This document shows positions 1 to 42,793 of a stretch of 42,793 nucleotides of DNA, piece after piece; the stretch's first letter is position 1, and every line of letters begins with the position of its first letter. This stretch comes from Bacteroidales bacterium (lineage in GTDB: Bacteria; Bacteroidota; Bacteroidia; Bacteroidales; P3): NCBI GenBank assembly GCA_017454015.1, contig JAFTDW010000014.1, forward strand, positions 1 to 42,793, read 5' to 3'. The notes under the pieces are model-generated. The model had not been told where the DNA came from. It did not search any database and saw nothing but the letters and a program-made list of their open reading frames with translations. The position numbers and the translations under genes are program-made.

Positions 1-1
1 C

Positions 2-655
2 AGCAATCCCCCTAACAGCATCAAATGGAAGGGCGACGACGACAACACCCTCATCAACGACCCCCGAGATGCACCGGCGCGCGTCCTTGCACCGAAGAGC
101 AAGGCGGACTTGGCGTTCATTATGCACTCGTTGGCGTGGTTGGCGACTAACGGAACGGCGGCAATCGTCTGTTTCCCCGGTGTGATGTATCGCGGCGGAG
201 CGGAGAAGAAGATACGGCAATACCTCATCGCGGGCAACTATGTGGATTGTATCATCCAACTCCCCGACAACCTATTCTTCGGTACCAGCATAGCGACCTG
301 CATTATGGTGTTGAAGAAGGCGAAGAAGGACAATAGAACACTATTCATAGATGCAAGCAAAGAGTGTGTCAAGATAACGAACAACAACAAACTCACCCCC
401 GAGAACATCGACCACATCGTGCAGTTGTTCGCAGACCGTAAGGATGTGCAGTATCAGTGCAAATTGGTGAGCAACGACACCATAGCGGAGGGCGACTACA
501 ACCTGTCGGTATCCACCTATGTGGAGCAAGAGGACACCCGTGAGAAGGTGGATATTGCAGAACTGAATGCACGGATAGAAAAGATAGTGGCGCACGAGAA
601 CGAGTTGAGAGCGCAGATTGACGAAATCATAAAAAGATTGGAGATTGCAGAATGA
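2..655 (+). CDS. hsdM: Type I restriction-modification DNA methyltransferase subunit (HsdM), C-terminal part
   Basis: The open frame enters from the left edge in frame 2 and gives about 217 residues. This is the C-terminal half of an N6-adenine methyltransferase that works with HsdS and HsdR. The first residues read SNPPNSIKWKGDDD, which is motif IV of the HsdM family. They are followed by APKSKADLAF, FPGVMYRGGAEKKIR, LPDNLFFGTSIATCIMVL and FIDAS, all typical HsdM blocks, and by a helical tail that would contact HsdS. The usual motif is NPPY or NPPF, and here the aromatic residue is Asn (codon aac at 14-16). The stop overlaps the next gene's start (ATGA at 652-655), which indicates translational coupling. 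The true start lies outside the window. Confidence 0.93.
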   Translation, partial: SNPPNSIKWKGDDDNTLINDPRDAPARVLAPKSKADLAFIMHSLAWLATNGTAAIVCFPGVMYRGGAEKKIRQYLIAGNYVDCIIQLPDNLFFGTSIATCIMVLKKAKKDNRTLFIDASKECVKITNNNKLTPENIDHIVQLFADRKDVQYQCKLVSNDTIAEGDYNLSVSTYVEQEDTREKVDIAELNARIEKIVAHENELRAQIDEIIKRLEIAE

Positions 656-1674
656 GTGAAATACAGAAACATACCGACACCCGTTTCATCACTGATGTAT
701 GCGCTATCATTGAGACGGGAAGGGCAAAAGCCTATTCGTCCGTCAATGCAGTTATGATAGAAACCTATTGGAACATAGGGAAAAGAATAGTGGAAGAAGA
801 ACAGCATGGAGAGGAACGCGCCACGTACGGGGAGCATGTTTTGGCGAACCTGTCTGCGGAGCTGACAAGGCGGTACGGCAAGGGGTTCGGCAAACGCTAC
901 CTCGCCTATTTCAGGGAGTTCTATCTAACCATTCCCGATTTGACAATTTTGCAAACGCGTTTGCAAAATCTCTCCTGGTCGCATATCCTTACCGCATTAC
1001 GCTGCGACAGCAATGTGGCTATTCGCTGGTATCTTGAAACTGCATCGCGTGAGATGTGGAGCGTACGAACCCTCAGTCGCAATATCGGCACCCAATACTT
1101 CGAGCGGCACCTGCGGCAGCCTCAACTGCCAATGGAAGAAGGACAACTGGACAAAATGGAGATGCTGAAAAGCCCAGTCGTAGCCGAGTTCCTTGGATTC
1201 AAGCAGGACAACAGCTTCTCCGAACAAGAGCTTGAGACCTCCATCATCAACCATTTGCAAGACTTTATCATGGAACTGGGTCGTGGATTCGCGTTCATCT
1301 CAAGGCAGCAGCTCATACGCACTGACACGCAGGACTATTATATTGACTTGGTTTTCTACAACGTAATATTGAAATGCTATGTGCTTGTGGACCTTAAGGT
1401 AGGCACCATCACCCATCAGGACGTAGGGCAGATGGATATGTATGTGCGGATGTACGACGACTTGAAACGCACTGATGGCGACAATCCCACCATCGGCTTG
1501 GTGCTGTGTTCCGAAACGAGCAAAGCCATCGCTAAATACTCCATTCTCAACGGTAGCCAACAGCTTTTTGCCGCCAAGTATATGCCCTATCTGCCGACCG
1601 AAGATGAACTGCGGCACGAGATAGAGCGACAGAAAGAAATCTTTATGCTGCAACAAAAAGAACAAGAGGACTGA
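652..1674 (+). CDS. DUF1016 / YhcG-type PDDEXK nuclease-fold protein
   Basis: This 340-residue protein has the two-part layout of the YhcG/DUF1016 family. An N-terminal helical domain (about residues 10-160) has signatures such as VNAVMIETYWNIGKRIVEEE, YGKGFGKRYLAYFREFY and LSWSHILTAL. A C-terminal PDDEXK-like domain (about 190-320) contains YIDLVFYN, a D-L-K in VLVDLKVG, and GQMDMYV. In this fold the Asp and the (D/E)xK lysine would be the metal-binding catalytic residues. The gene overlaps hsdM by 4 bases and ends 4 bases before hsdS, so it belongs to the restriction operon. The family often lies in type I restriction loci, but its role there is not settled. Nuclease activity is an inference from the fold. 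Confidence 0.88.
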   Translation: MSEIQKHTDTRFITDVCAIIETGRAKAYSSVNAVMIETYWNIGKRIVEEEQHGEERATYGEHVLANLSAELTRRYGKGFGKRYLAYFREFYLTIPDLTILQTRLQNLSWSHILTALRCDSNVAIRWYLETASREMWSVRTLSRNIGTQYFERHLRQPQLPMEEGQLDKMEMLKSPVVAEFLGFKQDNSFSEQELETSIINHLQDFIMELGRGFAFISRQQLIRTDTQDYYIDLVFYNVILKCYVLVDLKVGTITHQDVGQMDMYVRMYDDLKRTDGDNPTIGLVLCSETSKAIAKYSILNGSQQLFAAKYMPYLPTEDELRHEIERQKEIFMLQQKEQED

Positions 1675-1678
1675 CATC

Positions 1679-2944
1679 ATGGTCAAAATTGACAAACTGA
1701 CGAGCGGAGCGAGAGCAATGCAGAAACACGGTTCTGGCATTGCCGAGAGAGAAGGAAGTGGCGCGATAGCGCAACTGATACAGCAATATTGTCCGGATGG
1801 CGTGGAATATGTAAAACTCGACGAAATCGGCAGTTTCTATTCTGGGTTATCGGGCAAATCGAAGGAAGATTTTCGTGACGGCAATGCAAAGTTCATCACC
1901 TATGTAAATATTTTCAATAACCCAGCACTTAACACAGATGTGGAAGATAAAGTCAAAATAGCAGATGGTGAAAAACAAAACACCATCCAATATGGCGACC
2001 TTCTTTTCACGGGTTCTTCGGAAACACCGGATGAATGTGGTATGTGTTCGGTTTTGACACATCACACAGACGAGAAACTATATCTAAACAGTTTCTGTTT
2101 TGGCTTTCGGTTCAATGACCTATCTGATAAGAACCCTGATTTTATGAAACATTTGTTTAGGAGTTCAAGCATTAGAAAGGTTATCTGTAAGACGGCAAAT
2201 GGCGTTACAAGGTACAACATATCCAAAAAAGAGTTTGCAAAGATTGAAATCCCCCTTCCCCCACTACCCGTCCAAGAGGAGATAGTGAGGATATTGGACA
2301 ATTTTACAAATCTTGCAGCGGAGCTGCAAGCGGAGCTGCAAGCGAGGCAACAACAATACAACTATTACCGTGATACCCTACTTAATGTAGAATGTAGAAT
2401 TAAGAATGTAGAATGGCTACCAATTCCAATGTTTGCAGAATTAAAAGCAGGAAAATCGATTAAGTCAACGGAGCTGGAAGAGATAAAGAATGATGACCAC
2501 AAATATCCTTGTTTTGGAGGAAACGGGATAAGGGGATACATTGGGAAAGTGTCTCATAGTGGGGAATATGCAATTATTGGGAGGCAGGGAGCTCTCTGTG
2601 GATGTGTAAATTGGGCATCGGGAGATTTTTATGCAACTGAACATGCAGTTGTGTGCAGTCCCTTGGACAATGTAATTTCAAGATTTGTTTATTATTTATT
2701 TGCAACGGCAAACCTAAACCAATATAAATCACAGGGAGCACAACCTGGTTTATCTGTGCAAAGGTTAAATGAATTGGTTTTCCCCATCCCACCATTATCC
2801 GAACAACAACGAATTGTCTCCATCCTTGACCGTTTCGATACCCTCACCAATAACCTGTCCCAAGGTCTTCCGGCGGAGATTGAGGCACGGCAGCAGCAGT
2901 ACGAGTATTACCGAGACCAACTACTGACGTTTAAACGAATGTAG
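1679..2944 (+). CDS. hsdS: Type I restriction-modification specificity subunit (HsdS)
   Basis: This 421-residue subunit should direct HsdM and HsdR to the bipartite target sequence. It shows the family's two-half layout: target-recognition domain 1 (about residues 35-190), a conserved helical spacer (PLPPLPVQEEIVRILDNF, then ARQQQYNYYRDTLL), domain 2 (about 245-365), and a second matching spacer (PIPPLSEQQRIVSILDRF, then ARQQQYEYYRDQLL). The first 30 or so residues (MVKIDKLTSGARAMQKHGSG) precede the usual start-like QLIQQYCPDGVEY block, so an ATG at 1718 is an alternative start. Oddly, residues 236-245 (NVECRIKNVE) are encoded by a 31-bp repeat that recurs identically across the stop codon. 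The second half is AT-rich compared with hsdR. Confidence 0.92.
   Translation: MVKIDKLTSGARAMQKHGSGIAEREGSGAIAQLIQQYCPDGVEYVKLDEIGSFYSGLSGKSKEDFRDGNAKFITYVNIFNNPALNTDVEDKVKIADGEKQNTIQYGDLLFTGSSETPDECGMCSVLTHHTDEKLYLNSFCFGFRFNDLSDKNPDFMKHLFRSSSIRKVICKTANGVTRYNISKKEFAKIEIPLPPLPVQEEIVRILDNFTNLAAELQAELQARQQQYNYYRDTLLNVECRIKNVEWLPIPMFAELKAGKSIKSTELEEIKNDDHKYPCFGGNGIRGYIGKVSHSGEYAIIGRQGALCGCVNWASGDFYATEHAVVCSPLDNVISRFVYYLFATANLNQYKSQGAQPGLSVQRLNELVFPIPPLSEQQRIVSILDRFDTLTNNLSQGLPAEIEARQQQYEYYRDQLLTFKRM
2384..2414 (+). repeat. 31-bp direct repeat, copy 1 (inside hsdS linker)
   Basis: The sequence starts AATGTAGAATGTAGAATTAA and continues GAATGTAGAAT. It is identical over 31 bases to 2938-2968. Here it is read in frame as NVECRIKNVE, between the first helical spacer and the second recognition domain of HsdS. 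Its word composition is that of an intergenic repeat rather than of a conserved protein segment. Confidence 0.95.
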
Positions 2945-2968
2945 AATGTAGAATTAAGAATGTAGAAT
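2938..2968 (+). repeat. 31-bp direct repeat, copy 2 (hsdS stop / intergenic)
   Basis: This copy is identical to the one at 2384-2414, which lies 554 bases upstream. It spans the hsdS stop codon (TAG at 2942-2944) and ends one base before the start codon of the four-helix-bundle gene. It is read in a different frame from copy 1. Together the two copies flank the second recognition domain and second spacer of hsdS. Confidence 0.95.
2942..2961 (+). repeat. Left arm of 20-bp inverted repeat flanking the four-helix gene
   Basis: The bases TAGAATGTAGAATTAAGAAT are the exact reverse complement of 3322-3341. The arm lies inside direct-repeat copy 2, eight bases before the start codon of the four-helix-bundle gene. 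Confidence 0.93.
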
Positions 2969-2969
2969 T

Positions 2970-3329
2970 ATGAGAGATAACATATTATTGGATAAGAGTA
3001 AGGCGTTGGCGTTGAGAATTATACGTATGTATAAGTATTTGTGTGATGAGAAGAAAGAGTTTGTGTTGTCCAAACAAGTATTACGAAGTGGTACAAGCAT
3101 TGGGGCTAATGTTAGAGAGGCTAACCGTTCGCAATCCACAAATGAGTTTATAGCAAAATTGAATATATCCCTCAAAGAAGCCGACGAAACCCTTTACTGG
3201 CTCGAACTGCTCCACGAAAGCGACTATATAGACGATGAAGCATTCAACAGCATCTACACCGACACCGAGGAAGTACTCAAACTGCTCGTCTCCATAATCA
3301 AATCCACCAAATCCAATCTCAATTCTTAA
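2970..3329 (+). CDS. Four-helix-bundle protein (S23 / 23S rRNA intervening-sequence family)
   Basis: This 119-residue, all-helical protein carries the family signature VLRSGTSIGANVREANRSQS, followed by EFIAKLNISLKEADETLYWL and LLVSIIKS. It matches the family first known from open frames inside 23S rRNA intervening sequences and is common in Bacteroidota. Related bundles (Avd) bind nucleic acid and reverse transcriptase in diversity-generating retroelements, but no reverse transcriptase or template repeat is visible here. The gene sits between hsdS and hsdR. It is bounded by a 20-bp inverted repeat whose right arm contains its stop codon. It is AT-rich at its start. This context suggests an inserted cassette; its function is unknown. 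Confidence 0.9.
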   Translation: MRDNILLDKSKALALRIIRMYKYLCDEKKEFVLSKQVLRSGTSIGANVREANRSQSTNEFIAKLNISLKEADETLYWLELLHESDYIDDEAFNSIYTDTEEVLKLLVSIIKSTKSNLNS

Positions 3330-3341
3330 TTCTACATTCTA
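3322..3341 (-). repeat. Right arm of 20-bp inverted repeat flanking the four-helix gene
   Basis: The bases ATTCTTAATTCTACATTCTA are the reverse complement of 2942-2961. The TAA stop of the four-helix gene (3327-3329) lies inside this arm. Further copies of the word CTACATTCTA/CTACATCCTA continue to about 3366, just before hsdR. Confidence 0.93.
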
Positions 3342-3378
3342 AAATTTCTACATCCTACATTCTAAACTCTAAATTGAT

Positions 3379-6300
3379 ATGAATTACAACATCATAGCGG
3401 AGAACGAGGAATATACCGTAGTCAGTGAGTACGAAACCGTGTATGGGGCACCCGACCAATACCAGAGCGAGGCGGCACTTGAAAGGGATTTCATCAAGAC
3501 CCTGACGGAACAGGGATACGAATACCTACCAATCCACGAGGAGAAGGACTTGGTGGATAACCTTCGTGTGCAGTTGGAGCGACTGAACCACTACACCTTC
3601 ACCGATGCAGAATGGGAGCGTTTCTTTGGCGAGAACCTCGCGAACAAGAACGACGGCATAGAAGCAAAGACCACCAAGATACAAGAAGACTTCATTCAGG
3701 TGTTGAAGACCGACACGGGTGAGAGCAAGAACATCTACCTCATCGACCGAAAGAACATCCACAACAACTACCTTCAAGTCCTCAACCAATATGAGGAGCA
3801 CGGCGGCACACACGATGCTCGGTACGATGTATCGATCCTGGTCAATGGTTTTCCATTGGTGCATATTGAACTGAAACGGCGTGGCGTGCAACTGAAGGAG
3901 GCGTTCAACCAGATAAACCGTTATCAGCGGGACTCGTTCTGGGCGGGATGTGGGTTGTATGAGTATGTGCAGATTTTTGTCATCAGCAACGGCACCAACA
4001 CCAAATACTATTCCAACACCACCCGTGCAAACCATATCAAGGAACAGCAGCAGGGCAACCGAAACAAGACGAAGAAGACCAGCAACTCGTTTGAGTTTTC
4101 GTCGTTCTGGGCAGACAGCAACAACAAACCCATCCTCGACCTCATCGACTTCACCAAGACATTCTTCTCGAAGCATACGCTGTTGAACGTACTGACCAAG
4201 TATTGTGTCTTCACCGAAGAAAGGATATTGATGGTGATGAGACCCTACCAGATAGCGGCCACGGAACGTATCATCGAGCGCATAAGGATAGCGAACAACT
4301 ACAAGTTGTACGGCAAGATTGAGGGCGGCGGATACATCTGGCACACCACAGGCAGCGGCAAGACCCTCACCTCGTTCAAGACGGCACAGTTGGCATCACG
4401 CCTGGAATACATCGACAAGGTGTTGTTCGTGGTCGATAGAAAAGACCTCGACTACCAGACGATGAAAGAGTACAACCGTTTCGAGGAAGGGGCAGCGGAC
4501 AGCAACTCATCGACGGCGGTACTGCAACGGCAGTTGGAGAACAAGGACAAGAACGGCTCATACCACGACTACAAGATAATCATCACCACCATACAGAAAC
4601 TGTCCATCTTCGTGCAAAAGAACAAAGGACACGAGATATTCCAGAAGCACGTGGTCATCATCTTCGACGAGTGTCATCGCAGCAACTTCGGCGAGATGCA
4701 TACGGCAATAACCAAGAATTTTAAGAAATACCATCTGTTCGGTTTCACCGGCACACCCATCTTTGCAGCGAATGCAGGCACGGGCGGCAACATACAACTC
4801 AAAACCACCCAACAGGCTTTCGGCGACAAACTGCACACCTACACCATCGTCGATGCAATCAACGACGAGAATGTCCTACCGTTCCGCATCGACTATGTGA
4901 ATACCTTGAAGCAGAAGGAGGGCATACAAGACAAGCAGATTTCGGCAATCGACCGAGAGAAGGCAATGTCGGCACCCGAGCGTGTGGAAGAGGTGGTGAG
5001 GTACATCCTCGAACACTTCGACCAGAAGACCAAGCGGACATCCTACTACTCGTTCCGAACCCTGCAAAACATCAGCGAGGTGGCGAGTGCAGGACGTGGC
5101 AAGGAGGTGAAGGAAGAGAAGATGGTGCAGAAACTGCTTGGCTTCAATGCAATGTTTGCAGTGGCAACCATACCGATGGCGAAGGCATACTACAACGAGT
5201 TCAAGAAACAGCAGGCGGCATTGCCCGAAGCGCAGCGGCTGAAAGTGGCACTCATATACTCATACTGCACAAACGAAGAAGAGAACGACGGCATACCACC
5301 CGAAGAGAACCCCGAAAGCACCACCAACCTCGACCAGCAGAGCAGAGATTTCCTCGACGGCGCAATCAAGGACTACAACCAGATGGTCGGCACCAACTAC
5401 GACACCAGCAGCGACAAGTTCCAAAACTACTACAAGGACCTTTCGTTGAGGATGAAGAACCGTCAGGTGGATTTGTTGATTGTGGTCAATATGTTCCTCA
5501 CGGGTTTCGATGCAACCACACTGAACACCCTGTTCGTCGATAAAAACCTCCGTCAGCACGGACTGATACAGAGTTATAGCAGAACCAACCGAATACTCAA
5601 TTCCATAAAGACCTTCGGCAACATCGTCTGCTTCCGAAACCTTCAACAGGAGACCGACGATGCAATTGCACTGTTCGGCGACAAGGATGCAGCAAGTATC
5701 GTCCTTTTGAAAGACTTCAACTCGTACTACAACGGATACGACAAACCGAATGGAAAGCACTGTTATGGCTATTCGGAACTGGTGCAGCAGTTGATGACAG
5801 AGTTTCCCGACGGTCGTCCGGCAATAGGAGAACAGGAAGAACGGCGGTTCATCGGTCTGTTCGGAAGTCTGTTGAGGAGCATCAACGTACTGCAAGCGTT
5901 CGACCAGTTCGATGGCAAAGAGCTACTCACCGACGGTCAGATGCAGGACTACCAGTCCCACTACCTTGATTTGAGGGATAAGTGGCGCAAGAGAATACAC
6001 GTGGACAAGGAGGTGATAAACGACGACCTCATCTTTGAGACCGAACTCATCCGTCAGGTGGAGATAACCATAGACTACATCCTGATGTTGGTGCAGCAGT
6101 ACCACGACAGCAACTGCAAGAACAAGGAAATACTTGTGAGCATATCGAAGGCAATCGGGGCAAGTATGAACCTCCGAAGCAAGAAGGAACTCATCGAGAG
6201 TTTCATCGAGACCGTCAATACCGAAGAGGATGTGAATGGGGCGTGGGAGGAATATGTGAAACGGAAGAGAGAGGAAGACCTTGCAACCATCATCAAGGAA

Positions 6301-6543
6301 GAGAGGTTAAAGACGGCAGAGACCAAGAAGTTCATCAACAATGCATTCCGAGACGGACAGTTGAGAACCACCGGCACCGATATCGACAAGATACTGCCGG
6401 CAATGTCGAGATTTGGCGGCGGCGGCCTGCCTGGCTCCACAGGAGACACGGCCTGCGACCATCGTGGAGCAAACCGTAGTTATGTCAAAACGTCCGTCAT
6501 CCGAAAGTTGAGGGAGTTTTTCGAGAAATATATGGGGCTGTAA
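3379..6543 (+). CDS. hsdR: Type I restriction endonuclease motor subunit (HsdR)
   Basis: This 1054-residue subunit uses ATP-driven DNA translocation and cuts unmodified DNA. The N-terminal PDDEXK nuclease is visible as RYDVSILVNG and HIELKRRG near residues 148-168. The SF2 motor follows, with Walker A HTTGSGKT near residue 320, Walker B FDECHR near 430, motif III FGFTGTP near 455, and later motor blocks including LIVVNMFLTGFDATTLNTLF and HGLIQSYSRTNR. A helical C-terminal domain ends in REFFEKYMGL. Length is within the family's range. Near residues 1013-1035 the tail reads FGGGGLPGSTGDTACDHRG, a low-complexity stretch that looks inserted between the usual SRFGGG and VIRKL blocks. The start follows the AT-rich repeat region. 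Confidence 0.95.
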   Translation: MNYNIIAENEEYTVVSEYETVYGAPDQYQSEAALERDFIKTLTEQGYEYLPIHEEKDLVDNLRVQLERLNHYTFTDAEWERFFGENLANKNDGIEAKTTKIQEDFIQVLKTDTGESKNIYLIDRKNIHNNYLQVLNQYEEHGGTHDARYDVSILVNGFPLVHIELKRRGVQLKEAFNQINRYQRDSFWAGCGLYEYVQIFVISNGTNTKYYSNTTRANHIKEQQQGNRNKTKKTSNSFEFSSFWADSNNKPILDLIDFTKTFFSKHTLLNVLTKYCVFTEERILMVMRPYQIAATERIIERIRIANNYKLYGKIEGGGYIWHTTGSGKTLTSFKTAQLASRLEYIDKVLFVVDRKDLDYQTMKEYNRFEEGAADSNSSTAVLQRQLENKDKNGSYHDYKIIITTIQKLSIFVQKNKGHEIFQKHVVIIFDECHRSNFGEMHTAITKNFKKYHLFGFTGTPIFAANAGTGGNIQLKTTQQAFGDKLHTYTIVDAINDENVLPFRIDYVNTLKQKEGIQDKQISAIDREKAMSAPERVEEVVRYILEHFDQKTKRTSYYSFRTLQNISEVASAGRGKEVKEEKMVQKLLGFNAMFAVATIPMAKAYYNEFKKQQAALPEAQRLKVALIYSYCTNEEENDGIPPEENPESTTNLDQQSRDFLDGAIKDYNQMVGTNYDTSSDKFQNYYKDLSLRMKNRQVDLLIVVNMFLTGFDATTLNTLFVDKNLRQHGLIQSYSRTNRILNSIKTFGNIVCFRNLQQETDDAIALFGDKDAASIVLLKDFNSYYNGYDKPNGKHCYGYSELVQQLMTEFPDGRPAIGEQEERRFIGLFGSLLRSINVLQAFDQFDGKELLTDGQMQDYQSHYLDLRDKWRKRIHVDKEVINDDLIFETELIRQVEITIDYILMLVQQYHDSNCKNKEILVSISKAIGASMNLRSKKELIESFIETVNTEEDVNGAWEEYVKRKREEDLATIIKEERLKTAETKKFINNAFRDGQLRTTGTDIDKILPAMSRFGGGGLPGSTGDTACDHRGANRSYVKTSVIRKLREFFEKYMGL

Positions 6544-6591
6544 TCAAGCCTGGCGCGGTTGCTATGCTCTTAGCGGAATAATGGCCTGGGG

Positions 6592-7134
6592 TCAGAAGGT
6601 CTGACGGATTTCGTCTTTGAGGAACTCGAGGGCGGCGTCGGTGGGGTTGTCGGTCTTGGCTGTGGTGGCGAAGATGGCACCGGCAAGGCTCTGGGCGTCC
6701 TGCTTGTCGGCTATTACTGCCGCCGAGGCGTTGACAAGGTTGATCATCTGCTCTTTGGCTTCGCGCACGTGGTTCCACGCCTCGGAGGAGAGGTAGACCT
6801 GCTGGCTGAGGTTATGCTCCCATTCGTCGCGTATGTTCTTGGTCATGACACCCTGCAGCAGCTTGAGATCCATGCCTGGCTTGTAGCAACGCAGCACCAA
6901 GCTGTTGGGCGATATACGCTCAAGAAAAAGCGCCATACGCTCGTAAGCCTGCAGACGTATGGGGCTCACGGTGCGCTGCACCTCGGCCTGCTGCTCCATC
7001 TTGATGTCGAGGAGGCGGCGTTTCTGCTCATGGTCGAAGTAGCGCTTGGCAAGCAGCAAAAAGATGAGACCAGTGAGGGCTACGGCAAGGAGCGCCGTGG
7101 CTACTACTATTATACAGACAACTATTGTGGACAT
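6592..7134 (-). CDS. Membrane-anchored hypothetical protein, possibly DUF7935-like
   Basis: This 180-residue protein has one N-terminal transmembrane segment (about residues 5-29, VCIIVVATALLAVALTGLIF) and a short basic stretch (KRYFDHEQKRRLLDIK). A helical cytoplasmic domain follows, with RLQAYERMALFLERISPNSL, NIRDEWEHNLSQQVYLS and a C-terminal ALEFLKDEIR. It resembles a conserved Bacteroidota membrane protein of about 180 residues that I associate with DUF7935, but that label is from memory. It has no recognised catalytic motif. It lies downstream of lepA across a 90-base gap and converges with hsdR, whose end is 48 bases away. No terminator is evident between the two. Confidence 0.7.
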   Translation of the reverse strand: MSTIVVCIIVVATALLAVALTGLIFLLLAKRYFDHEQKRRLLDIKMEQQAEVQRTVSPIRLQAYERMALFLERISPNSLVLRCYKPGMDLKLLQGVMTKNIRDEWEHNLSQQVYLSSEAWNHVREAKEQMINLVNASAAVIADKQDAQSLAGAIFATTAKTDNPTDAALEFLKDEIRQTF

Positions 7135-7140
7135 GGGATT

Positions 7141-7217
7141 TTAAGTTATGAGTTTTAAGTTTTAAGTGGCTACGCAGTTCTTATTAAGTTATGTGTTTTA
7201 AGTAGCTACGCAGTTTT
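7141..7217 (+). repeat. Imperfect direct repeat between lepA and the membrane protein gene
   Basis: Two copies start at 7141 and 7184. Each begins TTAAGTTATG(A/T)GTTTTAAGT and ends with GCTACGCAGTT. Copy 1 has an extra TTTAAGT word in the middle. A related run of TTCTAAGTTCTATGTTTTAAGT lies between rpoC and rpoB, near 34643-34672. Confidence 0.8.
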
Positions 7218-7224
7218 TGTGGTG

Positions 7225-9024
7225 TTAATCTAAGCGGAGGACTGCGAGGAAGGCGCTCTGCGGCACCTCTACGCTGCCCACCTGACGCATGCGTTTCTTG
7301 CCCTCTTTCTGTTTCTCGAGCAGCTTGCGTTTACGCGTTATGTCGCCGCCGTAGCATTTGGCGGTAACATCTTTACGCACCTGCCGCACTGTCTCGCGGG
7401 CTATTATCTTGCTGCCTATGGCGGCCTGTATAGCCACGTCGAACTGCTGGCGGGGTATGAGCTCTTTGAGTTTCTCGCACATGCGGCGCCCTATGCCGTA
7501 GGCGTTGTCGACAAAGGTGAGGGTGGAGAGGGCGTCGACGGGGTCGCCGTTGAGCAGTATCTCGAGTTTGACGAGCTTGGAGGGCTGGTAGCCGTTGAGG
7601 TAGTAGTCGAAGGAGGCGTAGCCTTTGGAGATGCTTTTAAGTTTGTCGTAGAAGTCGAAGACCACCTCGCCGAGAGGCAGGTCGAAGGTAATCTCTATGC
7701 GGTCGGTGGTGAGGTAGGTCTGGTTTTTGAGTATGCCGCGCTTGTCCATGCAGAGCTTTATGACAGCGCCTATAAAGTCGGCCTTGGTGATAATCTGGGC
7801 ATGGATGTAGGGCTCGTAGACCTCGGCGATGTTGTTTGGCTCGGGCATGCCCGAAGGGTTGTATACGTCGACCTCGGTGCCGTTGGTGAGCTTGACTTTA
7901 TACTGCACGTTGGGCACTGTGGTGATGACGTCCATATTGAACTCGCGCGTGAGGCGTTCCTGCACAATCTCCATGTGCAGGAGGCCGAGGAAACCGCAGC
8001 GGAAGCCGAAGCCGAGGGCTAGAGAACTCTCGGGCTCGAAGGTGAGCGAGGCGTCGTTGAGCTGCAGTTTCTCGATGCTGGCGCGGAGTTCCTCGTAGTC
8101 GTCGGTGTCGACGGGATACACTCCGGCGAACACCATAGGCTTTACGGCCTCGAAGCCCGCTATGGCGCTGTCGCAGGGACTGTCGACATGGGTGATGGTG
8201 TCGCCCACACGCACCTCGCGACTTGTCTTTATGCCGCTGATAATGTAGCCCACGTTGCCTGCGCGGAGCTCGCTGCGCGGCTCCATGTTGAGCTTGAGCA
8301 CACCCACCTCGTCGGCGTTATATTCCTTGCCGGTGCTGACAAACTTGACGTGGTCGCCGGTGCGCAGTGTGCCATTGACAATGCGGAAATAGCTGATGAT
8401 GCCGCGGAAAGGGTTGAACACCGAGTCGAAGACCAGGGCCTGCAGTGGGGCGTCGGGGTCGCCCTTGGGTGCCGGTATACGGTCGACAATAGCGTCGAGA
8501 ATAGCGGGGACGCCCTCGCCTGTCTTGGCGCTACAGCGCAGTATCTCGTCGGACTTGCAGCCAAGGAGGTCGACAATCTCGTCGGCCACTTCCTCGGGCA
8601 TGGCGCTGTCGAGGTCTATCTTGTTCATCACGGGGATGATCTCAAGGTCGTTGTCGAGGGCCAGATAGAGGTTGGAGATAGTCTGTGCCTGTATGCCCTG
8701 TGTGGCGTCGACCACGAGGAGGGCGCCTTCGCAGGCGGCTATGGAGCGGGAGACCTCGTAGCTGAAGTCGACATGCCCCGGGGTGTCGATGAGGTTGAGC
8801 ACATACTGCTCGCCGCCACGGCTGTAGGCCATCTGTATGGCGTGGCTTTTGATGGTGATGCCGCGCTCTTTCTCAAGATCCATGTCGTCGAGCACCTGCG
8901 CCTGCATGTCACGCTGGGCAATGGTGTTGGTCTGCTCCAGCAGGCGGTCGGCGAGGGTGCTCTTGCCGTGGTCGATATGAGCTATTATGCAGAAATTGCG
9001 TATGTGGGTCAAATCGCTGTTCAC
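7225..9024 (-). CDS. lepA: Elongation factor 4 (LepA), translational GTPase
   Basis: This 599-residue ribosome-associated GTPase is of family length. G1 is [14 protein letters not shown], switch II/G3 is [13 protein letters not shown]4 is NKIDL, and G5 is SAKTG. Domain II, domains III and V, and the LepA-specific C-terminal domain follow ([20 protein letters not shown] and [20 protein letters not shown]). The start codon is GTG at 9022-9024; no ATG precedes the [14 protein letters not shown] block. Directly upstream lies an 18-bp copy of the TAGAATGTAGAAT-type repeat and then the telomere-like repeat, so no promoter can be assigned. It is probably read with the genes on either side or from a promoter hidden in the repeat. 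Confidence 0.97.
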
Positions 9025-9027
9025 TGT

Positions 9028-9045
9028 AATTCTACATTCTACATT
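9028..9045 (-). repeat. 18-bp copy of the hsdS-type intergenic repeat
   Basis: On the minus strand this reads AATGTAGAATGTAGAATT, identical to the first 18 bases of the 31-bp repeat in and after hsdS. It lies immediately upstream of the lepA GTG start. Confidence 0.85.
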
Positions 9046-9106
9046 AAACCCTAAAACCTTATAACCCTAAATCCTTTAAACCTTATAACCTTAAATCCCT
9101 TATTCT
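9046..9106. repeat. Telomere-like intergenic repeat (C-rich on plus strand)
   Basis: This low-complexity run contains the words AAACCCTAAAACCTTATAAC, CCTAAATCC, TTTAAACC and CCTTATAACC. It fills the gap between lepA and the next gene. It is one of about seven members in this window. Confidence 0.85.
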
Positions 9107-9107
9107 C

Positions 9108-12100
9108 CTATCTCACTATCAGTTTCTCGATGGCGGTGCGTGTGGTGGTCTGCACTTTGAGGAAGTATGCGCCGCGCGGTACGTCGGGCATGGCAAAGAG
9201 CAGGGTGCAGTCTGTGTGGCACGACTGTGTGGACTGGCGTATGGAGCGTCCGGTGATGTCCATAAGGGTTGCCGTCACCGGGCCCTCGGCGCCGTTCACC
9301 GCTATGGTGATGCTGCAGCCCGTGTTGGTGGGGTTGGGGTAGATAGCCACCGAGAGGCCGTCGGGGGCTGTGATGGCGTTGTCGGAGAGGGTGGTGAACG
9401 ACGAGGTAGCCCACTGGCTCTGGGTTGTGGCGTCGCAGACCTTGCGCACGCGCCACTGATAGGATGTGGAGGGGCGCAGACCCGACAGGTTGTAGCTGGC
9501 CTGCGAGGTAGACTGGGAGCTGGACCAGTTGGCGTCGGCGTCGGCTTTGTAGGAGACCTCGAAGGAGCCGCTACCCGCCCACAAGAGTGTGGCGGACGAG
9601 GAGGTGATGTCGGAACTGCTGAGGCCTGTGGGTGTGTCGCACGGGGTGGGGTCGTCGCCGCCGCCCGACTGGGTGGTGAAGGTGGAGGTGGCCCAAGTGC
9701 TACGGTCCGATGCCGAGCAGACCTTGCGCACGCGCCAGTCGTACTGCGTGGAGGCGTCGAGGCCCGTGAAGGTGTGGCTGTTGGTGGAGACCTGCGTGGC
9801 GCTGTTCCATGCCGAGGCTCCCGAGGTGCGGTAGGCGACCTCGAAGTTGCCGGAGCCGCTCCAAGTGACGGTTGCCGTGGTGGCTGTGGTGCTGCCTACG
9901 GCAAGGCCCGTGGGCTGGTCGCACGGCGTAGTGCCGCCGCCGGTGACGTTGCCTATGAAGATGTCGTCGAGCACCACGCCGTAGCCGTCATTGCATGTGG
10001 CGAGGAACGATATCTGGGCGGTGCTGTAACCTGCAAGCGAGATGGTGTCGCACTGCCACGAGGGGATGTCGGAGGTGTAGGTGGCAAGGACTGTCCATTG
10101 GCTGCTTGCCGAGGAGCGCACGCACACCTGTAGCTGATCCTGGTCGCCAAGCCATTCCTCCTGCATGTGCCAGAACACCAGCTTGGGCGAGGTGAGTGCC
10201 GAGAGGTCGAATATAGGTGACACGAGACGCGACATATCGCTGTTATAGCCCATAATATACATCACATAGCTGCCACCATGGGGCGTCGACGTGGAGCCGT
10301 AATAATCCGTCATATCGTCGGCAGCCCAGTATGCTCCGGCAGACTCCTCCGACCAGCAACTTGGCAGAGCCGAGACCGCGTTTTCAAAGCCCTCGGTGTA
10401 GCCCTGCGAGGTGACCGCTGTGGTGACGCAGGGTGTGGTGAACGACAGCGAGGCTGCTATGCCCGTGTCGCCAGCGCCGCAGATGGGGCGCACATAGCAT
10501 GTGTAGTTGGTTGCCGCTGTGAGCGAGTTGATGGTTGCCGTGGTGGTGACCACCGTTGTTGTGGTGTTGCCGCAGCGCACCTGCCAGCTTGACTCGGAGC
10601 CGCCGGCAGTCCACGTGAATGTAGCCGACGTGGTGGTGAGGCTGGTATTGGAGAGGTTGGAGACTCCAGGGCAGGAGTTGGTGGATATAACCAGATTGTC
10701 GATGGCTGCGGGTGGCTGGCTTCCGGCGCTGTAGTCGTTGTGCCAGAAGAACACGAGGTGATAGATACCCTGTGAGGTTATGGAGAATACGCCGTTTTGG
10801 TTGGTCCATTGAGGGTGCTGGTTGAGTATCGAGCCACCGTCGAGGGATATGGCACCGGCAGGGAGGCTGTAGGAATCGAAACCCGAGGCGTAGCCTGCGG
10901 TGAGCGGCGTGCCGTCGGGCACAAAGGCCACACGCAGGTAGTCGTAGGTCGTCTCGCCGTCGCAACGCCAGTCGAAGCTGTAGGCGTACTGTCCCGGCTG
11001 GAACCTGAACGAGCGGTAGGCAAAGACATAGGAGTCACTTGAATTGTCGTAGGTGTTGGTAGCGCCGTTGTCGTAGGTGACATAGAGGCCGTGGTTGTCG
11101 CCGGTGCCGTTGTATGCGGCAGTGCCTATGTGCCACTGGTTAGGCTCGCTGCCGTTGAGGAGCAGCCAGCTGTTGGTGATGGCGGTGTCGCCAAACGAGC
11201 AGTTGTAGGGCAACGAGCTCACCGGTGCTCCGGGGAGTGTGAGGAAGCTCACCATGGCGGAGTCGCTGTTGTTGCCGTTGAGGCAGTTGGCCCACACATA
11301 GGCGTCGTATTGGGTGTTGGAGGAGAGGCCCGAGAGGGCGTAGGTAGTGTCGGAGGCATAGACCGTGGTGCCGTTGCCCGGGGTGAATCCACGGGGGCCA
11401 TACTCGATGGTCCAGCTTGTGGATGTGCCCATCTCCCTCCATGTAAGGATGCAGCTGTCGGCAAGCGGCGTGGCAGAGAGAGCCACGGGCATATAGCAGT
11501 CGGGATAGGAGAAGCAGCTGACGCTGATTTGGAAACCATCGTAGGTGCTGGACATATCGGAAATGAATCGTATGGCTATGACGTTGGAGGTGGAGACAAC
11601 GGGGGGTATGACACCCTGACCGCTCAAAGCGATAAGCAGAGGTGCATTAGTGTCTCGCCCGTCGTATACAAAGATAGAATCCCAGTTATTTTCAACATAA
11701 TAAGAACCGGTGATATAAATCACCGAGTCGGTGGAGGGGGTACGCACTAAGAGAATGGCGTCGCAATAATTGCTGTACTGGCCGGAGACGCCTCCGTCGT
11801 CGACTATTATTGCGCCACAAGTGACTATGGAGTCGACGCCCGTTGTGTTCATTTGCACCACACCGGTAAGGAAATTCAGGGGGCCGCGCCACGACGACGT
11901 CTCAACGCCGCAGTTGCTGCGCACATAGACATCGTAGGAGTGGCCGTTGAGCAGATTGGTGAGGGCGTATGTGGAGTCGTAGGCCGATATGAGGTTCAGA
12001 CAGGTGTCGGGGTTGCCGCCATGCTGCACCAGTGCTATATCCCAAGCGTAAATGCTGGGGTCGTTGCCGTACCACGCTATGGTTGTGGAGTCGCTCCTTG

Positions 12101-13571
12101 CGGAACCCACGAGGGTCAAGCTGCGCGGACGCGGGCAGTTGCTGTGCGGGGCAAGGATGACGTCGTCGATATAGCAATAGGAGGAGGAGCTGTTACCGTC
12201 GGCGACAAAAGCCACGTAGCGGTGGGCACCCGGGAGGTTGGAGAGCTGCAGTTCCTGCTCGGTCCATGTGTAGGAGCCGTCGGTGACAAAGGTCTGCACG
12301 GTGTTGTAGGTGGTGGGGTCTGTAGGGTCGCCCATGGTTACAACCTGCAGGTTGCAGGTACTGCTCGAGTTGTACATCTTGAAAGTAAGGTCGAGGCCGC
12401 CTACAGAGTCCTCCACTGCCGGCATGACAACGTAGGTCGATGTCAACGACGAGTAGTACGACGTATAGAAATAGAGGCTGGCGGCACCCGAGGCAGCGTA
12501 GGTGGTGCTAAAATAAACGCCTGTCGAGTAGCCGGAGTTGTAGATGCCCTCTGTCAGCGTGCCGTTGAGCATGTAATAGAACTGCCAGCAGTTGTCTATC
12601 AGACCCTGCACATCGTCGGTGGTGTTTTCGAATCCCTGACTGATGGGCAGGTTGGTGTGTGCCACGGGGACACAGCCGGTGATAAACGTGCCGCTGATGT
12701 TTGCCGACGTGTCGCTGCCACAGTCGGCATGCACATACACATAATAGCGCGTTTGCGGCTGCAGGTTGTCAAGGGTGTAGATAGTGTCGTACGCATAGAC
12801 GGTGGTGCCTTGGTAGCAACCCGGAGCAAAGGCGCTGTCGGCATACTCTATCACCCACGAGGTGGCCTGGCCGCGCTCGTGCCAGCTTAGGGTGCACGAG
12901 TCGGAGGTGATGTTCGAGAATGTGAGGTTGCCCGGTCGCGGGCATGTCGGCTCGAAAATGGTAACGTTGTCAACGCAGGCGGCGGGGCTGGAGCCTACGC
13001 TGCCATCGTTGCACCACATGAATACGAGTCGCCACGTGCCGGCTGACACATTTGTGGTAACGAAAAAGTTCTCCCACGAGTTCGAGAGGTTGAGCTTGCC
13101 GTTCGAGACGTCGACCCAGCCTGAGGGAAGCATCGGCGAGGTGGCAAAGCTGTAGTTGTCCGACGTCCCGTCGGGCAACAACCCCGGAGTGAGCGTTGCG
13201 CTTGAGGGGACAAGGAATGCCCACAAATAGTCGTAGTTGGTCTCGCCGTAGCACTTCCAGTTAAAGCTGATCTCGAGAGCCGCCGCCGACTGGAGCGTGA
13301 ACTGATAATAGGCATAAACATAGCTGGTGTCGTATGGGCTATAGGTCGCCGTGGCGCCGTTGTCGCTCGAGATATAGAGGGCGTGCGAGCCAGCGCTGTG
13401 TTCGGCGGTGCCTATCGCCCAGTGGTTGGTGTGTGAGTTGCCGAGGAGCACCCAGCCGGTTGTGTCGGCAGAGTTCTCGAAGCCGGTGCTATAGTTAAGG
13501 TTTTGTGCACTGGCGGCAAAGCCAAGCATGGTAACGAAAGCGGTCATTACCGCCTTGAATGTCGTTCTCAT
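9108..13571 (-). CDS. T9SS-secreted multidomain protein (fibronectin III, MAM-like and CUB-like modules, type A sorting domain)
   Basis: This 1487-residue protein has a signal peptide (MRTTFKAVMTAFVTMLGFAASAQ). Then come, approximately, a jelly-roll/MAM-like module (24-205), FN3 (208-300), MAM-like (305-480), FN3 containing WYGNDPS (480-575), CUB-like with YDGFQISVSC (575-690), FN3 (695-785), jelly-roll (795-970), FN3 (970-1050), MAM-like (1055-1215), two FN3 (1220-1395) and a C-terminal domain (about 1400-1487). The last has YPNPTNTGCSITI, DITGRSIRQ, PRGAYFLKVQT and EKLIVR, the type A sorting signal of type IX secretion. It is likely exported and anchored on, or released from, the outer membrane. 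It shares its module order with the neighbouring gene at 13657-16629. The substrate is unknown. Confidence 0.92.
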   Translation of the reverse strand: MRTTFKAVMTAFVTMLGFAASAQNLNYSTGFENSADTTGWVLLGNSHTNHWAIGTAEHSAGSHALYISSDNGATATYSPYDTSYVYAYYQFTLQSAAALEISFNWKCYGETNYDYLWAFLVPSSATLTPGLLPDGTSDNYSFATSPMLPSGWVDVSNGKLNLSNSWENFFVTTNVSAGTWRLVFMWCNDGSVGSSPAACVDNVTIFEPTCPRPGNLTFSNITSDSCTLSWHERGQATSWVIEYADSAFAPGCYQGTTVYAYDTIYTLDNLQPQTRYYVYVHADCGSDTSANISGTFITGCVPVAHTNLPISQGFENTTDDVQGLIDNCWQFYYMLNGTLTEGIYNSGYSTGVYFSTTYAASGAASLYFYTSYYSSLTSTYVVMPAVEDSVGGLDLTFKMYNSSSTCNLQVVTMGDPTDPTTYNTVQTFVTDGSYTWTEQELQLSNLPGAHRYVAFVADGNSSSSYCYIDDVILAPHSNCPRPRSLTLVGSARSDSTTIAWYGNDPSIYAWDIALVQHGGNPDTCLNLISAYDSTYALTNLLNGHSYDVYVRSNCGVETSSWRGPLNFLTGVVQMNTTGVDSIVTCGAIIVDDGGVSGQYSNYCDAILLVRTPSTDSVIYITGSYYVENNWDSIFVYDGRDTNAPLLIALSGQGVIPPVVSTSNVIAIRFISDMSSTYDGFQISVSCFSYPDCYMPVALSATPLADSCILTWREMGTSTSWTIEYGPRGFTPGNGTTVYASDTTYALSGLSSNTQYDAYVWANCLNGNNSDSAMVSFLTLPGAPVSSLPYNCSFGDTAITNSWLLLNGSEPNQWHIGTAAYNGTGDNHGLYVTYDNGATNTYDNSSDSYVFAYRSFRFQPGQYAYSFDWRCDGETTYDYLRVAFVPDGTPLTAGYASGFDSYSLPAGAISLDGGSILNQHPQWTNQNGVFSITSQGIYHLVFFWHNDYSAGSQPPAAIDNLVISTNSCPGVSNLSNTSLTTTSATFTWTAGGSESSWQVRCGNTTTTVVTTTATINSLTAATNYTCYVRPICGAGDTGIAASLSFTTPCVTTAVTSQGYTEGFENAVSALPSCWSEESAGAYWAADDMTDYYGSTSTPHGGSYVMYIMGYNSDMSRLVSPIFDLSALTSPKLVFWHMQEEWLGDQDQLQVCVRSSASSQWTVLATYTSDIPSWQCDTISLAGYSTAQISFLATCNDGYGVVLDDIFIGNVTGGGTTPCDQPTGLAVGSTTATTATVTWSGSGNFEVAYRTSGASAWNSATQVSTNSHTFTGLDASTQYDWRVRKVCSASDRSTWATSTFTTQSGGGDDPTPCDTPTGLSSSDITSSSATLLWAGSGSFEVSYKADADANWSSSQSTSQASYNLSGLRPSTSYQWRVRKVCDATTQSQWATSSFTTLSDNAITAPDGLSVAIYPNPTNTGCSITIAVNGAEGPVTATLMDITGRSIRQSTQSCHTDCTLLFAMPDVPRGAYFLKVQTTTRTAIEKLIVR

Positions 13572-13584
13572 AGTGAGTGTTTTT

Positions 13585-13652
13585 TTTAGAGTTGGAAGGG
13601 TTAGAAGGGTTTAGGGTTTTAAGGGTTTAGGGGTTTAGGGTTGGAAGGGTTT
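13585..13652. repeat. Telomere-like intergenic repeat (G-rich on plus strand)
   Basis: Words such as GGAAGGGTTAGAAGGGTTTA, GGGTTTTAAGGG and TTTAGGGGTTTAGGG fill the gap between the two T9SS paralogues. The orientation is opposite to the copy at 9046-9106. Confidence 0.85.
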
Positions 13653-13656
13653 GGGA

Positions 13657-16629
13657 TTATTTCACGATGAGTTTCTCGACGGCTGTGCGATTTGCGGTCT
13701 GTACACGCACGAAGTAGGTGCCGCTGGGCACTGCCGGGAGGTCGAAGCGGAGGGTGCAGTCGGAGGTGCAAATCTGAGACGCGTTGTGCAGTTTGCAGCC
13801 TTTTACATCCAACAGGGAGACTGCCACAAAGCCATCGGCGCCGCCAACGGTTACGGTTACCGACGACCCCGAGCTGGCAGGGTTGGGATAGAGGGCTATG
13901 GTGGTGCCATAGGCATCAATGGAGCCTATGCCGCTGCCGTCGAGCGTAGTGAAGAAGGTGTCGACCCAGTCGCTTAAGCCGTTGTCGGAGCATACCTTGC
14001 GCACACGCCACATATAGACGGTAGTGTCGAGAAGGTTGTCCATGTCAAAATGGTTTGACGCAATTGTTATCGGGTCGCTCCAGCTGGGGGCGTTGTCAAT
14101 CTTGTACGACACTTCAAACGTGCCGCTGCCCGTCCATGATATATAGGCGGCGTGCGGTGTGACATTGGATATAACGATATCTGTCGGTGGGTCGCAGGGT
14201 TCCGGTTGGACATCCTCGGCTGTGGTGAACGTAGAGCTGGACCAGTCGCTGTTGTTACCTACGGAACAGACTCTGCACACGCGCCAGTCGTAGTCCGTGG
14301 CGGCGGTGAGGCCACTGAACGTATAGGTAGAGGCGGAGACCCCTATGGGTGAGCTCCAGTTGGTGGCTGTCGCCTTCTTGTACGACACTTGGAAATTGCC
14401 GCTCTCACGCCACGTCACGGTAGCCGATGTCGTTGTAGTATTGGGGTTGTTGAGACCTGTCGGGTTGGCACATGAAATGCCGCCACCACCGCCGCCGTTA
14501 CCGCCGCCACCGCCGCCACCGTTGATGCTGTTGCCACACGTGATGTTCAATCTGAAACCGTCGTACTGAGTAGAGCCATCGGAGGTGAATTTTATAGTTA
14601 ATGCGTTGCCAGTCGATGAGATAGGATTGTTTATGCTTCCGCTGCCAGAGGCATTGAGCAGCATGGTACCGGTAGTGCCAACACCGTCATAGACATAGAG
14701 ACGGTCATAGCTAGACTCAGTGCGGTAAGAGCCTGTGAATCGTAGTGTAGAGTCCATGTTGCCCGAATAGACCACAACTGTAAAGTTGCAGTTTACGGAG
14801 TAATTACCGTTCAAACCTCCATTGTCTGTAATAATGGCTGAACAAGTATATATGGTATCCGTGCCAGTGGCCTGCATCTCATAAACGCCGGTGACAAAAT
14901 TGAATGGGCCGCGCCATGAAGAGGTCTCGGAATAACAATCGCTACGCACATATACGTCGTACGAAGCACCCGAACGCAGGTTGAAGAACTGGTAAGTGGA
15001 GTCGTATGCCATTAAGATATTCTGGCAGGTGTCGGGGTCGCCGTCTTGGGAGACCAGCGCCACGTTCCACATCATCACGTTGGGGTCGTTGCCGTACCAT
15101 GCCACCGTTGTCTGGGCGGCGGTGGCAGGACCAATGAGGCCTATGGACTGCGGACGCGGGCAGGAGCTGTGAACCATCAGCTCTATATTGTCAATATAAG
15201 TTTGGGCGTAGTTGTTTTCGTAATACGCCGCAAGAGCCACATAGCGATGACGCGGCGGCACGTTGACGATAGGTACCTCATAGTTTCTCCATAGGTTGGA
15301 GCCATCGGTGACTATGGTACGCACAACATAGCCTGAGTCTATTCTGTCGGGGCTTGGCAATGTATAGACTTTGATTCTGGCATAAGTAGAGTTGTACATA
15401 TCGAACACAATATCGAGGCCGCCAGCGGAATCAGCCATCATTGGCAACACCATGTAGGCAGTGGAGCCTGAGCCGCTGGCGTAAAAAGAGCAACCGCGGC
15501 TGCCCGATGCGGCATAACTGGTGTTGATGGTCACATTGCCCGAGCCGTCGCTCACTGTGTTGTTGTATCTATAGTAGCGGCCCCAGCAGTTGGCGAATGT
15601 GCCGGACTCGAAGTTCTCCGAGATGGGCAGGCTTGTCCGCTGCAAGGACGTGCAACTGGTGGTGAATGTAAGGTAACGATTTATCGAGGTGTCGCCGCCA
15701 CAGTCGGAATGGACGTAGGCATGGTACGTGGTGTTTGGCTGGAGGTTGTCGAGGTAGTAGATAGTGTCGAAAACATATATCAGATTGCCCTGATAGCATC
15801 CGGGGAGGAACGCCGAGTCGGCATACTCGAGAATCCACATGGTGGCTTGTCCCATCTCGCTCCACAGCAGGGTGCAGGAGTCGGCGGTGACATTGGTGGT
15901 ATGGAACGCGGCAGGGGGCGGGCAGGAGCCTATGACACGGTAGAAGTTGTACTGCATGTAGGACGGCAGGGGGGAATAGGGCATCGTTGTTGAAGTAGAG
16001 GTTGACTGGGTAGGACTGGCCCATGTACCCGAGAGGGCTATATTGTCAGTGTTGCTATTTGACAGGTAGCACTTCAGCGTGGTACTATAACCACCTACGT
16101 CTACAGAGCCGAAGATTATGCTTATATTGCCGGAAGGCCTTAATACAACCTGATAGTTTATTGAGCCGTAGGGCGAAGAGTACCTGTTGAGGTTCACATA
16201 TTCTATGGTGAATGTGCTGTCTACACTGTTGTGATAATAATAGGCTCTCGAGGTTCCGCTGCGCCCCATGTAACCATCCTGGCAGAGGAAAGGCTGGATA
16301 ACCTTGTGACCGCTTGGGGAGGAGACGTATGTACTTGACGTCGTCGACTCGCCAAGAAAGATAAAGCCGTTGGCAGAGCAGGCAATGCGGGAGCCGGATG
16401 CCAACGTTGCCGTGCCAAAGGGCATGGCAAAAGGCAATGTACAGGTGGCATAGCCGTCGTCGGCGCTTGTGAACGACATTGACGTGCCACGGCTGGCTAT
16501 GCTGTTATATGTGTTATGGTTGTTCTCGGCTACCAAAATGTAGTCTGCAAGACGCACTTGTGCCTGTACAGGCATTGCAAGCACGAAACAGGCGACCGCC
16601 CAAGCGGCAAAACGAATAGTTTTGTTCAT
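13657..16629 (-). CDS. T9SS-secreted multidomain protein, paralogue of the gene at 9108-13571
   Basis: This 990-residue protein begins with a signal peptide (MNKTIRFAAWAVACFVLAMPVQAQ). A beta-rich N-terminal domain (about 25-235) contains FAMPFGTATLASGSRIACSA and a QVVLRPSGNISIIFG strand pair. Next come FN3 (about 240-325), MAM-like (330-495), FN3 with WYGNDPN (495-590) and CUB-like (590-705). A glycine-rich linker (GGGGGGGNGGGGGG), two FN3 domains (about 720-890) and a type A T9SS domain (YPNPASSGSSVTV, VPSGTYFVRVQT, EKLIVK) complete it. From FN3-MAM-FN3-CUB onward the order matches the downstream paralogue, so duplication followed by module loss or gain is likely. The first domain differs. 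The product is probably a cell-surface or released adhesin; its ligand is unknown. Confidence 0.92.
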   Translation of the reverse strand: MNKTIRFAAWAVACFVLAMPVQAQVRLADYILVAENNHNTYNSIASRGTSMSFTSADDGYATCTLPFAMPFGTATLASGSRIACSANGFIFLGESTTSSTYVSSPSGHKVIQPFLCQDGYMGRSGTSRAYYYHNSVDSTFTIEYVNLNRYSSPYGSINYQVVLRPSGNISIIFGSVDVGGYSTTLKCYLSNSNTDNIALSGTWASPTQSTSTSTTMPYSPLPSYMQYNFYRVIGSCPPPAAFHTTNVTADSCTLLWSEMGQATMWILEYADSAFLPGCYQGNLIYVFDTIYYLDNLQPNTTYHAYVHSDCGGDTSINRYLTFTTSCTSLQRTSLPISENFESGTFANCWGRYYRYNNTVSDGSGNVTINTSYAASGSRGCSFYASGSGSTAYMVLPMMADSAGGLDIVFDMYNSTYARIKVYTLPSPDRIDSGYVVRTIVTDGSNLWRNYEVPIVNVPPRHRYVALAAYYENNYAQTYIDNIELMVHSSCPRPQSIGLIGPATAAQTTVAWYGNDPNVMMWNVALVSQDGDPDTCQNILMAYDSTYQFFNLRSGASYDVYVRSDCYSETSSWRGPFNFVTGVYEMQATGTDTIYTCSAIITDNGGLNGNYSVNCNFTVVVYSGNMDSTLRFTGSYRTESSYDRLYVYDGVGTTGTMLLNASGSGSINNPISSTGNALTIKFTSDGSTQYDGFRLNITCGNSINGGGGGGGNGGGGGGISCANPTGLNNPNTTTTSATVTWRESGNFQVSYKKATATNWSSPIGVSASTYTFSGLTAATDYDWRVCRVCSVGNNSDWSSSTFTTAEDVQPEPCDPPTDIVISNVTPHAAYISWTGSGTFEVSYKIDNAPSWSDPITIASNHFDMDNLLDTTVYMWRVRKVCSDNGLSDWVDTFFTTLDGSGIGSIDAYGTTIALYPNPASSGSSVTVTVGGADGFVAVSLLDVKGCKLHNASQICTSDCTLRFDLPAVPSGTYFVRVQTANRTAVEKLIVK
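14478..14523 (-). repeat. Glycine-codon microsatellite coding a poly-Gly linker
   Basis: CCGCCA/CCGCCG triplets on the plus strand encode the Gly-rich linker between the CUB-like and FN3 modules. Slippage in whole triplets would change linker length without breaking the frame. Confidence 0.75.
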
Positions 16630-16720
16630 ATCCCTCGTGTATTATCTATGTTATTAACTATTTGATTATAAACATAATTACAGCATTCTTCGTGACAAAA
16701 TCGCAAAGAATATCTCTTTA

Positions 16721-16728
16721 CAAAGGTA
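16721..16728 (-). promoter_or_regulatory. Candidate Bacteroidota -7 box (TACCTTTG) for the 13657-16629 gene
   Basis: The minus strand reads TACCTTTG, matching the TAnnTTTG consensus of the Bacteroidota primary sigma factor. It lies 92 bases upstream of the start codon, just after the terminator hairpin of the previous gene. I see no clear -33 TTTG box at the expected distance. Confidence 0.4.
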
Positions 16729-16753
16729 CGAAAAAAAATCCACTTGACAGTAA

Positions 16754-16785
16754 AAAAGTTCGCCGCATTGCTGCGGCGAACTTTT
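16754..16785 (-). terminator. Intrinsic terminator after the Ser/His-rich protein gene
   Basis: A perfect 14-bp stem (AAAAGTTCGCCGCA at 16754-16767 paired with 16772-16785) encloses a 4-base loop. On the minus strand the stem ends in a run of T. It lies 38 bases past the stop at 16823 and could work in both directions. Confidence 0.85.
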
Positions 16786-16822
16786 GCATGATTGATGTTA
16801 CAGCTGTGTAGGCTGCGCGCCT

Positions 16823-17941
16823 TTAGTCTGCTTCGTATATCAGGAGCTGGCCTTCGGCGTAGATGAAGAGCATCGGGTCTTTGTCGTTTTTCTTGAGGAT
16901 CCAGCAGCCGCCGTTCTCACGGTCTATCTCCATGCGGCAGTATTTGCGGCTCACCTCTTGCTCGGCCAGCAGATGGTCGTCGCGGTCGAATACTTGGAGG
17001 TAGTTCTTGCCGTCGGTGTCGCGGATGAGGGCGTACATGTAGTCGCCACTTATGGCGTATGCTATGAGATCCGTGTTGTATTTCTCGCGCACATACTCGC
17101 GCACCACAACCACATCGGTCACATGGTAGTCATACCAGTAGCTGTTGCAGTAGAACCAGAAGCCGGGCCAGAATATGGGACGCGGGGGCAGCGGGTGCCA
17201 GAAGACGGGGTGCATGTGCATCATGTGGTGATGGATGGGGTGGTGGAAGTAGGGTGCAGGATGTATGCGTCTGTGCGAAGGGGGCATGGGGCCGGGGTGA
17301 CCCGGTGTGCCGTAGTGCGGGTGACGGTCGCCCGACGGACGGTCGCCGACGCGTGCGGGAGCACCGCCACGCGAGGAGGGATGGTTAACCCTGCCGCTCG
17401 GAGGCACAGGGGCGTCGCGATGGACGCCTGCAGGACGCGTGGAGGAGGGATGACCGCCTTCGCGGCCGCTGTGTACAGTGCCGCTGGGTCTGTCGGAGAC
17501 GCGGGAGCCACTCGGCCTGCCGGGGGCGCCGGAGACACGGGAGCTGCTCGGTGCGCCGGAGACGCGTGAACTGCTCGGAGCACCGGAGACGCGGGGACTG
17601 CTGGATCTGCTCGGAGCACTGGAGACGCGGGGACTGCTGGATCTGCTCGGAGCACTAGAGTGCGACACCGAACTTGAGGAGGAACGCGAGTAGGAAGAGC
17701 TGCGGCTACTCGACGAGCTGCTATGGCTGCTCACCGACGAACTCGACCGCGAACTGCCGCTATATCCACCGCCGCCACGCGACGAGCTGCTGTGACTTAC
17801 CGACGAACTGTGGCTGCCGCCGCCACCACCATGACTGCCGCCGCCGTGGCTGCCGCCACCGCCGCGTCCTTGCGCCCACACAGGGCTGCATGCCAATGCC
17901 AGCGATATGCCGACTGCTGCAAAAAACTTGAATGCTTTCAT
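16823..17941 (-). CDS. Exported Ser/Gly/His-rich low-complexity protein
   Basis: This 372-residue protein starts at the ATG at 17939-17941, preceded by AAGGAG 6-10 bases upstream, an unusually good ribosome-binding site for this phylum. The frame stays open further upstream but that part is not needed. A signal peptide (MKAFKFFAAVGISLALACSP) is followed by Gly/Ser-His repeats (SHGGGSHGGGG) and Ser runs. Next are tandem repeats of the PSRSSSPRVS and PSSSRVSGA types, a Pro/Arg/His-rich stretch (HHPIHHHMMHMHPVFWHP), and an aromatic segment FWPGFWFYCNSYWYDYH. A C-terminal domain of about 85 residues looks like a small beta fold (DYMYALIRDTDGKNYLQVFD). I do not recognise a family. The His-rich part could bind metal; that is a guess. 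Confidence 0.8.
   Translation of the reverse strand: MKAFKFFAAVGISLALACSPVWAQGRGGGGSHGGGSHGGGGGSHSSSVSHSSSSRGGGGYSGSSRSSSSVSSHSSSSSSRSSSYSRSSSSSVSHSSAPSRSSSPRVSSAPSRSSSPRVSGAPSSSRVSGAPSSSRVSGAPGRPSGSRVSDRPSGTVHSGREGGHPSSTRPAGVHRDAPVPPSGRVNHPSSRGGAPARVGDRPSGDRHPHYGTPGHPGPMPPSHRRIHPAPYFHHPIHHHMMHMHPVFWHPLPPRPIFWPGFWFYCNSYWYDYHVTDVVVVREYVREKYNTDLIAYAISGDYMYALIRDTDGKNYLQVFDRDDHLLAEQEVSRKYCRMEIDRENGGCWILKKNDKDPMLFIYAEGQLLIYEAD
17531..17656 (-). repeat. Coding minisatellite: 2 x 27 bp plus 2 x 36 bp tandem repeats
   Basis: Units at 17531-17557 and 17558-17584 are similar 27-mers. Units at 17585-17620 and 17621-17656 are identical 36-mers starting GGAGACGCGGGGACTGCTGG on the plus strand. They encode 9- and 12-residue Ser/Pro/Arg repeats. 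Confidence 0.9.
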
Positions 17942-17985
17942 TTTGAACTCCTTTCTTATTTGGTTAGGTGTTTCGTTTCTCAATG

Positions 17986-17993
17986 CAAAGTTA
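17986..17993 (-). promoter_or_regulatory. Candidate Bacteroidota -7 box (TAACTTTG) for the Ser/His-rich gene
   Basis: The minus strand reads TAACTTTG, fitting TAnnTTTG, 45 bases before the start codon. A clear -33 box is not visible; only T-rich sequence lies near the right distance. Confidence 0.4.
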
Positions 17994-18075
17994 CACACTT
18001 CCCACAAGGAAAAACCCGAAACCTCAACCTATTTTTCCGAAAGAGTTTTTTTTGTCACATAATCAAAGGTTACAA

Positions 18076-18123
18076 AACCCATAAACGATTAAACCCTATA
18101 ACCTTATAACCCTAAAAAACCTA
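18076..18123. repeat. Telomere-like intergenic repeat (C-rich on plus strand)
   Basis: Words AAACCCATAAACGATTAAAC, CCTATAACC, TTATAACCC and CTAAAAAACC end at the stop of the aspartate kinase gene. Confidence 0.8.
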
Positions 18124-19383
18124 TCACCCTACAACCACCAGTTGTATTGTGTTTCGGCTGCGCTGCTGCAACAATATGCCGCGTCCGGCTACCACACGCT
18201 GCACCACCTCCTCGTTATAATAGCGCACGGTGATGAGCTGCAAACCGCGGTTGTAACGCAGCTTGAAGCTGTCCGACAGCTGTGTCCTGAGTAGCGAGAG
18301 CAGCAGCTCGTTGTCGTCGACGCAGAGCGAGAAGCTTAGCGCCGAGTTCTGCATCATGTTGACCTTCACGCCCGTATCCGACAGCACTCCGAATATTTTC
18401 TGAAGGTTGTCCTCGGCAATGAACGAGAAATCCTTGGGCATTATGCTGAGCAGCACTTGGTTGCCCTTCACTATGTAAAGCGGTGTGAGTGGCTCTATGG
18501 CCTTGTAGGGTCCCACTGTGGACCCTTCGGCATCGGGCACCAGGAAGGATTTTATGAAAAGCGGGATGTTTTTGTTCTGCAACGGTTTCACCGTCTTGGG
18601 GTGAATGACGCTGGCGCCGTAGTAGGCCAGCTCAATGGCCTCGTTGTAGGGTATGCGGGCTATCTTGCGTGTGTTGGCGAAGTATTTGGGGTCGGCATCC
18701 AGAAAGCCATCGACATCTTTCCATATTGTCATGCTTTCGGCTCCCAAGGCATAAGAGAGTATGGCTGCCGAATAGTCGGAGCCTTCGCGCCCAAGGGTGG
18801 TGGTGGTGCCGTCGCTGCCACCGGCAATAAAGCCTTGAGTGACTACCATCGTGCAGCCGGAGTGCAGCAACGCCTTGATTCTGTCGCGCACTTTTCGGGA
18901 GGTCTGGTCCCACTGCACACGCCCTTCGCGGTGGTTGTTGTCGGTAACTATCAGCTGTCGCACATCCTCCCACCTGTTGGCCATGCCTATGCTTTCGAGA
19001 TAGGCGCTCACTATGGTTGTGGATATCAGCTCGCCGTAGCTCACTATGCTGTCGTAGGCTTGGTCGTAGCAGCTTGTGTCGGCGTCGGCGTACTGCGCCA
19101 CGGCGCACCGCAGGCTGTCCAGCAGAGCCTGCAGGCTCTCCCCCACCCTGTTCTCTATGTCGAGCTCCCGCACTATTTGCTGGTGATAGTCGGCGACCTG
19201 ACTGACGGCCTCCACGGCTTGTCCGCCACCGAGCACCAGTTTCTCGAGGGCGTTGGTGGTCTTGCCCATGGCCGACACGACTACAAGCAACGGCACGTCG
19301 TGGTGCCGCCTCACTATCTCGGCCATGTTGCGCACCGCAGCGGCGCTGTTGACCGAAGCCCCTCCAAACTTGAAAACTTTCAT
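18124..19383 (-). CDS. lysC: Aspartate kinase (monofunctional)
   Basis: This 419-residue enzyme phosphorylates aspartate, the first step towards lysine/diaminopimelate, threonine and methionine. The N-terminal kinase domain opens with KVFKFGGASV, has VVVSAMGKTTNAL, and carries the substrate-binding and nucleotide motifs LGREGSDYSAAILSYAL and WKDVDGFLDADP. The C-terminal third has two ACT-type regions (about 300-419), beginning LLSIMPKDFSFIAEDNL and NMMQNSALSFSLCVDD, where feedback control by amino acids would act. It is not fused to homoserine dehydrogenase. It starts at the ATG at 19381-19383. It lies 203 bases downstream of smpB, across a repeat-rich gap. The lysC symbol is by function; which isozyme this is cannot be told. 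Confidence 0.93.
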   Translation of the reverse strand: MKVFKFGGASVNSAAAVRNMAEIVRRHHDVPLLVVVSAMGKTTNALEKLVLGGGQAVEAVSQVADYHQQIVRELDIENRVGESLQALLDSLRCAVAQYADADTSCYDQAYDSIVSYGELISTTIVSAYLESIGMANRWEDVRQLIVTDNNHREGRVQWDQTSRKVRDRIKALLHSGCTMVVTQGFIAGGSDGTTTTLGREGSDYSAAILSYALGAESMTIWKDVDGFLDADPKYFANTRKIARIPYNEAIELAYYGASVIHPKTVKPLQNKNIPLFIKSFLVPDAEGSTVGPYKAIEPLTPLYIVKGNQVLLSIMPKDFSFIAEDNLQKIFGVLSDTGVKVNMMQNSALSFSLCVDDNELLLSLLRTQLSDSFKLRYNRGLQLITVRYYNEEVVQRVVAGRGILLQQRSRNTIQLVVVG

Positions 19384-19397
19384 TGTCTTAGCAGCTA

Positions 19398-19440
19398 ATA
19401 AAAACCTTATAACCTTTAAACCTTAAAACCCTATAACCTA
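19398..19440. repeat. Telomere-like intergenic repeat (C-rich on plus strand)
   Basis: AAAACCTTATAACCTTTAAA, CCTTAAAACC and CCTATAACC words lie just upstream of the aspartate kinase start. Confidence 0.8.
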
Positions 19441-19471
19441 TATGTTTATATTATCGTTATTTTTATGATTC

Positions 19472-19560
19472 TGCCCTTACAGGGCGCTACTGCAACTTGC
19501 CGATTTACCCAGGGCGGTGCCCAGGGGCTGATTGATTTATGCCCTTTCATGGGCGATTTA
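19472..19560. repeat. Palindrome-rich intergenic element
   Basis: Three short inverted repeats with GCCC/GGGC arms follow each other: GCCCTTACAGGGC (19473-19485), a CCCAGGGCGGTGCCCAGGGG block (19508-19527), and GCCCTTTCATGGGC (19541-19554). The element is set between two telomere-like runs in the gap between lysC and smpB. From memory, similar GCCCTTTCAGGGC-containing repeats are scattered in Bacteroidota intergenic regions. Confidence 0.7.
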
Positions 19561-19586
19561 TAAAATAACCCTTGAACCTTTTAACC
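19561..19586. repeat. Telomere-like intergenic repeat (C-rich on plus strand)
   Basis: AACCCTTGAACCTTTTAACC-type words lie immediately downstream of the smpB stop, and they run into the first bases of its 3' end. Confidence 0.7.
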
Positions 19587-20042
19587 CTAAAACCTTATAT
19601 GTCGCTGTATGTCGCGCTTGACCTCTTTCTCTTTTATTGCCTCGCGCTTGTCGTAGGTCTTCTTGCCTCGGGCAAGGGATATATCGAGCTTGGCGTATCC
19701 GCGTTCGTCGATGTAGAGGAGTGTGGGGACTATGGTGAAGCCTCGTTCCTTGACTTTGTTCTGCAGCTTACGCAGCTCACGGCGGGTAAGCAGCAATTTG
19801 CGGTCGCGCTTGGACTGATGGTTGATGAAACCGCCAAAGCGGTACTCGGAGATATGCATCTGCCGCACAAAAAGCTCGTTACCGAGGAAGGCGCAGTAGG
19901 CGTCGTTGATGTTGGCCTTGCCGTCGCGTATTGATTTTATCTCGGTACCAGCAAGCACCAGCCCCGCGGTGAAGCTCTCCAACAGGTAATACTCATGCTC
20001 CGCCCGCTTGTTCTTTATATCTATTACGTGTTTGGCTTCCAT
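19587..20042 (-). CDS. smpB: SsrA (tmRNA)-binding protein SmpB
   Basis: This protein of about 151 residues binds tmRNA and delivers it to stalled ribosomes in trans-translation. Family blocks are IKNKRAEHEYYLLESFTAGL, LAGTEIKSIRDGKANI, DAYCAFLGNELFVRQMHISEY, RDRKLLLTRREL and the basic C-terminal tail DKREAIKEKEVKRDIQR. The ATG at 20040-20042 (MEAKHVIDIKN) is preferred over an upstream TTG at 20049-20051. No tmRNA gene is seen in this window. The gene is bracketed by telomere-like repeats. Confidence 0.96.
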   Translation of the reverse strand: MEAKHVIDIKNKRAEHEYYLLESFTAGLVLAGTEIKSIRDGKANINDAYCAFLGNELFVRQMHISEYRFGGFINHQSKRDRKLLLTRRELRKLQNKVKERGFTIVPTLLYIDERGYAKLDISLARGKKTYDKREAIKEKEVKRDIQRHIRF

Positions 20043-20045
20043 AAC

Positions 20046-20119
20046 ACCCAAAAAACAATAGCCTTATAACCCTATAACCTTTAAACCTTATAACCTTTAA
20101 ACCTTAAAACCCTATAACC
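20046..20119. repeat. Telomere-like intergenic repeat (C-rich on plus strand)
   Basis: TTATAACCCTATAACCTTTA, AACCTTATAACC, TTTAAACC and TTAAAACCC words fill the gap between smpB and the lipoprotein gene. Confidence 0.85.
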
Positions 20120-20863
20120 TTATTCGTAGAGTTTTTCGAGTATCTTGTTTACCAATAGCCGGCGGCTGGAGAAGATGCCGGTGAAGGTGACTTTGGGGAA
20201 GAGGCTGACAAGGAGCTGGTCGACCCGCTGCTGGTCGTTGAGGAAATCTATGTCGTATTGTATGCCGTCGCGGTAGGCTCGGTTGTAGATATGTGTGATG
20301 GAGTCGATGCCCGACTGGGTGACGTAGCGTGCCTCGACGTTGTTGAACTTGCCTGTAACCTGCTTGCCGTAGCCAGGGAAACTGGTGAGCTCAATGTTGC
20401 CGCCGCCGGAGCATAGAAACTGGGAGGTGTCGCTTAGCGCTATAAGGAACATGTTGGTGTTGCCGTCGAGGGTGGAGAGGATGTCGCGCACCAAGAAATG
20501 GTGGAGCCTGTCGACCGTCACCTGATTGGAGAGCTGGTACTGTCCGCGGGCTGTGTCGACCAACTGACACCCCATGTAGGGATAGGTGAGGCTGGAGATG
20601 GCGGAGAGGTTGACATTGGCGCCAATGGTGACGTTGCCTGTTGCCGAGCCGTCGAGTATGTCGGTCATGCAGGACTTGAAGTTGATGGTGCTTATGCCTG
20701 CCTGGTAGCAGATACCCAGCGAGTCGTCGACTTGTATGGTTATCTCCCCGAGGTAGCCGTCGCCGGCGTCGTCAATGCCATCCTTGACTTTCTGGCAGGA
20801 GAAGGTGAAGAACAGCACGGTGACAAAGGACAGTATGTATGCGGTGGATTTGATAGATGGCAT
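20120..20863 (-). CDS. Putative lipoprotein of unknown function
   Basis: This 247-residue protein has a signal sequence ending in a lipobox-like FTFSC (Cys at about residue 23), so it is probably lipid-anchored. The mature part is mixed alpha/beta, with GYLGEITIQVDDSLGICYQA, LSAISSLTYPYMGCQLVDTA and a C-terminal VTFTGIFSSRRLLVNKILEK. I recognise no family. It starts 61 bases after the stop of the giant T9SS repeat protein on the same strand, so the two may be co-transcribed and functionally linked. That link is inferred from position only. Confidence 0.8.
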   Translation of the reverse strand: MPSIKSTAYILSFVTVLFFTFSCQKVKDGIDDAGDGYLGEITIQVDDSLGICYQAGISTINFKSCMTDILDGSATGNVTIGANVNLSAISSLTYPYMGCQLVDTARGQYQLSNQVTVDRLHHFLVRDILSTLDGNTNMFLIALSDTSQFLCSGGGNIELTSFPGYGKQVTGKFNNVEARYVTQSGIDSITHIYNRAYRDGIQYDIDFLNDQQRVDQLLVSLFPKVTFTGIFSSRRLLVNKILEKLYE

Positions 20864-20867
20864 AAAA

Positions 20868-20916
20868 CCTGTGGGTTAGGGGTGGAGGGTTGGAAGGGTT
20901 TAGGGGTGGAATGCTA
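20868..20916. repeat. Telomere-like intergenic repeat (G-rich on plus strand)
   Basis: GTGGGTTAGGGGTGGAGGGT and GGAAGGGTTTAGGGG words lie between the lipoprotein gene and the giant repeat protein gene. The orientation is that of the copy at 13585-13652. Confidence 0.75.
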
Positions 20917-20924
20917 TTGGGGGG

Positions 20925-23900
20925 TTATCTTATCAGCAAGACGGTGCCGCGCTTGGACAGTTGCTTCTCTTCGGAGACGGTGATGTCGTTGTAGTAGATG
21001 ATGTAGATGTAGTTGCCTTGCGGCTGCTTGATGTTTTTGTAGGTACCGTCCCATGCCTCATTGATGTCCTCGCTCTCGAAGACTGTCTCGCCCAAACGGT
21101 TGTATATATATATGTGGTAACCCACAAAGCCTTCGCCTTCGACGCGGAAACGGTTGTTCTCGGCCTCATCGGGGGTGAATGCCGAAGGCACATAGACGGT
21201 GGAGCGATAGAGTGGCACGACGGCGCGTGCACTGTCGCGGCAACGGTCGCTGACAACCTTGAGGAGTATGGTGACGGAGTCGCTCTCAAGCGGAGTGGGG
21301 TATTCGATACGCACATCGCCACCCATGAACTCGTTGTTGATGTACCAGTAGCGGTCGCTGGTGCCGATGCTACGGTCGATGGCGGTAATGGTCATGTTCT
21401 CGTAGGTGAGGAACGACGGGGTGTACTCCATATTGGCGACAACACGCGGCAGGGGTATGAGGGTGACCTGTGCGCTGTTGGGGCACAAAGGAGTTTCGTG
21501 GTAGTCGGCATAGACGGAGTAGACGGTGGCCTCGGAGGGCTGGACCCAGATGGCGGTGTCGTGCTCATGGCCTTCGATAAGTGTGTCGACAGGGCCGCTG
21601 CCCCACACGAAATACATGCCCTCGTCGATGGAAAGGCGGAGACGGTACTGCGAGTTGTAGCAGTCCTTGGTGTAGCTTATCCTGATGTCGGGCGGCTGGA
21701 GCTCGAGCAGGTCGAGGCGCACCACGCTGTCGCAGCCGTCGACGTTGGTGAACACGTCGGTGTAGGTGCCGCCGCGTGTGAGTATCTGCCCACGGTAGTT
21801 GTAGTCGCTGCCAGAGCAGATGGAGTCGACGAGTATGGTGCTGTCGGGGTAGAAGCGGACGAAGTGGAGCGTCACGATGCTGTCGCAGCCTGTGATGTTG
21901 GTGAGAGTGTCGGAGACCTCGTCGACAGACTCTTCAAAGGTGCGGCCGCCCCAGTAGAGGGGTTCGCAGCTGGTGCGCGACTCACTACGACGGTTGGCAC
22001 GTCCTAAGGTAAGGTGCAGGTGTACCACGCTGTCGCAGCCGTTGCGACCTTCGAGGGTGACGGTGGGCAGCATAGTGCTGAGGGTGTAGGTCTGGCCGTC
22101 ACGCCACACATATCTGTCGCAAGCATGAATCTCTTCGATAACATCTACGGTGTCGACAACTATGAGTCGGTAGGCGACAATACTGTCGCGCCCGTCGGCT
22201 GTGCGGTAGGTGTAGTAGCGGGTGCCCGCCTGCTCAAAATAGAGAGACTCCCACATGATAGGCAGGCTGTTGCTGCAGACCGTCATTGTCAGCGTGGTGT
22301 CGTAGTTGCGCACCACTATGAGGCTATAGACCACCAGGCTGTCGCAGCCCCACTGGTTGTGCAGATCGGTGACGAGGATGTTGGTGTCCGACTGGCATAT
22401 AGAGCCATTGATGGCAGTCCACGGCAGCTGGTACTCAAAGATAGTGTCGCGATGGTAGGTGTACGGCGAGTGGCTGTGCATGTGGAAGGTGATTGTAAGG
22501 GTGCTGTCCTCGCCATGCTGGCCGCCTCCGGGGAAGAGGTGGGTGACGGTGGCATCCTCTATGATGCGGTGACCGTTCCATGTCATGGGACCGCAGATGT
22601 TGGTGTCGGCAGTGTCGAATATGTTGCGGCGCACATAGAGGGAGTAGATTATCATGCTGTCGCATATATCGCCGTTGGGAATCATGAACTCGCGGTTGGT
22701 GACGGTGTCGCCGTAGGTATAGGTCTCGCCGTTGACTGTGATGGACCACGGCAGCTGGTTTTCCACTATGGTGTCGCGAATGACCGACTCGCTGCTGTGG
22801 AGAGTTATGAGGTTGAAGATGGTGATGCTGTCGACGCCATACTGTCCGCCACCTTTGACGGTGTCGCAGACGGTGATGTCGGTGGTGAGCTGACGCCCAC
22901 GCCACACGATAGGCAGGTCGTACTCACAGAGTTGGCTGTCGATGGTGTGTCGCACATTCCAGCGCACATATAAGTTATAGGTGATGTTGCTGTCACAACC
23001 ATTGGCGTTGGCGATGAGCACTGTGCTATCGGTAAGCATGTTGCTTGCCATGATGCCGCCGAAGCTGTTGGTGTCGTAGGTCACGCCGTTGAAGGTCCAG
23101 GGCAGCTGGTTCTCGAGTATGGTGTCGCTGACTGTGGAGCTTGTATTACGGTGTATGTGGAGGTTCATGACCACAATGGAGTCCACCTCGCGGTTGCCCG
23201 GACGTGCGGCACGGAGGACGTCGCTTTGCCTGACGTCGTCGGTGGTGGAGTTTTCGAAGGTGCGGTTGCCCCAAGTCAGAGGCAGATAGTTCTCGCAGGT
23301 ATCGGCATAGAGTGTGTCGTAGACGTTCCAGTATACAAAGAGATGGTAATGGATGTTGCTGTCGCAACCCACGGCGTTGCCGATAGTGATGATGCTCTTG
23401 GCGACGTAGTCGTAGAACACCACAGTGGTGTCTCTTGTCACGAAGCTGTAGCCGTCGGGCAGGAACTGGTTCTCCACTATAGTGTCGTAGTAGTTGCTGT
23501 CGGTGGAGTATTTGATGGTTAAGTGGAGGTAGTCGGTACTGTCGCAGCCGTGGACATTGGAGGAGTCGAGCAGGCGTATATCCTCGTAAGAGCGTTTGTA
23601 CCAAGTGCCGTTCCAGACAAGGCTGTCGCACGCCGTGAGGGTGCTGTGGCCGCTGTTGCGGTAGTTGACGGTGAGGGTGAGGGTGAGAATACTGTCGCAG
23701 CCATAGACGTTGGCGCTGTCGAAGATATGCTGCGGCGTGTAGACCACGGAGCTGTGATCAATACCATTCTCCTTACCATACCAACTGCCGTACCACAGCA
23801 GGCTGTCGCATACCTCGGCCACGGTGTCGCCGGTGGACCTGTAGTTGACGGTGAGGTCGAGGGTGAGGATACTGTCGCAGTTCTCGATGTTGCCGTCGTA

Positions 23901-26900
23901 GAAGATGTGAACCGGAGCCGGGCTGTAGTGAACGACAGGCTCGTGGTCGGCGCCATTCTCATTGCCGTAGATGGAGTCGTACCAGATGATGCTGTCGCAC
24001 ACTATGGCAGTGTCGCCGCCATAGGAGCTGTGGCGCACCTGATATAGGCAGAGGTAGGCTGTACTGTCGCAGCCCACGGCGTTGACAAGGTGTACAATAT
24101 CGGTAGTGGGATGCTCGTTGGCGGCAAACCAGTCGTTGGTCTGGTAGTATGTGGAGTCGTTGTACCAGTGCAGGCTGTCGCAGACACTGAGGCTGTCAAT
24201 GCCCGTGGTGCTGTAGCGCACCGTGAGGTTGAGGGTTACAAGGCTGTCGCAACCAGCGGCGTTGATGCGGTGTATGGTGTCGGTAGTGTTGGCGGTGTCG
24301 TAGAGGCTACCATTGTGCCAGCGCAAACTGTCGCACACATCCAAAATGTCAACGGCGGTATTGCTGTAGCGCACCGTGAGGTTGAGCGAGAGCAGGCTGT
24401 CGCAACCAGCGGCATTGGCCATGTGTAACGTGTCGGTAGTGTTGGAGGCGAGATAGAGGCTGTCGTTGCCATCGCTCCAGCGCAGGCTGTCGCACACATC
24501 ATATACAAATATGGAGTCACTGCTGTAGCGCACCGTGAGATTGAGGGTCACAAGGCTGTCGCAGCCCACGGCATTGACGCGGTGTACTGTGTCGCTGTTG
24601 TTGGCCTCGGTGTAGAGGCTGTCGTTGCCAGAAGTCCAGCGCAGGCTGTCGCACACATTGAAGCTGTCGATGGCAGTGGTGCTGTAGCGCACGGTAAGGT
24701 TGAGCGAGAGCAAACTGTCGCAACCCACAGCATTGATCCGGTGTACTGTGTCGGTGTTGTTGGTGGCGAGATAGAGGCTGTCGTTGCCATCGCTCCAGCG
24801 CAGGCTGTCGCACACATTGTACGTGAACGTGGAGTCGCTGCTGTAGCGCACAGTGAGGATGAGGCTTACAAGGCTGTCGCAGCCCACGGCATTGGTCAAA
24901 CGAGCGGCATCCTCGTAGTTGGAGGCTGTATAGAGATTGTTGTTGGCGCTCCAACGCAGACTGTCGCACACATCGAAGGTATCGATGTGGGAAGTGCTGT
25001 AGCGCACGGTGAGGTTGAGGGTAACAAGACTGTCGCAACCTCCGGCATTGACGCGATGGATAGTATCGGTGGTGTTGGCAGTGTCGTAGAGGATGTTGTT
25101 GTACCAGCGCAGGCTGTCGCACACGTCGAAACTGTCAACTGCCGTATTGCTGTAATGAACCGTGAGGTTGAGGGTTACCACGCTGTCGCAGTTGGCAACA
25201 TTGGGAATGGTATATGTGGCGGTGTCGTTGCTGGCAGTATACATCACACTGTCTATCCACATCATACTGTCGCACGCCATAATACTGTCTATGCCCGTGT
25301 TGCTGTAGTTTACCGTAAGGTCGAGGATTATGACACTGTCGCAGCCCTCCGATGTGAAGTACCTGATAGTGTCGCCGTAAGAGTTGTCGTAGTACCAGTC
25401 GCCGTTGTCCCACTGCAGGCTGTCGCACACTATGCGGGTATCGGGGGTCTCGACGCTATAGTGGACGGTGAGGTTTAGCACGACAACACTGTCGCAACCC
25501 ACGGCATTGCTGATGGTATAGGTGATGGCGCCCGTGGTGTCGGTGGTGTAATAGACCTCGTCGTCTATCCACTGCAGGCTGTCGCACACTATGTTGGTGT
25601 CGGTGTATTCGGTGCTGTAGTTGACGGTGAGATAGAGTGTGTCGACGCTTGGACAGCCGTCGGCGGTGTTGTAGCTGTTGTAGTATGTACCCGAGACGTT
25701 ATAGTTATTAGTGCTGTCGTTGTTTATCCATTCGTAGTTGTCGCACGCCGTGTCGGCAAAACCGGCACTGGTGTTGTGGTAGACAGTGAGCAGCAACGTG
25801 TCTACGGCATTGCACCCGTCGACAGAAGTGAAATGGTGGTAATGGGTGTCTGAAGCCGTGAAAGTGTAGACGCTGTCCCGCACACGCCACACAAAGGTGT
25901 CGCAGGCAAAGGTGTCGTACACGGTGTCGTATTTCGGGAATATGGTAAGGTTAAGTGTGACTATGCTGTCACATCCCACTGCATTTGTGAAGTGTACTGT
26001 GTCGGTGTTGTTGCTTGCGTAATACATACTGTCGTTGCCCGACGTCCAGCGCAGACTGTCGCACACGCTGAAGCTATCGATTGCAACGGTGCTGTGGCGC
26101 AGCGTAAGGTTGAGGGTGATGATGCTGTCGCAACCCGACACACTGCTTATAGTATCGAAGGTGGCTGTGTCGGTTTCGTAGGCATACCATGTGCCATGCC
26201 ACAACAGGCTGTCGCAGACGTTAAAGACCTCGGTGTCTCGCACATAGTTGGTGATGACGAGGTGCAGCGTGTCGGCAATGATGCAGCCATGCTCCGAGAG
26301 GGTGTCGTAGATGTAGATACCCGATTGGGTGTATGTGCTGTCGTTCCACACGTAATGGTCGCACGCAGGGATGGTGTCGTTTCTATACGAGGAGTTGTAG
26401 ACCGTGAGTCTGAGGGTGTCGGTTGTGTAGCAGCTGTTGGGAGCCCTGTAGTAGTAGGTGTAGACTCCGGTAGTGTCGTGCCGCTGGTCGTGCCACCAAA
26501 TGCTGTCGCAAACAACGGAGTCGATAGACACCGGCACGGAGTGGCGTATCACGAGGTTGATAGAGTCGCGGCTCTCGCAGCCGTTGTCATCAAGATAGAC
26601 GCTTACATAGAGACCATCCTCCCTATAGGTACTGTCGGAGAGCCTCCAGTAGAAACTGTCGCATTCCACAGTGTAGCTGTAGGAGTGGTGGCTTGCGTAT
26701 ATGGTGTCGAGCACCAGCGTGTCGACCAACGGGCAGAGATTGTGAACAGTATCAAGTCTCGTATCAGTGTATACGCCGGCGGTTGTGTAGGTGTTGCCGC
26801 GCCACACATATTGCTCGCATCCCTCCACGGTGTCGCAGTTCGGCGCCTCACGGACAACCGTAAGATTGAGCGTTACAAGGCTGTCGCAGCCGTTTGCAGT

Positions 26901-29390
26901 GACGGTGTCGAATGTGGTGACGGTGTCGGTGCGGTACATGGTGCCGTGCCACAACACACTGTCGCACACTATGCTGTCGATGCGGGTTTCGACACTTCTG
27001 TTGACAGTGAGGTGCAACGTGTCGATTTTCTCACACCCCGCCGCGGTGGTATCGCTGTTGATATATTCGCCAGAAGAATGGTAGATGCTGTCGTTTATCG
27101 ACCAATGGAAGCTGTCGCAAACTGTTGCCGGAGTTGCGATATGAATGCTGTTGTTGATAGTCAGCGACAAGGTGTCGACGGCTTCGCAGTTGTTGTTGGC
27201 TGTGTCAATCCGTACACGCATATACTCGCCCGTGACGGTATATGTAGTGTCGTGCCAATAGAAACTGTCGCAAGCCACCGCTGCGGGGTAACGCATCGGC
27301 TGGCCGTGAACTATCGTAAGGTATAAGCTGTCGCGACCGTTGCAGCCGTCGCCGGTGGTGTAGCTGTATTCGTAGTCGCCCGAGACGCTATAGGTGGTGC
27401 CATGCCACACAAGGCTGTCGCACACGGTCTTGGCGCTATCGGTGTACACGCTGCGGTTAATGGTCAGGACCAGTGTCTCTGTGCTGTCGCAGCCATGCAC
27501 CGTGGTGTCGCTATAGACGTAGGTGCCTGTGGCCGTGTATGTGGAGTCTGTCGACGACCAGTGCATGCTGTCGCAGGCGCTCGCCGTGGCACTGTGGTGC
27601 ACGCTGTTGTACACCGTGAGATTTAACGTGTACAAGTCATGGCACACACCATGCAGGAGGCTGGCATGGTACGTATTGTTTGCAGTGTATGACAGGCTGT
27701 CTACACCCCACCAGAAAGTATCGCACACGGTGGTGTCCAACACACTGTCGATTTTATACTGCACTACCAGGCGCAATGTGTCGACACTCGGGCAACCATA
27801 GTTGTTTGCGTAGGTGTTATAGTATGTTCCCGAGGCATGGTAGGTTTTAACACTGTCATTGTTTACCCACACAAAACTGTCGCAAGCCTGCTGGTTTTGG
27901 CTGTTGTGCGTGCTGTAATGAATAGTGAGGTACAGCGTGTCGATACTGTCGCAGCCGTGCGTTGTGGTGGTACGGTTGTAGTAGATGTCACTTGCCGTAT
28001 AGGTTCTGCCTGTTTTCGACCATGTATAGCTGTTGCAGGCCGTGTCGGTATCAGCACTGTAACGGCTTTGATATATGGTGAGACGCAGGGTGTCAAAAAC
28101 CATGCAGTTGTGGTTTTCTACATCAATGCGAGGGTCGGTGTAGACTCCGCTTGTGGTGTAGGCTGTACCCTGCCATGTGTGGCTGTCGCATGCCTCGACG
28201 GTGTCGACAACCGGCACACCGTGATATACCGTAAGGTTGAGACGCTTGGAGATGTCGCAGTCATAAATATTGCGCGATATTGCATGGAGGTATACACCCG
28301 AAGTGCGATATACGTTGCCATACCACAAGAAACTGTCACAAACAACAACGGGTAGGGTATCGTTAACTTCGCCGTGACGGACTGTGAGGTGCAGCGTCAC
28401 GGTGCTGTCGCAACCGGAGACGTTGGTGATTGTGTGGGTTGCCGTGTTGGTGTTGGCGGTATAGGTAATACCGTCAATCCACACCACACTGTCGCAGACC
28501 ATCCTGGTGTCGGTGCCGGTATTGGAATGACCTATGGTAAGGTTGAGTGTCACAGTGCTGTCGCAACCGGCGGCATTGGTGAGTGTATGGGTGGCGGTGC
28601 TGTTGTTGGCAGTATAGGTGTTACCGTCAATCCACATATAACTGTCGCAGGCGTTCTGCACGTCGGTGCCTGTGCTGGAATAACGGATGGAAAGGTTGAG
28701 AGTTACAAGACTGTCGCAACCTGCGGCATTGGTGCGATGTATGGTATCGGTAGTGTTATTGGTGGTATAGGTTGTGCCGTTGTGCCATGTGTACGAGTCA
28801 CAACTGTCGTGTGTGTCTGTACTACTGGTCGAATGCCTTATAGTAAGCACAAGGGTAACTATGCTGTCGCACTCTGCCACGCTTTGAAGCGTGTCCACGT
28901 ATGTGCCGCTGGCAAGAAGGGTGCCACTCAACCATGGGAGGCTGTCGCAGACATTGCGTGAAACAGTGTTTCTTTGGGTTTGGTTGACCGTCAAATTCCA
29001 AGTAAAGATTATACCGTCATAACCTAATATATCGCTGGTATACACTGTGTCATGATAGATACCCGATGTTGTATATGTGCTGTTGATGAAGTTGAAAGTG
29101 TCACATACAACAGTGTCTTTTGATACAGGAAATAAAACCAACTCGTCACCGGCAGGCTGCACGATCTCACCGATAATGCCGTATTGCCTTGTCGACCCAT
29201 TGGTATTGATTGAGACCATCCAGCCATTGGCACCGTCGCTGATAACTCGGGCCACCGAGCCTTGGCGGTCGTTGTTGTTGGTATGGGCACGACCCGCTCT
29301 TGCGGCAGGCTGCGCCATGACTGTCGAGACAAACGACAGCAACAACAAAAAGACGAAAAAGAATTTACAACTCGTACGGTTTGTATTCAT
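20925..29390 (-). CDS. Giant cysteine-paired repeat surface protein with T9SS type B sorting domain
   Basis: This 2821-residue protein starts at the ATG at 29388-29390, which gives a good signal peptide (MNTNRTSCKFFFVFLLLLSF, cleaved near MAQ). The frame stays open upstream to 29456. About 36 consecutive repeats of about 51 residues follow (DNA about 23580-29110). Their pattern is xCDSxxW, a Y-and-T/N-rich middle, GCDSxxxLxLTVxxS, so each repeat has two cysteines. About eight longer, diverged units come next (about 21700-23580), with ENQLPW and GCDSxxxY motifs. The C-terminal domain (VPSAFTPDEAENNRFRVEG, IYNRLGETVFES, WDGTYKNIKQPQGNYIYIIY) is the gliding-motility-type T9SS type B signal. It is probably an extracellular stalk or adhesin. 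The 24190-25125 repeats are the most alike. The ligand is unknown. Confidence 0.93.
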   Translation of the reverse strand: MNTNRTSCKFFFVFLLLLSFVSTVMAQPAARAGRAHTNNNDRQGSVARVISDGANGWMVSINTNGSTRQYGIIGEIVQPAGDELVLFPVSKDTVVCDTFNFINSTYTTSGIYHDTVYTSDILGYDGIIFTWNLTVNQTQRNTVSRNVCDSLPWLSGTLLASGTYVDTLQSVAECDSIVTLVLTIRHSTSSTDTHDSCDSYTWHNGTTYTTNNTTDTIHRTNAAGCDSLVTLNLSIRYSSTGTDVQNACDSYMWIDGNTYTANNSTATHTLTNAAGCDSTVTLNLTIGHSNTGTDTRMVCDSVVWIDGITYTANTNTATHTITNVSGCDSTVTLHLTVRHGEVNDTLPVVVCDSFLWYGNVYRTSGVYLHAISRNIYDCDISKRLNLTVYHGVPVVDTVEACDSHTWQGTAYTTSGVYTDPRIDVENHNCMVFDTLRLTIYQSRYSADTDTACNSYTWSKTGRTYTASDIYYNRTTTTHGCDSIDTLYLTIHYSTHNSQNQQACDSFVWVNNDSVKTYHASGTYYNTYANNYGCPSVDTLRLVVQYKIDSVLDTTVCDTFWWGVDSLSYTANNTYHASLLHGVCHDLYTLNLTVYNSVHHSATASACDSMHWSSTDSTYTATGTYVYSDTTVHGCDSTETLVLTINRSVYTDSAKTVCDSLVWHGTTYSVSGDYEYSYTTGDGCNGRDSLYLTIVHGQPMRYPAAVACDSFYWHDTTYTVTGEYMRVRIDTANNNCEAVDTLSLTINNSIHIATPATVCDSFHWSINDSIYHSSGEYINSDTTAAGCEKIDTLHLTVNRSVETRIDSIVCDSVLWHGTMYRTDTVTTFDTVTANGCDSLVTLNLTVVREAPNCDTVEGCEQYVWRGNTYTTAGVYTDTRLDTVHNLCPLVDTLVLDTIYASHHSYSYTVECDSFYWRLSDSTYREDGLYVSVYLDDNGCESRDSINLVIRHSVPVSIDSVVCDSIWWHDQRHDTTGVYTYYYRAPNSCYTTDTLRLTVYNSSYRNDTIPACDHYVWNDSTYTQSGIYIYDTLSEHGCIIADTLHLVITNYVRDTEVFNVCDSLLWHGTWYAYETDTATFDTISSVSGCDSIITLNLTLRHSTVAIDSFSVCDSLRWTSGNDSMYYASNNTDTVHFTNAVGCDSIVTLNLTIFPKYDTVYDTFACDTFVWRVRDSVYTFTASDTHYHHFTSVDGCNAVDTLLLTVYHNTSAGFADTACDNYEWINNDSTNNYNVSGTYYNSYNTADGCPSVDTLYLTVNYSTEYTDTNIVCDSLQWIDDEVYYTTDTTGAITYTISNAVGCDSVVVLNLTVHYSVETPDTRIVCDSLQWDNGDWYYDNSYGDTIRYFTSEGCDSVIILDLTVNYSNTGIDSIMACDSMMWIDSVMYTASNDTATYTIPNVANCDSVVTLNLTVHYSNTAVDSFDVCDSLRWYNNILYDTANTTDTIHRVNAGGCDSLVTLNLTVRYSTSHIDTFDVCDSLRWSANNNLYTASNYEDAARLTNAVGCDSLVSLILTVRYSSDSTFTYNVCDSLRWSDGNDSLYLATNNTDTVHRINAVGCDSLLSLNLTVRYSTTAIDSFNVCDSLRWTSGNDSLYTEANNSDTVHRVNAVGCDSLVTLNLTVRYSSDSIFVYDVCDSLRWSDGNDSLYLASNTTDTLHMANAAGCDSLLSLNLTVRYSNTAVDILDVCDSLRWHNGSLYDTANTTDTIHRINAAGCDSLVTLNLTVRYSTTGIDSLSVCDSLHWYNDSTYYQTNDWFAANEHPTTDIVHLVNAVGCDSTAYLCLYQVRHSSYGGDTAIVCDSIIWYDSIYGNENGADHEPVVHYSPAPVHIFYDGNIENCDSILTLDLTVNYRSTGDTVAEVCDSLLWYGSWYGKENGIDHSSVVYTPQHIFDSANVYGCDSILTLTLTVNYRNSGHSTLTACDSLVWNGTWYKRSYEDIRLLDSSNVHGCDSTDYLHLTIKYSTDSNYYDTIVENQFLPDGYSFVTRDTTVVFYDYVAKSIITIGNAVGCDSNIHYHLFVYWNVYDTLYADTCENYLPLTWGNRTFENSTTDDVRQSDVLRAARPGNREVDSIVVMNLHIHRNTSSTVSDTILENQLPWTFNGVTYDTNSFGGIMASNMLTDSTVLIANANGCDSNITYNLYVRWNVRHTIDSQLCEYDLPIVWRGRQLTTDITVCDTVKGGGQYGVDSITIFNLITLHSSESVIRDTIVENQLPWSITVNGETYTYGDTVTNREFMIPNGDICDSMIIYSLYVRRNIFDTADTNICGPMTWNGHRIIEDATVTHLFPGGGQHGEDSTLTITFHMHSHSPYTYHRDTIFEYQLPWTAINGSICQSDTNILVTDLHNQWGCDSLVVYSLIVVRNYDTTLTMTVCSNSLPIMWESLYFEQAGTRYYTYRTADGRDSIVAYRLIVVDTVDVIEEIHACDRYVWRDGQTYTLSTMLPTVTLEGRNGCDSVVHLHLTLGRANRRSESRTSCEPLYWGGRTFEESVDEVSDTLTNITGCDSIVTLHFVRFYPDSTILVDSICSGSDYNYRGQILTRGGTYTDVFTNVDGCDSVVRLDLLELQPPDIRISYTKDCYNSQYRLRLSIDEGMYFVWGSGPVDTLIEGHEHDTAIWVQPSEATVYSVYADYHETPLCPNSAQVTLIPLPRVVANMEYTPSFLTYENMTITAIDRSIGTSDRYWYINNEFMGGDVRIEYPTPLESDSVTILLKVVSDRCRDSARAVVPLYRSTVYVPSAFTPDEAENNRFRVEGEGFVGYHIYIYNRLGETVFESEDINEAWDGTYKNIKQPQGNYIYIIYYNDITVSEEKQLSKRGTVLLIR
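24190..25125 (-). repeat. Block of closely similar 159-bp coding repeats with two-unit periodicity
   Basis: Six successive units start VCDSLRW and share TNNTDTVHRxNAxGCDSLxxLNLTVRYS-like sequence. At the DNA level, 49 bases at 24451-24499 recur exactly at 24769-24817. This is 318 bases away, or two units, so alternate units are more alike than neighbours. Confidence 0.85.
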
Positions 29391-29522
29391 ATATTGCCTG
29401 TTTTTCTGTATACTACACATCAAATCCAACATACCACATAGCATATTGACAAACATCTAATCCACACTCTATCAGACAGAAATAGATGTTCTCAACAATT
29501 TATGGGTAATGTCTTTATTATG

Positions 29523-29530
29523 CAAATATA
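29523..29530 (-). promoter_or_regulatory. Candidate Bacteroidota -7 box (TATATTTG) for the giant repeat gene
   Basis: The minus strand reads TATATTTG, an exact TAnnTTTG match in AT-rich sequence, 133 bases before the ATG. It would start transcription after the terminator at 29719-29752, making the giant gene a separate unit. A -33 TTTG at the usual spacing is not clear. Confidence 0.45.
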
Positions 29531-29718
29531 CCATTTTTTTATCAATGTATATTAAAAAAAGCATAAAATCGCCTTTTTCTATAAGACGCATAACCCACAA
29601 TTTTGTAACAGACTGGCTCTAATTTTAATTATTTTTAATACTCATAAGACGCCGTTGCCGAGGTTTGACGCCAGCCTTTCGAGATTCTGAAGCTGAATAC
29701 CCACGACGTGGTTAACAC

Positions 29719-29752
29719 AAAAAAAGTCCCCGCCTTGGAGGTGGAGACTTTC
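29719..29752 (-). terminator. Intrinsic terminator of the rpoBC-DUF3467 transcript
   Basis: The minus strand reads AAAGTCTCCACC, a short loop, GGCGGGGACTTT, then a T run. The 12-bp stem has one G-U pair and one mismatch. It lies 27 bases past the stop codon at 29779. Confidence 0.85.
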
Positions 29753-29778
29753 TTGTTGCAATGACAGCTCGATGAGCT

Positions 29779-30105
29779 TTAAGCGTTGCCCATGGGGGTC
29801 AAGGGATAGTCGATAGTGTCGCCGTTGCGATTTACACCGGCCACGGGGTCGGTTATCTCGCCAAAGTTGCCTTCGTATCGCAAGATATTGTCTTCTATGG
29901 CATGGAAGAGGCGCTTGAGGTGTGCCGGAGCCATGACTATGCGCTGACGCACTATGGCTTTGTTGACACCGGGAAGCATCTGGGCAAAGTCGAGGGTGAA
30001 CTCGGTCGGCGAATGCGAGATTATTGCCAAGTTGCTATATGTGCCAGTTGCCACATCCGAAGAAATATCGATATCGAGTTGCTGTTGTTTTTTATCCATA
30101 TTCAT
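29779..30105 (-). CDS. DUF3467 domain protein
   Basis: This 108-residue protein has the blocks GTYSNLAIISHSPTEFTLDF, AQMLPGVNKAIVRQRIVMAP and HLKRLFHAIEDNILRYEGNF, which fit the DUF3467 family, a small conserved protein of unknown function. It lies 23 bases after rpoC and is the last gene before the terminator, so it should be co-transcribed with rpoBC. I recall DUF3467 genes next to rpoC in other Bacteroidota, which would suggest a link with transcription or translation, but nothing in the sequence proves it. A second ATG two codons in (30097-30099) is an equally possible start. Confidence 0.88.
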   Translation of the reverse strand: MNMDKKQQQLDIDISSDVATGTYSNLAIISHSPTEFTLDFAQMLPGVNKAIVRQRIVMAPAHLKRLFHAIEDNILRYEGNFGEITDPVAGVNRNGDTIDYPLTPMGNA

Positions 30106-30128
30106 TTATCTCTTAAAGACTTACAAAC

Positions 30129-34634
<4,506 letters not shown>

Positions 34635-34639
34635 AATTC

Positions 34640-34690
34640 TTTTTAGTTCTAAGTTCTATGTTTTAAGTTCTTAGTGCTACATCTATTCAC
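34640..34690 (+). repeat. Low-complexity intergenic repeat between rpoC and rpoB
   Basis: The words TTTTTAGTTCTAAGTTCTAT, GTTTTAAGTTCTTAGTGCTA and CACTAATCAC resemble the repeat at 7141-7217 (TAAGTTATGTGTTTTAAGT). Together they form a second dispersed word family distinct from the telomere-like one. Confidence 0.6.
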
Positions 34691-34697
34691 TAATCAC

Positions 34698-37600
34698 TTA
34701 ATTGAAGGTTACCTCAAGGCCGAGGCCTCGGAGCTCGTGAACCAACACGTTGAACGACTCGGGGGTGCCTGCGGGCGGCATGTTGTCGCCCTTGACAATA
34801 GCCTCGTAGGTCTTGGCACGTCCCACCACGTCGTCGCTCTTGACAGTGAGGACCTCTTGCAGCACATTGGCGGCGCCGAAAGCCTCAAGAGCCCACACCT
34901 CCATCTCTCCGAAACGCTGGCCGCCGAAGTTGGCTTTACCGCCAAGGGGCTGCTGGGTGATGAGAGAGTAGGGACCTATGGAACGGGCGTGCATCTTGTC
35001 GTCGATCATGTGATGCAACTTGAGCATGTAGATATAACCAACCGTTGCGGGCTGGTCGAAACGCTCACCCGTCTCGCCGTCGTAGAGGTAGGTGCGACCA
35101 TTCTCGGGCAGGCCGGCCTCACGCATATACTCGTTGATCTGTTCGAGAGTGGCACCGTCGAAAATGGGGGTCTGGAAACGTTTGCCGAGTTTCTTTCCCG
35201 CCCAGCCGAGCACTGTCTCGTAAATCTGGCCGAGGTTCATACGCGAAGGCACACCCAGAGGGTTGAGCACTATGTCGACAGGGGTGCCGTCGGCGAGGAA
35301 TGGCATATCCTCGCTGCGGACTATCTTGGAGACGATACCCTTGTTACCATGTCGACCGGCCATCTTGTCGCCGACGTGCAGTTTGCGCTTCATTGCGACA
35401 TAGACCTTGGCCATCTGGACAATGCCACTCGGCAGGTCGTCGCCAACGGTGAGGGCGAACTTGTTGCGGGTGAAACGACCCGCGAGCTCGCGATACTTAA
35501 TATTATAGTTGTTGACAACCTCCTTGATAAGGTTGTTAGTCTCTTTGTCGGAGGTCCACTTGTTGGGATTGACCTCGGTGTAGTCAATCTGCTTGAGGGC
35601 CTTGGAGGTGAACTTAACCTTCTTGGGTATGAGCTCCTCTTTGTGCTGTGTATACACACCGTTGGACACTTTGCCGGCAAGTATGACGAGGAGGCGGTCG
35701 ACAAGCTTGTCTTTGAGCTCCTCGGTCTCGAACTTGAACTCCTCTTCGGGCTTGGCAAGCAACTCTTTCTCACGGGCGCGAGCCTTGCGGTCGCGTATGA
35801 TGCGTGCAAAGAGTTTCTTGTCGATTACCACGCCGTGCACTGCCGGAGGCACCTTGAGCGATGCATCCTTCACATCGCCTGCCTTGTCGCCGAAGATGGC
35901 GCGGAGCAGCTTCTCCTCGGGAGTGGGATCGGACTCGCCTTTGGGGGTGATCTTGCCTATGAGTATGTCGCCTTCCTTAACCTCGGCACCGATACGGATG
36001 ATACCGTTCTCGTCGAGATCCTTGGTGGCGTCGCCGCTCACGTTGGGTATGTCGCGGGTAAGCTCCTCGTTGCCGCGCTTGGTCTCGCGCACTTCGAGAG
36101 TGTACTCCTCAACATGGACAGAGGTGAAGATATCCTCGCGCACCACACGCTCGGAGATAACCACGGCGTCCTCAAAGTTGTAACCCTTCCACGGCATGAA
36201 CGCAACCATCATGTTGCGGCCAAGGGCAAGCTCGCCGGCCTGTGTGGCGTAGCCTTCGCAAAGCACCTGGCCTTTGCGCACCTTGTCGCCCTTGCGCACT
36301 ATGGGACGCAGGTTGATGGAGGTGCTGTGGTTGGTGCGCTGGTATTTGGTGAGATGATATTCTTTGACATCGTCCTCGAAACTGACGAGACGTTCCTTCT
36401 CGCTGCGAGGATGGCGGATAACTATCTTGGTAGAATCGACATACTCCACCACGCCGTCGCCGTCGGCATTGAGAAGCACGCGGCTGTCTTCGGCCACCGA
36501 CTTCTCTATACCGGTGCCCACAATGGGTATCTCGGGATTGATGAGAGGCACAGCTTGGCGCATCATGTTGGAACCCATGAGCGCGCGGTTGGCATCGTCG
36601 TGTTCGAGGAACGGGATGAGCGAAGCAGCAATAGAGGCTATCTGGTTGGAGCCCATGTCGATGAGGTCGAGCTCTTCGGGGGTGACTATGGGGAAGTCGG
36701 CCTGCCGACGAGCCTTGACGCGCTGGTCGAGGATGTTGCCGTCCTCGTCCTGCTTGGTGGTGGCCTGCGCCACCGTCTTGTTCTCTTCAAGCTCGGCGGA
36801 GAGATACACCGGGTCTTCGTTGATCTGCACCTGGCCGTTCACAACACGGCGGTAGGGGGTCTCAATGAAGCCCAGGCTGTTAATCTTGGCATAGACGCAG
36901 AGCGAGGAGATAAGACCGATGTTAGGACCTTCAGGGGTCTCGATGGTACAGAGGCGCCCATAGTGGGTATAGTGCACGTCGCGCACCTCAAAACCGGCAC
37001 GATCACGCGACAGACCGCCAGGACCGAGAGCGGAGATACGGCGCTTGTGCGTCAACTCGGCCAGTGGGTTGGTCTGATCCATGAACTGCGACAGCTGGTT
37101 GGTGCCGAAGAACGAGTTGATGACAGAGCTGAGCGTCTTGGAATTGATAAGGTCGGTGGGGCTGAATGCCTCGGTGTCGCGCACGTTCATTCTTTCGCGT
37201 ATAGCGCGTGTCATGCGCGCGAGACCCACGCCGAACTGTGAGGCGAGCTGTTCGCCGACGGTACGTATACGACGGTTGGAGAGGTGGTCGATATCGTCAA
37301 CATCGGCTTTCTGGTTGATAAGCTCAATGAGATATTTAATAATAGAGGTGATGTCCTCTTTGGTCAGCACGCGCACATCGTCGGGCACGCTGAGGTTGAG
37401 CTTGGTATTGATACGGAAACGACCCACGTCGCCAAGGTCGTAGCGTTTGTCGGAGAAGAAGAGCTTCTCGATAATGCCGCGAGCCGTCTCCTCGTCGGGT
37501 GGCTCTGCATTGCGAAGCTGGCGGTAGATATACTCGGCAGCCTCTTTGGCATTGTTGGCTGTGTCCTTCTTGAGAGTGTTGTATATTACGGAGTAGTCGA

Positions 37601-38576
37601 GGCCATCCTGCTCCTCGGCTTTGACGAGTATGCTCTTAACGTCGAGTTCGAGTATCTCGTTGATATGCTCCTCGGTGAGTTCCACGTCGCGCTCTATAAT
37701 GGTGCTGGTACGGGGCACGGAGACCACCTCGCCGGTATCCTCGTCCACAAAGTCCTCGACCCAGCTCTGCACCACACGTGCGGCAAGGCGGCGGCCAACG
37801 ACGCGCTTGAGGTTGGCGCGGCTCACCTTCACCTCCTCGGCGAGAGCAAAGATGTCGAGAATGTCCTTGTCGGACTCAAAGCCTATGACGCGCAAGAGAG
37901 TGGTGATGGGCAGTTTCTTCTTGCGGTCGATGTAGGCATACATCACATTGTTGATGTCGGTGGTGAACTCCATCCACGAACCTTTGAACGGTATGATACG
38001 AGCCGAATAGAGCTGCGTGCCATTGGAGTGGAACTGGGTGCCGAAAAACACACCCGGGGAGCGGTGCAGCTGAGACACCACCACACGTTCGGCTCCGTTG
38101 ATGACAAACGTCGCTTTGGGCGTCATGTATGGAATCATGCCGAGGTACACCGACTGCTCTTGAGCTTGGAAATCGACATTCTCGGTATCGTTGCACGAGA
38201 GCCTGAGCTTAGCCTTGAGGGGCACGCTGTAGGTCAAACCGCGCTCAATACACTCCTGGATGGTGTAGCGCGGAGGGTCGATGTAATAGTCCAAGAACTC
38301 GAGAGTGAAATTGCCCCGCGCATCAGAGATGGGGAAATTCTCCTTGAAGACCTTGAAGAGGCCTTCGTCGAGCCTGTTGTCGGGATTGGTCTCGATCTGG
38401 AAGAAATCTTGGAACGACTTCAGCTGTATATCCAGAAAATCGGGATAAGGATATTTGCGAACTGATGCAAAATTAACGACGTTGGAATTCTTTTGTGTCA
38501 AGGGACTTAGGTTTTTTCGGATGAAAGGGTAATGTTGAATTGTTTTCTTGTCTATTCGTTGAATTGTTCCTGTCAA
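34698..38576 (-). CDS. rpoB: DNA-directed RNA polymerase subunit beta
   Basis: This 1292-residue subunit has intact family blocks: [20 protein letters not shown] at the N-terminus, [12 protein letters not shown], the rifampicin-binding region [20 protein letters not shown] then [13 protein letters not shown] (about 487-520), [30 protein letters not shown], and near the C-terminus the [20 protein letters not shown] and [15 protein letters not shown] blocks. The rifampicin-site residues look wild type. No ATG starts the frame; the first option is TTG at 38574-38576. A TTG at 38499-38501 would give a start ([13 protein letters not shown]) closer to what I expect for the phylum. The stretch before it is probably untranslated. 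It lies downstream of rplL across a hairpin. Confidence 0.98.
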
Positions 38577-38704
38577 ACACTCTGGCTGTCCATGAGCACT
38601 GTTTTGTCAAGTCATTTCAAGCATACAACAGCCAAACAATTGCAACTTCGCCTATATAATACTATATTTGCGCCTGTGCGCTCGCACGCAACTACATAGT
38701 TATA

Positions 38705-38745
38705 AGGAATAGGCTCTCCGGCGGTAAGCCGGAGGCCCTATTCCT
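38705..38745 (-). promoter_or_regulatory. Long hairpin between rplL and rpoB (attenuator or processing site)
   Basis: An 18-pair stem (AGGAATAGG at 38705-38713 pairs with 38737-38745; the inner arms form CTCCGGC/GCCGGAG) has one mismatch and a GGTAA loop. There is no T run on the minus strand. In other bacteria an attenuator and RNase III site separate rplL from rpoB. A similar job here is inferred. Confidence 0.6.
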
Positions 38746-38774
38746 CATAGGCGGATGATGGCGAGAGGGTGAAG

Positions 38775-39158
38775 TTACTTCACCTCGACCTCGGCACCAG
38801 CCTCTTCAAGAACCTTCTTGAGGGCTTCAGCCTCGTCCTTGGAGACACCCTCCTTAACGGGCTTGGGAGCATTGTCGACGAGCTCTTTGGACTCTTTGAG
38901 ACCCAGAGAAGCCTGCTCCTTGACGGCCTTGACGACGCCAAGTTTCTTGGTTGCATCGGGCACACCCTTGAGGATGACGTCGAAAGAGGTCTTCTCTTCG
39001 GCGGCGGGGGCTGCACCACCGGCGGCGGGGGCTGCTACGGCCACTGCAGCGGCGGCGGGCTCTATACCGTACTGCTCTTTGAGCACGTCGGCAAGTTCTT
39101 TAACTTCCTTTACGGTGAGGTTTACTAACTCTTCAGCAATAGCTTTGATATCTGCCAT
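38775..39158 (-). CDS. rplL: 50S ribosomal protein L7/L12
   Basis: This 127-residue acidic stalk protein has a dimerising N-terminal domain ([20 protein letters not shown]), an Ala-rich hinge (about residues 34-52, [17 protein letters not shown]) and a factor-binding C-terminal domain ([54 protein letters not shown]). Length and composition are normal. It binds L10 and recruits translation GTPases. It lies 107 bases after rplJ and is followed by the hairpin before rpoB. Confidence 0.99.
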
Positions 39159-39265
39159 GACTTTTAAGATTTTAAATTGTTTTTGTTTTCTTTTTTTTAT
39201 TCAATTGTTTTTTGTGGTCCCTTGGCGAGACCGGTGGCCACAGAGTGGTGGCCGCACGCTTTTTA

Positions 39266-39796
39266 TTAGGCTTGCCTCTCTTCGAGAGTCTTGAGCACGC
39301 CACAAATAGTGCCGCCTGCCGATTGCAGACCGGACAGCACGTTTTTCATAGGAGCCTGGAGCATGGCAACCACATCGGCCACCAACTCGTTCTTGCTCTT
39401 AATGTTGACAAGAGCTTCAAGATGCTCTTCGCCCACATAGAAGCACTCCTCGACGTATGCGCCTTTCAGCACCGGTTTCTGGAGGTTCTTGTCGGTAGCG
39501 CGGAACTCCTTGATAAGCTTGGCCGGCGCGTTGTTTACACTCGACAGCATTATACAGCTCTCACCCTTTATCACGGGGAAGAGTTCGCTGTAGTCTATGC
39601 CTGTCTTTTCGAGAGCCTTGATCAGAAGCGTGTTTTTCACAACTTCCAGCTTCACCTCTTTGCGGAAGGCTGCTCTGCGCAACTTACTTGTCTGGACGGA
39701 ATCCAGTCCGCCAATATCGGCGATGTAGAGATGCGGGCAGGACTTGACCTCTTCGCACAACGAGTCGATCAGCTGGTCTTTCTGTTCTTTTCTCAT
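39266..39796 (-). CDS. rplJ: 50S ribosomal protein L10
   Basis: This 176-residue protein forms the base of the ribosomal stalk and binds 23S rRNA, with L7/L12 dimers on its C-terminal helix. It has an N-terminal RKEQKDQLIDSLCEEV, the KLRRAAFRKEVKLEVVKNTL block and a C-terminal helix with LEALVNIKSKNELVADVVAM and KNVLSGLQSAGGTICGVLKT. Length is as expected. In many bacteria L10-L12 represses its own mRNA leader; I cannot identify that structure in the 32-base gap after rplA. Confidence 0.98.
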   Translation of the reverse strand: MRKEQKDQLIDSLCEEVKSCPHLYIADIGGLDSVQTSKLRRAAFRKEVKLEVVKNTLLIKALEKTGIDYSELFPVIKGESCIMLSSVNNAPAKLIKEFRATDKNLQKPVLKGAYVEECFYVGEEHLEALVNIKSKNELVADVVAMLQAPMKNVLSGLQSAGGTICGVLKTLEERQA

Positions 39797-39828
39797 AGTA
39801 AATAGCTAATTTTTGACTTTGCGAAACA

Positions 39829-40524
39829 TTAGAGAGCAGCAGCCTTGACGTCTACGCGCACTCCCGGGCTCATAGTGCTCGAGATAGCGATACTCTTGAC
39901 GTAGGTACCCTTGGCGGCGGCGGGTTTGAGCTTCATGATCATCTGAAGCACCTCGCGGGCGTTGTCGACTATCTTCTGGTTGTCGAACGACACCTTGGCG
40001 ACGGCGGTATGGATGATACCGAACTTGTCGACCTTGAAGTCAATCTTACCGGCCTTGGCCTCTTGCACAGCCTTGCCCACCTCCATGGTGACGGTACCCG
40101 TCTTGGGGTTCGGCATGAGGCCGCGAGGACCGAGGATACGACCGAGAGCACCAATCTTAGGCATGACATTGGGCATAGTGATGATGACATCCACATCTGT
40201 CCAACCGCCCTTGATTTTGGCGATATACTCGTCGAGACCCACATAGTCGGCTCCGGCGGCTTTGGCCTCGTCCTCTTTCTCGGGGGTGCAGAGCACCAGG
40301 ACGCGGATGGTCTTGCCGGTACCGTGAGGCAGCGTGACCGAGCCACGCACCATCTGGTTGGCCTTACGAGGGTCAACGCCCAGACGCACGTCGATGTCCA
40401 CCGATGCGTCGAACTTGGTGTAGGTGATCTGTTTCACCACCGACACAGCCTCTTCGAGCGAGTACACCTTGGCCTTGTCGTACTTGGCCAATGCCTCTTT
40501 CTGTTTTTTGGTTGTCTTTGCCAT
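39829..40524 (-). CDS. rplA: 50S ribosomal protein L1
   Basis: This 231-residue protein of the ribosomal L1 stalk helps release deacylated tRNA. Blocks include [55 protein letters not shown] and [20 protein letters not shown]. The ATG at 40522-40524 ([10 protein letters not shown]) is the natural start. The frame extends 15 codons upstream to 40569, but that part has no family resemblance and would run into the gap after rplK. Confidence 0.98.
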
Positions 40525-40602
40525 TGTTTTTTTGTTTGTGTGGTCACCGCACTTTCGTTGGACTACCAATTACTGATGCTACCACTGATTACTTTTTTTT
40601 GG

Positions 40603-41046
40603 TTACTTCTTGAGGGGGTTGTCGCCCGTAACAGCGATACCCATGCTCCTTGCAGTACCGGCCACCATGCTCATTGCCGACTCAATAGTGAAACAGTTGA
40701 GGTCGGGCATTTTGGACTCGGCAATCTGACGAACCTGATCCCATGTAACCGAAGCCACCTTGACGCGGTTGGGTTCAGCAGAACCCTTCTGAGCCTTGGA
40801 GAACTCCTTGAGCTGCACGGCAACAGGAGGAGTCTTGACCACAAAGTCAAAGGACTTGTCGGCGTACACCGTGATGATAACCGGCACAATCTTGCCGGCC
40901 TTGTCCTGCGTACGAGCATTGAACTGCTTGCAGAACTCCATGATGTTGACACCCTTTGCACCGAGGGCTGGACCCACTGGCGGCGCAGGGTTGGCGGCAC
41001 CTCCCTTGATTTGCAGCTTGATTAATCCTGCAACTTCTTTTGCCAT
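40603..41046 (-). CDS. rplK: 50S ribosomal protein L11
   Basis: This 147-residue protein of the GTPase-associated centre shows [20 protein letters not shown] and [20 protein letters not shown] in the N-terminal domain. The rRNA-binding C-terminal domain carries [19 protein letters not shown] and [15 protein letters not shown]. Length is normal. It sits between nusG and rplA, as in most bacteria, with a gap of 29 bases after nusG. Confidence 0.99.
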
Positions 41047-41075
41047 AATTTTACTGTCTTTAACTGTTTAACCAA

Positions 41076-41642
41076 CTATTCTTTGCTCACTTGGCTAAAG
41101 GAAAGCTCCACTGGGGTTTTGCGACCGAAGATCTTCACGGTGACGGTGAGGCGTTTCTTCTCCTCGTTAATCTCCTCCACAACGCCCCCAAACGAGTTGA
41201 ACGGTCCGTCGACAACCTTTACCGTCTCACCGAGAATGAAGCGCTCGTTGCCCTCGGCGTCGGTACCGACTTGGTCGTCGATCTTACCGAGTATACGGTT
41301 GGCTTCGGCGGGACGCATGGCTGTAGGCTTGCCGTCCTTCTCGCGCAGAAAATCTATGACATTGGGCAGACCCTGTATGATGGGGATCATCTCCTCTCTC
41401 AGGTCGGCCTCAAGAAGCACATAACCCGGAAAGAAGTTGCGGTCTTTGATGACTTTCTTCCCGTTGCGGATGGTAGCCACTTTCTCAGTGGGGATAAGCA
41501 CCTGCGGGACGAACTCCTGCCAATTGCGCTTGGCAACTTCGCCTTCGATGTACTCCTTGGCTTTTTTCTCTTTGCCGCTTATGGCACGGAGAACATACCA
41601 ACGTTTTCCTGTTGCTTCCTGTGCTGCTGTCTGATTTTCCAT
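41076..41642 (-). CDS. nusG: Transcription termination/antitermination factor NusG
   Basis: This 188-residue factor has the NGN domain (KRWYVLRAISGKEKKAKEYI, VLIPTEKVATIRNGKKVIK, FFPGYVLLEADL, VIDFLREKDGKPTAMRPAEA) and a C-terminal KOW domain (LGETVKVVDGPFNSFGGVVE, TVTVKIFGRKTPVELSFSQV). It binds RNA polymerase and couples it to Rho or the ribosome. The start is the ATG at 41640-41642. An upstream gap of 260 bases separates it from secE, longer than is usual for this pair. Confidence 0.98.
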   Translation of the reverse strand: MENQTAAQEATGKRWYVLRAISGKEKKAKEYIEGEVAKRNWQEFVPQVLIPTEKVATIRNGKKVIKDRNFFPGYVLLEADLREEMIPIIQGLPNVIDFLREKDGKPTAMRPAEANRILGKIDDQVGTDAEGNERFILGETVKVVDGPFNSFGGVVEEINEEKKRLTVTVKIFGRKTPVELSFSQVSKE

Positions 41643-41902
41643 ACCTTGTTCTCTTCGTTCATGATGTCTCTCGGGCTTGGCAATGGACCTTGTTGCTCTC
41701 CACTACTGCTTCGCGAAACATTTTCTTTCCTTGTTCAAGAGTCAAAAAACAGTTTCTGTATCCTTTTTTGCCGTGAAGCCTTCGCCGACCTCACAGACTC
41801 GCTCGCTTACTTGGTTGAAAAAACACCTTTCTATGCCGGCAGCCTCAATGATTGATTGGGAAGCAAGGCCGCCACGCTTTCCCTGAGGATAGGGAGTGCC
41901 TT
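41643..41902. other. Unusually long secE-nusG spacer
   Basis: These 260 bases contain no gene I can support. A minus-strand frame (41742-42167) crosses the spacer but also covers secE and the tRNA in other frames, and it has no recognisable motif. No strong hairpin or repeat of the families seen elsewhere is present. Confidence 0.6.
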
Positions 41903-42118
41903 TCAGCCCAGCAGCGAGTAAAAGAATCCTAGAAAGCCTTTCCAACCCCAGGGTTGTACTCCGAATATGACATCCATAAGTAGCACCACTAAGGCCAGAA
42001 CGAGGGTTGCGATGGCAACAACCACTGTGCTGCTCTGCAACTCCTTGAAAGTAGGCCACGACACTTTGTTGACTAGCTCGTCGTAGCTTTCCTTTACATA
42101 AGTACCTATCTTTGACAT
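41903..42118 (-). CDS. secE: Preprotein translocase subunit SecE
   Basis: This 71-residue, single-span subunit of the SecYEG channel has a cytoplasmic amphipathic part (YVKESYDELVNKVSWPTFKE), typical of SecE, followed by one transmembrane segment (VVVAIATLVLALVVLLMDVI). Length matches the short bacterial form. It sits between tRNA-Trp and nusG, as in other Bacteroidota. Confidence 0.96.
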   Translation of the reverse strand: MSKIGTYVKESYDELVNKVSWPTFKELQSSTVVVAIATLVLALVVLLMDVIFGVQPWGWKGFLGFFYSLLG

Positions 42119-42140
42119 TGTCTAACTTGTTATTGATTAG

Positions 42141-42211
42141 CAGGGGCAGAGAGAATCGAACTCCCAACCACGGTTTTGGAGACCGCCATTATACCATTTA
42201 ACTATGCCCCT
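42141..42211 (-). tRNA. trnW: tRNA-Trp (anticodon CCA)
   Basis: On the minus strand a 7-bp acceptor stem (AGGGGCA/TGCCCCT) frames a full cloverleaf. It has a D-arm with AAATGGTATAA, anticodon loop CTCCAAA (anticodon CCA) on the stem GCGGT/ACCGT, and T-loop TTCGATT. The discriminator base is G and CCA is not encoded. It lies between tuf and secE. Confidence 0.96.
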
Positions 42212-42213
42212 GT

Positions 42214-42245
42214 AATTGTTGCGGTGCGGCTGCACCGCAACAATT
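42214..42245 (-). terminator. Perfect hairpin between tuf and tRNA-Trp
   Basis: The arms AATTGTTGCGGTGC (42214-42227) and 42232-42245 pair perfectly over 14 bp around a 4-base loop. It sits 15 bases past the tuf stop and 2 bases before the tRNA on the minus strand. There is no T run, so it may be a weak terminator or a processing signal. Confidence 0.55.
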
Positions 42246-42260
42246 TAAAGGATTGCTTGA

Positions 42261-42793
42261 TTACTCGAGCACTTTGGTAACCTGACCAGAACCAACGGTG
42301 CGGCCACCCTCGCGGATAGCGAAGCGGAGGTTCTCGTTGAGAGCGATGTCGCTGATGAGCTCAACGGTGATTGTCAGGTTGTCGCCAGGCATAACCATCT
42401 CGCGGCCTTCGGGGAGCATGATGGTACCGGTGACATCGGTAGTGCGGAAGTAGAACTGCGGACGATAGTTGTTGTGGAACGGGGTGTGACGGCCACCCTC
42501 CTCTTTCTTGAGGATATAGACCGTAGCCTCGAACTTGTGGTGAGGATGCACCGAGCCAGGCTTTGCGATAACCATACCACGACGGATCTGATCCTTGTCG
42601 ATACCGCGGAGGAGCAGACCGACATTGTCGCCAGCCTCACCCTCGTCGAGAATCTTGCGGAACATCTCGACACCGGTGACAACAGATTTCAGTTTCTCAG
42701 CACCCATACCGATAATGTCGACGGGGTCGCCAGTGTGGATGACGCCGGTCTCGATACGGCCGGTACCCACGGTACCACGACCGGTGATGGAGA
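42261..42793 (-). CDS. tuf: Elongation factor Tu, C-terminal part
   Basis: The frame enters from the right edge and encodes about the last 177 residues, that is domains 2 and 3, of EF-Tu. Domain 2 starts [20 protein letters not shown]. Domain 3 shows [60 protein letters not shown] and the end KVLE. The GTP-binding domain lies outside the window. The gene brings aminoacyl-tRNA to the ribosome. It is the most upstream gene of the minus-strand cluster seen here. Confidence 0.98.

Follow-up and report, generated by a model that had tools for sequence, protein, structure and literature searches.

Seven-base-pair repeat arrays in a type I restriction specificity gene and around the adjoining IVP gene of a Bacteroidales bacterium

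The specificity gene (hsdS) of a type I restriction locus in a Bacteroidales bacterium (GenBank assembly GCA_017454015.1, contig JAFTDW010000014.1) carries the same 31-bp repeat in frame in its interdomain linker and again across its stop codon. We analyzed the stretch of 42,793 nucleotides that holds this gene (herein the window) and found that 7-bp units of the form NAGAATN, arranged as a tandem array, make up the repeat and that a third, inverted copy follows the neighboring IVP-family gene; both features go beyond what an initial annotation of the same DNA had seen. The reading to which we give a probability of roughly 0.6, and which we consider more likely than a dedicated two-state switch, is that the layout is a by-product of spreading arrays with a potential for one-way rearrangement: the second copy and the inverted array would be the arms of an IVP unit, and the first copy would be the same array seated in the hsdS linker. 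This reading is supported by the replacement of the linker, by bracketed IVP units here and elsewhere, and by the recurrence of the window layout at a second locus (L070/L177).

Arrays and genes of the window

The features of the locus are listed in Table 1. Both the S and the R subunit most resemble the type IC (EcoR124) family; the best solved chain for HsdS is the EcoR124 S subunit (7bst, E = 9.8e-35), and HsdR carries the EcoR124_C domain. The 12-bp TAEL-type repeat of the type IC family is present in helix 1 as two AELQ repeats; seven relatives have two or three each. In EcoR124 the TAEL repeats set spacing, according to the accessible text of PMC3874165. The window hsdS is full length, with no natural truncated form at the locus. 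A search of the assembly with the window HsdS as query gave no second complete hsdS, only a partial one at the end of contig C45, and hsdR has a single match in the assembly. The C45 region (L091:4879-7093) holds a second hsdM (88% amino acid identity) together with the partial hsdS at the contig end. No recombinase gene is present among 13 window proteins scanned, a subset of the open reading frames (ORFs) of a contig that starts within hsdM.

Table 1. Features of the restriction locus in window coordinates
Feature	Position	Strand	Remarks
hsdM, 3' part	2..655	+	PF02384; contig starts inside gene
DUF1016/YhcG PDDEXK nuclease-like gene	652..1674	+	PF06250, PF17761; between hsdM and hsdS
hsdS	1679..2944	+	PF01420; 421 aa, two recognition domains, type IC-like
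Two AELQ (12-bp) repeats and AR	2318..2347	+	in helix 1; site of EcoR124 TAEL repeats
Array copy 1	2384..2414	+	four 7-bp units, in frame in hsdS linker, residues 236-245 (NVECRIKNVE)
Segment predicted to be lost by recombination of copies 1 and 2	2384..2937	+	554 bp with one array copy and the second recognition domain and helix
Array copy 2	2938..2968	+	identical to copy 1; hsdS stop codon inside; putative left arm of IVP unit
IVP-family four-helix-bundle gene	2970..3329	+	PF05635 23S_rRNA_IVP (E 1.7e-29), TIGR02436; 119 aa
Inverted array	3313..3341	-	29 nt; putative right arm of IVP unit
hsdR	3379..6543	+	PF04313, PF12008 EcoR124_C

Copies 1 and 2 are identical at 31 of 31 nucleotides. The identity stops at the repeat edges, and the flanks on either side do not match. 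What had been annotated for the pair is confirmed: a site in frame in the linker, a site at the stop codon (TAG, 2942 through 2944) and a start-to-start spacing of 554 bp. The identity suggests a recent exchange between the copies; alternatively, it could stem from selection for recombination. At up to three mismatches, the 21-nt core of the repeat has three occurrences in the window, where 100 dinucleotide shuffles give an expectation of 0.00. Across the 2.3-Mb assembly (93.9% complete), the array at up to two mismatches is found only at the three window sites, and a longer pattern at up to three mismatches adds a fourth array, directly upstream of hsdM on C45; all four arrays found in the genome thus lie within type I restriction loci.

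Copy 2 and the inverted array enclose the IVP gene as complementary arms; the inverted array is 90% complementary to copy 1 over 29 nt and 92% complementary to copy 2 over 25 nt. RNA folding pairs copy 2 with the inverted array (z = -2.14); in a longer RNA piece copy 1 pairs with it instead (z = -0.78), the whole being no better than shuffles. An IVP (S23p) ORF within complementary arms is also the arrangement of the 23S rRNA IVS, and the window unit (2938 through 3341, about 400 nt) shares it; the Coxiella IVS is given as 428 nt with a 28-bp stem in the available portion of PMC4990558. Unlike the 23S rRNA IVS, the window unit lies outside rRNA, between hsdS and hsdR, and its arms consist of 7-bp repeats. 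We propose that the unit is built like an IVS; copy 2, as its left arm, supplies the hsdS stop codon just ahead of the IVP start codon. A locus from another family of the order (L246), sampled for its resemblance to the window unit, has an HsdS-domain gene whose TGA stop lies inside a different heptad array, directly followed by an IVP gene and then by an inverted array before an HsdR-domain gene.

The linker array is absent from all seven close relatives with a readable linker (C45/L091, L042, L043, L044, L046, L048 and L051; HsdM and HsdR at least 87% identical at the amino acid level where present, C45 being judged on HsdM only). In place of the window's NVECRIKNVEW they have a linker of the LLSFEGREDVQW type, SF-x-GR-x-DV[EQ]W, and in the five that were aligned it is shorter by one residue. 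Helix 1 matches helix 1 of the relatives at 90 to 98.6% nucleotide identity over 64 to 70 nt, and the match ends at position 2382, one base before the array. The array has thus taken the place of the ordinary linker and made it one residue longer. A model of HsdS from six sequences (mean pLDDT 67), which matches known HsdS structures, places the array residues between the end of a helix (212 through 235) and a strand (245 through 248) at the start of the second recognition domain; a position in this loop, past helix 1 and ahead of the second recognition domain, is probably why the array is tolerated. Copy 1 would then be the same array, set in frame in place of the ordinary linker and derived from another array copy by local recombination or gene conversion. 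A seed in the form of microhomology shared by the array and ordinary linker DNA was considered and rejected as weak (p = 0.01 for one of five linkers and 0.10 to 0.40 for the others, against base shuffles).

Helix 2 matches helix 2 of the relatives at 85.8 to 94.8% nucleotide identity (six of the linker set and L047; the C45 hsdS is cut before helix 2). In four of the seven the match reaches 2934 to 2935, two or three bases before copy 2, and in three it ends sooner. Since each helix matches the same-numbered helix of the relatives, the gene was already two-domain when the arrays came in. This contradicts the half-gene duplication offered by the initial annotation; such an event would have doubled helix, array and domain. 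An array does follow the YYRDxLL helix end in both halves, but the 31-nt match has no extension on either side and the two-domain gene predates the arrays, so that we regard a duplication scar as very improbable. The accompanying idea of a captured intergenic repeat came close, copy 2 forming one of the arms of the IVP unit; the duplication half of that claim did not stand.

Two of the relatives, L042 and L046, have an array in frame at the hsdS N terminus, followed by a stretch resembling its inverted partner. The window hsdS has an N-terminal insertion (1679 through 1790; TSGARAMQK...GAIAQL) resembling that of L044, and at the same site L043, L048, L051 and C45 read MGKIDELIQQYC or near it. 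Judged by these sequences, the insertion site appears to be another tolerant boundary of hsdS. The interval between hsdS and hsdR also varies: a TIGR04258 four-helix-bundle suffix gene occupies it in five of seven relatives (L043, L046, L047, L048 and L051), where it is longer than the window IVP gene and lacks AGAAT arms; L042 has no four-helix-bundle gene there, and L044 has another gene.

A second locus and the predicted deletion products

Deletion between copies 1 and 2 in silico reproduced the junction of the initial annotation, a subunit of about 246 residues in which NVECRIKNVE is followed by Leu: the predicted product has 246 aa, ends NVECRIKNVEL and stops at TGA (2971 through 2973). 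Two 12-nt registers in the window would give a 360-aa fusion and a product of 248 aa, respectively.

A second natural case comes from a Bacteroidales metagenome-assembled genome from horse feces (G190; L177, which is L070 with wider flanks). L177 has one array in the hsdS linker (NVDCRMQNVEW) and one across the hsdS stop. Its IVP gene is 83% identical to that of the window, with HsdM at 64% and HsdR at 60%; the recognition domains differ. The unit of hsdS tail, array, IVP gene and array pair is present twice (94% identity over 611 columns), followed by a third hsdS tail. In this genome TAGAATGTAGAAT, at one mismatch, has 27 matches, 22 of them at the locus; the reversed pattern has 5 in all. 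A Schlafen/AlbA-domain gene lies between the two unit copies and an integrase gene upstream of hsdM (L177:12335-15050 and 3670-4932). The window aside, the 27 loci read after a search of the order for the L070 linker peptide (393 genomes, 20 with a match) contain no other AGAAT array.

Seven of nine registers in L177 are predicted to give a half subunit upon deletion, and two a half-HsdS/IVP fusion. The nearer array offers six registers (12 to 15 nt), which give four half subunits (209 to 211 aa) and two fusions (335 and 342 aa), the best register (15 nt) leading to a fusion; with the distant array, 3 kb on, all three registers (15 to 22 nt) give half subunits of 209 to 216 aa. The half subunits have 11 to 18 residues after helix 1, and two of the nine products end NVDCRMQNVEL, 11 residues past helix 1, the counterpart of NVECRIKNVEL in the window. 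A half subunit is therefore the outcome common to both loci, which favors the reading of the initial annotation. An array that carries stops in most registers and ends at the IVP start would also give this outcome without selection.

The two-state specificity switch proposed in that annotation would use recombination at the 31-bp repeats to produce a 246-residue half HsdS that dimerizes and recognizes a palindromic target. The repeats are exact and the predicted product is clean, and in L177 the registers with the same kind of outcome include the longest match (22 nt). The precedent invoked, half-size HsdS subunits of some type I enzymes that work as dimers, is borne out by the part of PMC3874165 at hand, which describes the type IC homodimers EcoR124I delta50, EcoDXXI deltaC and the natural NgoAV; these go back to an engineered deletion, a Tn5 insertion or a fragmented gene. 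According to the accessible text of PMC7394358, NgoAV HsdS varies between full-length and truncated forms, and Furuta et al. 2011 (PMC3077401, seen in part) report two TRDs becoming one at flanking repeats. The window product belongs to the same family and would end after helix 1, before TRD2; unlike the known half-size subunits, it is a predicted form whose appearance would require that arrays recombine. A deletion of this kind between direct repeats, however, goes one way only unless the second domain returns from elsewhere, and the search with the window HsdS found no second complete gene in the assembly to restore it. There is no deleted form among the loci read, the nearer pair in L177 gives a fusion in its best register and one other, and the linker array is missing from all seven close relatives. 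Inverting phase-variable loci have duplicated hsdS genes with inverted repeats (PMC7394358, in the text available); the window has no second variable hsdS with inverted repeats. One-way loss leading to a half-size subunit is plausible in both the window and L177, given the type IC cases and the seven of nine L177 registers; the reversible half of the proposal finds neither a deleted form nor a restoring copy, and we judge a two-state switch to be unlikely.

The boundary arrays might instead act as a joint for domain exchange, as in DOMO, letting whole recognition domains swap between alleles or loci. Arrays are found at three boundaries of hsdS, namely the N terminus (L042, L046), the linker and the 3' end (window, L177); related helices carry unlike domains; and L177 has tandem copies of hsdS tail and IVP gene. 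With the first half of the HsdS of L045, which belongs to another system and not to the same locus, the window TRD2 shares 50% identity. DOMO hsdS genes likewise have repeats beside their recognition domains, but there, in the accessible part of Furuta et al. 2011 (PMC3077401), repeats x and y flank both TRDs, whereas only TRD2 is flanked in the window, and by 7-bp arrays. No array precedes TRD1 in the window, the domains of the relatives differ without linker arrays, and no pair of loci was found that shares a domain between matching arrays. We consider domain exchange an unlikely account.

Against the spread of arrays as the explanation stands the fact that linker and 3'-end arrays occur in two diverged systems, the window and L177, with the same 11-residue tail, which has the look of a maintained switch; array stops in most registers may also give this tail. 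The arrays seen in hsdS, including the N-terminal ones of L042 and L046, all sit at module boundaries, which is more orderly than random spread needs; selection against insertion within domains could produce the same pattern. The pair of copies may at low frequency lose the second recognition domain and leave a half-size subunit.

IVP units and dispersed arrays

Arms of period 7 are common beside IVP genes. Among 79 IVP loci (L094 through L154, L070 through L090 and L246; not independent, with near duplicates L079 through L081, L127/L128 and L137/L138), a period-7 array of any unit lies within 200 bp on the upstream side of 32, a count that leaves out the N-run L150, and on the downstream side of 36; 43 have an array on at least one side, and 25 of them have two, one on each side. 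Control sets gave 1 upstream and 4 downstream for 147 other ORFs and 0.4% for random 212-nt segments; other periods were seen at no more than 3 loci, one of them an N-run, and in base shuffles there were none. By sample, arrays on either side occur in 25 of 28 window-like, 9 of 29 Pfam-ranked, 8 of 19 genome_contigs and 1 of 3 other loci. The window unit falls just below the strict threshold (0.8095 vs 0.81), and L070 and L112 were omitted for short flanks. Bracketed loci come from Bacteroidales, Treponema, Clostridia-type, Verrucomicrobia and Kiritimatiellae records; the Treponema unit adjoins a gene read as putative sugar-acid metabolism.

The repeat unit varies by locus (e.g., GAAAGCG, TAGTGGG, AAGGTGA, GAACGGA, GTAAAGT), and the arms of one locus are reverse complements of each other, with a mean score of 26.1 against 7.1 for arms of other loci and 5.9 for direct repeats. 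This comparison covers 18 of the 26 both-arm loci (L080, L081, L130, L133, L134, L138, L139 and L150 were left out). The inverted score exceeded the direct one in all 18, the closest case being 26 vs 19; in 16 the own partner arm was the best match, and no arm of another locus was as good. Such joint variation of the two arms from locus to locus suggests that a stem, of RNA or of DNA, is important.

AGAAT units are a narrower group. Counting AGAAT units alone and leaving the window aside, 9 of 29 window-like IVP loci in the genus have an array within 250 bp; the upstream arrays are direct in 5 of 5, and downstream arrays are inverted in 8 and also direct in 1. None of the 30 top-scoring PF05635 loci has one. 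Over the wider family, 78 of 190 genomes carry the array (longer pattern, three mismatches), although some genomes also match the reversed control.

Arrays inside ORFs of at least 150 aa number 11 of 33 and 12 of 37 in two samples, below the 84% ORF coverage of the second. All eight array-bearing ORFs scanned in the first sample hold known domains (a ninth, L032, was left out): pantoate ligase, LigA, thiamine pyrophosphokinase, a Mur-ligase-type synthase, M3 peptidase, NAD-dependent epimerase, rhamnosidase and UbiE. Two of these enzymes, pantoate ligase and thiamine pyrophosphokinase, bear an array again in the second sample (L213, L215), each in two genomes; the loci with in-frame heptad arrays in housekeeping enzymes are L013, L016, L018, L019, L026, L028, L029, L034, L213 and L215. 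In-frame arrays are thus not peculiar to hsdS in the genus, and their presence in unrelated genes weakens the idea of a linker copy selected for switching. Rickettsia palindromic elements are likewise repeats lodged in frame in housekeeping genes, though of different sequence and lineage.

An IVP gene lies near 3 of 59 sampled array loci, against 0.35 expected, and near none of 20 GAAAGCG loci; as the majority of the sampled arrays have no IVP gene close by, spread of arrays by the unit is no more than a possibility. AGAAT array counts show no difference between genomes with and without an AGAAT-armed sampled IVP gene (9 vs 20 genomes, Mann-Whitney p = 0.51). GAAAGCG arrays reach 395 in genome G026, 338 in G112, 216 in G045 and 170 in G017 and are absent from 72 of the 120 genomes counted (L257 and L263 are among the loci). 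Sampled IVP genes are bracketed by GAAAGCG in G026 (L138) and G045 (L137). IVP units as the source of dispersed arrays were set aside, GAAAGCG arms being absent from four of seven IVP matches in G017, one of three in G112 and two further ones in G026, although resident arrays and IVP arms may still be linked. A virus was rejected as the source of the array, with no viral contig carrying the 27-nt pattern and no relative of the window IVP among viral contigs. Short tandem 7-bp arrays are also known elsewhere, in the form of the TAACTGA heptanucleotide direct repeats, which have another sequence than those of the window; as far as the text of PMC4679880 was available, these occur in Beggiatoaceae, cyanobacteria and some Bacteroidetes, frequently a short way ahead of start codons, and that text mentions neither IVP genes nor the term "intervening".

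The literature searched, with its texts in part and subscription papers mostly outside it, holds no description of 7-bp arms around IVP genes or of such arrays in hsdS. We put forward tentatively, as a possibility somewhat short of even, that these are undescribed, widespread IVS-like units outside rRNA, in which a four-helix-bundle gene sits between complementary, locus-specific 7-bp arrays. Such units would recur at the hsdS 3' end. Their array could also come to sit in the linker, which would make a TRD removable, its loss leaving a half-size, possibly palindrome-recognizing subunit. Recombination at boundary arrays, if it occurs, would allow a restriction system to give up or exchange half of its specificity in a single event. 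The broader pattern of complementary 7-bp arrays on the two sides of IVP genes opens a way to test ideas about a gene family that is common but whose role is unclear.
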